Made by a program: the position numbers and the translations under genes | Source of the DNA: Tetrahymena thermophila SB210 | Lineage: Eukaryota; Ciliophora; Oligohymenophorea; Hymenostomatida; Tetrahymenidae | Assembly: GCF_000189635.1 (NCBI RefSeq) | Contig: NW_002476463.1 | Location: 62,001 to 126,000 of the forward strand | Length of the DNA stretch: 64,000 nt | Direction of reading: 5' to 3' | Notes under the pieces: generated by a model | What the model saw: the letters and a program-made list of their open reading frames with translations, nothing else | Told to the model about the DNA's origin: nothing | Databases searched by the model: none | Shown here: piece by piece, positions 1 to 64,000 of the stretch | How positions within the stretch are numbered: position 1 is the stretch's first letter | How the letters are laid out: each line of letters begins with the position of its first letter

Positions 1-3000
1 CAACAATCCCCTCATCTGAAGATTATTCATCACTGCTCTCAACTCTATCTTTCTAATTTTAATCTAAAGATTCTACTTATTTTTCTTCTACTCTTGGAGA
101 TTTCAATAAATACTGAGGTTAATTTGCAAAATTATTTAAAGTTTATTGTTTTGGAAGAAAATTTAAACTTAATTAATTATAAGAAAGTTGATTTTCTGAT
201 TTAACTTAGTTGTTTTCATTTTAAGCATTCATATTTTGTTATTTCTCATTTGTGTTTTAATTTTAATTATTATTAAGATTTATTTGAGCTTATGAAGCAA
301 AATTTTTGAAATGACTAAATTATTCTTTATTCCTATTTGATCTAGGTTTAGAACCTGGAGTTGAGTCATCTTTCAGATCCTAACTGAAGTTGATTACTTC
401 AAATTCTTAGAATTCATCGTTTACCGATTGCATAGTGCTTTGTCTATTTTCAGGTGTAGAAGGATTAAACTCTCTCTTCTTTTAATATTTTTAATATATC
501 AATTTTTTTGAATGAGCTCTGATATTATCTTCTAAATTCTTTTCAAAATTATTCTCAGATATTTTGTTGCTATTTTTAATTTAATTATAAGTATGTTTTA
601 AACTGTTATTATTCGGACCTTACTTTAAGTTATTTTTTTCAGAAGAATCCATATTTAGATTTGAAATACTGTGTACTTTATTTCCTCCCTAAGAATACTC
701 GTTTGGTTTGATTAATTTTTCACTAATAACTTTTCCATTTTCACTACGCTCGTTTTTAGGAGAGATCTTTTTAGTGGGAGATTTACTGGATTTGTAATTT
801 CTAACATTATCGTATGTTTTGAAAAATTGTTTATTTTAAAAATCATCAAATTTATTTTTAGAGTCGATGACAGCTTGTCTATCTTGGTTGCTATTTTATT
901 GATTTGTGTTATTTCCTCCAGCGGTGCTTGATTGGGTGTTTTGATATATTGAAGATATGTCATTTTAATTGATATACAATAATTTAGACAAATCAGTATT
1001 TGAATTAGTGTTTATTTCATTAGTATAAATTGTTGTTTATTTGCAAAGGGTAGAAGTAGAAGAGCTGTTTTAAGTATTTAAAGGGCGAGATTTGTTAGAT
1101 ACTTCATATCTTCCTTCAGCTTAATTAAAGCTGACATTTTATATATAGTTTTGTACATTAAAAGCTAAGTTGTTGTTATTACTTTGCTATTATTATGATT
1201 GATTAGATAATTATGATATTGTAGTCTATTGATTATTTGTACTTGTTTGTTGATATCTTGCTTCAGAATGAGGTCTTTACTCATTACCTTTAATTCTATT
1301 TATTTCTTGCTATCTTAGTGTATTGCTTGAAGAGTTATCAATTAATTTATTGTTATTCAAGTTGCTTAAAGTATAGTAATCTGGTATTTTAGAGCTAATT
1401 GATACACTCTTCTAATGATAACTTTTTATACTTCTAGCTGAAATGTTACCATCGTTTTATTAGCTTTGTTATTGCTAATTCTGATATTGAGCATCTTAAT
1501 TGGGCTTCTGACTAGGTTATTCATTAGAACGATTTGACACATTCCTATCAAATAAGTCTATTGTAACATAAGCAGGTTGATTATTAGCCTGCTCTTTCTT
1601 TTGTTACTCTTAAGCTTATTATGTAATATTTTGGTATTTACTATCATTACCTGAATAGTTATCTTTGTAGTTATCATTAAAACTCTATGCTGCATTGAAT
1701 TATGGGTTATTAATTAAATCTAAAGCAGAAGTTGATCTATTGTATGTATTTGCAGTGTTATAATTCTAGTTTTATTGAATTTATTAAGATCCAATATATT
1801 TCGTATTTTGTTACAACAATGTATTTTGGCTAAAAGGAATAGAATTGCTTGATACACTTCTTTCTTAGCGCGCAGTAGAAGATTATTGTTGAAACATGTT
1901 AATTTGCTCATATTTTTAAATATCCTACTATTAAATTTCTTTTTATTCACTAGATACTTTCTTTTGAAGATATTTAGAAATTTGCTCTTCAAAAAAATCA
2001 GCAATTTATTTTTTATAAGTGGCATTTCTTTCTTCGTTGTGATCACCAGTAATCATTTTAATTTAAGAAGGACCTTTGTAAAGAGATTAAAGTTTTTTTG
2101 GATGCTCCTACTTAACTAATCTATCTTCAGCAGATGTAACAAAAATAGCTGGAATTTCTATTTTTCCTACTATTTTTGTTAGATCGAGCTAATCTAACCT
2201 GAATCCTGCTCTTTCTTAAATTGAATTGTTAACAATACTCAATAAGCCTTCAATTATAAAGTTTGGAAGAGATATTTTTTAATCTGCGACTTCCAAAGCC
2301 AGCTATTTTAAATTAGAAAAAGGACTATCTAATACCAATGCAGCAAAATCTTGATCTGTTGAAGCATAAAGAAGAGTAGTGACAGCTCCCATACTTTTTA
2401 TAAAAAAAATTCACTAAATATAGTAAATTGGATTAAATTTGTTTTAAATTTTCTATCATCTTATATTTTTAGATCCATTTTATTTAAATATATAAATGGA
2501 GCTAGTAAAAAATTTTTGTATTCTCTTAATCAGTTAAAAATAAAGATTAACTGCTTGGTAAATAGAGAAGGAAAATTAATATTTTTTAGAAATTTAATAT
2601 TGCAGTACCAAACATTATTTTGAGTAAATTAAAGCTGTTTTTGTGTTTCGATAATTTATAAAATACTTGAAAATATAGCAAATAAATAATCCACTAAATT
2701 AATTAGGTTCGCTAAAATATCATAAAAAGCTATATTAAGTAATTCTAAATGATGAAATCTTTCTCCACTCAAAAAAATATCTAAAAAACACTTAAGAACA
2801 TAATATTGCCAGTGAGAGAATACAAACAGAAAAAATTAGTTTTTAATCAGTGAAAAATTTGATGCATTTTTTAGCTAGTAAATATTATGAATTTAAGTCG
2901 CTCGTTAGAGATAAAAATTTATTTGTTTACACTAACCAAATAAAAGAATTATTGATTTCTATGTTTTGATAGCTTGTTAAATATATTTATTTAAATTTTA

Positions 3001-4227
3001 TGTTTAAATTGATTGGCAATTTACTAATTGAATGGAAAAGATTAAAACCATAATTATAATAATCTATTTGAAGACAAATCTAAATCTTAGGAATCAGTGA
3101 AATTCAACTGATATCTCTTTTGATAATTTAATTATTGATAAATTATTTAATAGATCAAATTGATTGATAGCAATTTTCATTAAAATACAACAGATTATTA
3201 AATTAATTTACTTTGCATAAAATTAATTATTATTTGCATGCTTTTTAATTAGCTAGTTATTTAATCTTACATTATATGATAATAAATTTTATTTTATTTT
3301 TCAAGATCATTTTGCTACTTTCATTTATCTTTTTTTGGATTCTTTAAAAATTTTAAATTTTGATCTAAAATTTGTTAATTGAGAATTTTTTTGTTTTGGT
3401 ATTTTAAAACTCAGCTTAAGCCTACCTAGCTATCAAGCTTTTAAGTTTTTCAAATTATAACTAAAGCTTTTTTTATAAAATTAATGAACTAATAATATGT
3501 TTACCTTCTTCCAAATAAGCTTAAAGATGTTATTTTTGGCTAATCTCTTAAGTATTTGACTATGTCTGCTAAATCATTTTGCTCTCTGAATCCTAATGTT
3601 ACGTATTCTCCTTCGCTCATTCCGCTACCATAAAAATCGAAACAGAAGAGACCAATACCTCTTTAGATAAAGTGATCTAGATAAGGCACAGCATCTAGCC
3701 TACATCCACTATTTCCATGGCAATAAATGATGCAAGGAAATCTATTCGAATCACCTGGTGCTTCGTTTGATACTATTTTGCTTATATGTAGTGGCTCAAA
3801 TAAAGAGCACTTAATAATTTTGTTATCTCTATTTTTTAACTCTATATCTTGTCTGTATGCTCTATATTCTTTGAATTACTGGCGTGAAGGACCTTTTAAA
3901 TATCATCAAAAAGAATTACTTAAATGTAGCTTTAAATAATCTTATATCATTAATATAAAGAATTTTTGATTGGCTCTCTATTGGCTTTAATGCTAATTAG
4001 GAAATCTAAATTTTAAATAAATTTAAATTCAATTATTTTTAAATATTTGAGTGTCGCTTTCTACATGATTTGCTAGTTTGCTTTTTACCTAAAAAAGTCT
4101 ATGCCATTACAAAATTCTTTGCATTAAAAATAAAAAATGCTAAATAATTACCTAAATCAAACTCGGAATAAGTTTATCTGGTTGGTCTGATGAATGCCTT
4201 CCATAAGCTTTCATAATTTGAAAACAT
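1..4227 (-). CDS. alpha/beta hydrolase with long Q/N-rich tail (3' end beyond window)
   Basis: Ciliate-code gene with exons 4227-4152, 3892-3505 and 2393 to the window edge. The introns are 3893-4151 (259 bp) and 2394-3504 (1,111 bp), and both close the frame. The N-terminal 290 or so residues are an alpha/beta-hydrolase fold of the BEM46/ABHD17-like serine hydrolase type. HGNSG lies at 84-88 (oxyanion strand) and the nucleophile elbow GRSMGA gives Ser155, split across the second intron. Asp245 in SAEDR and His273 in GDHN complete a plausible triad. The substrate cannot be told; relatives act on acyl or thioester bonds. The last exon then continues open for about 700 codons of Gln/Asn/Ser-rich low complexity to position 1, without a TGA. 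The start is the ATG before FSNYESLW. The hydrolase fold is well supported; the tail is read directly but its function is unknown. Confidence 0.88.
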
Positions 4228-6754
4228 AGCTTTCCCTAAATTAAATGAATCGACCTACTTTTTTGTGTTTGTTTTTTGCTAGCGCTTTGTTTATTTATAA
4301 ACACTTTGAGTGTAAGAATGAATGAAATTGTATATGAATAATTTATTATGCTTCTTGGAATAATTAATTACTTATTAATTTGTTAATTAATTAATTATTA
4401 AATTAATTGATTTGCTTACTTTTTCCTATTATTATTTATCTTTTTAAAGTATAATAAAAAATGAATGATATCTCCTTGATTCTTTTTAATATTTGAATTA
4501 GTTAGTAGTTTTTTAACAATTATGATTGTTTGTTTATTTTTTTTCTAAATTAACAAATATATATGATACTATTTTGGGTAATACAGATGATCAATTATTA
4601 GATTTCTGTTTTGAAAAAAATGAAATATTGGTTGATTTTACACTTTTTATTTTATAGATATATTCTTAGCTGATCGATTTCTTAATCTTATTAAATTTCT
4701 TCTCCTTCTTCTTATTTTTAATTATTGCTAATTATTTACAAACAATTTTATTTATTGGCTTCTTTTTATTTGTGATTGGCTTCAATTAATTTCTCATTAA
4801 ATATTAATTCTTATATTAAAATTGGAATGGTATCCTTCTAAACAAATGAAAGAATGAATTAATATTCATTATTAACTATTCATCAATATATCTTGCCTAA
4901 AAGTTTAATTATATTTTAAATTTTCCTTGTTAAATTTTAAATTCTGATTTTCTACTTTTTTTATGATGAAAATTTATTTATTATTAATATTTAAATTTTC
5001 TTCTTAAAAAGTGGTGTCCATTAAATACTTTATTACTCCCACTTATTTATTCTTTTAGGTAGTTCAGGCCAACAAAATAATTACTTTTATCCATCCGTTT
5101 CCAATAATAAATAGGAATTTAAGAGGTATCTTTAACTACTGTAAATACAATTTACGAATTACAAAAATATTTAATATTTTGTATTTTTAAATTAAAAAAG
5201 TATTCCAAAAAGCACATTATTTATAACCATTTATTTTATTAGAAAAAGGGTTTACGAATAATTTAAACTAAAAGTGCCTATTTATTATTCATTTTTATAT
5301 TGAGATGAAATCTAAGTTACATCTAAAATAAAAGGAACTAAAAATATATAAAATACTCCAAATATAATTGTAGAGTCAGTAAAAATCTAATATCTTTATA
5401 TTGAATTTTTCATATAAATTTTGATTATAAATACTACTGGCTAACTTTTAAATAGACATCAGATCAAATTATACAAATCTTAAATATTACTTACTAGTTT
5501 TATGAATTTTAATATTAATAAAATTTAATTTTAATTAAAAAAAAAACACAGACAGATACTTGGGAAAACTCTTTAAGAAAGTATTTCTTTTACTTTTTTT
5601 CAAATTAAAATAAGTAATGTTAAATCTAGTGAATAAATCAATGGTGGATTTTATATTTTTTATCTGATTATTCTGTAAATTATTTAAAGTAATATCTAAA
5701 TGCAAATAAAATAAATATGTTTTAAGACAAAATTAATTTTTAAAATAAAAAAACTATTTTTTAGGAAATATTAACAAATGAATTTGTTATTAATTACTCA
5801 TAAATAATCTATGATAAATTGAATAAATTCAATAATTTAGATTAAAAGGAAATACTACAAAATGAATTTTAATTAATTTTTAAAATTAAATTTTATTAAT
5901 GCACAAAAAAATTTACTTAACTTTAAATTATTTTTATTTGAAATTTACAAAAATCTAAAATTAAATAAATTTAATCTTTTCCTAATGAAAGCAAAGTAAG
6001 CTTAAAAGAATTAATAATATAAACTATCACTAAGATAGTACATTTTTATTTAAACAAGAAAAAATAATACAAAAATAAAATCTTTAATAATTTTTAATTT
6101 TGCAAATAATATTTAATATTCTTAAATATTAAATTAAAAAATACTATATTCTAAAGTTATTATTTTAATATTTTATTTAATCTTTATTGATTTTTAACAT
6201 TAAAATATATTATTACTTTGTTCATATCTATAAATAGATAAATTTGCTTTAGAGTTATCTTTTCGTCTGACAAAATAACTGGAAACAAAAATAATTTTGT
6301 TTTAAATTTTAATTAGATTTTTATAATTAGTTTTTTAAATGAAATGTTTTAAAATTGAACATCAAGATATAACAAAGAATTCATAAGTTAAATATAAATA
6401 ACTTTTTTACAGTGTTAAAAATAATAATAAATTTAATGTAAGGTTTTTAAGACACATTGAGTAACTTTTAGTGTGTATATGTGTATATATATATATGTAT
6501 GTATAGTTGATAAATGTTTAAATGTAATATATTTAATATCAAACAATTTAAATCTTTTGTACCATGTTTATAAATATTATCCATCCATCATATTATGTTT
6601 GTCTTTTTTGTTTATTGGTTCGTTTATTTTTAAGTTGGTTTTTTCTAAAATTAATTTAATTAATTAATTGTAGGTTGGTTGGTTAATTAGTAAATCAATA
6701 AATCCGTTTGTTTATTTAATTTTTCAGTCAAACAAATAAATAAATGATATTTTA
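4228..6754. other. intergenic, AT-rich, no gene seen
   Basis: This stretch lies between the hydrolase start and the DnaJ stop, both on the minus strand. No frame with protein-like composition was found under the ciliate code. It holds A/T homopolymers and a (TG/TA)n dinucleotide run near 6472-6506. The hydrolase promoter presumably lies near 4228-4500, but no motif can be named. Confidence 0.6.
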
Positions 6755-7831
6755 TCATGAAAAAACTGCTTCTAAATCTATATGATAGTCTTTTCTAAAT
6801 TTGTCTAATTAACTGCAGCTTGTGTTTTTCAGAGAATTAAGTTTGTTATTGTAATATGTTTTATCGTTATCACTACGGGCAGCCTAAAGCTAAACAGTTA
6901 GCTGTTTTCTAGTTTATTCATATTAGAAACACTATTCTTTTAACTTTTAGACTGTTTCGGATTCGATTTACCTTTCTATTTCTTTTAACCAAGTTGGTTC
7001 TGCTCTCATTTTATCTACAAAGGCTTATGCAACATAATAATTTACGTGCAATAATTTAGTTTCTCTCTTTATATCATATGACTTAGAGTATTCCATTGAA
7101 TAAAGAGGACTCTAAGAAGCTAAATTATTGAAAAATATGCTAAAGAAAAGCAAAAAGAGAGGTAAAAGCTATAGAAGCGAAAATAATTTATTTTTATTTT
7201 GTTGCTAAGATTGATTGTTTTATTGATTTTATTATTATCCTTACTATTACTAATGTCCTAAATCTTCACCATTTTCATCACTAACATGACTTTCACGGTG
7301 AGAATTTCTATTAGATTGGCGAAAACCTTATACATTTCTTCGTTGTTATTGTTAGCCCATTTGATTGAAAATTTCAAATATTGTTGGCATTCCTCCATTC
7401 ATAGGATTTCCTCCAAATGATGTGTAAAAGACTTATGCTCCTCCAGGTCCTGTTGCCCTAAAGCTTGCTTAATCAAATTAAAAAAAGGGATTCCTGTTTC
7501 CAAAAAGCTTTTCAAAGAGATTTTCAGCGGAAATATCATCATGGAATTACTAACGATAATGATGATAATGTTATTCAGGCTCTTCATCTCCATACCTATC
7601 ATAAACAGCTCTTTTATCAGGATTTGTTAAACAATCATAAGCTTATGCAATTTTTTTGAATACTTCCTTTGATCCTTCAGCTTTGTTTTTATCTGGATGG
7701 AATTTTAATGCTAATTTTTTATATGCCTTTTTAATTTATTCTTGATTAGCATCTTTAGGGACTCCAAGTAACTCATAAAAGTCTTTAATTTTCAAATATT
7801 TTTTAACTTCATCAATCTATTCTTGAGACAT
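6755..7831 (-). CDS. DnaJ/Hsp40 membrane co-chaperone, DNAJB12/14-like (JDP with DUF1977-type tail)
   Basis: Single-exon gene, 358 residues, starting at the ATG of MSQEQID and stopping at TGA 6757-6755. The J domain spans about residues 16-82, with the HPD triad at 45-47 that stimulates Hsp70 ATPase. A short Gly/Phe/Asn region and a Gln-rich stretch (about 194-212) follow. Then comes one hydrophobic segment (about 216-234) and a C-terminal region with the HVNYYV motif, matching the DUF1977 tail of DNAJB12/DNAJB14. That order (J domain, linker, single TM, DUF1977) is typical of ER-membrane co-chaperones that recruit Hsp70 to the cytosolic face for quality control and ERAD. ER placement is inferred from family knowledge. 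It shares the 7832-9991 spacer with the divergent zinc-finger gene. Confidence 0.92.
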
Positions 7832-9991
7832 TTTTGTTGTCAATCTATCTACTGAAAATGTATGGGACTAAAGTATTAATTATTCTTTGTGACTTGTTGT
7901 GATAGTTAAATTAAGATGCAGAAAAACTAAAAAATTCAGAATTTTTTTAATTTAAACTTTTTTTTCTTTTTTTTTTGCTTTTAAATAATAATGTGATTTG
8001 TCTTTCAAAATATGACTAATTCCATTCAAAACACATTGAACTTATATTCCTTATAATTCATTTATATTGCTAATCCAGGTATTAAAATATGATGAACTGG
8101 ATAGCATTATATTTTAATACCTGGATTATTCTTAATTTATTATTTAAAAAATAAATAAAAGAATTTATGAAAAAGTATGTAAAGGCAAGATTCAATAAAA
8201 TTCATAAATTGTATTTAATATATAAATATATAGTATAAAAAGCGTTCAAATACAATATTCAATATTTTTTCAAAATTTTGGTGGTTTTCATTATGTTTAA
8301 CATTTTATCTTTTTTAAATTTCAAATCTGAGCTTTTTTCTTAGAAGATAAGGTATATTCTAATTACTATGAAATAAAATAGTTTGTAAATTTGATCTTAT
8401 TTTTAATTTGTGCGTGATTGATTGTTTGATCATAATTATATATTTGTTAAATTGCTAATATAAACTACAATTATATCAAATTGTTAATATTTTCTTAATC
8501 TTACAAAAATATAAATTTTCTTTAATGAAATAGATAGATTTGAGTTAGTAAATAAGCTCAGTTGAATTGGTTTAGCATTCTTTTGCAAATAAAGCTAAAT
8601 CAAAGTGAAATATCAATAATTTTTTTTTTCATTTTTAGTCTTACAAAGGAACAATCTAAATTTATTTTAAATAAAAATTGTTTATAAATTTGTTTAAAAA
8701 AATGTTTTATATCTGTAAAAATAATACACTATGTGGATATTTTGAATTTTTATAATAGTTTATGATATATTTGATTAATAATAATTTGTTAATAAATACT
8801 AATTTTCAAAATAAAAAATAACTTCAAATTTAATTGTTTATTAATCTTGCTGCTATAAAATATACTTAATTTAAATTCTTATTTTGTTACAGGTGAATTA
8901 GGAAAGTAAAAAATACATTTCAGTTTAATATCTAAGGTTCATTTTTATATAGAAATTTGTATATTTTTGAAATAAAGAATAAAAAAAATGTAGTGAGGAA
9001 GAATTATTGATAAAATCATTCAACCAAATACTTTGTTTAATATCCAATCATTAAAAATTTAATTATAAATAATTTATTATTCCTACTTAATAACCTTAAG
9101 TAGAATACTTTAAAGATCCAGATATTTAATTATAAAAGCTTTTAGATATTAAGAATTGATTGGTTTACTCGAATCTAATAAGATGCCAGTGCTTTTTTTT
9201 AAAGCATCAAAAAATAAAACAGTATTATTAGGCTAATTTTTTAGATCAGCAAAACATTCTTTTGTTTAAAAGTGAAAGGTGTAAAGTGAGTTGATATTTT
9301 TTTTAATTGGATTAATTTTTTAATTGTAGATATCACAAATATAAATTTAGATAGGAAATATACAATTTCTATCTCAAATGAGTTAGAGAAATGTTAATGA
9401 TAAAAATAACACCAAATACTGCTTAAAAAAGATATATATAAAACACAAAATTGTGATAATTAAAAGCTTTAAATACTTAGAGTAATTTAAAATTACAAAC
9501 ATAAATAGCATGATTTTAATGGTAAATTAATTTGAAAACCATTCACAATATGTTCACTAATTTTTTCCATTCAACTATCTTTGAATATAAATTTATGAAT
9601 TTATGCTCATCTGCTGCTCAATTATTTGGATAACTAAGGAAAGCAAATGATAATTATTTATTTTTAGAAAGAAAAACAAAAACTTTAAGAAAGAGAGCGA
9701 AATTGACTATATTATAAACAAGAGTGAATCAAATAAAAAATAAATTAAAAAAAGCACCATTAGTATAATTTATATAATTAAAATTGCTCACAAAAAAGAA
9801 GATAATAAGACTGAATTATTTGATATATTTATTTATTTATAAATATCTTGAAGAGAATTAGTTTTAGTGATCAAATAATTAAAAAATAAATAGAAGAAGA
9901 TATTCATACATACATACGCACATAAATTCATATATCCTATTTAAAATACAAAACAAAACATAGATTTTACTGAAATTTAAAGAGGTTGAAA
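7832..9991. other. divergent intergenic spacer, AT-rich
   Basis: About 2.2 kb separates the DnaJ start (minus) from the RING/TRAF start (plus), so both promoters should lie here. No coding-like frame was seen. The only distinct structure is the perfect hairpin at 8071-8128. Confidence 0.6.
8071..8128. repeat. perfect 20-bp inverted repeat (hairpin)
   Basis: The arm at 8071-8090 is the exact reverse complement of 8109-8128, with an 18-bp loop at 8091-8108. The arms contain the unusually GC-containing word TAATCCAGGTATTAAAATAT inside very AT-rich DNA. It lies about 240 bp upstream of the DnaJ start codon. It could be a small DNA-transposon relic, a protein-binding palindrome or a transcribed hairpin. 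Confidence 0.9.
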
Positions 9992-12900
9992 ATGAGTACT
10001 GCAACCAATAATATAACCCAATCAGTAGCACAGTAGTAACAGCAACAACAATAGTAGATTTCAAAGAATATGTTAAGTAGCGTTCCGATGCAGCTCAATA
10101 AAGATTAGGCCTTGATTTAAAATACAGTGCAGCCAAATCAAGCAAATTTTCAGTTTATAAGTCATCGCAAACAAGTTTCTACAAATGAAAGATAAAATTT
10201 TAGCAGCTCCCCTGTTAAAATTACTAATAAGGCAGCAGAAATATCACCTCTGGTTGTTGCTAACCCTTCTTAATTAGCGAAACTAAATTTGTTTTAGACC
10301 GTAAACGATCCCTCCTATTTTAAAAAAATTATATAGGCACCTACAAGCGGTGAAAACAATTAGTAAATATTTTTGTATTTGATTTTATGCTTTTTAGATA
10401 TAATTTAGTAATAGCATTGTATATTACTTTAGTTAGAAATTTTTACTTACTCTTCAAAAGAATAAATAAGCAAACAAACAAACAATTATTATATATTTAA
10501 TATTATCAATAGGAAATAATAATAGAAAATAAAGTATACAGTTTATTTAAATTATATATTATATTAAATTAAATAGGATAATACCAATAGGCTAACCTAG
10601 ACCATAGAATTTAACTACAAAATATATTCGAAATTTCAGTCAGTTTTTGATTGAGATTTAGAAAAATAAGTAAGAAAGTTAGTATTTGTGTTCTCACTGC
10701 AAAGACTTATTATGGGATCCAGTAAAATGCACAGAGTGTCCTACCTACTATTGTCACTCATGCGCAAATAAAAACTATACAAAATAAAATAAAAAATGCA
10801 ATACTTGCTAAAAGATATTAATTACCATTCGTGCAGGAGAAAATATTTTGAAATAACTTTAAAAAATTAATTTAATGTGCCCAAACAGCTTAAATGGCTG
10901 CTAAGCTTACTTATCTTACAATTCATTTGAATTGCACTAGCAGGATTGCAGGTTTAAGAAATCTAAAGGTTCAGAAAATTTTGTAAAACCCCCAATTACC
11001 CAAGAAAGCAAAAAGAGAGAATCAGCTCCAATAATTCCGATGTCTGCACTTCCTACTACTAAAAAAGAAAAGAAGGACTTAGTGAGCTGTATCCATTGCT
11101 ATAAAAATGTTTTAAGACAGCAAATTGAATAGGTAATGAATATATATTTAAAAATGTTAAAATAGAGAGAATAAATAAGTAAGCATGATTTGATTAATTC
11201 CAGCTATCTGAAAAGCCAATAATATTAATGACAACATAATTTATTTTGAAGATTTTATATAACCTAGCTATAAATAACCTAAGGTTTGACAATAAATGCT
11301 GAGAATAATTTCAAACATAAACAATTTCTAAAAAGACAAAATTAATCACATAAAATATCATGAATTCATTTTTAATAGTTAAAAATTATTTTTAAGACAA
11401 AGTATTAATAATTTTATTAAATAAGGAATGCAACCAACTAAAGTAATTTTACATAACAAGCTTTTCATACTTCATCTTTTGCTTTAAATTTAAGCTAAAT
11501 ATTTGAATTAAATGGTTAGTGAAAAGATATTGTATGAGGAAAAATAAAAATATGAACAGTATTGTTTTTTTATACTTTATTTTTATTTCTCATGTATTAA
11601 TATCAATCATATTAACCTACCTTTCTATGTATATATTTGGAGGATATGAGCAAATGAAATAAATACTACCAGGAGATAAAGATATAGATAATTAAACAAA
11701 TAAATAAATACGCAACTAAAAACCACTGGTATATAAATAATTATCTTCATATAATTAAAAGTACTAGAATCTGAATTAATTAGTGTAAATTAAAACTAAT
11801 GCATTCGAATAATAGAAAACTAATTTAATTTTTTATCGGTAATCTTCGATCATGCTTTACTTAGATTGAAATGTCTCTCTTTAAATATTTTTACATAATT
11901 TTATACAAAATTAAATATTTAATTAAAATATTTATCTCTTCTCTTTAAATTATAAATAGCACTAAAATTCATGTCCTTTAAAGTTAATCCCATGCCAATT
12001 TTGTAAAAATGAAGTTCCATCTTCTCATTTGAGCGTCCATGTTCAATATCGCTGCACGAAAACTATTTTTTGCTCGAAATGCTCTGTTAATGTACCATAC
12101 GAGTAATTTAACACACACATAGGAAACTGCAGCATGTATCCTTCTATTAAGTGTTCTTTTTGTGACCAAAGTTTTTACAAGTCAAGCATTTCTGATCATA
12201 TTGCTGCCTGTTCTCAAAACCCTACTAACAAATAAAAAAAAATTATGAAATCTGAAAACATAAGCTCTAACAAAATGTATAATTTAGAATTGAATTAAAT
12301 CTAAAATCCTATAAGCAAAAGCTAACCTTAAAGTGTGAATAGCCAAGCTTAGAATAACAGTTTGCAGAGCGATTAAAATTCTCTTTTAATTAAGGGAATG
12401 ACTCTATAATCGCCTCCAAGCAAAGTTTGTCCTTCAAGCGAAAAGCTTAAATTCATGATCAAGGAAAATATGTATAAAATAAAAGGAAAAGCAGATGAAC
12501 AAAGCTTTGACCACGATTTTGACTAAGATAGGTCAATTAGGACTAAAATGAATACTGATGCTAGCTTGTCAACTGAATAATCCTAAAATAACATAAATAT
12601 GCATGATGCTAAATTTAATTCTATTTTTAACAATAGTCTTTAAATGAATACTACCATGCCTTTAAGTCCATTACCCGTCCAAAGTAAATTCAAAGGTGAT
12701 GTGTAAACAGGAGTTATTAATTTTTAGTAAAATATTAATTAATCATAAAAACAATAAACCAATTTGATAAAACTACAAATTGAAAATCCTGAAAACTATT
12801 CAAGCAACTAATAAAACTCCTACAAAATAAATAGCAGTAATAATATAGGCGCATCATTACCAGGAGCTATGAATGCTTTTATGTCTCCTCAAATGACTTC

Positions 12901-13084
12901 TTCCACACGCCTTAACCAAGCCCAAAAGCTATTCAATAATTAAATAAATCCTGCTTTGAATACTATCCTTCAACATTTCTTGAATAAAAATGATAATGGT
13001 GGTAGAAGCAATAGCTTTTAAGTACTAAGCACAGCTCCTTCAGCTAAGATTTAATCAAGTTAAAATCTTGAAACTAAATCATGA
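9992..13084 (+). CDS. RING/TRAF-type zinc-finger protein
   Basis: Three exons (9992-10362, 10577-11132, 11960-13084) give 683 residues. The introns, 214 and 827 bp, keep the frame. After a Gln-rich N-terminus, a RING-like Cys/His cluster begins at about residue 155: CSHC, a CTECPTYYCHSC segment and CNTC. It follows the pattern of degenerate RINGs that precede TRAF fingers. TRAF-type fingers come next (MCP..GC, HQQDC, CPLKLIPCQFC, CSKCSVNVPYEQF, CSFCDQSF..H..AC), with cysteines split over exons 2 and 3. The C-terminal 300 residues are Asn/Gln/Ser-rich and look disordered. The family is usually E3 ubiquitin ligases or adaptors; ligase activity here is inferred, and no substrate is suggested. 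The stop is TGA 13082-13084. Confidence 0.87.
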
Positions 13085-14966
13085 GATATAAAATATTTCT
13101 AAAATTTGCAAAAATGATAATAAAATAAAATAATTTTTATCAAGAATGCTTTATTCTCCTTTACACATCTAAGCAAATAATAAGTAAAATATAATAATAA
13201 TCAATTTTGAGTTTAATTTAATTAATAATACAACTTATATAAAAAATATTAAATCTTCAATTATTAATTAATTAATTTTTTAGTCCATTAATATGGAAAA
13301 TACTACCAAATAAATACATAAATCCTAAACTAAATTAGATATTCATTGTTGTTTTTGTTTGTATTCTTACAAACAACTAAATAAATACACACATACTGAC
13401 AATCAATTTTTAAAGTCAATAAAAAATGAGGAATAAGAGGAAAATTCATATGTTTGTGCTGCTTTTAAACAATGAATATGAAGAAATTTGAATAGTATGG
13501 TTTAAGATGTTTAACTTTTAAATCATAAACTATTTTCTACTAAAATATAAATAAATTTATTTATAATTAAAATCCTTTTGATTCATAAATTAAATAAATT
13601 AACATTAAATTATCTCAAGAGAAAACAATCTACTTAAGCAATTTATATTAATATGTACTAAATATATACACTTTAACTAACTTTATACCACATATTAACT
13701 ATACTAAAACAAAAGAACTTTAACAAATAAGAGGATATGGCAAGTTTTATAATAGAAACAAACGCAAGTTTTATATTTAAATTGTTATCAATAATTATTA
13801 CTTAAAATGCATTTTTCGTTTGCCTTTGAAACTTTTTTTGTATCTAAAATATCAATTAATGTTAATTGTCTATTTCAGTTTTTCCTTTTTATATTTTTTA
13901 TAAAAAAAATTATATTTTTTTAGGAATTACTTTCGAGCATTTGAAATTATTTAAATAAAATTTGCATCAAATAACTCCTTAATTTTACTTTCTATTTTCA
14001 TTTAAAGTTCATATTTAAATAAGCTAAATGAATAATTTTTATCATTGATAAAAAAAGTTATGATATGCATTTATTTTTTTAATTTTTGATTTAATCTTCA
14101 AAACAAAAGCAGATAAAATTTTTGCTAATTTTTTTTTGAAGATTTAATTTATTTTTCTTAAAATCTTCTTTTATAAAATATATTTTGACCTTTTCATTTA
14201 CAGAGAAGTAATTTTATTTATTATAGAGATTTAATTTAATACATAAAAATACCTTTATGGAAAACATTAACTAAGAATTAAAAAAAGATCTTTTGTGATC
14301 TAAGTGATGATATGACATAGGTAATTTACTTTAAAATTTTCAGGTTCTTATCTAAAAATATTCTATATATAGACAGTTTTTGCCAACACAAATATATTTA
14401 TAGAAATTTTGTAACATTTCTATCAGAATAGATAAAGAAAAATATATTGGATTGAATTCCTTGTTGTAAACCATTAAACTCAACTAAAATAGCATAATAT
14501 CAATGTAATTAATTTAAAATAGGAGAAATAAGTTAGTTTATGAAGGAGCATGCTTAAAGAAAAATACTATTTTATTAACAATTAAGCTATTTGCTTAGTA
14601 GATTATAGTGTATTTAAGAAACTAACTAATAGACCTGAAGTTAGAAAATAAATGTTTAGTTTGTTCTATTAAATTATTAATTGATCGAAAAAAATACATC
14701 AATTTATCAAACAAAAAATAGATACTAACATACTTTTTAAAAAGAATCTATATATTAGCTATTACATATTATTTTGCTGACTGGCTAATTCCTTCCATTC
14801 CTTTATAATTAGTAAAAAAACATTAAAAATAACATAAATATAATTTCTATCAATAAGAATCTAAAAAAAATATATTCAAGAATCAAAAGCTAGCAAAAAT
14901 TATATCAAATTTTCACAAGAAAACTTAAATTTAGTAGCAGTTTTATAACTAAACAAATTCGTTTAG
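13085..14966. other. intergenic, no gene seen
   Basis: About 1.9 kb of AT-rich DNA lies between two plus-strand genes. Short ATG-initiated frames, such as one near 14259, end within about 15 codons. No repeat or motif stands out. Confidence 0.55.
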
Positions 14967-17900
14967 ATGACAGAATTGAGATAATAAACAAGCTTCGAGA
15001 TGGAGAACTTAGAAGCTTAGTTTAATTTAGTAGATTAGGTAGATGACATCAAAGAAATAGAGCAAAATAATAATAAATTGATTAAGAGTCTAAATAGATT
15101 CAAAAGGTAGTCTTGTATCTTCGTTGATTCAAATCAAAAAGATATCAACTAAAAGTACAATTAACTCCTTAACAAAGAATATGTTGATTTAACAAATGAA
15201 TTAGATAGTTCAGTAAAGTTTTATATCTAATCAATAGCTGTTCTTTTGCTAAACATTTTTTATTAACATAATTAGGCTGTTATCCATATTTTGATGAAAT
15301 AAGAAAAGAATAAATAAGAGCAGAACTTCATTAAAAATGCAATTTAAGGACTTTAGTTATTTAAAGAGCATAAAAATTTATTAACAGCTCAAGGATTTGG
15401 AAATCACTTGCTAACATAAATGAAAGTGGAGTTTCACGAAAAAAATAATGTTATCTTTCACTATGGTATTAATATTAATTTTTAATTGGTTCTTTTTGTA
15501 GCAAAAATTGCTTTATAAAATTAATTAAATACTGAAAAATATGTTAAATGTTTCGAAAAATAAATGAATTATCTTATACTTTTATCTTGATTAAGATATT
15601 CCAGTGTATTCATTCCAAATAAATGAATAAATACATAAACATTCATAAGCTTTATTAAGCGAATTTATTTTTTATGAAAGTTTAGTAGGATTTTTCTAAA
15701 TATTATTTGTTTTTATTAAAAATCAGGTGAATACGGTAATAAATACTACATTTTACTCAAAGGTAATTTTAAGATTATATTTAATCTCTCTATTTAATTC
15801 TTAATTAATACTATAAATTTAAGGAAAGCTTGATCTTATGATGCCAAAAAGTGAATGCATTGAAGAAAATAACTTAAGAATGGAAAAAGGCTTACCTTCA
15901 ATTCCTTATTTCTAAGAATACAAGTAATATTATATTTATGTAATAACTTAGATATTTATGTTAAGTTGTTTAGAAACACACCTGAAGAATTACCAGATGA
16001 AACATTTGAATAATACATGGAGAGAATATATCCTAGATTAGGACATATTAAAACATTTCTACCTGGTGAAGCATTTGGTGAAATTGCATTAATGACAAAC
16101 CAGCAAAGGTAAAGTTTTTTCAAATTAAACTATGATTAAAATAATTTTAATATAGAACTGGATCTATTATAGCAAGGGAAGATTCTTACACTTTGGTTAT
16201 AACTAAGTCAGCCTTTCATGAACTTTTAGGAAAATTTCACGAATTCATGCAAATGCAGAAATTAATTTTTTTGCAATAATTCTTTTTCTTAAAGTAGATT
16301 CCTAGTTCAAAATTGCTATCTATTATTTAGCTCATGAAAATCTTTACATTCCAGAGAAACAATGTTATATATAATTAAAATTAAAGTATTAGTGGAATTT
16401 ACTTTATTAAAGAAGGAGAAGTATAAATATCCACAAAAATAACTTAAATTGATGAAGAAAACTAAGATGAAAGTTAAAAACTCAAAATAAGATTTAGAAA
16501 CATCAAAAAATCAGAAAAAGTCATTATTAAAGCCACAAATTCTTTCTTCGGAGAAGAAGAAATTATTTTAGGATAACATAGTAGAAACTCAAAAGCTATT
16601 TGTATTAGTGAAACTTGCTAAGTATTCCTTCTTTCAAGAGATGTATAAATCATTATTAAATTCTAATTAAATTAATTTTACATACCATAGATTTCTATAA
16701 TTATTCCACAATTTTAATTCATTTTTTTTCGAAAATTTTTTTTTTAAAACTCAAGTAAAAAATCTTAAAATTAACATTTTTTAATTTTAATAAATTTAAA
16801 ATTTACAAAAAAATATTAAAAATAAAAATTGTTGTTTTAATTTTATATATAAATTAAAATAATTAGATCTTGCAAACTTATGGAAAATTATATGATATTG
16901 TTAAGAAGCTTAAATAAAATTATGATTTAAAATTAAAATGGGAGGAATAACGCACTTAAAATATACAAAATGTGCAAAAATAGAATGAGGAGAATATTAA
17001 TACTCTTAATTAGAACAAAGTCAAAGAGATAAATTTATCAAAATACATTTTAGAAAGTAGTCTACCTAAAGGCAGAGTAAATTAAAGTGGCATTCCTATA
17101 TACACAAATGGCAGTGATGATTAATTAGAAAATAATGCATCTTCTTAGATGGAAGGATAAGGTATGTCAATGAGTTCCAAAAAGTATAGAAAATTATCTT
17201 ACAATATGGAAATATAAACCATGTCTAGTCCTAAGAATTAAAATAAACTTGAATTAAACAATAATTTCCTTTAGGTTCAAAATTAAGAGAGAGATAATAA
17301 TTTTCATATTTAAAATGGTTTTTCTAGTTAAAGTTCAAGTTTGAAACGCCAGTAGCCATACTTAAGTCCTTAACCTTCTTAAATGAAAACTTAAAATTAA
17401 ACAATGACCCCAGAAACTAACTACACAGGCCGTAAGAGTTTTCAGAGTAATATTTTTAAAAAACAAGGGAGCAAGGAAGATATCTTAGAATCCTACAATG
17501 GATTTGGCGATAATATAAAAGAAAAAAATAAATTATAAAAATCTCCATCTTTTAATTATCAATTCAAGTAAAGAAATCCCAACTAAGATATTTAACTCAA
17601 TCTACAAACAAACAATTAATAAAATTCAAATACAAGTTCATAATTATCTATTCAAAGCTTTCAAAATACTTATGCCTTTGGTAATCCTTCGTCAAACAAT
17701 AAAATTTAATCCAGTACTAACAACAGTAGAGAAACTTCAGCTGAAAGATTATTTTTTGATTCGAGCCATAATGAATTTGAGTCAATGCTCAAAAAATAAA
17801 CTTAACTTAAGCAAGAAATTTTAAAATAAATCAGTAAATCTAAAAATCCAACTCTTGATGGACTCACAGAAATAAATAAATAAAGAATAGATTTTAAAAT

Positions 17901-19011
17901 ACGCAAATAGAACAATTAATTTTTGCCAACAACACCCAAAACAATGAGAAACTCGTAATCATAAAGTCTTAACTACATTTAAAGTTCAAGCAAAATTTCT
18001 TAAGCTAAAAGCTAAACTTTCATTCCTTTAGATGCTCAAGGAATGAATGATAACATATTTAGTTTAAATTCAGAAAGCAAAAATAGCATAAATAGTAACA
18101 ATGGAGTTTAGTAATATGCCAGCTTTTCTTATTTTCCTCCAAATGGTAGCAATACTAACATTACTGATAGAGTTGTAGTGGTACCTGCTTCAATGGCTAA
18201 TTAAAAAATGCAATTGAATTTTTTCTCAACTAAAGTCTAAGGAAATGATTAGCTTTAACTACCTTCTTTATCTCAATAATAATAATAATAATTATAACAG
18301 TAATAAACTTTAGAGAAACCAATTTAGCTGCATAATCAACCCTCAATTTAAATAAATAACAACTAACCCACTTTATATTAATTGGACACTCTTTTAGAAG
18401 AAGATGATGAAAATAGTCCTCTTAAATTTGGTAAAAAACTTAGAATATAAATGGCAAGCTAGTAAAATATGACAGAAAATGGGTCTCATCCAGCTTCTTA
18501 GTTAAATTTCAATTACAATTAAAATGAAAAAGATTTAGAATTATAAAAAAATGCTTAGATTTTATGTAAAAAATTTTAACTTGGTAAAAAAGTGGTAAAA
18601 TATATCTAAAACAGAAAGTTCTACAATGAAAAGTTAGTTATTGACTTAGAAAAATAAATGAAGATACCTTCAAATTCCAATACATTTAATTAATTTGATG
18701 AATTTATAAACCAGAAAAACTCTTCTTAGGTATCACCGTTGAATAATCTGGTAGATCAAAACCCATAGAAAGAAGTTATCATACAGGTTAAAGTACATAA
18801 GAGGGGTGGTAGTATAATTTAACCTCCTACTTAATAAATTTAACACCACAATGTATAGTAGCCCATCCAATCTAATGCATAAAATCAGCTTTTGTAATAA
18901 GATGAAAAGCAAAGTCATAGAAGAAGATTTACATATGATGCAAATTTCCATAGAGTATAGGTTAAAAAAGATTAGCTCAATTAACAATAATAAAACCAAA
19001 ATAATAGTTGA
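14967..19011 (+). CDS. protein with two cyclic nucleotide-binding domains and long Q/N-rich tail
   Basis: Six exons (14967-15465, 15727-15762, 15824-15923, 15974-16108, 16156-16642, 16867-19011) total 3,402 nt, or 1,133 residues. An N-terminal alpha-helical region precedes two cNMP-binding domains. Domain 1 (about 150-280) shows GEYGNKYYILLKGK and a phosphate-binding cassette with FGEIAL at 246-251 and Arg257. Domain 2 (about 300-430) has GIYFIKEGEV and FFGEEEIILG followed by Arg. The remaining 700 or so residues are Gln/Asn/Ser-rich. No kinase, channel or PKA-R inhibitor segment is present, so it is a cyclic-nucleotide sensor of unknown output. Exon 2 is only 36 nt and intron 3 only 50 bp. 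The exon 5 donor at 16643 (GTATAA) is the least certain junction. An in-frame second ATG at 15000 is an alternative start. Confidence 0.85.
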
Positions 19012-19842
19012 ATATTTAAAGCCTAATTCATCATTTTTTTGTTGATAAGATGAGATTTATTCAAGTTGAAAACAACATGTTTTATCAAAAATAAAAATAA
19101 TTATGAATGAATTAGTTATAAATAAAAAATAATCAAATAAAACAAATAAATATATTATTATCATCTTTAAATTAAATAATTATATCAAATTTATTCCCTA
19201 TAATAAAAAATATTAACAATTTATTCTTATCTTAGTCAATTTTTTACAAAAATGTAGCAATTAAATTAATAAATTTATATTAGTATCAAATGGTAGACAA
19301 TTTATTAGTTAGTTTTTCTTATTGTAATGAAAATTAAAATATTGTTATTTTTTATACATACTTAATTTTTATAAAAAACTAATTTAAATTTTGCAAAGAA
19401 ATATTATAATATTAAAGTTTTTACTTTTTATATTTTAATTTTTTAAATGAAAACATAAAATGGTTTTTAAATATATCTATTAATACAATTTGTATTGGAT
19501 AACATTGAATTCAATTAATAATAAAGTGTTTAATAATGACTTAAAAAAATGATAAGATAGAGCATTTAAATATTAAAAATCTTATAGAATTTGAGGATAT
19601 CTCTCCCTCCTAATTCAATTTTTGAAATAAATTCAAATTATCAAAAATTGAAAATAAATTAAAGAATCTATCTATCTATTTATTATTTATATCAATAATT
19701 TAAAGAATTAAGTAATAATCAATTTTACAAAATTTCAGATATTTATTTCTAAGATAAACTTCATAGTTTTTAGAAAATTTTAAAAAGTCAAACAGATCTT
19801 TAAAAGGAATTAATATATTAGGTCACTAATAACAGTATTAAA
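19012..19842. other. intergenic, likely promoter of the RRM gene
   Basis: This 830-bp AT-rich spacer lies between two plus-strand genes. No coding frame or repeat was recognised. Confidence 0.55.
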
Positions 19843-20763
19843 ATGAGCTATAGAGTTTATATAGGTAAGACAGCAGGAGTAAGCAAAGAAGATCTTTTTG
19901 CTCTTTGTCAAACATTCGGCAGCATTAGTGATTTTATGATGAAGGAAACTTATGCCTTTGTAGAATACTCAAATGAAATTGATGCAAAAAAAGCTGTTAT
20001 TGAGCTTGATGGACGTTTTATTAATGGTCACAGAATTATGGCAGAACCAGCTAAGATAAAGGGAGTAAGTGAAAATGTTGATTTAGCACAACATCCTAGA
20101 ATATATGTTGGTAGACTTTAAAAAAGTGTCCAAAGAGAAGACCTTTTAAACTTATTTGGACGTTATGGCGAAATTACAGATATTATGAGAAAAGAAGACT
20201 ATGCTTTTATAGAATTTGGAGATAGTTCTTTTGCTGCTTAAGCTGTTAAAGAAATGAATGGATATAATCTCAATGGAACAAAGATAGTGGTAGAAGGAGC
20301 TAGACCCAAAGATGAAGCAAAAGAAATCAAAACAACTCGTTTGTACATTGGTAAAATAGGTCCTTAAATTAAGAAGCAAGATCTTGTAATTACATTTGGA
20401 GGTTATGGTGAATTAGTTGATATATTAATGAAAGATGATTATGCTTTTGTTGAATTTACAACTACTCATGCTGCAGCCAAAGCTTTAGCTTCAATGAATG
20501 GAGCTCGTTTAGCTGGTACCAAAATTGTAGTTGAAGAAGCCAGACCAAAAGAAGGAGCTTCAGTTTAAACACAGTAAAGCACAACAAACAAAAGAGTACC
20601 ATTAAATCCTCTTTTATAATAGTAACAATTATTTTCTAGCACAGATGCTTCAACAGGATAAGCAGCTAAATTTAACATGAGGGGAAGAAGATTATCTCCA
20701 AGAAGATCAATTTCTCGTTCCCGCTCTAGATCTTATGAAAAGAAAAATAGTAAAAAGATTTGA
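19843..20763 (+). CDS. three-RRM SR-like RNA-binding protein
   Basis: Intronless gene, 306 residues. Three RNA-recognition motifs lie at about residues 4-72, 86-157 and 166-236. Each opens with an RNP2-like strand (RVYIGK, RIYVGRL, RLYIGKI) and carries an RNP1-like strand (YAFVEY, YAFIEF, YAFVEF). A Gln-rich linker leads to a short C-terminal RS-type tail (SPRRSISRSRSRS), as in SR splicing factors. Each RRM has the compact loop typical of SR-protein RRM1. A role in pre-mRNA splicing or mRNA handling is inferred from this architecture. Three tandem RRMs are unusual for classical SR proteins, which have one or two. Codon use is more biased and GC is higher than in its neighbours, suggesting good expression. 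Confidence 0.92.
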
Positions 20764-21402
20764 AAAATGTTATTTTAATAAAGCAAGTTGAAACTTGTTA
20801 TCTTATATTAGAGTTATGATTAAAGAGGTATTAGAGTTTGAAAAATGATTAAAAACAAGCAAATTTTTCTTTTAAAAAGAAATGAATTTGATTACTAAAT
20901 TAACTAATTAACCAATAATAATGCATACATTTATTTACAGATAAAAAATATTCGTTCAATATAAATTAATAATTTTATTTTAAAGCTATTTGATATTATG
21001 CTAATACTGTTTGTTTAATTATTTTAATTGTTATTTATTATCCTAAAATTATATTTTATTACAATTTATTGCTTTTCATTGCATAAAAATAAAGTTTTTT
21101 ATTTAATAAATAAAAATCATAAATAAAAAAATAATTTTAATCCAGTTTTTTTTAATTTTATTAATAAAAATTCATTAAAAGAAAATAATATAATTAAATT
21201 ATAACTTAATATGTATTACAAATTTAATTAACCTTAAAATTGATGAAAATAATAAATAAATTAACAAAATTAATATATTTATCAGTTTTCAGAAGAAATA
21301 TAATAAAGCTATAAAATTATAGGCAATAAAGAAATGATGATAGTGACGTGATATGATGAAGAGTAATGTTGGTGATGATAATTATAAATTGTTTTTTTAA
21401 CT
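20764..21402. other. convergent intergenic spacer
   Basis: These 640 bp lie between the 3' ends of the RRM gene (plus) and the transmembrane gene (minus). The stretch is A/T-rich with no coding signal. Both 3' UTRs and polyadenylation sites must lie here. Confidence 0.6.
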
Positions 21403-24082
21403 TCACTATATTAAACCTGTTTCGTTTTATTTAGAATAAAATTCTTTAGGTAATTAAAGTAATTCTTCTATTGGGACTTAGTCACAACTTTTTTCTAATT
21501 CACTTAAGTTTGATAAAATCTCAACTTTAAAACACTTTTCTTTACATTTTATTTGTTGAAATTCTTAAGTGCAATAATTAGTGTTGTTAGTTTATTACAT
21601 TTTATATTAGGGGGAGTATGATTCTGAAGCATTCTCTTAAGAAGCTTCATCCTTGATTGAATTATTATTGGTGATATCTTCATCGCTTGACAAACCTCCA
21701 AAGATTCCAATCAAATTTGAATCCAGTAAATTCATAATTTTGTAATCTAAAATAGAAGGATCTTATTTATTTAATATATTCTTATATGCAAAATAAGCAT
21801 CTTTTGCCTTTTCAATTTCAGATCGGTTATCCTGATAAAGCAAATCTAATTCACTCTGCTATTTATCTTTCCCACTCTTATATTAAGCTATATCAGGATT
21901 TATTGTTGGTTTTGGCATATATTCAAATAGCTATATTTGATCAGAGTCAAGTAAAAGTCTTTTTAATTTATCCACTTCAAATAACTTTTTTACTATGTAA
22001 AAGATGTCAAGTTTTTAATAGAGCTTTTCTAGACTATAATCAATGATTTTTTGCTTTTTTTTCATCTTCCCAAAAGGAAAAATAAGGGATTTGAAGTAGT
22101 CCCAAACAGTCATTTTCATGCTGTTTGTTTATTCATTCATTAATTTTTAAAAATAATCTTCAACAAGCTTGCCATCTTACTTTTAAATTATTTTTTTCAA
22201 TTTATTTGCTTACTTTTAGCTTAAGTTTTGTAATATTTCAGTATTTTTTTTTGAAGGACTCCTAATGAAACTCCCGCACTTTTCTGAAAGAAGGTAACCT
22301 AAAATTTGCTTTTGTTCATTTTATGTTATATTTCTATTTTCTGTGTCTTTTTGTTTTTTAGAAAATCTTCGATTTGGGGAACTAGTTTTACAATCTTGCA
22401 AATTTATTTATTTGCCTAAATCCTGTATTTTTATGCCTTGCTCATTCACTTTATTGCTTGATTCGATTGTTTTTTAGTTCAAATCACTAACTCTAAATTT
22501 TAAATCAAAGAGTTGATTTTCATTCTTTTACTTTGTTTTATGCAAAAATTAAAATTGCGATTATTGATCAATCTAAATATTAGTAGCACTTTGATATGAT
22601 TAAGTAGGAGTATTAATAACTGAATGTTTTCTGCTATTCTAGCCACTTACAGAAATATCAAATCGTTTTTTTAAATCAGTTAATTTCCTATGAGGACTGA
22701 ATTAATTCTAATTTATTTGTGTGTATTCTGCTTAGAGTTACTAAGTAGTATTCATTTGCTAAGTATTATTTTATTTATTGAATCTCAGTTTTTCTTTAAG
22801 CTCATTTACAACAATTTATTTTTCATTTGTATTGTTATCTGATTTAACTGAGTCTTCAAAATTAAATGCCTGCTTAATTAATCTTTGATTTAGTTTTAGC
22901 TATGAAACCTTTGTACATATCAAATATCCTATTGCTAAGAGACTTTAAGTAAAACCACCTATTTCAGATATTATATTGTTAAAACTTTAATATGACCTTT
23001 TGAAGGAGCCCTCTTTTTGCTTTTCAAACCTAAACACTATGCTCAAGTAGTAATCTTAGAACTATGGTGGAAAAATCTTTATTATAAATATCAAAATGTT
23101 AATTCAATCCCACAAACAAAATTAATGAATGAAAAAGAAAACAATAATTTATTAGAAAATACTTGCAAAAATTAAACATAAATTTAATCAAAATTTGATT
23201 GGTTATTTAAAATTAATCTCTTTGATTAGTGGAAATAAATAAGGCTAAAATATAAGTTACAGAAGACTCGTAAAAACTGTATGCTGGAAATCTTTAAGAA
23301 ATAAAATCTGAAAAAAACCAACCAAAATCAGAGTAGACATAGTTATTTCTCAGATACAAATACACTATTTTTGGCATAAGAATGCTTGTCGGCCAGAACA
23401 TATCTCTTGAATAGACCTTAAACGGATTATCTTTCACAGTTGGGTCCACATAAGAGTCAGATAATTGCATTGCAAAATTAGAATTCAGCAGTTATTTATT
23501 AATCACATCATCTGGCTTGCAATTTTATGTGCATTTTTTAACTTTTAGTTGAATTTCTGAATAAATGTCAGATGTATAATCTCCTTAGATTTAAAAAATT
23601 GAATCTGGTGGCAGGCAATACATATTTGTGTAATTCAATTTTAGATAATAATGAAGATTGTCTTTGTTTTTGAAATTTTCTTATGTACAAGGTTTTAATT
23701 CTATATTCACCTTCTACCATTCTTATTCATATAGATTTGAAGTTTCATTCAGTTTTTTTACCTTTTGATTCCATGAAGCGGAAACAGTATAAATGCTTTC
23801 ATCAATATAATAATTAGATGTAACAGTATCTTCCATACCGAAAGCTATAGGAAAAGTTTCACTTGATACCTAAAAAGGAGCTGGATCATCAACTTATCTT
23901 TCACTATAAATAACTTAAGGATTAACTCTTTAAACAACGTCTTAAATTATGAAAAACAAACGAAAGAATATGAACCCAATAATCAAAATAGTGACAAACG
24001 AGCCAAATTTAGTTTTATATGTTGAATACTTGTTAAATCTTAGCTAAATTTAACTACCGAAAATGTCCAATTTTGTTAGCAT
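21403..24082 (-). CDS. ciliate-type two-TM transmembrane protein
   Basis: Exons 24082-23261 and 23061-21403 give 826 residues; the intron 23062-23260 (199 bp, GTAACT...CATAG) keeps the frame. The N-terminus MLTKLDIFGSQIQLRFN, followed by a TM at 27-46, is the signature opening of a large ciliate membrane-protein family, recognised from memory. An extracytoplasmic domain of about 230 residues follows, with conserved-looking cysteines (KPC, YCLPP, KKCTQNC). The segment YYLSIVFRFE...RSYQSFNNIISEIGGF then leads into a second hydrophobic stretch (about 304-323). The C-terminal 500 residues are cytoplasmic-looking, charged and Gln/Asn-rich. No catalytic motif is visible and the function is unknown. 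Confidence 0.85.
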
Positions 24083-26013
24083 TTGTATTAATTTGAGTTA
24101 TTAGTTTATTTACTTCTTTTATACTGCTATTTTTTATAATTTAATTTTTACTTATTAATTTGTTTAGTTTTTTTTTATTTTACTGGGTAAAGAATGCATA
24201 ACATTTAAATTTGTATGGCTATAAATACTCAAACATTGAAGTTTTATTAAAAAAGATGTGTTATCATGTTTAAAAATTGCAAATTATTGTTGCTAAAAGG
24301 GCTATTTTACATTAATTGAATAATTCAATTTAATCCTATTTGTTGCCTTAAAGGTTGTCTTTCTTTCTACCTTCACTATTTTACACATCTTATAAAAAAA
24401 CTCAATCAAAATTTTGATCAAAAAGAATATTTTACACCAATAAACAAAAAATTTAATCAAAGCATTTTAATAAATTCAATTTTCATAATTCAAGCAATTC
24501 ATAACCTTTACTAAAAAAACATTGTTTCTTTCAAACAAAATAAATTAACAAATTAAAACCATATTTAAAAAACAGAACTCAATATTTATCATCTAGTTTT
24601 TAGATATACTTATTTTTAATTCAAGAGAATATTTTTTTGTGCTTAAAAATAAATATAAATATGTTCTTACTTATCTTTAAACTTAGTGTAAACTCTTGCT
24701 TGGCAATTAAAAATTTTTTTACTTTTACAAAAGTCTGTAAATTTAAATTTTGTTATTTTATTTTCTAAATCATTGACTAACTCTGAACAAATTTACAGTT
24801 TTTATAATTTCAAAAGTAAATTTTAAAAATGTTAAATTTATAGTTAGAATTTGACTTTTATTTAATTTTCATAAAATAGCCGATGGATGCTGATAATAAT
24901 GAATTTTAAATCTCTAAAGGAAGTGTAAATTATTGTATTGTTTTTCCATTTAGAAATAAATTATAAAAAAATAAAGTTTAGTATTTAAAAATTTAATCTT
25001 GCATTTTTATTTAATTTATATGATTTTCATTGGCATATTAAAAATATGCGGCAAAATGGATTTAGATACAATGATTAATAAATTTTTTGTTGAGACACGC
25101 TCATTCCTAGTTTTCCTACTCTAAGCTTTCTAAAAATTATTTTAGTTTTTTATAATTTTTTAAAGTGTTAAAAAAATAATATTTTTTAATTACAATTAAA
25201 ATTATTTATTCATTTTTTATAACCAAAAGTAAAAATATTTCTCTCAAAAATTTAGTCTTTATGCTTTTAAAATTTTCATGAGCTTTTTTAATTATTACTT
25301 GCTTTTGATTAATTTTAAGTAAATTTGTACTACTTAGCTCTTGTTTGTTTCATTTTTTTTTTTTGAGTTTACTCTGTTGTATCTTTTTTTAAACAAATTA
25401 TTTGACATGCCATAATTAAAAAATAATTTTCATTTAAATTACAATTAAATGCAAAAGATACTTTTTCTTACCCCTCCTTTCTCCTCATAACTTTGAAATT
25501 TTTAATTATTTTATCGTTTATTGGAAACAGGAGGGTTTGTTTAAGAGGAATTAATTATTTTAAGTAAATTTAATTTTTTAATTTTTTTATTTTTACAAAT
25601 AATTTATTAACTTACAAAAATATAAATGATATTAAAAATAAAAAAACAATAATAAAATCTAATATACTTTAGGTTAAAAAAAACTTTTTCAAAATATTAA
25701 AAAATAAAAAAACCTTTAATATTCAATTATTAAAACATTTAATATTTATTCGTCCTTTTTTCGTTATTTGCTTATCACTAGGAATATTTTTAAAAGACAA
25801 CTAATCTTTTTGATTTAAGACACTTGCTTTTTAATTTGAATTGTTATGATTAATTCATTGAGCTAAAATTTTATAATAAATTAGTGTAAATTTTAAATAA
25901 ATATCAAATATAATAAACTTTAAATTAAAAATTATTTCTTAAATTAATAAATAAATAAATAAAATAAAATTAGAGGAATAAAAAAGATAAAAAATTAATC
26001 AAATAAATTCAAA
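24083..26013. other. intergenic, very AT-rich
   Basis: About 1.9 kb lies upstream of the transmembrane gene and below the LRR exon array. A 46-codon frame (24883-25023, starting MDADNNEF) was seen but has no other support. No terminal exon for the LRR array could be found here. Confidence 0.5.
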
Positions 26014-26084
26014 GAGCTTTATTGTTTTAAATTAGTTTTAATAATTAAAAATATCACAATCCAAAACAAATAAACTGTTTTTAC

Positions 26085-28141
26085 CGAAGATTAAGTGTCA
26101 AATTTGAGAGATTAATGCAATTTGCTAAACCAGAACCTAAGCCTGATGCACCTTCATCACTAATTTTACTGTAAATTTTTAAATATTTAAGAAAAAATAT
26201 ATCATTAAATAGTATATTAGAAGGAAAAAATGTAGAAAGAATATCAATAATAAGATAAATTAATTAATAATAAAAGCAAAAGTTGAAAATAAAATGATGA
26301 GTTAAATAAACAAAGAAAGAACAAAAAAGAACTTTATTGTTTTAAATTAGTTTTAATAATTAAAAATATCACAATCCAAAACAAATAAACTGTTTTTACC
26401 CAAGATCAAGTGTCAAATTTGAGAGATTAATGCAATTTGCTAAACCAGAACCTAAGCCTGATGCATCTTCATCACTAATTTTACTGTAAATTTTTAAATA
26501 TTGAAGAAAAAATATATCATTAAATAGTTAATTAGAAGGAAAAAATGAAGAAAGAATATGAAATAATAAGATAGATTAATTAATAATAAAAGCAAAAGTT
26601 GAAAATAAAATGATGAGTTAAATAAACAAAGAAAGAACAAAAAAAAATGCAAGCACAATAAAAAGAAAAAGAAAAAAGAACTTTATTGTTTTAAATTAGT
26701 TTTTATAATTTAAAATATCACAATCCAAAACAAATAAACTGTTTTTACTAAAGGTTATAAATTCATAAAAATAGTGGTTATGATGAACCGTAAACTAAGC
26801 AAAGATGAGTAGTTTGCATAGATTAATCTATGACAAATACTATCTATATGCTTTAAAATTGTTTCATCCAAGTTTTAGCTAAAAAAAGTTGCTGAAATCA
26901 ACTTTTTCTAACCGGTTCCTCTTTTGTTTTCATAGAAAAATCAAAAATAATATATTTAAAGACCTAATAAATACAAAAAAAACAAACAATAATACATATA
27001 AATATAATAAATAAATAAATAATTTTTAATTTAAGTTGTATTCTGAGTGCATTTATATGTGCGAGTATTTCTATTCTATTCTATCACCAATTTTATTCTC
27101 ACTTTTTAAATATTGAAGAAAAAATATATAATTAAATAGTTAATTAGAAGGAAAAAATGAAGAAAGAATATGAAATAATAAGATAGATTAATTAATAATA
27201 AAAGCAAAAGTTGAAAATAAATTGATGAGTTAAATAAACAAAAAAAAAAAAAAAAGCAAGCACAATAAAAAGAAAAAGAAAAAAGAGCTTTATTGTTTTA
27301 AATTAGTTTTTATAATTTAAAATATCACAATCCAAAACAAATAAACTGTTTTTACTAAAGGTTAAGTGTCAAATTTGAGAGATTAATGCAGTTTGCTAAA
27401 CCAGAACCTAAGCCTGATGCACCTTCATCACCAATTTCATTCCCACTTTTTAAATATTGAAGAAAAAATATATAATTAAATATTTAATTAGAAGGAAAAA
27501 ATGAAGAAAGAATAAAAAATAATAAGATAAATTAATTAATAATAAAAGCAAAAGTTGAAAATAAAATGATGAGTTAAATAAACAAAGAAAGAACAAAAAA
27601 AAACAAACACAATAAAAAGAAAAAGAAAAATGAGTTTTATTGTTTTAAATTAGTTTTTATAATTTAAAATATCACAATCCAAAACAAATAAACTGTTTTT
27701 ACTAAAGGTTAAGTGTCAAATTTGAGAGATTAATGCAATTTGCTAAACCAGAACCTAAGCCTGATGTACTTTCATCACCAATTTTATTCTTACTTTTTAA
27801 ATATTCAAGAAAAAATATATCTTTAAATAGTTAATTAGAAGGAAAAAATGAAGAAAGAATATGAAATAATAAGATAGATTAATTAATAATAAAAGCCAAA
27901 GTTGAAAATAAAATGATGAGTTAAATAAACAAATAAAGAACAAAAAAAAAAGCAAGCACAATAAAAAGAAAAAGAAAAAAGAGTTTTATTGTTTTAAATT
28001 AGTTTTTATAATTAAAAATATCACAATCCAAAACAAATAAACTGTTTTTACCGAAGATCAAGTGTCAAATTTGAGAGATTAATGCAATTTGCTAAACCAG
28101 AACCTAAGCCTGATGCACCTTCATCACCAATTTTATTCTCA
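26085..28141 (-). pseudogene. series of five orphan LRR exons, one repeat per exon
   Basis: In transcription order the candidate exons are 28141-28052, 27792-27703 and 27445-27356 (90 nt each), then 26483-26400 and 26168-26085 (84 nt each). Each is bounded by AG upstream and GTAAAAAC downstream. Each begins one nucleotide into its reading frame and ends with two nucleotides of the next codon, so any number can be joined without a frame change. Each encodes one 28-30-residue repeat of the type GDEGASGLGSGLANCINLSN followed by LTLNL, the same LRR class as the neighbouring gene 29748-31310. No start codon exon above 28141 and no stop exon below 26085 could be found. The set is therefore called a relic, but it could be internal exons of a gene whose ends I missed. 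Confidence 0.6.
26750..27095. other. non-homologous insert replacing the LRR exon of array unit 3
   Basis: Within the third unit the sequence departs just after the CTGTTTTTACTAAAGG word and rejoins at CACCAATTTTATTCTCAC. The roughly 345 bp between are unrelated to the other units. They include a small inverted repeat (AAAAAGTTG...CAACTTTTT, about 26885-26910) and short TTCTA repeats at the right junction. No coding frame was seen. It may be a replacement, an insertion with deletion, or an older unit. Confidence 0.6.
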
Positions 28142-28335
28142 CTTTTTAAATATTGAAGAAAAAATATATAATTAAATAGTTAATTAGAAGGAAAAAATGA
28201 AGAAAGAATATGAAATAATAAGATAAATTAATTAATAATAAAAGCAAAAGTTGAAAATAAAATGATGAGTTAAATAAACAAAGAAAGAACAAAAAAAAGC
28301 AAGCACAATAAAAAGAAAAAGAAAAAGCGAGTTTT

Positions 28336-29747
28336 TTATACAGGTTTTTACATTTTATAAAACTAAAATTTTAAATATTTTTTCCGAATTTTTTTTCATC
28401 CCGAGAATTTCATATTTTGAGCAGAGTTTTTGTAAATTTTATTAATTTTTTTGAATCCACAGACTATTTATTTAAAATTTAAATAAATAATCATTATTTT
28501 TTTTTATTACTATTTATTTAAAATTCTATTTTAAATTAAAAAGAAAATTAATTTTTCTTATTAATAAAATTTTTTGCTTGATCATTATTTATCTGTGATT
28601 TGCGATTTTTAAAATAGCAAATTGCTAATATAAAACTTGATTTACTAAAGTATTTTTTAAAATGTTTAATAAGATCATATTTAAAATTACTAAATACTAA
28701 TTATTATAACAATTATCAAATTTATTCCAACAGTTAATTCTCTAGTGATTTATAATAATTAACTAATAATAAGAGCAAATTAATAATTCGTATTTTTTAC
28801 AAATTTAAATCAAATATGTCCCCTATTTTTAAAAATCTATAATATTTTTCAAATGATCTATCCATTAGTTCCACAAAGAATAAACTAAATATTTTGTATT
28901 AAATTTTAACTAATAAAATAAATAATTTTGGCATTTAAAAATGTTTATATGATAGTATAGAATAGAGTTTGCATAATGAAATACACTGGTAAAGAAATTT
29001 TTGAATTTAATGAAAATGATAATAAAAAAATAAGTTTCACTATTAAGTTAAGCAAATTTTCATAATAAAATATTAATTTAAATTATAAACTTAGGATGTT
29101 TATTCTTTAGGAGTAGTCTTTAAAGAATTCATTTTTGGTAGGAACTTTAAATATTAAACTGAAATTAGGAATTGAAGTAAAAGAAATAATAAATAATGTT
29201 TTAAGCAAAAGGCCTAAAACACAAAACAAAGAGGTTAAATTATCAGATATTTTTTTATTAGAAAAAAATCATTCTATGCTATATTTCTAATAAAAAATTC
29301 CTTTAGCATTATAAAAAACTTTATTAATAAGATAAAAACATATGAAACTAGTAATTTGTCAGATTATTTTTTGACTAAAATTAGATAACAGTTAAGATAT
29401 ACCATAGTGTTTTATTTATTTATTTGTTGCTCAGCTCTTGTTTAACTAAAATATAGTCAGAAGTTTCATTGTTTTTTTAAAAATATACTTTAGAAAAACA
29501 TAGAAGCTAGGTTTTCAATAATAAATAAATAAATATACTTCACTAAAACATAAATATGTTCCTTAAAAAATTTAATACTCTATTTTCGATGCCAATATCC
29601 ATCGATATATTAACCAATAAAAGGGATTTTATTTTTTAAATTTTATAAAGCTTAGCTTAAACCCAAAAAAAAATTGTAATTGAATTCATTTTTATTTTTT
29701 ATTAATTTAATTATTTTTAAAAAAAATTTAACAAACGAATGAATAAA
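28336..29747. other. intergenic region between LRR array and LRR gene
   Basis: AT-rich DNA. The only notable frame is the plus-strand one at 28976-29374, listed separately. Nothing resembling an upstream exon for the minus-strand LRR array was found. Confidence 0.5.
28976..29374 (+). CDS. possible small hypothetical gene
   Basis: An ATG-initiated ciliate-code frame of 132 residues (MKYTGKEIFEFNEN...) ends at TGA 29372-29374. Composition is Lys/Leu/Ile-rich and somewhat protein-like. With TGA as the only stop, a frame this long can arise by chance in such AT-rich DNA. No domain was recognised. It lies opposite in strand to both LRR features. Confidence 0.28.
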
Positions 29748-31310
29748 TCAATAAAAATAATTTTCTTTAAAAAATACATATTTTTAAACGAATCTTTTAG
29801 CCTTTTGAAGTTTTGCAATTACTTTTCTTTAAATGCTTTCTTCTTAAATAGTATTATATAAAAAAAGCTCTAAAAATGAGATTTTGTTGCATTTTATTAA
29901 ATTAGAACATAGATTTAATACTCCAAACTCTTCAATTTCATTCTACCCAAAAGAAAGTGATAAAATTGATAAATTAGAGCAGTTTTTTAAAGCAGAACCT
30001 AAAAATGAAATACCTTCGTCACTTACATAAGTAGAGCTAATATCTAGAGTCAAATTGGAAAGTAGATAAATTTTTTCTAAAGAAACACCTAAAAATTAAA
30101 CTTATTCATTATCGAACTTGCTATATTTAAAACTTAGTGTCAAATTTGAAAGATTTGCCATGCTTGTTAAAGATGGATATAAATTTTTTAAATCACCAGT
30201 TTTTATTTCATATCTATCAAAATATAATTTCAATTTGGAAAGATTTATATTATTTATTAAAGCTTAGTTTAAATAAGAAATAATATCTTCATCAAATTTT
30301 ATGTGATTTAAAGCAAATGAAAAAGTTGAGCAGTTTTAAATAGCTAAATCTAAATTTATAAAATCTCCTTTATCTAAAGAGTTTTCTCTGTTTGAAAAAT
30401 CGAGGTTCAAATAATTTAGACTTTTGAAATTTGACAAAGCAGAGTACAAACTTTATGTATCAAGTTTAGAGTAAAACATAAGATGGTAATTAAATTCTTC
30501 CAAATTCAATGTAAAAGCATTTATTTATAAGTTTTAGGCTAAAATAGAACATAAATGTGGCAATTCATTTAAATTATTTGGATAACTAAAACATAGAGTT
30601 AAAGTTTTGAGATTTGTACACTTACTAAGAGCACAGCCTAAATTAGACAGTTTTCCTAAAACTGAGTAAATATCAAGTTTCAAAGTTAAGAGATTTTTGC
30701 AATTAGACAATGCAGTACTTAAATTAGAGATGAAATGTTCAGAATATTCATCATTGTCGCAAGATTATTAAGGGAGTATAAGATTTAATTCTGTGAGATT
30801 GGTAAAATTTACTAAATTATTACCTAAATCTTTAATATTCTTGGAAACATAGGCATTATGTTATAACTTTAGTGTTAAATTTGACAGTTTATTCAGAGTG
30901 GCTAATTTGCTACCTAAATCTATTAAACTTTTACCATTACTATAAATTCCCTTACAATAGCCAAGAGTTGTAAAACTAAGATCTAAAATTGACAATTTCA
31001 AACAACTGGTCAATGAAAAAATTAAATTTTATATACTTTCTTAGCTTACATATCGTGCATCAAGATCTATTTTTAACGATTTAAGATTATTCAGCTTCGC
31101 TAAAGCAGTACTTAAATAGAATAAATACTTATCATCCTCGTTTTATGTTTTAACATTCAAAATTAATATATTTGGCTAATTTTCTAAAGTAGGGCCAAGG
31201 TTAGACAAATCTTCGCTTTCAATCCTTAACTGAGTACTAAGATCAGATAATATAAACTTAGAAGAGTAAAATTATAAATTAAAACATCCTTGTTATGCTT
31301 TTTTAATCAT
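29748..31310 (-). CDS. leucine-rich repeat protein
   Basis: Single-exon gene, 520 residues, from the ATG of MIKKAQQGCF to TGA 29750-29748. It is built almost entirely of irregular LRRs of about 28-35 residues, with the pattern L..L.L.L......I...L...L..C.NL. Examples are LSTALSNCKNLLTLKLDI and VSDEGISFLGSALKNCSN. A basic C-terminal cap ends the protein (KVIAKLQKAKRFVQKYVFF). This LRR class is greatly expanded in Tetrahymena (from memory). The proteins are presumed protein-binding scaffolds and no partner can be inferred. The C-terminal repeats are the closest in the window to the exons of the adjacent array. Several internal repeats have degenerate leucines. Confidence 0.85.
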
Positions 31311-32701
31311 TTTTACTCTTTATATTATTAATTATTTAAATTAATTTAATAATTATTATTATTTAATATGAGTAAATTTATTTTTAAAGTAACTTTTTTC
31401 GATGAAATTTTATTTGTTAAAAAAAATATGGGATAATTAATTATTAAAGTTAATTTATGATAATCTGTCTGTTTGTCTAGGTGTTCTTCTAATTAAATTA
31501 AGTTTTTTTTTATAATTCTTGTGTTAGAAATTATTCAATAAGCATATCCAATAATTATAATGATAGAAATGATTTGTAGATCATATTAATTTTTAATAGT
31601 AATAATTCTTGTGTCAGAATTGAAAATAGAAATTAATTTTTACTTGTATAAATTCTTATGTAAGAAATGATTTGTAGATCATATTAATTTTTAATAGTAA
31701 TAATTCTTGTGTCAGAATTGAAAATAGAAATTAATTTTTACTTGTATAAATTCTTATGTAAGAAATGATTTGAAAATATTAATTTATGAGTAAGAATTCT
31801 TGTGTTAGAAATAGCTTAGTAAGTTAAAAGTTATTTCTTTCGATAATTAAGACAGCAAGTACTCTATTAAATCTATTTTATATTAAAGATTACAAAAATC
31901 TTAATCAAAGCTTACAAATATAACTTCTAAAATTTAATTATTTATATATCTTCAACCTGCAATTTTTATGATATTTACCAGGGAAATACCTAATATTTGA
32001 TTTTTGATGAATGTTAGTTATTTTACTTATGAATAAGTAAAAAATGTTTATTATTTTTGTATTTTGCAAGTAATACCTCCCTGATTTATAACTTCTGTTG
32101 ATTGGCAATAATAGTTACTTATTTACTAAAGCATTACAGTTAATCAAAAATGATTAAGTATTAATTAGAGTTTTATGTATGGGTAATCATAAAACAAAAA
32201 TTTAAGTAGCACATCTCCCTAATTTTAAGTATCTTAAGATGAGCAATAATAAATACTTTAATATTAAATTTTTTAAGAAAAAAAAGTTAAAAGATTTTAG
32301 CAAATATTTGCTTTTAATTTTATATAAGCTAAAATAATATTTTAATATGATTTTTTCTAAGAAATAAAAACTCCAAATTAAATTATTTATTTATTTATTA
32401 AAACACAAAAATTTATTTTTATAAAACTAAACTTTTTTTTTGATGATAATGACTTTCTAAAATTGTATTTAAAAAATTTTGATTTTAAATAAAAAAACAA
32501 TAATCATTCATAATGAAAGATGCTTTTATTGATGAAATTTGATAATTTGCGTTTTAAAATATCTTTAGTACCATTAAAAAAAGAGTTAAATTTTTTTTTA
32601 ATTTAATTATTATCAGAATAAGAATATTAATTTTTAGTAGAAAAAAGCTTTAAAAAGAAATAGTTTAGGATAATTTTATTTATTTAGAACATTAATTAGA
32701 A
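31311..32701. other. divergent intergenic spacer with palindrome/98-bp repeat cluster
   Basis: The spacer lies between the LRR gene start (minus) and the SNARE start (plus). It holds the repeat cluster at 31500-31815. At about 32075-32110 and 32210-32245 there are two loosely similar stretches (CTCCCT...GCAATAATA). No coding frame was seen. Confidence 0.6.
31565..31775. repeat. 98-bp tandem duplication plus partial third copy
   Basis: 31565-31662 is repeated essentially exactly at 31663-31760, and a third copy decays after about 15 bp. Each unit contains two forms of an imperfect palindrome: ATTCTTGTGTCAGAAT and TTCTTATGTAAGAA. Related forms (TTCTTGTGTTAGAA) occur just outside, near 31517 and 31797, giving six sites in about 300 bp. 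Confidence 0.9.
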
Positions 32702-33780
32702 ATGGCAGATTAAGCTCCATTAGAAATTTCTGAGCTATTTATTAGCTACGAAGAAGATTTTTAAAATATAATATAGACATTAAATTAGAGATATAAGCAG
32801 TTTAAAAATAACTAATTAGATTTTAGTAAATGATTTTGATTCATTCATTCATTGATTCATTTATTATTGGTTAATTGAAAATTTTAATATTAAGCATAAT
32901 ATATGTTAAAATTGATAATTTAAATGCTTAATATCATGCAATATTTAAAAATATAGAGGAAGATTTGTAAAATGTTAAGAATTCTATTAAAGAAGCAGAG
33001 AATTGTGTAATTTTTGATGAAATTTTTATCAATCTTTCTTTAATATTGTTTATGAATTTAGGTAAAATAAATGGAATTCGAGATAAATTGTCTTCCTAAT
33101 AGCATTAAAAAGAATTATACTACAATAGTTAGCAAATATAGATAAGATTATGATGATGTTTTCAAGAAATATTCTTAATTACAAGTTGAAAAATCTATTT
33201 ATGTAAATATTTTAAAAGCTAGAAAAAAATACTAATGAAATTAAATAAATTTCTCTTAATTATTAAAACAGCAAAATAATACAGAAAGAAGTATATTAAT
33301 TCAGTAAGGTAATAATATTTGTGAGTAAGGCTAAATGCTTAATGATATTGAGTAGCTAGCTGGTGAAACAGAGTAGATTGTTGATGAAGTTTCCACGAGA
33401 TTACTTGGAGATAGGCAAGTCATTAAAAAGAATATTGATAAAGTAATTAAAATACATATTTATTTATTTATTTATAAAATTTAAAATAAATTTATTTTAC
33501 CAAAAATTAAAGTTTTTAAATCAACTTTAGCAGAAATTGTTTTGAAAATTAAATTATTTTTATTAATCTTTGAATAAAAAGTATTTGATTCAAAATAATA
33601 AAACGTTTTAATTTATAATAATTCATAAAATAGTCTAAGGATATATAAGATGAGTTAAGGAAAGCAGACTTAGTTATGTCTGTAATGAATAGAACAATCG
33701 TAGTCAATAGAACTGTCATTTATTTTATTATCATAATTCTATTTGTATTAAATTTGCTTGTACTTTATTTAAAATTATGA
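32702..33780 (+). CDS. VTI1: Vti1-type Qb-SNARE
   Basis: Five exons (32702-32825, 32957-33006, 33062-33202, 33272-33442, 33634-33780) sum to 633 nt, or 210 residues, close to the usual 215-230. The N-terminal helical domain contains VKQMEFEINCLPNS, matching the Vti1 V-N domain. The SNARE helix runs from about 126 to 188 (MLNDIEQLAGETEQI...). A C-terminal membrane anchor (about 190-208, VIYFIIIILFVLNLLVLYL) follows. It mediates fusion at Golgi, endosome and vacuole membranes by forming the Qb helix of SNARE bundles. Aligning the heptads back from the anchor puts Asp152 (LLGDRQ) at the ionic zero layer, where a Gln is usual. Introns 2-4 are short (55-191 bp) and all junctions close the frame. 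Confidence 0.9.
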
Positions 33781-35018
33781 TTTATTTTCCCAAAAAAAAT
33801 GTTCATAAATTGAAATAATAATTGTTATGAAATAATTTTAAGATAATTTTTTTTTAATTTGTAAGATTTTCTTATTAAAGTTGGAAAAAAAATATTATTT
33901 AATTGTGTTAATTTTTTATTTTATCATTAAGTATTTAATAATGTTTTGTTTGTTAAAATTACATTTTATAAATAATTAAATTATATCATGTTAAATACAT
34001 TTAGTTAGGAGAAATTTAATAAATTAATTAAGGCTTTTAAATATTTTAAGACAAAAATTATAAGAATAAATTTACTAATTTTTATGATAAAACGTATAAA
34101 ACAGAATATTATATTGATTAATATAAACCTATTATGGATTTATGATTAGTTTTTTTATTTTTGATTTTATTTATTATTTGATTAATTTTAAAAAGGAGTA
34201 TTCTGTGTAGTTATTATGGTTATTATTTGTTCGTTCCCTAATGAATGAACAAATGAGTAAATGTAGTAAGAAGTATGTTATTTGATAATTAATCTATACA
34301 ATTTGGTTAAATTATAATTAAACGAAATAATTTTATTTATTTGTATTTGAGGAAAGATTGATTCTTTTTAAATATAAAAGGAAGAATTTATTTTTTAGTT
34401 TCTTAATTTATTAACTTTGGTGTTGATTGATTATTACTAGTTTGTTTTTTGAGAATTTCAATTTTTTAAGACAATAGTTAGTTTTTAGATTAGCTTGTTT
34501 AGTACCAGTTTACTTACTTTATTTATTTATTTATTTACAGTTTTTAATAAAGATTTTATCTAAAAGTGAGTGACTCAGTCTTCTATTTTAATTAATTAAA
34601 AATCGATTTTAAAATTTTAAGAGTTATTTTAAAATAAATACATAATTTTATTAACAAATTTTAGTAAAATTCTAAATAAATATTTTATTTAACAATTATT
34701 TTTTAAAAAGAAATGAATTCTCTCTATAAATATTAATTCAATTTATGGTGCTAATGATATTTAGAATCTTGTATTTTTTCCCATTATTGATAAAATAAGA
34801 CATCAATGTTTATTCAAAAATTTGTATAAATTGAGAAGTACCTCTTTTTTATTCTAAAATATTTCTTGCTTAAATATAAATTTCTTTTATTTTTTATGTC
34901 TTAACAGTTTAAAAAAATTTATAAATTTTGAGATTTTTTTTGCTTTAATATTTATTTCAAAAAATGAAGAATTTTGAATAATTTTTAAGTTAAATTATAC
35001 TATTTGAATTTGAAATAA
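33781..35018. other. convergent intergenic spacer
   Basis: About 1.2 kb of AT-rich DNA lies between the 3' ends of the SNARE and the acylated-protein gene. No coding frame was seen. Confidence 0.6.
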
Positions 35019-36707
35019 TCAATTAATTGATTTACTTTTTTTCTTTTTTGACTATTTTTTGAATGTTGATTCTTTGAATTTAACTTTCTTTTTAGTTTTA
35101 GTACGAGGAGAGTCAGCATCTGAAAACGATGAATTAGGATCGTACTTTTTCAAAACTCCCTTTGGCTTAGATGGAGTTGTTTTTTCTGTATTTTCCCTTG
35201 CATTATTAGTGTCTGTATCAAATCTTTTTTCTGATTAGGTTGTTACAAGCTTGACTCTTTTTTCTTTTTTCTTCTCTTGCTGGTCTTCTGAAGATAATAT
35301 AGATTTTGAACCACTGTTAGGGTCATCTTTTTTTGCTAGAGTATTCAATAGAATGCTTTTTCTTCCTCCATTATTCTAAAATGATTCTCTTACATTTGAA
35401 TTGGAAATACCAGAGTTGAGGCTTGGAGAAGCAGGATTAGATTATGAAATACCATTTATATTTATAATGTTTGATTATAATTAAGCCGATAAAGAGGATT
35501 TCTTGTTTAAATCATTACCAAAACTTACACCTCCATTAGCTGTATTAGCATTTTAATTCTCAGCATTTTTTGTTTCTTCATCATGTACGCTGTTATTAAG
35601 ACTTTCTTCATTACTTGCATAATTATATGAATTATTTGGACTCACAGATAGCTATTCTAAATGTATATCTTCTATTCCAAGTGCTTAGTTATTAACAGTC
35701 AAATTATTAGAAAGTGTGCCTTATTTGTTTATAGATTCTTATTTGGCAATCACAGAATTCTTTTTTTCAGAAGATTTCACTCTAACTAAGTCTTTTGATG
35801 TCTGAGAATTATATTTTTCAACTTTTTCCCCTGTGCTATTTTATCCCACATACTAATTCTATTCTTTCTATGCATTTTAATTATCTATCACCTTTACTTC
35901 GTAGTCTTCATATGCCGACTCTTTCTTAAGTAATTGTTTATCTGCACTCCGTTATTTCTATATTTCATTTGATAAATTCGATTAGTGGTGTGTAATATCC
36001 TTTCCATCATGATATCCCACTGTTGATCCATTATTATTACCAACATTTCCTATTTATCTTAATTGTAAAAATATTACTTATATTTTTTAACCTATTTTAA
36101 AGTTATAATTTTTAAATCTAAAAAGCAATCTAACTATTTATTGTTAAATATTTAATGACTGCTCATTTAAATCATGCTCAAAAATTATGACAAGATATTG
36201 CTTTCTACTGTATTTTCTTTCAATAATTTTGAATTTCCTTATATTTATCTCTCATGAAACTTCATTTGTATGTGTTAAATATGCAATTTGTTTAATTTAG
36301 CTTATCATTTAACCTAAATAACACAATTTATGAAATCATCTCAATCTCTTAATTAATTCATATTAACATTTTAAATAGGGTATTTATGCAATTTGATTTG
36401 ATTAACTAAATTATGTACATCTATTTATTAGAAGCGTTACAATTTCTACCTTATTTGCTTATAAATTTTATTGAAACTATTTAGCTTTTTTGGTAAAAGA
36501 GATGCTATAGGAGATAAATATTGATACTATCCTATTTTATTGAGTTTAATAGATAAAATAATATTCTAATTACGATGAGGTCTCTTATGCTTCTATGATC
36601 CTGTCCTTCTCTAATTTATCTAAGTGCTCTTCTATTTCTCTACTAAACTATGCCTAATGCATATTTATTCCGTTATCTGTTTTAACAAAGCCACAACATT
36701 GACCCAT
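35019..36707 (-). CDS. disordered protein with N-terminal dual-acylation motif
   Basis: Exons 36707-36574 and 36057-35019 give 390 residues; the 516-bp intron (GTAATT...TTAAG) keeps the frame. The protein begins MGQCCGFVK. Gly2 fits N-myristoylation and Cys4/Cys5 fit palmitoylation, so membrane anchoring without a TM is likely. The first 40 residues are charged and helical (EIEEHLDKLEKD). The rest is Ser/Asn/Lys-rich and probably disordered, ending in a very basic Lys tail (KKQSKKKKSKSIN). No enzymatic or binding domain is recognisable. It could be a membrane-associated signalling scaffold or an alveolar/cortical protein; both are guesses. Confidence 0.8.
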
Positions 36708-37752
36708 CTTCGGTGTTGCCTTTGAATAAAGAAATATATATAAAGAAACTACTACTTATTTTATGAGTAATTTATATTATTTATGTAATCAATTTAGTGA
36801 CTCTTATTATTTTTTTAATTTTTTAGGTAAACTTTTTTATTTGTGCTTTTATATTAAAACTTTTTCTCTTCTTTATATTTTCTTTTTGTGGTTAATACTT
36901 TTGTTTCTTCTCAAAAATTCGCTTTCTAAAAAACATACATATTTTACAAGTAAAAAATATTCAATTCTTATTAGTCCAAGCAAATATCAATATGAATGAT
37001 AGTAATATAAAATAGAAGCAAAAATTTATCAAGAAACTTAAAAAAACAACTAATATACAAAATAAATAAATTATGAAAATGCTATTTTATTTATATTAAA
37101 TAATAAATTTATTTACATATTTTTTAATAAAAACAAACAAATTAATTGACTGATATATATAATGAATAAAAATAATTGATCTATTAAATAGATAATTAAT
37201 TTATTCAGCAACCAAATATTCTGTTTAATTAATTTTTTATCAATCAATCAATCAATCATAAATTTTTTGAAATCTGCAAATTTTAATTATTATTAATAAA
37301 CTTTATTTAAAAATATTGATTTTTTCATCCATTTTATCTTTATTATCATTTTTTTAACTTTTTTCCAACTTAGTTCTATATTTACTGGAAAAAAACATTT
37401 ACTTATAAATTTAGTTATCTAACAAGCAAATTTAAAGAATCACTCACACATATAAATAAATAAACCTATTATATAAAATTTATTCATTTAAAGATTGCTT
37501 TAAGTTTTAATATAAAAATATAAAGTCTTGGTAAAATTTGATAATTTTAAAAATTTTATTATTTACTATTTCATGTATTAATTTTCAAATTTTATTTTTG
37601 CTTAAATAAAGAGCTAAATTTAATTGAACTTTTCAATTTAGATTTAGTAAATCTTAAGAGTAATATGTATAAATAATCTAACTTAAAATTAGATGATTGT
37701 AAAACTTTCAAAATGTATTTATTTTTATTATTTTAGACAACATTTAAAAAAA
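36708..37752. other. intergenic, AT-rich
   Basis: About 1 kb lies upstream of the acylated-protein gene and downstream of CFAP58. A 78-codon plus-strand frame at 36763-36999 is hydrophobic low complexity and not convincing. A (CAAT)n run lies near 37234-37260. Confidence 0.5.
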
Positions 37753-40700
37753 TCAAATTTATAAATTTATTTTTTTATTTTTAATGTATTCGTTATCCCT
37801 TAATACTTTGGTTTAAGATATCTTTCTGGATCCAACACTAGAATACACAATATTCTTTACTTTATATTGTTGAAATATCTAGTAGATAATACTAGGTTTA
37901 CTTATGAAGAATATTAAATTTAATGTAAGTACTCATTCATATTAAAAACAAAAAAACACTAAATTTTTGAACTTTCATAATTTTATTATAAAAAGAACGT
38001 TTTTTAAAAACTTATTATTTTTACTAAGATATAATATAACATATTAGCAATAGAAATTAATTAAATTAAAATTTGAATTTTTAAAGTTTTAGTTTTTTTT
38101 ATTGTTAAAATTAATTTAGCAATCTTTTTTTTTTTAAGAATTAATAAATGAAGAATAAAAAATTTTTAATAAATTAATTGATTTAGTTGTTATATGATAA
38201 AATATCAACAGATTAAAGAAATAAACAAACATTATAAATTTATTTTAATGGTTTATAGTGCTTTATTTTAAGATTAAATTTCCTTTAATAATAAATGTAT
38301 GAAAATTAATTTATTTCTTCATTTCTTTTATTTATTTTAAAAAATTCATCTTAAATATTTATTTTTAAAAGAATTAAATTAAATTTACTGATTAAGCATA
38401 TTGCATTTATTCTTTTTGAATTTATTCCTTTTTACGTTATTCTAAATATTTTCTTTTTGTTTCTTGGATTTCTTTGTTAAGCTTTTCTATGTCGTACTTG
38501 TATTCGTTTACCTGTTAATATTAAAATTGTAATTTAAAACTTTTACTAAAATTTAATTCGAAATAGTAATCAATACCTATGCTTAATACATATTCAACTC
38601 AGCAGCTAATGCCTTCATCTGTCTTGTTCTTTGTTTTAAGTTTTGTTGGAGACTAGATAACATCTTAGCTTCCTCTGGGCCAGGTTACTTTTACATAATT
38701 TCTCTTAATTCCTAGACTTACTTTTCTTTTTATTGAATTAAAACTTCTTTTTCAACTACCTATTCAGTTTTGCTTATTAATCTTCTTTACAATGTTTACA
38801 GTTTTTATCTCATTTCAAAGACATCAGGATCACTTCCTTCTAATTTTCTGCATCTAGATTCATTCATAGGACTTTCTAACTCTTATGAAAGAGCTTTTAC
38901 TTTTAATTATTCTTCAATCAATTCTTTTCTTAAATTTTTAATATTATTTTTTAAGTCAGGAATGTCTGACACTTATTTCTTATAAATTCTCAAAGACCTA
39001 ACTAAATCATTTTTCTTATATTCTAACAATTAGATATCTCCTTCTCTTTCTCTGTATGCTTTTTCACCTTCAGCTAGGGTTCTTTATTATATTTTGATTT
39101 ATTCATAGAGCAATGCAGACTCATCATTTCTCCTAATTAATTAAGTACCAAGAATATCTCTTTCACTTACAACAACTTCATACTCTTCTTTTAGCTTAGC
39201 TCTTTTCCCCTCACTTTCTTTGATAATGAACTAGAGTTTGTTTATTTCACCTTTCTATTTAATTAAAAATAATTTATTAAAATCATAAAAAAACAGAAAA
39301 AATAAATTCTATTTTAAATAATTAAAAGTTATTCATTTTATTTACAAAATTTTTAATTTCTTCTTGCATTCTGTCAATATCTTTTTTATTTTTTTCTAAT
39401 ATGTGAGCATGTTCTTCAATAGTTTTATCTTTCTTTTTATGTTCAAAGTGTTCTTTGGCAAGAGCTATTTCTTTAGCATCTATTTCTTCTTTCAGCTAAG
39501 AAATTTAATGATTAGTAATTTTATATCTTCTTTTTATTTCAGCAATTTCATCTTAAGTTTCTGAAAGATTCTTGGAATATAAATTTTTGGCACTACGCAC
39601 AGCTTCGTAAAGTGTTTATTGGCGCTTTAATTTAGCTTCAGTTTCTACATTTTTCTTTTGGAATTCAGATATGAGATTGTCTTTTAACTTAATTTCTTCA
39701 AGTCTTCTGAAATATTCAGCATTGGCTTAGGCAGCTTGTTTGCCAAACTTCTCCTTTTCTTTTTCTAAATCACCCAATTACCTTTTCATTTAATCAAGTT
39801 CCCATCCCTTTTCTCTGATTTCTTTTTCTTTTTCAGTAATTTCTCTATCAAGCTTCTTAATCTTATCACCTTATTCCTTATTTTGTTTGTCTGTCTTTTA
39901 TAAACTTCTCTCAAGTAATTCTCTTGCATTCTTCAACTCTTTAATTAACTAAAGATCTTCCTCATTTAATTTTTTAGTGTCAAAAACTTATCTCTCAAGT
40001 TAGGTTGCACTTTGAATAACCATTTATTTAGAACGAATGGAATTTTCTTTTTGCTGAGTTGCTTGTTATTTTTTTGCTTCTAATTTATCAATTTCTTTCT
40101 TGAGTTGATCAGATTCTGTGTGTCTTTAGTGGAGCTCCTTTTCTCTCTGCTTTTTCTCTACTTCTCTCTATTTGTATTCTATTTCACATTCTTCCTTTTT
40201 TCTTTTCAACTCTTTTTCTATAATTTCAAGACTTATTTTATCATTTTCAAGTTGCTTCTTATTTTAATCAAGCTTCTTTATTTCATCAAGTCTAGCTTAG
40301 TATTCAATTTAATTAGAAGCCTTAGTATTTTCGAGTTATTTATTTTCGTCTTCCATCTTCTTTCTGAGGGCATCTTCTTTTTCATGGTTATCTTTCAAAA
40401 TCTTTAATTCCTCTTTATTATAAATTTTGTAGAGCTCATTAAGTCATTTTTCCAATTTCATTTAAAAATAAATTACCTTCAATCTTTTTGCAACGATCAT
40501 TATCTTTATTTACTTTTTCATCTATTTCCTGCTTCTATTTAGTTTCTTCTTTTATCTTGGATTTAATTATACTTGTTTCATTCTGTATTTGTTTAAGCTT
40601 ATCAGTAGAATCATTTAATGCATTTCTCAATAAAGCAAGCTATTTCTAAAACTCTTCTGAGGCTATTTTTTATTTTCATACCAAAAAAATTTTTAAACAA

Positions 40701-41487
40701 GTTCAATCAATTTATAAATTTCTTAAATTATGTTAACAAAAAATGTATTTAATTGTTATTAAATTCCTAAAAAAAATAAAAAGATTCATGATTTTAAGAT
40801 TATTTTAAAAGTTAGATTTTTGGTAAATAACAACTTACCTGCTTTTAATTCTTCATTTTATTTTGTTAATTTCTCAACAGTTTCGTTTTTATACATATTA
40901 GGATTATTTGAAGTTTCATTAAGCTATGTTAAATGTTTAATTTCAGTTTATAATTTCTCTATTTTTCCCTTTGATTTTTCTTCACGATCTCTTGAAGTTT
41001 CTAAAACTTTATAAGCTTTTTCTAATTCTGTTTTAAGCATTTAAATTGTATCTGTATCTTCTTGAGTTAGCTTTAAAGCCATTTGCAATTTTGCTGCATG
41101 CTAAACTATATCATCATTCAATTCTTTGATTCTTGCTAATTGCTTTTTTTCATTTTCGTAAGATGTTCTAAGAGCCCTGTGAAGCTTTTCATATTCTACT
41201 CTGAATCTTTCCAAACTTTATTCGCCTGCTAATTCATCTATAATCTGCAATTTTAAATTAATTTAGCAAATTCTAAAACATTTCCAAAAGTAATTCTGAA
41301 AAAATAATGCATTTAATGATAGCAAATTACTCTTCTAAAATCTGCTTCTAGCTGGTCAAAGACTTGCTAACCAAACGATATATCTTCGTACTATTTTATT
41401 TAGCAAATTATAAAATTATTTTTAATCCAAATTACTATATCTTCATTTTATATTTTTTATAATTAATTTATTTACAATATCACCCAT
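37753..41487 (-). CDS. CFAP58: CFAP58 / CCDC147 ciliary coiled-coil protein
   Basis: Eight exons: 41487-41476 (12 nt), 41390-41331, 41244-40839, 40662-40477, 40412-39346, 39254-38577, 38511-38389 and 37878-37753. The sum is 2,658 nt, or 885 residues, against about 872 in human CFAP58. Nearly all is coiled coil. Diagnostic stretches matching CFAP58 from memory are LYEAVRSAKNLYSKNL, SERDILGTQLIRRNDE, LQRRLISKTEQVVEKE, QPGPEEA, LAAELNMYQAQ and EYKYDIEKLN. CFAP58 is an axoneme-associated protein needed for ciliary and flagellar motility or assembly, in line with a ciliate. The 12-nt first exon (MGDI) and the last exon (about 42 codons, after a roughly 510-bp intron) are the weakest parts. The core from 38389 to 41390 is firm. 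Confidence 0.9.
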
Positions 41488-42155
41488 CTTCTTTGAAAAT
41501 ATTATTTACTACTTTAAATTTTGTATTGATATTCTCGCTTTGAATTTGGTAACTATCCAATAACTTTTAATTATTATTGTTATATTATTTATGCCCTTTC
41601 AAATACATAATCAAAAAATTATATATTTTATAACTGCTCATGCATTTGTGATTGATTGATTGATTGAATGAATGAATGATTGATTGATTTCAGTCAGCTA
41701 ACAAATTGATTTGCTAACTTGAATTCATTTTAAATAAGTAAATAATTCATTCAAATAATATTTATGAAATTGATATTTTTAAATAGATACAATTATGATT
41801 ATCTATTTATATATATTTTAAGTTAAATTAATTAATATCATTTTCTTTTGCATTTTTGATTTATTTCATCTAAATCTACTTTCATTAGATAATTTAATAA
41901 CAATATTTTTAAATTTTATAAAAATAATTAATTAAGTTTAAAAAAATAATATTTTATTTAAAATTGTTATAATTGATTAAAAAGTATATAGTAAAAGATG
42001 AATGAATCCCAATGGTAGTTTATTGTTTGATTGAAAGCTTGATGTAAATAATTTTATATTTAATTTATATGGATAATTTTACAAATTGATATATAATAAA
42101 ATCATCATAAATTTTATATGAATTATCTTTTGGATTTTTTTACTTTTTTTTTACA
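41488..42155. other. intergenic with GATT/GAAT microsatellite
   Basis: This 670-bp AT-rich spacer lies upstream of CFAP58 and downstream of the secreted-protein gene. A tetranucleotide run (GATT)n(GAAT)n(GATT)n lies at about 41648-41690. No coding frame was seen. Confidence 0.6.
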
Positions 42156-42785
42156 TCACATCTTTCTAACTCCAGTGCATGTTGATAAGAGAGAACAAGT
42201 ATTTTCTTTCTTACAGATAGAAGGTAAGGTGATAGGTTAAAATTCAGTTCTTCTTGCTTGGGAGAAGTTCTAAATATCGTTAGGTTGTTAATCGATTTAT
42301 AACATAACTCTATCAAGAGGGTTTTCAGCAATAGTTTCATAATAAAAGTTATTCTAGAGACCCTTTTAGTTCCATTTGTAAGCAGGAATACCGTTGAATG
42401 TTGTTTCACCTTCAAATATGGCATTTTGTAACCAAGTAGGTTTAAGGACACCGCATCCGTGTTCGTTTGAACAGCAGTAACAACAGTCATTTCTCTCAGG
42501 ATAATACAAGAATCTATCTCCGTTAACAACAATTTATTCACATGCGGTGTTTCTGAAGAAATAGAGACCATTAAAACCACAATATCTATCAGTTCTTCCA
42601 TTCTCTCTAGAGACCTTATAGGCTCTATTAGCGTAATCATAACTATAAGTTCCCTTTGTTGATGATTTCAAAAAACCATAGATGAACTCTTCAGTAAAAT
42701 CTTACTCGAACTTTTGAGGCCATTCAGGATAAGAAGGATTGCAGAAGACAAGACCTAATAATACTAAAGCTATAATCAACTTCAT
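42156..42785 (-). CDS. secreted cysteine-rich protein, highly expressed type
   Basis: Intronless gene, 209 residues. It begins with a clear signal peptide (MKLIIALVLLGLVFC), probably cleaved around residues 15-16. The mature part has paired cysteines (DCCYCCSNEHGCG), the motif KPTWL, and further cysteines near the C-terminus (SIC, NTCSLLSTCTG). The YDYANR...C...YP..CC layout loosely recalls ependymin-related secreted proteins; this is a weak, memory-based comparison. No TM or catalytic motif is present. Codon use favours C-ending codons (AAC, TTC, ATC) much more than its neighbours. In Tetrahymena that marks strongly expressed genes. Likely role: extracellular, granule or food-vacuole protein. 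Confidence 0.88.
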
Positions 42786-43621
42786 AAATTCTTAGTTACT
42801 CTTAATTTAATTTGATTTATGTAATTTTTGTAAAAATTATATTTTAACAATTAATAATAAATTATTTATGTATAAATAAACAACCTCTAACACTATTTCT
42901 TTTATTATTACTTATAAAAAACCTAATAAACGTTTATCATTATTTCTTCAATTGTTGCTTAAGCATTCTACTTTTTCTTACATATTTTTGTAATAATATC
43001 TGCTAGCAAAAATACTTTTTAGAAATACTCAAAATTTATCTCAACTCATTCATTCAAGATAAAGTTTTTTATTATTTTTAATACCAATTTAGTAAAATTT
43101 GTGTATTTTCTGACTATTTTGAATTAAAAATTTTGGATATACTTTGTGCAAAAAGAAGTAATTGTAATTAAGAAATTTCCTGAAACAATAATTTTGTTTA
43201 CATTTTAAATACCGCATTTGCATCAACAAATACTGTTTAAATTTAAAAGTATTTCTAAATAAATTAAATATTCAAACAATAAATAAAATTTTTGCAAGAA
43301 AGACATTTGCTTAAAAAAAAAATTATATTTTAACAAGAAAATGATAACAAAAAATTAAATTGGATTATTAATAAATACAATAAGAAATATCAAACATTTC
43401 ATTAATATTTTAAAAAATAATTTTAGATTTTTAGAAATAAAAATAAACATCTTAAAAAGATAAATAAAGAAATAAATACATTTTGAAATTTAAGAAATCT
43501 AATAAAATAATTAATATATTTATTTATTTTATCAATTAAGTTTTGGTAGGAATAATTAATTAATTAATTTAGAGTTATTTTTATCCTTTTTTTGAAGTAG
43601 CCATTTAAAAACTACAAACAA
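42786..43621. other. divergent intergenic spacer
   Basis: These 836 bp lie between two divergent start codons. The stretch is very AT-rich with homopolymer runs. No gene was seen; it should hold both promoters. Confidence 0.55.
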
Positions 43622-44016
43622 ATGGAATTAAATAAGCCATACGATGAAATTTTTGTAAAATTTTAAACTATTCATTTTATTTTTATGCGATATTTAAATG
43701 TTTTGTATATCTTTTGAATGTTTTAACATAAAATTAAAAAAAAACCATTTAGAGAAGCTGCAAGCTAGATAATTCAGATTGTAGATACAAGTAATTTAAA
43801 GAGCTACAAAAAGATTGGATTAAATATTGTATGTGTGATTGGGTAAAAGACCATTATTAATGCAAAATGAATACAAACTAATGTCACGAAGAGATGGAAA
43901 AACTTGCTAAACTGAGATTGTCGTACTCTTTACAATTCTATAAAAATCTTGATGAAGCACATTTAAAAGAAGTGATAGGAATTTTAAGATCTTTTGACCA
44001 TCACAAAAATAAATGA
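43622..44016 (+). CDS. small cysteine-rich protein
   Basis: Two exons (43622-43654 and 43753-44016) separated by a 98-bp intron give 98 residues. Six cysteines sit in the middle third: Cys14, Cys21, Cys37, Cys39, Cys48 and Cys55, with YCMCDWVKDHYQC as the core. A basic amphipathic helix ends the protein. Small size and internal cysteine spacing recall mitochondrial intermembrane-space CHCH/Cmc-type proteins, but the spacing is not a clean CX9C pair, so the family is left open. No signal peptide is visible. Composition and phase-clean splicing argue that it is real. Confidence 0.62.
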
Positions 44017-44444
44017 AAAAATAGGAGGATATATTAATGAAAAATAAATTTAATATAAAACATTGTAATTATAGCAAAATTCACCTTAGAATTTCCATTA
44101 ATTTATGTAAATTTAAATATAAATTCTATCTTGTGTAATATTAGTTTTTATATTATATCACATTTTATTTTCATTTATTTATTGAGTTTGATAAAAATCT
44201 AATGAAAGTATTTTTTAAGTGCTATAAATCTGATTGAGGCCATGAAATAAATCAAAAGAAACAAAAATTAATTTAATATTTTAAAAGTAAATTTAAAATA
44301 AGTTAAAAAATGATTTTTACATAAAAATTGAAAAAATACAGTAATGAAAATATTTAAAGCATATTTAATTCTTTAATTTAAGATATTAGAATTGAAAATT
44401 AATGTTTAAGCTAGCTTGTCATATTAGTTAGATATTAACATTTT
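44017..44444. other. convergent intergenic spacer
   Basis: These 428 bp of AT-rich DNA lie between the small Cys-rich gene (plus) and the first nucleotidyltransferase (minus). Nothing was recognised. Confidence 0.6.
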
Positions 44445-46250
44445 TCATTTAGATGAGAATAGCAGATTATATTACTTACTTTCAATTTAATTTAAAGCAT
44501 CATCAAAGGCCTGTTTATATTATTCTTATTTGTTTTGAGTTTTTTATCCAGGATTGTGCTTAGTATCAAATGGATCTTCAATATTGAAGTAATAATTTTC
44601 ATCATAAAGTTCATATTTAAAATTGTTATTGCTGTAATTGACATCAAAGTTAAAAATGGAAATAAACCTCTTGTCTTTAAAATTAAAGCTAGATTAATAG
44701 AATTTTATAAAATCTATAAAAAGTTAGCTTAGTGATACATCATCTAAGGAAGGCAAGTTTTTTTCTTTTCTCCATATAGCTAATTTCATTTTTAAGTCTT
44801 CTACATTGCTATAAAAGTATAAATTAGTTTAAAATATTTATTCACCATCCTTTTTTTTTCTTTTAATTTTGACTTAACACTAATTTTCTTTACTTTTACT
44901 TTTTTTGACAAACTCTGAGTTCAATATCTTTTCTCTGAAAAGGAAGGAAAACATCATCAAAATAAAGGAATAGGAGGATAAGTGACTTTTACTGGATACA
45001 CCTCTTTACTTAGCCCAGTGTTTAATGATAATTCCTAATTATTAAATTTTTGGATGCAGTTAGGAAAGAGTGTAAAGCATTAATGAATTAGTGCATCCCA
45101 AGATATTGTTAACACAAATATCTATATCTATTTTTATTTATTATTGATCTACTGTATCTTTCCTTGTGTATTTGAGCAACGGAGTTTAGGCCTGAAGAAC
45201 TGGCTCAGTTTCAACATTCTTAATTGATTTATTACTGCAATACTGCTTTATGAAGTTATGAAGAAGTTATATAAATGAGCTCTCATCTATATAGCAGTTA
45301 GTATTAATACTGATATCAACATCGCTAGATTTTTAAGCAAATCCACTAACTATAGAACCATAAGGCTATACTGTGACATACTCTAAGCCAAATAACTCCT
45401 TAAGCCTCATCATACTAATGATCTTTCTGATAAAATTAACTTCTTATAGAAGTCTTTTTGAGAAACTCTCTTCAATTTTTTGCTGATTATATACATCTAA
45501 AAGAATTTATTCTAAATTTTATTCATTTTAAATATTTTTTTCTTAATTATTTTATTTTTTCAACAACAGATATTTTATATTTTCTTTTTTTAAATCTTTA
45601 ACATTGTCTTCTATTTGCATTCTTAAGTCTGTTTTATCCTATTCGAAACGCTATAATAGCACTTCTTCATCACAATTTTCCTCCTCTTAGTCGTATTCTT
45701 CTATCAAATGATCCAAAGCATTTTTTGGGTCATCCTTAAGCTTTTATTAAATTCTTCTTAGGCGCTTCAAAATGATGATTTGTTTAGAAAGTTTACTTTT
45801 TTAAGTATTTAAAATTAGATTTTGACTGAGGCATTACTCAAGCAGTTTTTAAAGCACATCTTCTTTATCCTTTGTATCTTAATAACGCATATTTTGAAAA
45901 TATTGAGCAAGTAACTAGTGGAATTCCACATCGTATTTAATTTCTATAGTCTAACAGCCCAAGCTTGTATTAATTAAGTTTAAAATATCTACTTTATCAT
46001 TTTTGTAAATTTTTTCTAATGCATTTTTGATGACATTGCTATATATTTTTTACTTATCAGTCAAATTAATATTCATCTTATTTTTTTATCTCTCTCTAAA
46101 TTGTATGCTTTATTATGGTTTACTAATCTTATCTTTATAATTAGCTATAGAGTGTCTGCCTATATGTATGTCTAAAAAAGAGAAAAATACTTTTTAATGG
46201 TTTTCCTTCCAGCCTATTGTTTTTTTATTTGTATTATATAAAGCTTTTAT
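44445..46250 (-). CDS. non-canonical poly(A)/terminal nucleotidyltransferase, paralog 1 (5' exon not found)
   Basis: One long exon of 602 codons ends at TGA 44447-44445. The catalytic domain carries PYGSIVSGF and SSDVDIS (aspartate codons at 45323-45321 and 45317-45315). A third acidic site lies in KIDIDICVNN (about 45114-45137). These are the three metal-binding Asp of the DNA-pol-beta-like fold in TUTases and ncPAPs. The central domain (HPKIQQLGIIIKHWAKQRG, LSSYSFILMM) and the PAP-associated NIEDPFD..HNPG follow. An N-terminal 250-residue charged helical region is also seen in paralog 2. Coding similarity to paralog 2 continues upstream of the ATG at about 46075, to the acceptor near 46213 or 46250. 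A short first exon must therefore lie upstream. Adds untemplated A or U to RNA 3' ends (family knowledge). Confidence 0.87.
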
Positions 46251-49200
46251 CTAAAATTAAATGCTTCACACAATATCTATTTGTATCAAATTTTTTAATT
46301 ATATCTTTTCCTAATCTCACAAAAAAGTAAAATTTAATTTATTTTATTAGAATATTAATAAAAGCAAGCTTCAATCAATATCATCTATTTATTTAGATAT
46401 TCAATTATTTTACTTTTAATTAAAAGAAAAATTTATCTATTAGATTATTATTAAAATAAAAATATTTTATTAAATTTGTTAACAATCTTTAAAAGCTTTT
46501 AAAATACAAATAAAAATAAATTAAAAAAGATATCAATTGAGTTTTATTTTATAAATAAAAAATGATTTAAGCTTTATATATATTTTTTTGCTTGCTTTGA
46601 ATTTTAATTATTTATACATTTTTTAAATTCTCAAAAAAACAATAGTTTAATCCTAACAAAAATATCAAAAAACATCTAAAAATGGGTGAGATGAAAATAA
46701 TTGCTTGATTTTAGTGATAATTAAAATTTTTAAAGAGGATAAATTACTTTTATAATTTTTATTCTATTAAAGAAATCAAAAATATTAGATTTTAATAAAG
46801 GTATTTACAATAATTCAAAAAGCAAGTTATTTAAAACTAAAAGTTTTTTGTTTCTAAAATAAGGTATTAATTAATTAATATTTTGAAATGCAAATTATTT
46901 TTCTATTTCCATATTTAATTTAGAGTAACTTTTCATTCTATATAGTAAGTGAATTAAAAAGAAGTATTTTATATTAAATCCTATGAATTAGTTAGTTTAC
47001 ATTTAAATTATTATTATTAATTTATATGCACAGTTGCTTCTCATAAAAAATACTCATTTTTTAAAGGTTGAAAATTTTCACTCAAAAATATTACATGCAT
47101 GTCCTAAGCTTGAGTTTTTCTTAGCAGTTACTTTATTATTAAATCTGTAGTTAAATAATTTATTAATTTTACATAAATGAAAGATATTGAAGAAGTAATA
47201 TTTGATAGTTATTGCTTTATTTCTACTTTAAGGGAATAGGTAATCAATATATTTGAGCAAATAAAATAAATATTTTAGCAGATTAATTAGATTTGTTTTT
47301 TAGTTTAATGGAAGATGATAAAGCAATTATGATGAGTGTTAGATAATAAAAAGGTGAAGCAGGAATATATTAATGTAAATCCTTTTTTTTTTAAATTTCA
47401 ATCAGTATCAGTTAAATACTATTCTATATAAATATAGATTTTATATTACTTCTTATTTAAGCAATGTTTGTAGGATTTTTTAAAATAATTCTACAAAAAG
47501 TATTATCGAGCAAACAGGTAAAACTAAAGAAAAAAGTAGATAAAAATTGTATAAATATTATTCTTAGTCAATTAATATCGATATTAAGATAAACTAAAAC
47601 TTATTATAAATGACTAAATAAGGTAAAAGAGTTGAATAAAATAAATTTTATTGTAATACTCCATTAAGCGATTAGAATCATCTCACTCATCATTTCCTTA
47701 ACTCAATTCTTTGAAGTATAAAAAATGATTGATAAGCTAAACTATAGTTTTCTTTCAACAGTAAAATCTTAACTTAATAAATTGTAAAAGTCTTTTGAGA
47801 CAATATGGAAAAAACTCATAAATTCAATACAAAAATCTTTGCTAATTTATACAGTAAAAAAGTAAGTCCACATAAATTTAGGTAATTTTAAATGATTTAA
47901 AATTTTAATTTAAATAAATAGCAAACATAAATATTTCAATTAATATCTATTGGCAATTCTCACTTTATTATACTAAAAAAAGAGAAAATAAATCAGAGAT
48001 TTTGGCTAATTTTATAATATTCAAAAAAGTAATAAAGGTTTTAATGGAGTAATTTGATATTGATAAAATTCTATAAATCTAGGGTTTTAGTGAAAAATAT
48101 TTAAACGTAATTAAAATATCATAATTAATTAATAAATTACTAAAGATAAATAATTACATTAATTAATGATATCAAAAAAAAATAAATAAGAATTCCCTAG
48201 TTTTCTCTGAACATATGCTTCTAAAAAGACAAATTTTATGATATCTAATTACTATATTAAATATATTAATTCTTAAAAAGAGTTCTATTTATAAATCTTT
48301 ATTTATAAAATTAAGTCAGTATTTCTTTAGCGCCAAAATTTGTTTGATTTTTTTACTATTTGATAATAATAACTATTTTTCTACTATCAAAAATCCTGCT
48401 TAAAGGTTAATTAATTTTTTTTTCCCCTTCGCTAATTTAAAATTTTCTATTATTATATTTTTACCTAAATTAGCCAGAAGTTTTCTATGCACTAACAATG
48501 TGATCTAAATCTACATTTGCTTTTTTTCAAAGATCATTCTCTTGTAAGAGTCTGCTATATTAATCTTAATTTATTAAGTTTTTGAAATTATTAAATTTAA
48601 AAAACATACAAAATTAGCTAGTTATAAATAAATGGCGTTTGCTAAAGATTTAAAATTCCATTAAACACAAATTTATTTGTTTTAATTAGTAAATTAATTA
48701 ATTATTACTCTTTAAATGAAATAGGTATTAAAAATAGTTCAAATGTTAAATATTTACTTAAATTGTTAATATTTTTCTATGCTTTAAAAAAATTACCTAC
48801 CACTTATTAAATTTTCTGATTAGTAAAAATCTGAAGTAATGAAATTTGATTTTCTTTTGTCATTAAATATACTTGATAAATTAAGTGACGAAAATATTGA
48901 TTAATGTTAAAAAATATTTTTTGATTTAATTTGTATTTTATCTTGCGTGAATACTTTGAATTTTCATTCATTTATTTATAAAAATCAGGTCAGATAAATT
49001 AAAGAGTCAATGTTATTTACAAAATTTAATGTAATCAATATAAATAAAATAAGTGAGGTTATTATAGAACATTTGTTCCTAGTTAAATTTATTGAAGAAA
49101 ATGAAAAGAGAAAACATTAGTTTAAAGTATAAATTTAAATTGTGCGCTTTCAATTAAAATATTTTTAAATCAGGAATAATTTTTTTTTGTTTTAAGTTCT

Positions 49201-50006
49201 TTATGTTACCTGACAAAAAAGAGTAAAATATTCTTGAATTTTTAAAGAAATGAACTCTATCTAATTATAATTTTTTACTAAAATTTACATTTTTTCCATT
49301 CTTAAATTAAACCATAATAAAAATAATATTTTTAAATATTTTAATGCTTGAGTAAATATCTATTTTGTTAAATCATCTTAAAGAGGTTTTGTAATAAAAA
49401 AATATTTTATTTTTCTACACTTTTCAAGCACAAATTTTTGCTACTTTTTAATCATCCTCACCTTATTTTCTTATTAAATAATCTTACTTAGTAAAATTAC
49501 AGAATTTCTATTGGATAAATTAATCTTTAGCAATAAATTTGTATGATTAGAAAAATACTTATATTAGTCATATTCCAACTAAATATATAATTTTAAAATA
49601 TTACATTCAGAAGTGTAAGTTGAATTGAATGCTTACATAAATCTTTAAGGTTGTTTACTTTTTGCAGTAAAAGTGTTTGCTTTTTAAAAAATGTAAATTA
49701 ACAATTTTACAAAAAGGGTTTTAATCTTTTATTGAAGAGATTTAAAGTCATTTTGACAATCGTCTTAGCTGATGTTCAATATGGAGATAGATTTTAAAGT
49801 CATTGATAGATTGATTAAATTTACTTATATTTTTTTTTAAACAATCATATTTTACATCAAGATGATATGATGGGGAAATATATATCGATCTCTAAGATTT
49901 TAAATCATTTAACTTGATATAATGTCTCTATTAAATAATAAATTTACTAGTTAAATAATTAAAAAGAAGGAAAACTATTTCTTTATTATATTTATATATT
50001 AACAAT
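46251..50006. other. long divergent intergenic region
   Basis: About 3.7 kb lies between nucleotidyltransferase 1 (minus) and the Q/N-rich paralog A (plus). It is extremely AT-rich. It should contain the missing first exon of the nucleotidyltransferase. The only coding-like fragments are near 47177-47700 (listed). The remainder shows nothing. Confidence 0.5.
47177..47700 (+). CDS. possible small multi-exon gene, structure unresolved
   Basis: Three short fragments look weakly protein-like: MKDIEEVIFDSYCFISTLRE from 47177, MEDDKAIMMSVRQQKGEAGI from 47309, and DFLKQFYKKYYRAN at about 47475-47520. Possible GTAAT/GTAAAT donors and AG acceptors lie between them, but no combination I tried joined all three in one frame. 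It may be a real small gene or chance. Confidence 0.2.
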
Positions 50007-52022
50007 ATGAATAATAACTTTGTTTCATTAAAAGATGATGAAGGAGAACGATAAATGCATCAACACCATTCTTAAGACGTATTTATTTCATTTATCATTC
50101 GAATTAACCCAAAATAAAATTATATTTGCAGAAATTTATCAGTTACTAAACTAAGAGAATCTTCAACATTGATAAGAAGCAGAATTTTGAATCGACTACA
50201 CTCAAACCTGGAGAGAATAATATTTAAAAAAATACTTGTAACAATCTTTAAAATTTTAAATATGAACCTCTCTCAAATGGTTCTCAATAGCATATTATTA
50301 GCTAGCTTTCAGATATGAAAGATTTGAGAAATATTAGAACACGCTAATCATTATTTTAAGACTAAAAGAGCCCTTAAAGTTTTGCCTTTTTTAAGTATTA
50401 AAAAGTAAAGAGCTTAAATGGTTGTGCTTAATATTTTTATTTATAATAAAAGGTGTGACAATTCTGATTTATAGAACGATAAAAACTAAGACACATAAAT
50501 ATTTTATTAAAATGAATTAAACAATCCATTATTGTTACAAGCTAATTTAAATGAAAACGAAAATGAATTTTTGGGTAATTGCGATATTTAATAAATCTAA
50601 AATATGACTTAAAATGAAAATCTTTATAATTCCTTTAATCCTGTTTTTGATTATAATATGAATGCTAATTTTGATACAGATAATATCAATAGCTATAATT
50701 TTAATAATAGCAGTATTTTTAATTAAGAAAAAACTTATTATATTTAGAATTTAAATAATCAATTTGCTTTAAAAGAGGGGTAATATAATATAAAAGATTA
50801 TTAGGAAAATATAAAATGCGGAGAATATGGGTAGATGCCTGAATAAATATATGAAAAATAATGTGAAATTAATTAACAAACGCAAATAAATAGAAATGAA
50901 AACACGTCTTACAAATCATAAGAAAATTAATATTAAAATATTGAAGATAAAAAAATAAGCAACAAATCGAGCATAGAAAGGTTAAGGGAATATAGGTAAA
51001 TTAAGAAAAGATAAAAACAGGAATATTTAATTTCCAGACTTCAATCTCTGCCAAAAAGAGTATTAAGAAGCAGTAAGCAAGAAAATACTAAGCTCGGTGA
51101 AGGTGAAAATGAAGTGTTTTAAGAATAAATAGATATTTAAGACAAGTCTTAAACTCAAAACGAAGAAAGAGAAAGTTTAAAATTTCAAGAGTTTGTTTTG
51201 TCTAAGGAAAATAACTACTATGAAAATAACCAAAAAGTAAATAGCTTTAACAACGAAACGATGATATCAACTAGCTACTAATTTTAAAATGAGATAGACG
51301 ATAATGATTTAAACGAGCAATTTTTTTAGCCTCAAACTAGCTAATTTTATCAAGATGAAGTTTTGTCTTTGTCAAATCAATATTCGTTTGAACTTAAAAA
51401 TACTGCCTTTTAATCTTCCACAAATTAAACAGCAACAAATGAACAGCTCTAATAAGGGGCTAATAATTATTACTATAATACGAGTAGCTTGAATGAATAT
51501 TCGAAGAATCAAAGATCTCAAAATAGGACGAGCAATCATTCAGTAGACCCAGCTCATTAAAATGGAAGTGAAAAAAAGAATATTGTTAGGAATATAATGG
51601 CGTCTTTTAAAAGGTTTATTGAATCCTTGTTTGATGAAAATAGTAGTAAAAATCAAAAAAGTTATTAATATCAAAAAACAAAGTTTGATATTTTCTTAAA
51701 TCAGTAAGAAATCTTTAGCTTTGAAGAAACAAAAAAGAAGGTTTTGACAAATTTAATGGAATTATACAACCTTAAAGAGAAAGAAAAGAAAATTAATGAT
51801 TAAAGAGAATTCTTTAATACTTTTAAAAAATATTATGATAAAAAACAATTTAATAATACGACCTTACATTAGCTGTTAGGTCATTCAAATTTTGGTCCTG
51901 TCTTTGTATATTTTCTTAGGAGCTTCTTTGCAAATTGGCTCGAAAAAAATCTAATTATGAACTCTCAGACTCACCTGCAGATGAGAGACTAAATTATATA
52001 ACTTCACGAGGAGGCTGAATGA
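50007..52022 (+). CDS. Q/N-rich ciliate protein, paralog A
   Basis: Exons 50007-50078, 50132-50404 and 50475-52022 give 630 residues. The introns are 53 and 70 bp. The N-terminal two thirds are Asn/Gln/Glu-rich and probably disordered. A basic patch, KKRQKQEYLISRLQSLPKRV, lies mid-protein. The C-terminal 170 residues form a compact domain with NIVRNIMASFKRFIESLF, QKTKFDIFLNQQE, FNNTTLHQLLGHSNF and YFLRSFFANWL. All of these recur in paralog B. The domain pattern resembles a lineage-expanded ciliate family that I recall only vaguely. The basic patch could bind nucleic acid. No catalytic residues are evident. Confidence 0.83.
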
Positions 52023-54984
52023 AGTTTACATGTTTTAAATACAAAAGTAAAGTATTTGAACAAAATAAAACATTTTAATTTAACTAAATAATTAAGTAAA
52101 GAGGTAGCTTCTTGCTATCTTAAAAAGGACAATATTTCATCTTATTTATTATTATTAAACCCTCTTTTCTGAATTGATATGATGCTTTAATAATTTGCTA
52201 GCTTTTTTGGATGGAATCTATAATTAAAAAAAATAATAAACAATATTTTCATAATGCTTTTTATTATAACATATTGTAAAGTAATTATTTATTTACTTGA
52301 TTTTTAAAAATATGAATTGTTTCCAAAATTTTGGGACTATTTGCATGCTTTTTCTCATTTATTGTGTATTATAATTTCATAACTATTATTTTGTTTTCTA
52401 ATTATCCAATTTTCCTTCCTTCTCATTAAAGAAAAAAAAATTTTATCACAGAAACTTGTTACTCTAAAAATTTCATTTAAATAATTCTATATAGAAGCAA
52501 TATTAACTTATGCAATCCTTCAAAGTTACTTTCATTCGCTTTTTGATGCCATTTCTTTTCTCAACAAAAAATATTTTCATAGTGTTTTTAACACATAATA
52601 CGTAATTTATATTAATTAAAATGGATTTTTATCGTATGTCAAAATTCATATTAAAAATTTTAGAGTTAGATTCTTTTTTATTTAATTGAATGATTGCTTT
52701 CATTCATTAATTAACATGATAGAGAAATTAATAAAAATTAGATTTCACTTGTATTATAACTTTATCTTTCACTCATTTTGATCCTTTGGTTAGGTATTAA
52801 ATTTGATTCAAAATTTTAATTTTCCCTTCATTTAATAAATCTTTTTTACATTGCAAATTTCTGGTAGTAATTTAAAGAGATTTTTGGTTTTTTATCTAAC
52901 TCCATTATCATGTTAAATACCTGATAAAAATTATTTTAAATTGAAAATTTTTTTTAAATTTCCTAACTCTTCAAACTAACATATTTTATGGCAAATGTAC
53001 TTTAGGGCTACAATAAATTAAAAAATGTTTTATTTTTAATGATTTTAGTATTTATTATGAAATAAGTGATGATTATTAATATCAAACTTCAAATTAATGA
53101 AGATAATTAAAGAGTCAATTAATAAATATAACCAATTGCATCTTTTATTAATTGAAATTTTCATTATATAGATTACTTTACTATTGATTCTTGTTAGCAT
53201 TATTTGAAGGTGGTGGGTAGGATATTTTTTTTGTCTTAATTTCCTTTTTTTCTTTATTAAAAATCAATAAATAAAAGGTTACTGAATTAAAAATTTAATT
53301 TTGAATGTGAGAAATCTTAATTTATAATAAAGTAATAATAAACATTATAAAAAATAATACATATCTCCTCAAGGTCTTAGACTAAATCAGAAAATCTAAT
53401 CAGTATATAGACATTGATACTTTTTTGAGAACTTTTTTTGCATCTCTTGATAATAGTTTATTCAAAAAAGCTATTCTATTTTTTAAGTATAAAGAAATTA
53501 TATGATATGATAATAATTGAAAAAGGCTTAATTAAAACATTAGTTGCCAGATAGATTTTGAATCATTCTTTAATTGTAAGAAATTTTATTTCTATATATT
53601 CATAAATATTGAATGAAATTTAATAAAAATAGTTCGAATAGATAGTATTGCTTTATGTTCTAATCTAATTTAATGTGATATTACTTTTTAAGTTTTTGCT
53701 CAATGCTAAAGTACTTTAATTAATCATTGAATAAACAATAAAAGATTATATTACATATTTGTTTATTCACTTAAATAAATTATGCCAAAAGTAGATTTAT
53801 ATAATTTTATTTTTAGAAAAGTATTTCTTTGCACCAATTTTTCTGAAATTAATAAGTTTTTCTCCTCTAATTTTTAAAATTTGCTTGAAAAAAAATGAAA
53901 AGATTTATCAATATTTTTCCCCTTATTTTCTGGCTTCTGTATGCTATTTGATTATTTAATATTATAGAAGTTGCTATAAATATTGGTTGATAATTTTATG
54001 AAAGTTTAAAAATAATTGCGAACGTATACTAATATCTATATTATAAAAAAATTATTTTAATTTCAACCGAAAATGTAATTTTCTTACTAGAGATCAGCCA
54101 AGTAGGAAAGTTTTTTTAAGAAGAAATATTATTCGAAAAAGGCTGTTGCATTCCAATAATCAGATGCATATATCGCAATGTTAATCAACTTATTTATGAA
54201 TAAACAGATTCTTTAAAGATAGCTAAATATCATCAAATATATAAATATAAATAATAAATGAAAGTAGAAATCATATTTTGCTTCTTGCTTTCATTTCTAA
54301 TATTGATTGGTTTTTGTGAAAATAATAAAATTTTTATTTTTAATTTACTCTAATTTTTTGTAAGAATTTTGTTGTCTGCATTTCATATTAGCAATGAAAT
54401 AACTTTGACTGATTCATAATTAAGTGATTGTTTATACAGTATTTTCTAATTAACTTTATTCTATACTAAAACTGAAGTATTTTTTTCCAAAAAATCATGT
54501 TGAATAAATCACAAAAGTAGATCATTATGATTGAATCATGTCTGTGCTGTATGCTGAAAGTTTTTTTAAAAAGGTAAAAGTCATTTTATATATCTAATTT
54601 TATATTTTTAAAAGGATAGGGTTCAAAAATAAGTTTTTATTAATTTAGCTGGTACTTAGTAAAATTTGGATAATTATTAGTAATAACTTGTGAATCTAAG
54701 AAGCTCAAAGCCAAATCTCATTTAACATTATAAGATTTTATAAATTAAATACTTAAATTTAAATTAATAAACCAACTCACGTTCAGCGTTTCCTTATAAT
54801 TATTTATTACAAGATATATTTAATTAAGATCTGAACTCAATTATTTGTTAAGTAATTCTGTGATTTCTAGATTAAGTGAAATTAACTTGTTTAACTATCA
54901 ATTATTAAAGCAATTGATTGATTTATTATATACCAGAGTATAGATCACTCCTTGCAAAAAAGAAAGAAAGAAAGAAAGAAAGAA
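52023..54984. other. intergenic between Q/N-rich paralogs
   Basis: About 3 kb of AT-rich DNA with no coding frame or large repeat was seen. It ends in an (AAAG)n microsatellite that touches the paralog B start codon. Confidence 0.55.
54956..54984 (+). repeat. (AAAG)n microsatellite abutting a start codon
   Basis: About six AAAG repeats run directly into the ATG of paralog B at 54985. The position suggests the 5' UTR. Length changes would alter the leader but not the protein. Confidence 0.9.
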
Positions 54985-56690
54985 ATGTCTTTGACTTATC
55001 AAGTCTCTCAGGCTGAAGCAGAATATTAAAACTGTTACTTGCAAGAACAAATATCAGACTAAGCTCAATAACAAAAACCCTACTGTAATAACTCTAATTA
55101 AGAAAATTTTATATTCTTACCTGAGGATTCATTCTTTCAATGCTGCTAACCTAACATTTAAAAGTAATTTTAATAACCCCATCAATAAATAAAAATAATT
55201 TCAATAAAAAAAGCAATTAAATTAATGAAAGCATGAATTATGATAACTCTTGTGTACTGAACTTGAATAATCAAAGAGATCCATCTTATATTTCCTTTTA
55301 ACAGAATTTTCCTTACAATTAAAATAACTGCGAAAATGAATTAAATAATTATATTGGAGCTTGTTTTGAGCCAAATAGTTATTGCAAAAATTAATACTAT
55401 GCTTCTTATTAAGAAAATGCAGAAAATTTTATCTCTATACAATAATACAATTTTCCTTTTGGCGCTTAAGAAAGTGAAAATGAATACAATAACTAACTAA
55501 ATTAATTAAATTAATGTGATTAAAAACTTTTAAGTGATGAATAAAGGTAAGCTACTATCACCATGCCAATATAATCTAATGAATAGGTTAAAGAATCCAG
55601 TGGGAATATGGAAAATCATCAACCAAAATAAAATACCATAGAAGAGTTGATATAAAGCTCGAGTAGATGTGCTTAAGCTAAGCAGCAAAGGAAACAAAAA
55701 AAATTAGAAAAGTTAAAGAAAATTTAATAACAAATCTCTAATCTCCCAAAAAGAGACCTTAGAAGTCATTTTAAATAATTAGAATAAATAGATTTAAAGG
55801 AAAAAAATTTTTTAAATGAGCATCATAAACAAATCAATGAAGGATTATAATAAAGTAATTTTGAATATCATTAAAATAAAGAATAAAATAAGGCAACAAA
55901 GACCTCATTTTAAAATTGCTAACAGCAATAATAATAACAAGAACAACTTTAACCTTTTAACTAAATAAATTTGCTTGATGAATAAAATGCTTTGTAGAAT
56001 GAATTGTCTTTTTGTAATTAATAGCTAGAAAACTAGATTGAAGATAATTAGTTGAATGCTGATAATGACTAATATTTAAATTCTTCTACGCAGCAAGCGT
56101 AAACAGATTTAGATGGATCAAACAAAGATTAATTTGAGTCTAATTTTATGAATTTTGAAGCTGAATTGGCTAAAAACGATTTAAATTATAAAGTAAATAA
56201 AAAGAATGTTGTGAAAAATATAATGTCTTCCTTTTAAAGATTTATATATAGTGCCTTTGCAGATATTACTTCAAACTAAAATAAAATAAAAAAAGAATAT
56301 TTGTTTCAAAAAACAAAATTTCATGTCTATTTTAATTAGCAGTAAGAGGACTAAGTGATTTAATTAACAGAGAAAATACAAAACGAAGTGATATAAATAT
56401 ATAATAATGATTTCAATAACCTGCCTAAAAATGAAAATAAGGAAGAATTTATTCATAAATTTAAAAGGTATTTTACCAACAGGTAGTTCAACAATTGTAC
56501 TATCAAGCATCTCATCAAACACAAATCATTCAGCAAAATTTTTTAATATTATCTACAGTTCTTCTTCAGAAACTGGCTTATCAATGTAAATATATAAAAC
56601 ATTGAGTCTCATATATTGATTTCAGACTTGTTTTTAAAATCTTTTCATGATAAATAACTACTAATCAACCTAACTAATCGCTAAAAATGA
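54985..56690 (+). CDS. Q/N-rich ciliate protein, paralog B
   Basis: Exons 54985-55163 and 55214-56690 give 551 residues; the 50-bp intron (GTAATT...AAAAG) closes the frame. It has the same layout as paralog A: a Gln/Asn/Cys-containing disordered N-terminus, the basic patch KKLEKLKK...ISNLPKRDLRS, then the C-terminal domain. That domain shows NVVKNIMSSFQRFIYSAF, QKTKFHVYFNQQQ, FNNCTIKHLIKHKSF and YYLQFFFRNWL. Outside these blocks the two proteins have diverged strongly, so the duplication is not recent. The function is unknown. It sits 3 kb downstream of paralog A on the same strand, and both lie between the two nucleotidyltransferase paralogs. Confidence 0.83.
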
Positions 56691-59600
56691 ATATTAAACA
56701 ATTTATTTTAACTTTATATTTTCTACTATCAAACTTTCCTTCCTTCTAACAATTTTCTATTTCATCTTTCCTAAAGCTTTAGTTTGCATTTTTGTTATCC
56801 TTAAACCTGTGTCATTAATTCATTCCTTTAATTTACAAAGAAGCTAAAAAATAAATTAAAAATTTTTCTTCAATTTATGTGATAGCTAGTAAGAAAGAAA
56901 TTAAAAAGTAATCGAATATAAGGTTAGTTTAGTTTCTTAATCCATTTTTTGACCAAACACAATTATTTTCAATAAATTCATTAAAAAGCCTATTTTCTAT
57001 TCTACCTTCTCTCTTCAAAAATAAAAAAAAAGTAAAAAAATGTATAAAGCCCTTAAATAATTGTGTCAAATTCTAATCATTCTTTTAGATAGATATATTA
57101 TATGCCAATTAATATAATTAAATAGTATCAGATAATCTACTGATGCCATGAATGAATACGGCTTTAACTAAGATGCTCACTTGAAGGACTAACCTATTTC
57201 ATAATAAAATCTCTAAAATGAATTTTGCTATTTTTAATTATTTATAATTAAACTTTAGTGCTTCCTGCCTACTAGTTTAAAACCTGAGGGAACAATATAT
57301 AATAATTCTATTATCTATATCTTAGAGTAATATGGAATATTGCCTATCTTCTACGAAATATGATACTATATTTGGTAGTCTACATAAAATAATTAAAATA
57401 AATGACATATATCAAAAAAAAAAAAATTTCATATTTCTATCTCATTTAATTTGTCAAGCTTTTTCCTTTAAAATAAAAATGGTTAAAAATATGCACTTTT
57501 TTCCGAGGTAGACAATCAGAAGTTTAACTAAAATAATTATGGTAGCTAACTCATATAAACAATTATACTTCTCAATATTGTTATCGGAATATAATACAGA
57601 ATATTTCATTTTACTAAATTATGTTATTCTATTTTTAAAAAATTGCTTTGTTCTATTAAAAATGAAGTGAGAAGGGTAGCTTTATAAAAAGTCTTTGAGC
57701 CAATAAAGAATAGGAGTTTTAAATTAACAAAATTAAATATTAGCTATAATTTAAATATTTAGGCATAAGGAAATCATACATAATTCTTCAAAATTTCCAT
57801 TGACTTTTAATTGCTAAAATGTATGCAAAATATAAAAAAAGTTTTTTTTTAATTTACTGTAAAATAGACTCTGCATAATTTTGGTGAGGTGATTAAAAAA
57901 ATATTTAAAAAGGTAGTCTGGATAATAAATAAATAAATAAATGTGTGGTATGACAAGCTATCTAAATTTGTAAATATACAAGGAGTGGCTTGAAATTATA
58001 ATTAAAATTTCAAATTATATATTTATAATTCTAATTTTTTAATTTGTATTTATAAATGGATCAATAAATAACCAGCTATTGATTATAAAATATTGTTGTG
58101 TTCATTTGTTCATTCAGGGTTGGTATACCCATCTAATTTATATTAATTTTATTCATATATTTAAATTCCACTATTTTATAACTTTTGATTTAAATAAATT
58201 TGAGGCTGTATAATTCGATTTTAAAGTTTCACATAGAGAGTTTTTTGATTATTTAGATTTTTAAGTGTTTTTATATCAGTCAGTGTCTTACTTTGAACAG
58301 TAGTATTACACCTTGAAAGAAAATTTACAAATATAAAATTTACATCAAAAATAAAGGGAAATTCTTAAGATTTTTCCTATTAATTTATTATCAAAGATAA
58401 TTTATTAAGATAAATAGAACAGCCTATTTCTAAAAACTAAAATTAAATTAAAAACAAATGATAAATTTATATATTATTACTATTCTAGAGATACTGATTT
58501 TTTAAAATCTTTAATAATAATTACATACAAAAGTATGCTGGCTGACTTGTATTATTAAATTATCTCTATAAAACAATAAATCTTTTTTTTTGTTAAACAG
58601 ATTCATTTATTTCTTATTTTTGAATTGATCTTTTTGCTGATAGATTTTTAGATATCGTTTCATTTACTTTAAAAGAAGTTTTTAACTTAGCTTTTGTTTA
58701 CGAAACTTGTTAAAACTTTCTTCTTTTATTGATATAATTCAATAAAATGCTTATAAATTGCAGTTGGTAAATTTTTCAAAAGTATATTTTTCTTTTTGAG
58801 GACAGAGAGAGATGATATTTTTTATTAGTATCATTTGAAGAAAAAAAGTAAGATATTTTTTATTTTATCGGACGGACTGAATGATCGGTGAAAATAAAAT
58901 TTTTTGTGATAAGTTATTACTAAATACAAATGCCACCTTCTGTGGCTTTACACTTATTAAAATTTAATTTAGGTATAATCTTCTTCTAATCTATTAGGAA
59001 GAAAGAAATCTCATGACTATTATAGTTTCAAATTAAACCCCTTTTATAAAAGTGTCTCAACTCAACGAGGAAAAAAACTTGTTTTAGACAAATAAAAATA
59101 TGATTTAGTCTATGTAAAAAGAGATAATAAACTTTCTTATCCCATCTTCAAGTTATAAAGTAGTTATTTAATTTATGATACTACGAATTCTTATTCATTT
59201 TTAAAGCAAAATTTTTACGATTTCATAAGAGTTTTATTGAATTTTTTAGAAAAGTCAACAATGGTTTTTTTTATATTACAATCTTAAAATAAATGAAGTA
59301 TCAAGTGAAAATTATGAATAAAAATTGAAGTAAAAATTTTTATTCTTTTCATTTTGATGTATAAGTTTTTAAAAATGCATCAACTTTAATTTTATTTTGA
59401 AAAAATGCTCTTTTCTTCTTGTTAGATAAACTCTGAATTGATAAAAGTAAATCTAAAAGCCAAGATTTTGTATAAGAGTCAGAATATAATGGCCAAACTA
59501 ATCAAAGAAAGAATGAAATTTACAGAAAATATAAATAATTTATCCATTTAAAATTATTTAAAATAATTTTAAAGAGGAAAGCGATTATCAAATAATTAAG

Positions 59601-60027
59601 CTTTTTATTGTTTGTAATAAATATTAGACAGGATAACAAAATTAAAATTTACTATTTCTTAACCTTTCCTTTATAAAATATAAGGAAATTAATATTTTTT
59701 CCTTCTTTTTATTTAGTTGTATCTTAGATTCATTAATTTTTCAGTAAATTAATCAATGAACTCTAATTAATTAATTTTTTTTTTTTCAGCAGTTAACCTA
59801 CATGATTAAAGATTATATTAATGAAATCGAGCCTTCTAAATAAAAATGGTAACAAAAATAAAAAAAGAAAAATACTCTACAAAAATCTTTATATATTTTA
59901 AATATGATAGAATTTTAAATTCAAACAACAACAAATCAAATAAACAAACTAAGAAAATAAAAAGAAAAAATAGTTTTCATTGAAATTTTAATTCAAATAT
60001 TTGCGAATATTGTTTGTCTTGCAATTT
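56691..60027. other. long convergent intergenic region
   Basis: About 3.3 kb lies between paralog B (plus) and nucleotidyltransferase 2 (minus). It is AT-rich apart from the short frame at 57148-57363. No larger coding signal was found. Confidence 0.5.
57148..57363 (+). CDS. possible small gene or truncated relative of paralogs A/B
   Basis: A 71-residue ciliate-code frame, MNEYGFNQDAHLKDQPISQQ..., ends at TGA 57361-57363. Its Asn/Gln/Asp-rich start recalls the N-termini of paralogs A and B, and it lies 460 bp downstream of B on the same strand. No conserved C-terminal block follows. It may be a duplicated first exon, a relic, or chance. Confidence 0.3.
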
Positions 60028-61650
60028 TTACTTAGCAAACCTAAATCTATTTATAAATATGTTATCATCTATATTCTCTACTCTGCTTCTTTCTCCTGGG
60101 TTATGATAATTATCAAATGGGTCAATAATATAAAAGAATAAATTTTTATTATATGATTTTACTATATAATTATTCATAATATCTATATATCTTCTATTCT
60201 CATCAGTGGTGTCTGAGTAATATTCAATAAACTCACTGAATAAGCTTGCAAGATTCATGTCTAATAAAGTTTTTTAGTTTGGATTGTTTTCTTTATACTT
60301 TTTTAGAGATTTCTGTAAATGCGAGGGATCTTGCACATAATAAAGGTTTGTTTAAAATTCCTAATCAGTTTCCTTTGTCCTCTTAATCAAAGTAGAATAT
60401 TTTGGATCACTTTATCTTTTTTAAACTTTCTCTTAAAAATAAGGATCAATTAGCTTCTTTCTCTATAAAAAGCAGATCATTATGAGGATAAATGCATATG
60501 AACTAAGAGTTTTTTTGCTTATAAGACCATTCTACTTCGCCCAATATTTAATGATTATTCCTAGCTACTTTACTAAGGGATGAATCTAAGATATAACTTT
60601 TAGCATTTTTGAATTTGCGCATCCTAGTAGATTATTTATACATATGTCTATTGAAACTGTATTACTTTTCAAATTAACATTATCTTTCTGTTTAACAAGA
60701 GTTATTAAAGGAATACGCGCATCTAATTTTAATTCAAGTTTTTAATATTTGATTTTATATTTATGCAAATAATTTTTCATGAAATCATAAATAAGAGAAA
60801 GAAATACTCTTTCATCTAAATAGCAATCTGTATTTATGCTTATATCAATGTCACTATCATTCTAACCAAACCCACTAACAACTGACCCATACGGATGAAC
60901 ATACACATTTTATAGCCCAATAATTTTATTTAAATTCATCTCACTCACAATTTAATTTACCATATTGACTTCTTGATTAAGTAATTCTTCATTAAACTAA
61001 ATACTGATCTTTTCTTACTTATAAATTTAATTTAATAAAATTTCTAATTAATTGCTACTGGTTATTTCATTAATATTTTCTTTATTTTATTAGATGTTCT
61101 ACTCATTCTAATTAATAGACATTTACTACGATTCATTACTTTTAAGCCTCTTTAAAATCTCAGATACATGCTTTTCAATTTTTTTTAATTTTTCTCCTAG
61201 GTTGCTATCTATCTACTTTATTATTTAAATATCATTTGAAGCATTTAAAAACAAATCATAAACATTATTTTTATAGCTTAAGTAAAATGACTTTAAACAC
61301 TTCTAGAGCTCCTAAAGATCAAATTTACTTGAAATATTATTCTCAAGTTTATTCAGTAAATTGAGGTAGAATCTTTTCTTAATAATTAAAATATATTTTT
61401 CAGTATCGCTTGAAAATAATAAGTCTGAATGTGCTAAATTTTCAATTAGACTAATTAGAATCCATTCATCATTATGAAAATTATATTTACGAATAAAATC
61501 ATCTAAACTATTTTTTAAGCTTAATAATTAACTTTAACTTAATTACTCAACTTCTAATTTCTTCAATAAATACTAATGCACATTTATATTCTTGCTTGGT
61601 CTATACTTTATATATTTTAGAAATGTTTGCTAAAAGAAATCGCCTTCCAT
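60028..61650 (-). CDS. non-canonical poly(A)/terminal nucleotidyltransferase, paralog 2
   Basis: Single-exon gene, 540 residues, from the ATG of MEGDFFQQTF to the TGA at 60030-60028. The nucleotidyltransferase motif HPYGSVVSGF (Gly255-Ser256) is followed by DSDIDIS, with catalytic Asp267 and Asp269. The third aspartate is Asp335 in SIDICINN. The central domain (HPLVKQLGIIIKYWAKQNG, LSSYAFILIM) and the PAP-associated region ending in IDPFDNYHNPGER match paralog 1 block for block. So does the 240-residue helical N-terminus. All catalytic residues are present, so an active enzyme is expected. The family adds non-templated nucleotides to RNA 3' ends. In Tetrahymena, Rdn-type nucleotidyltransferases partner an RNA-dependent RNA polymerase (from memory); identity with those is unproven. 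Confidence 0.92.
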
Positions 61651-62659
61651 TGATAATAATTTTTCAAATCAATAAGATTAATTGTTGCTTTATATATTGA
61701 CTAATTTGTGCCTAAACTAAACTAATTTAATTAAATTTTTTAACTTAAATCTGATACAAATAATTGCTTATTATTTCAATTAGATAATATTTTTACATAA
61801 TTCTAATTACTTTCAAATTCTAATAATTTACTGCTGTTAGTTTTTATACATAAAAAAAATTCATATTTATCCAAATTTACTAAATGTTTTGTTTTTTATA
61901 AAAAACAAAGTTATTAATTTAAATAATTTAAAAATATTTATCATTCATTCTATTGTTAAAATTTCTTAATTTAAAAATAAAAATATGAGTAAATTTGATA
62001 TTAATTAGTTTTACCTAAATTCTTCAAATAATTTTATTCAAATTTAGTTACTTAAAAAATAAAATTATGGTTGGAATAATAATCAAGTTTTTCCTTTTAA
62101 ATTAGTAAATTTTTACTCTATTTTATATTTTCGTTGGGATTTTTTATTTTTTAAACAAGGTTACTGAAAAATGTATAAAAAAATTTATCCACAATTTTTG
62201 CCTGAAAATTTTAATTTTAAATTAAATATATCATGAAAATACTAAAATAATTATAATTTGTAAATAGTTAGCAAAATTTGATAATTTGTTTTAAACCATA
62301 TTTATAAATTTAAAAAAAATCAATTAAAAATCCAACATAAAACAATAGATCAAATCAGATAATTAATCTTTAAGAATAAATAAATAAAGCCATTTAAATT
62401 TGTAAATCTAAAATAATATTTTATTTGTGAATTAATTTATTTCATATTTCAAACAAAAAATTATATTAGCTTAGAAAATTAAGCTAAAATATTGTTAAAT
62501 AATTCATTAATTAATTTTCATTGGTATTTATTTATTTCTTATTTTTATTTCAATAATTAGTGATGTATTTTATTGGTTTATTATTGTTTAAAATTCATAT
62601 CTATTTACTAAAAATTGGTTAGAAAATTTATTAGCTAGCTATAAATAAATTAGAATTAG
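61651..62659. other. divergent intergenic spacer
   Basis: About 1 kb of AT-rich DNA lies between nucleotidyltransferase 2 (minus) and the last gene (plus). No coding frame was seen; both promoters are expected here. Confidence 0.6.
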
Positions 62660-63993
62660 ATGTCTGTAAAGAAATCTGTGAGAAGAAGCTTATATGGGGA
62701 TAGCATAGGATTATAAAATTTTTTACAGCAAGATATTTTAAAGAATAGCCCAAGATCTTTGTATTAGCCTTCGATTGACACTTAAAGGGAAGAATCAACG
62801 CAGGCCAGTAAATTAAATAAATACATTATGATGTTTCTCATTTTGATTTTTAGATAGTATTTCAGCCCAATCAAAAAGATTGAACTCAATTGTAAAGTCA
62901 AAAAGAAGTACATCAATAAATATAGCTAGAGGTAACTCAGCATACAACTCTAGTGAAGTAGATGTGAATAATTATGAAAAGTATTTAATTATCTTTACTG
63001 CTTTTTATACTTTAATAACTTTATCAAAAAGAAATACAAATAATTATTAGCACTTGTTTACCAGAAATCAATCGCCTACAAGCTGTAGAGATTTCGCATT
63101 CAGTCTGAGATATCCTATGAATCTGAAAACAATATAAGGATCATAAAAAAAAGAAACATCTCCTCCAAAATGCTATGAAGAAACTATCAACAAAAAATTT
63201 GTAAATGCAGATTTTTAATTGCCAAGTGAAAGAGTAAATCTATTCAGATCTATTTCATTAAAATTTATCCTTTCTCTAAATTAATTAATAAATTTTTGTA
63301 TTGAAATAAACCACTAATTTTTTATTAATACAAAGTTAAATATTATTTAATAAAATAATAGCCATAAGAAGTAATTGCATTACTTTAAACGCTTTTCTTA
63401 GAATTTAAATTTATTAAATAAGTTTGACCACTTGATTAGGAAAAGAGTAGGTCCTACTATAGGACACATATAGCTAGGTTTTGAAGTAGGCTTAAGAAAT
63501 TATAGCAGATCACCTAAAGAGCAGTCTTAAGAAAGAGAGTGGGATCCAACTTAGTTTAAAGACAATTCAAGTATTTTTTTTAACAAATAATAGAATTTCT
63601 TAATTAAAATTAAAAAAAGACAAAACTGTATTTTTGCCATCAATTTAGTAAGAGATCAAACTAAAAAAGACCCTGAAACGACCAGCCAAAAGAAATATCC
63701 ATTTATATAAACAATATATGAAATAATTTGAAATAGATGCTTTGTATTTATTATTATTATTATAATAATTGTTAAATAAACTAACTAAATCTTTTGATAA
63801 AAGTGACGGGCAGTAAAACTATCCACAATATACTGATAAGATAGTAAGAAGTAAAAATTATAATGAGATGACACCTTTGAAAAAATATGAAAAAGATGGA
63901 GACAAACCAATAAATTAGTTGAAATGGGAATTAAATTTGAATAATTATTCAAATAAGCCTAAATAAACTTTTACAGATAAAGAAAACGAATGA
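62660..63993 (+). CDS. basic hypothetical protein
   Basis: Five exons (62660-62807, 62854-62980, 63032-63233, 63402-63570, 63737-63993) total 903 nt, or 300 residues, ending at TGA 63991-63993. The introns are 46, 51, 168 and 166 bp. The protein is Ser/Lys/Arg/Asn-rich, with short ordered-looking pieces such as CRDFAFSLRYPMNLKT and NLNLLNKFDHLIRKRVGPTI. No known domain, signal or TM was recognised. The last junction (63571-63736) is less certain, because another open frame runs through that intron to about 63734. The function cannot be inferred. Confidence 0.7.
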
Positions 63994-64000
63994 ATTAAAT

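Follow-up and report, generated by a model that had tools for sequence, protein, structure and literature searches.

Tetrahymena carries thousands of LRR genes with 90-bp exons, as the text of Xiong et al. (2019; PMC6564038) describes. In the T. thermophila group III genes of that text, the repeat unit of 347 bp consists of a 90-bp exon and a 257-bp intron, the introns are in phase 2, and the sequence logos centre Leu codons on exon nt 36, 48, 66, 75, 81 and 87. The same text links group III LRR genes to the non-LTR retrotransposon REP (Tt.REP), whose element bodies are excluded from the macronucleus and whose 54-bp tail is present there in 169 copies, inside LRR introns of functional genes. 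Ka/Ks values are given as mostly purifying for these LRR genes overall.

The array treated here lies in a 64-kb stretch of T. thermophila DNA (the window) and is a member of this published family; the phenomenon it represents is a known one. Telomerase RT exons of the genome (101 Mb, 445 contigs) match PDB chain 6d6v_A, from T. thermophila, with no mismatch other than read-through intron sequence at their edges, and to judge from its size the genome is probably macronuclear. Judged by the published description, the window array and the group III genes share 90-bp exons, phase-2 introns, a 347-bp unit, near-identical tandem units and identical places of the Leu codons. Group III genes are defined by at least three tandem LRR exons of exactly 90 bp; the array has three in succession, then a broken exon, then two exons of 84 nt. 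The broken exon and the two 84-nt exons set the window copy apart from the group III genes as described, as does the lack of a leader module; of a complete gene the 3' end is present, and the leader module is missing from the window. In itself the array is ordinary for Tetrahymena, a damaged member of a published family. It is very probably the 3' part of a young group III gene, a 5'-truncated relic whose exon 4 was hit by a retrotransposon, in a family whose predicted binding face would have been diversified. What goes beyond print, as far as was found, is the presence of tails at one exon position and of variable codons amid near-identical introns and exon core. Follow-up is best directed at these two points, the family's codon pattern and the insertion specific to exons.

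Architecture of the array and its relatives

The minus strand at 26014-28335 consists of six repeat units, five with intact LRR exons and one with a broken exon (Table 1). Each of the five intact exons has AG before it and GTAAAA after it, begins with 1 nt and ends with 2 nt of a split codon (phase-2 introns). The original prediction, made from the sequence alone, had proposed just such 84- or 90-nt exons of a single phase in five of six units, and these are now located, on the minus strand. It had also proposed that any subset of the exons could be spliced in frame, and this is borne out: with the terminal exon attached, 31/31 combinations of the five exons remain open as far as the terminal TGA. 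With exon 4 included, the frame meets a stop, and the length of that exon is not divisible by 3. To judge from the reading frames, isoforms differing in LRR number are mechanically possible.

Table 1. Positions of the array's exons and of neighbouring features in the window
Feature	Position	Strand	Remark
LRR exon 1, 90 nt	28052..28141	(-)	
LRR exon 2, 90 nt	27703..27792	(-)	
LRR exon 3, 90 nt	27356..27445	(-)	
Broken LRR exon 4, 353 nt	26749..27101	(-)	
LRR exon 5, 84 nt	26400..26483	(-)	Acceptor TTTACAG, 6 nt further downstream
LRR exon 6, 84 nt	26085..26168	(-)	Same shifted acceptor as exon 5
Terminal coding exon, 88 nt including TGA	25775..25862	(-)	Encodes SMNQSQQFKLKSKCLKSKRLVVFQKYSQ and the stop; 3' flank common to other arrays
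Upstream sequence common to L009, L011 and L015	28330..28410	(-)	Homology ends above
Intact intronless LRR gene, 520 aa	29748..31310	(-)	Same strand as array
Tandem repeat, 98 bp, 2.6 copies, 93% matches	31565..31812		Lies directly upstream of the 520-aa gene
Protein with RNA recognition motifs (RRM_1, E 6e-39)	19540..20763	(+)	

Tandem Repeats Finder (TRF) gives a period of 347 bp with 94% matches over 27083-28335. The introns measure 259, 257, 872 (exon 4 skipped), 231 and 222 bp, the first two being those of the 90-nt part, and the predicted range of 230-600 bp was thus roughly right. The two 84-nt exons carry a change of a 7-nt block that has produced TTTACAG and moved the acceptor, at the cost of two residues; these include an Asn nearly invariant in the family (176/184 exons). 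Only these two exons of 84 nt occur among 203 accepted exon-like segments, and they sit in adjacent units that share the change.

How much of the wider picture stands? That the array is young is agreed. Introns as conserved as the exons, another part of the prediction, are found if most exon sites are considered but not if the concave-face codons are, as 12 of the 20 pairwise differences among the three 90-nt exons in the window map to 8 of 90 sites. That such arrays grow by duplicating a unit with a phase-symmetric LRR exon is correct as well, but had already been described in 2019 (PMC6564038, in its available text). An 'unusually clean snapshot' of such growth the array is not, with the leader module absent, one of six exons interrupted by a retroelement and two acceptors displaced.

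Other arrays of this kind, whose existence had been anticipated, are abundant in the genome. A genome search with one unit gave 329 matches (the window's own included), which excludes a chance similarity; those listed are 91-96% identical, the self-match aside. Twenty loci were chosen among the best places of this search and therefore lean towards young units, and the assembly of such arrays is imperfect, 8/20 fetched stretches reaching a contig end. Among young exons from the 20 loci and the window, taken at a score of at least 80 with no open frame required, 184/191 have the form AG-90 nt-GT, and only one of the 184 contains an in-frame TGA. Another count, 203/212, applies only to segments that have an open frame and whose length is a multiple of 3. 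Locus L025 (3493-3591) has an LRR exon of 99 nt in the usual phase, the first part of which is not LRR-like (FWKVFQIGDEG...); its acceptor was perhaps made from an insertion remnant.

These arrays would have grown through unequal recombination that multiplied units of exon plus intron. With 1 nt at the start and 2 nt at the end of each exon, units could be gained, lost or skipped with no change of frame, as the subsets of the window exons illustrate mechanically. A bacterial reading of the window was tried and rejected: under table 11, with start codons, a single ORF reaches 150 aa, against 165 stop-to-stop frames under table 6, counts that are not like for like.

The broken exon and its retroelement tail

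Exon 4 retains exon nt 1-19 (27101-27083), followed by an antisense tail, by other sequence and finally by 8-9 nt from the exon's 3' end. Copies of the tail are scattered over the genome, with 40 scored matches; its 32-base core has 122 genome copies at up to 3 mismatches, and a reversed control has 0. Where do these tails lie? The tally of sites rests on 100 listed of the 122 core copies, and 97 of these 100 were placed, at least 94 after exon nt 19 and 3 elsewhere. A pattern that combines ten exon bases with the tail fits 54 of the 100 (56 places in all), although with up to 3 mismatches allowed over 48 bases its exon part is short evidence. Of the remaining 46 listed tails 40 were fetched, and 37 of the 40 come after nt 19 of an exon whose acceptor can be recognised. 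Three further tails (L035, L045, L048) are at the same exon site; the other 3 of the 40 (L054, L064, L076) are in no recognisable LRR exon, and two of these follow GGAGAT, which is near the usual GGTGAT.

The short repeat at the tail end varies among copies (GAATA, TGAAT, GGAAAT, GATGAT and GGAAT among others). At the junctions of L069, L070, L075, L079 and L083 it reads GGAAAT, TGAAT, GAT, GAATG and GGAAT, respectively, against GAATA in most, and the exon position is constant. On the far side, the exon resumes with AAATTGGTGAT or a close form in five loci (L009, L010, L024, L094, L095), which looks like a target duplication of some 11-12 bp.

The tail of exon 4 is probably a remnant of REP, an element known here only by its description in PMC6564038. 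Both appear to be short conserved 3' tails of similar length that are macronuclear and lie beside LRR units, and copy numbers are in the range of a hundred or more, 169 for the 54-bp REP tail in that text and 122 for the 32-base core. PMC6564038, in the text available, puts REP tails in introns; the tails here resolve to the exon, after nt 19, and a location within LRR introns does not fit at least 94 of them among the 100 matches listed. We think that the intron-placed REP tails of that text and the exon-site tails are the same tails. A hit exon would lose its donor half, be skipped and later be annotated as intron. Such skipping would be open to it because the exon is phase symmetric.

For exon 4 of the window, a retrotransposon family, most likely REP, would have inserted at the observed site, its tails antisense after nt 19, and splicing would be expected to bypass the broken exon with the frame kept. 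Site-specific non-LTR elements in multicopy genes are represented by R1/R2 in rDNA and SLACS/CRE in spliced-leader genes. Like them, the LRR-exon tails occupy a single fixed position in a repeated gene unit; unlike them, they have as their target a protein-coding exon, whose symmetric phase would permit skipping. The exon-site preference of the tails suggests a benefit of phase symmetry, as hit exons can be skipped.

Variable codons amid near-identical units

Diversity per site across the 184 exons is sharply uneven. It is highest in codon 1 (nt 2-4; pi 0.66, 0.61, 0.71), in codon 28 (0.67, 0.27, 0.59) and in the part of the split codon formed by the two 3' bases of the exon (0.75, 0.54). Codons 3, 6, 7, 15 and 26 are intermediate, and most other sites have 0 to 0.2; nt 82, which adjoins codon 28, has 0.022. 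Column diversity in 152 introns has a mean of 0.073 and a median of 0.039. The exons contain L-T-L-D-L-R-E-N-K-I, which we take to match the LRR consensus LxLxLxxNxI. Codons 26 and 28, the split codon and codons 1 and 3 are predicted to be on the concave face, since they correspond to x positions in this consensus. The family thus appears to encode one LRR per exon, with concave-face codons that differ among otherwise near-identical units.

For 27 unit pairs with an intron distance of <0.005, the difference per site is 0.0020 in introns and 0.0034 over 66 core sites of the exon, but 0.52 over the 8 most variable sites. Of these pairs, 21 stem from a single 7-unit cluster (L012 and L014), in which the exon core has 0 differences in 21 pairs, and six two-unit clusters account for the remaining 6. 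In the 7-unit cluster the 5' alleles AGC and TTT are each found together with AAC.TT and with AAA.CG as 3' alleles, and this four-gamete pattern suggests that recombination has taken place within the exon. Linkage among variable codons is weak yet present, and is strongest between codon 28 and the split codon (z 8.0).

Since the initial choice of variable sites was made on these same data, the test was repeated with five other loci on other contigs. In this set, 36/40 young exons are canonical, pi at variable sites is 0.16-0.76, and the core and the introns each have a mean of 0.048. The six most variable sites all belong to the original eight. Five pairs with an intron distance of <0.01 differ at 0.35 per variable site against 0.0047 in introns, and one of the five is wholly identical.

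How did this variation arise? Diversifying selection together with recombination is likelier, in our assessment, than targeted diversification. A targeted process, by mutation or short-tract conversion directed at the exon and possibly started by the LRR-exon-specific retroelement, as opposed to selection alone, is unlikely, though it would accommodate several observations. One is the gap between variable sites and both introns and core in the 27 pairs. Third positions also vary (GAT 29 and GAC 37 at codon 28), and this high third-position diversity, followed by the drop at nt 82, is hard for a simple selection model. The variable block of codons 6-7, moreover, straddles the insertion point of the retroelement. 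Against a targeted process, all four combinations of 5' and 3' alleles in one cluster imply recombination among existing alleles, most of the close pairs come from that single cluster, and the identical pair in the second set has no differences at all. Diversifying selection with concerted evolution could yield such a pattern, and MHC genes are a case where the two act together. Recombination and selection, then, may diversify what would be a binding surface.

LRR repeats that vary at concave-face positions are familiar from lamprey VLRs and plant NBS-LRRs. The Tetrahymena units resemble these in the predicted location of the variation, and differ from them in that it is found among germline tandem exons, with near-identical introns and with one codon split by an intron. 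We know of no receptor function for Tetrahymena LRR arrays. If, between units with near-identical introns, predicted concave codons differ at about half of their sites, a unicellular eukaryote may possess a recognition repertoire that has diversified rapidly, an idea open to test in T. thermophila as a laboratory organism. A further step would be to view the young arrays as a repertoire-generating system, in which a germline process reshuffles or mutates the predicted concave codons, the split codon among them, and leaves the rest of exon and intron near-identical, perhaps through cleavage of LRR exons by the retroelement specific to them and repair from sister units, the phase-symmetric exons absorbing insertions as skipped repeats; this is speculative, and we consider it rather unlikely. 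The text of PMC6564038, where searched, does not mention variable concave codons, and the literature covered, which left most subscription papers outside, holds nothing on variable codons or an exon target beyond that source.

The ends of the array and its coding potential

The 3' end of the array is conserved. The terminal exon motif is present in 14 loci, the window included, and is open and phase-compatible in 14/14; its acceptor is the usual TTTAG in 11/14, and another AG is needed in 3/14. At the 5' end, most arrays with a visible start share an upstream leader module of ~1 kb. The start lies within the fetched DNA in 14/21 sequences (20 loci and the window), and the module is present in 11 of these 14 (L009, L010, L014, L015, L016, L018, L020, L021, L023, L025, L027). 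As read from the alignment, its putative layout is a 39-nt first exon starting ATGATATAATAG, a 57-bp intron and a 50-nt second exon ending in phase 2.

Among the 14 loci with a visible array start, the module was not found in the window, L011 and L024, and for the window this applies to the whole 64 kb. The three loci may represent other 5' ends for such arrays; L011 has 14 exons with no leader module. A complete small gene was considered for the window array and rejected, as the leader module was not found there. Because the module is absent and the shared upstream sequence stops near 28410, the array is most likely a 5'-truncated copy. Lacking the leader module, it would most likely give no canonical protein and serve as a recombination partner for other arrays.

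Could the array be an intact gene all the same, whose new 5' end has escaped recognition (either a novel first exon or a splice to the intronless LRR gene upstream), and which would make isoforms of different LRR number? In favour are the open frames of all five exons and of the terminal exon, the in-frame outcome for every subset, the intact LRR gene upstream in the same orientation, and L011, which likewise is without the module yet has 14 exons. We nevertheless regard this as improbable, given that the leader module was not found in the 64-kb window, that the upstream LRR gene has its own TGA, and that there is no in-frame ATG ahead of the terminal exon in the translated spliced exons of the window. 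An inert satellite that descends from an LRR gene but codes for nothing, which the original prediction had named as its refuting case, is likewise quite unlikely as an account of the array: one of six exons is broken, two acceptors are displaced and the leader module is missing, but five exons, their splice ends and the conserved terminal exon are open and phase-matched, and the differences among the 90-nt exons are at the variable codons (12/20), not random. The truncated group III copy is thus the reading that we retain.

The neighbouring intronless LRR gene, which ends in its own TGA, lies upstream, with 1.6 kb between its stop and exon 1 of the array. Pfam matched one of ten ORFs in the window, the RRM protein, whose PDB matches did not point to a species. 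The repeats of the intronless LRR gene are 30 aa long, with a phase equal to that of the 90-nt exons.
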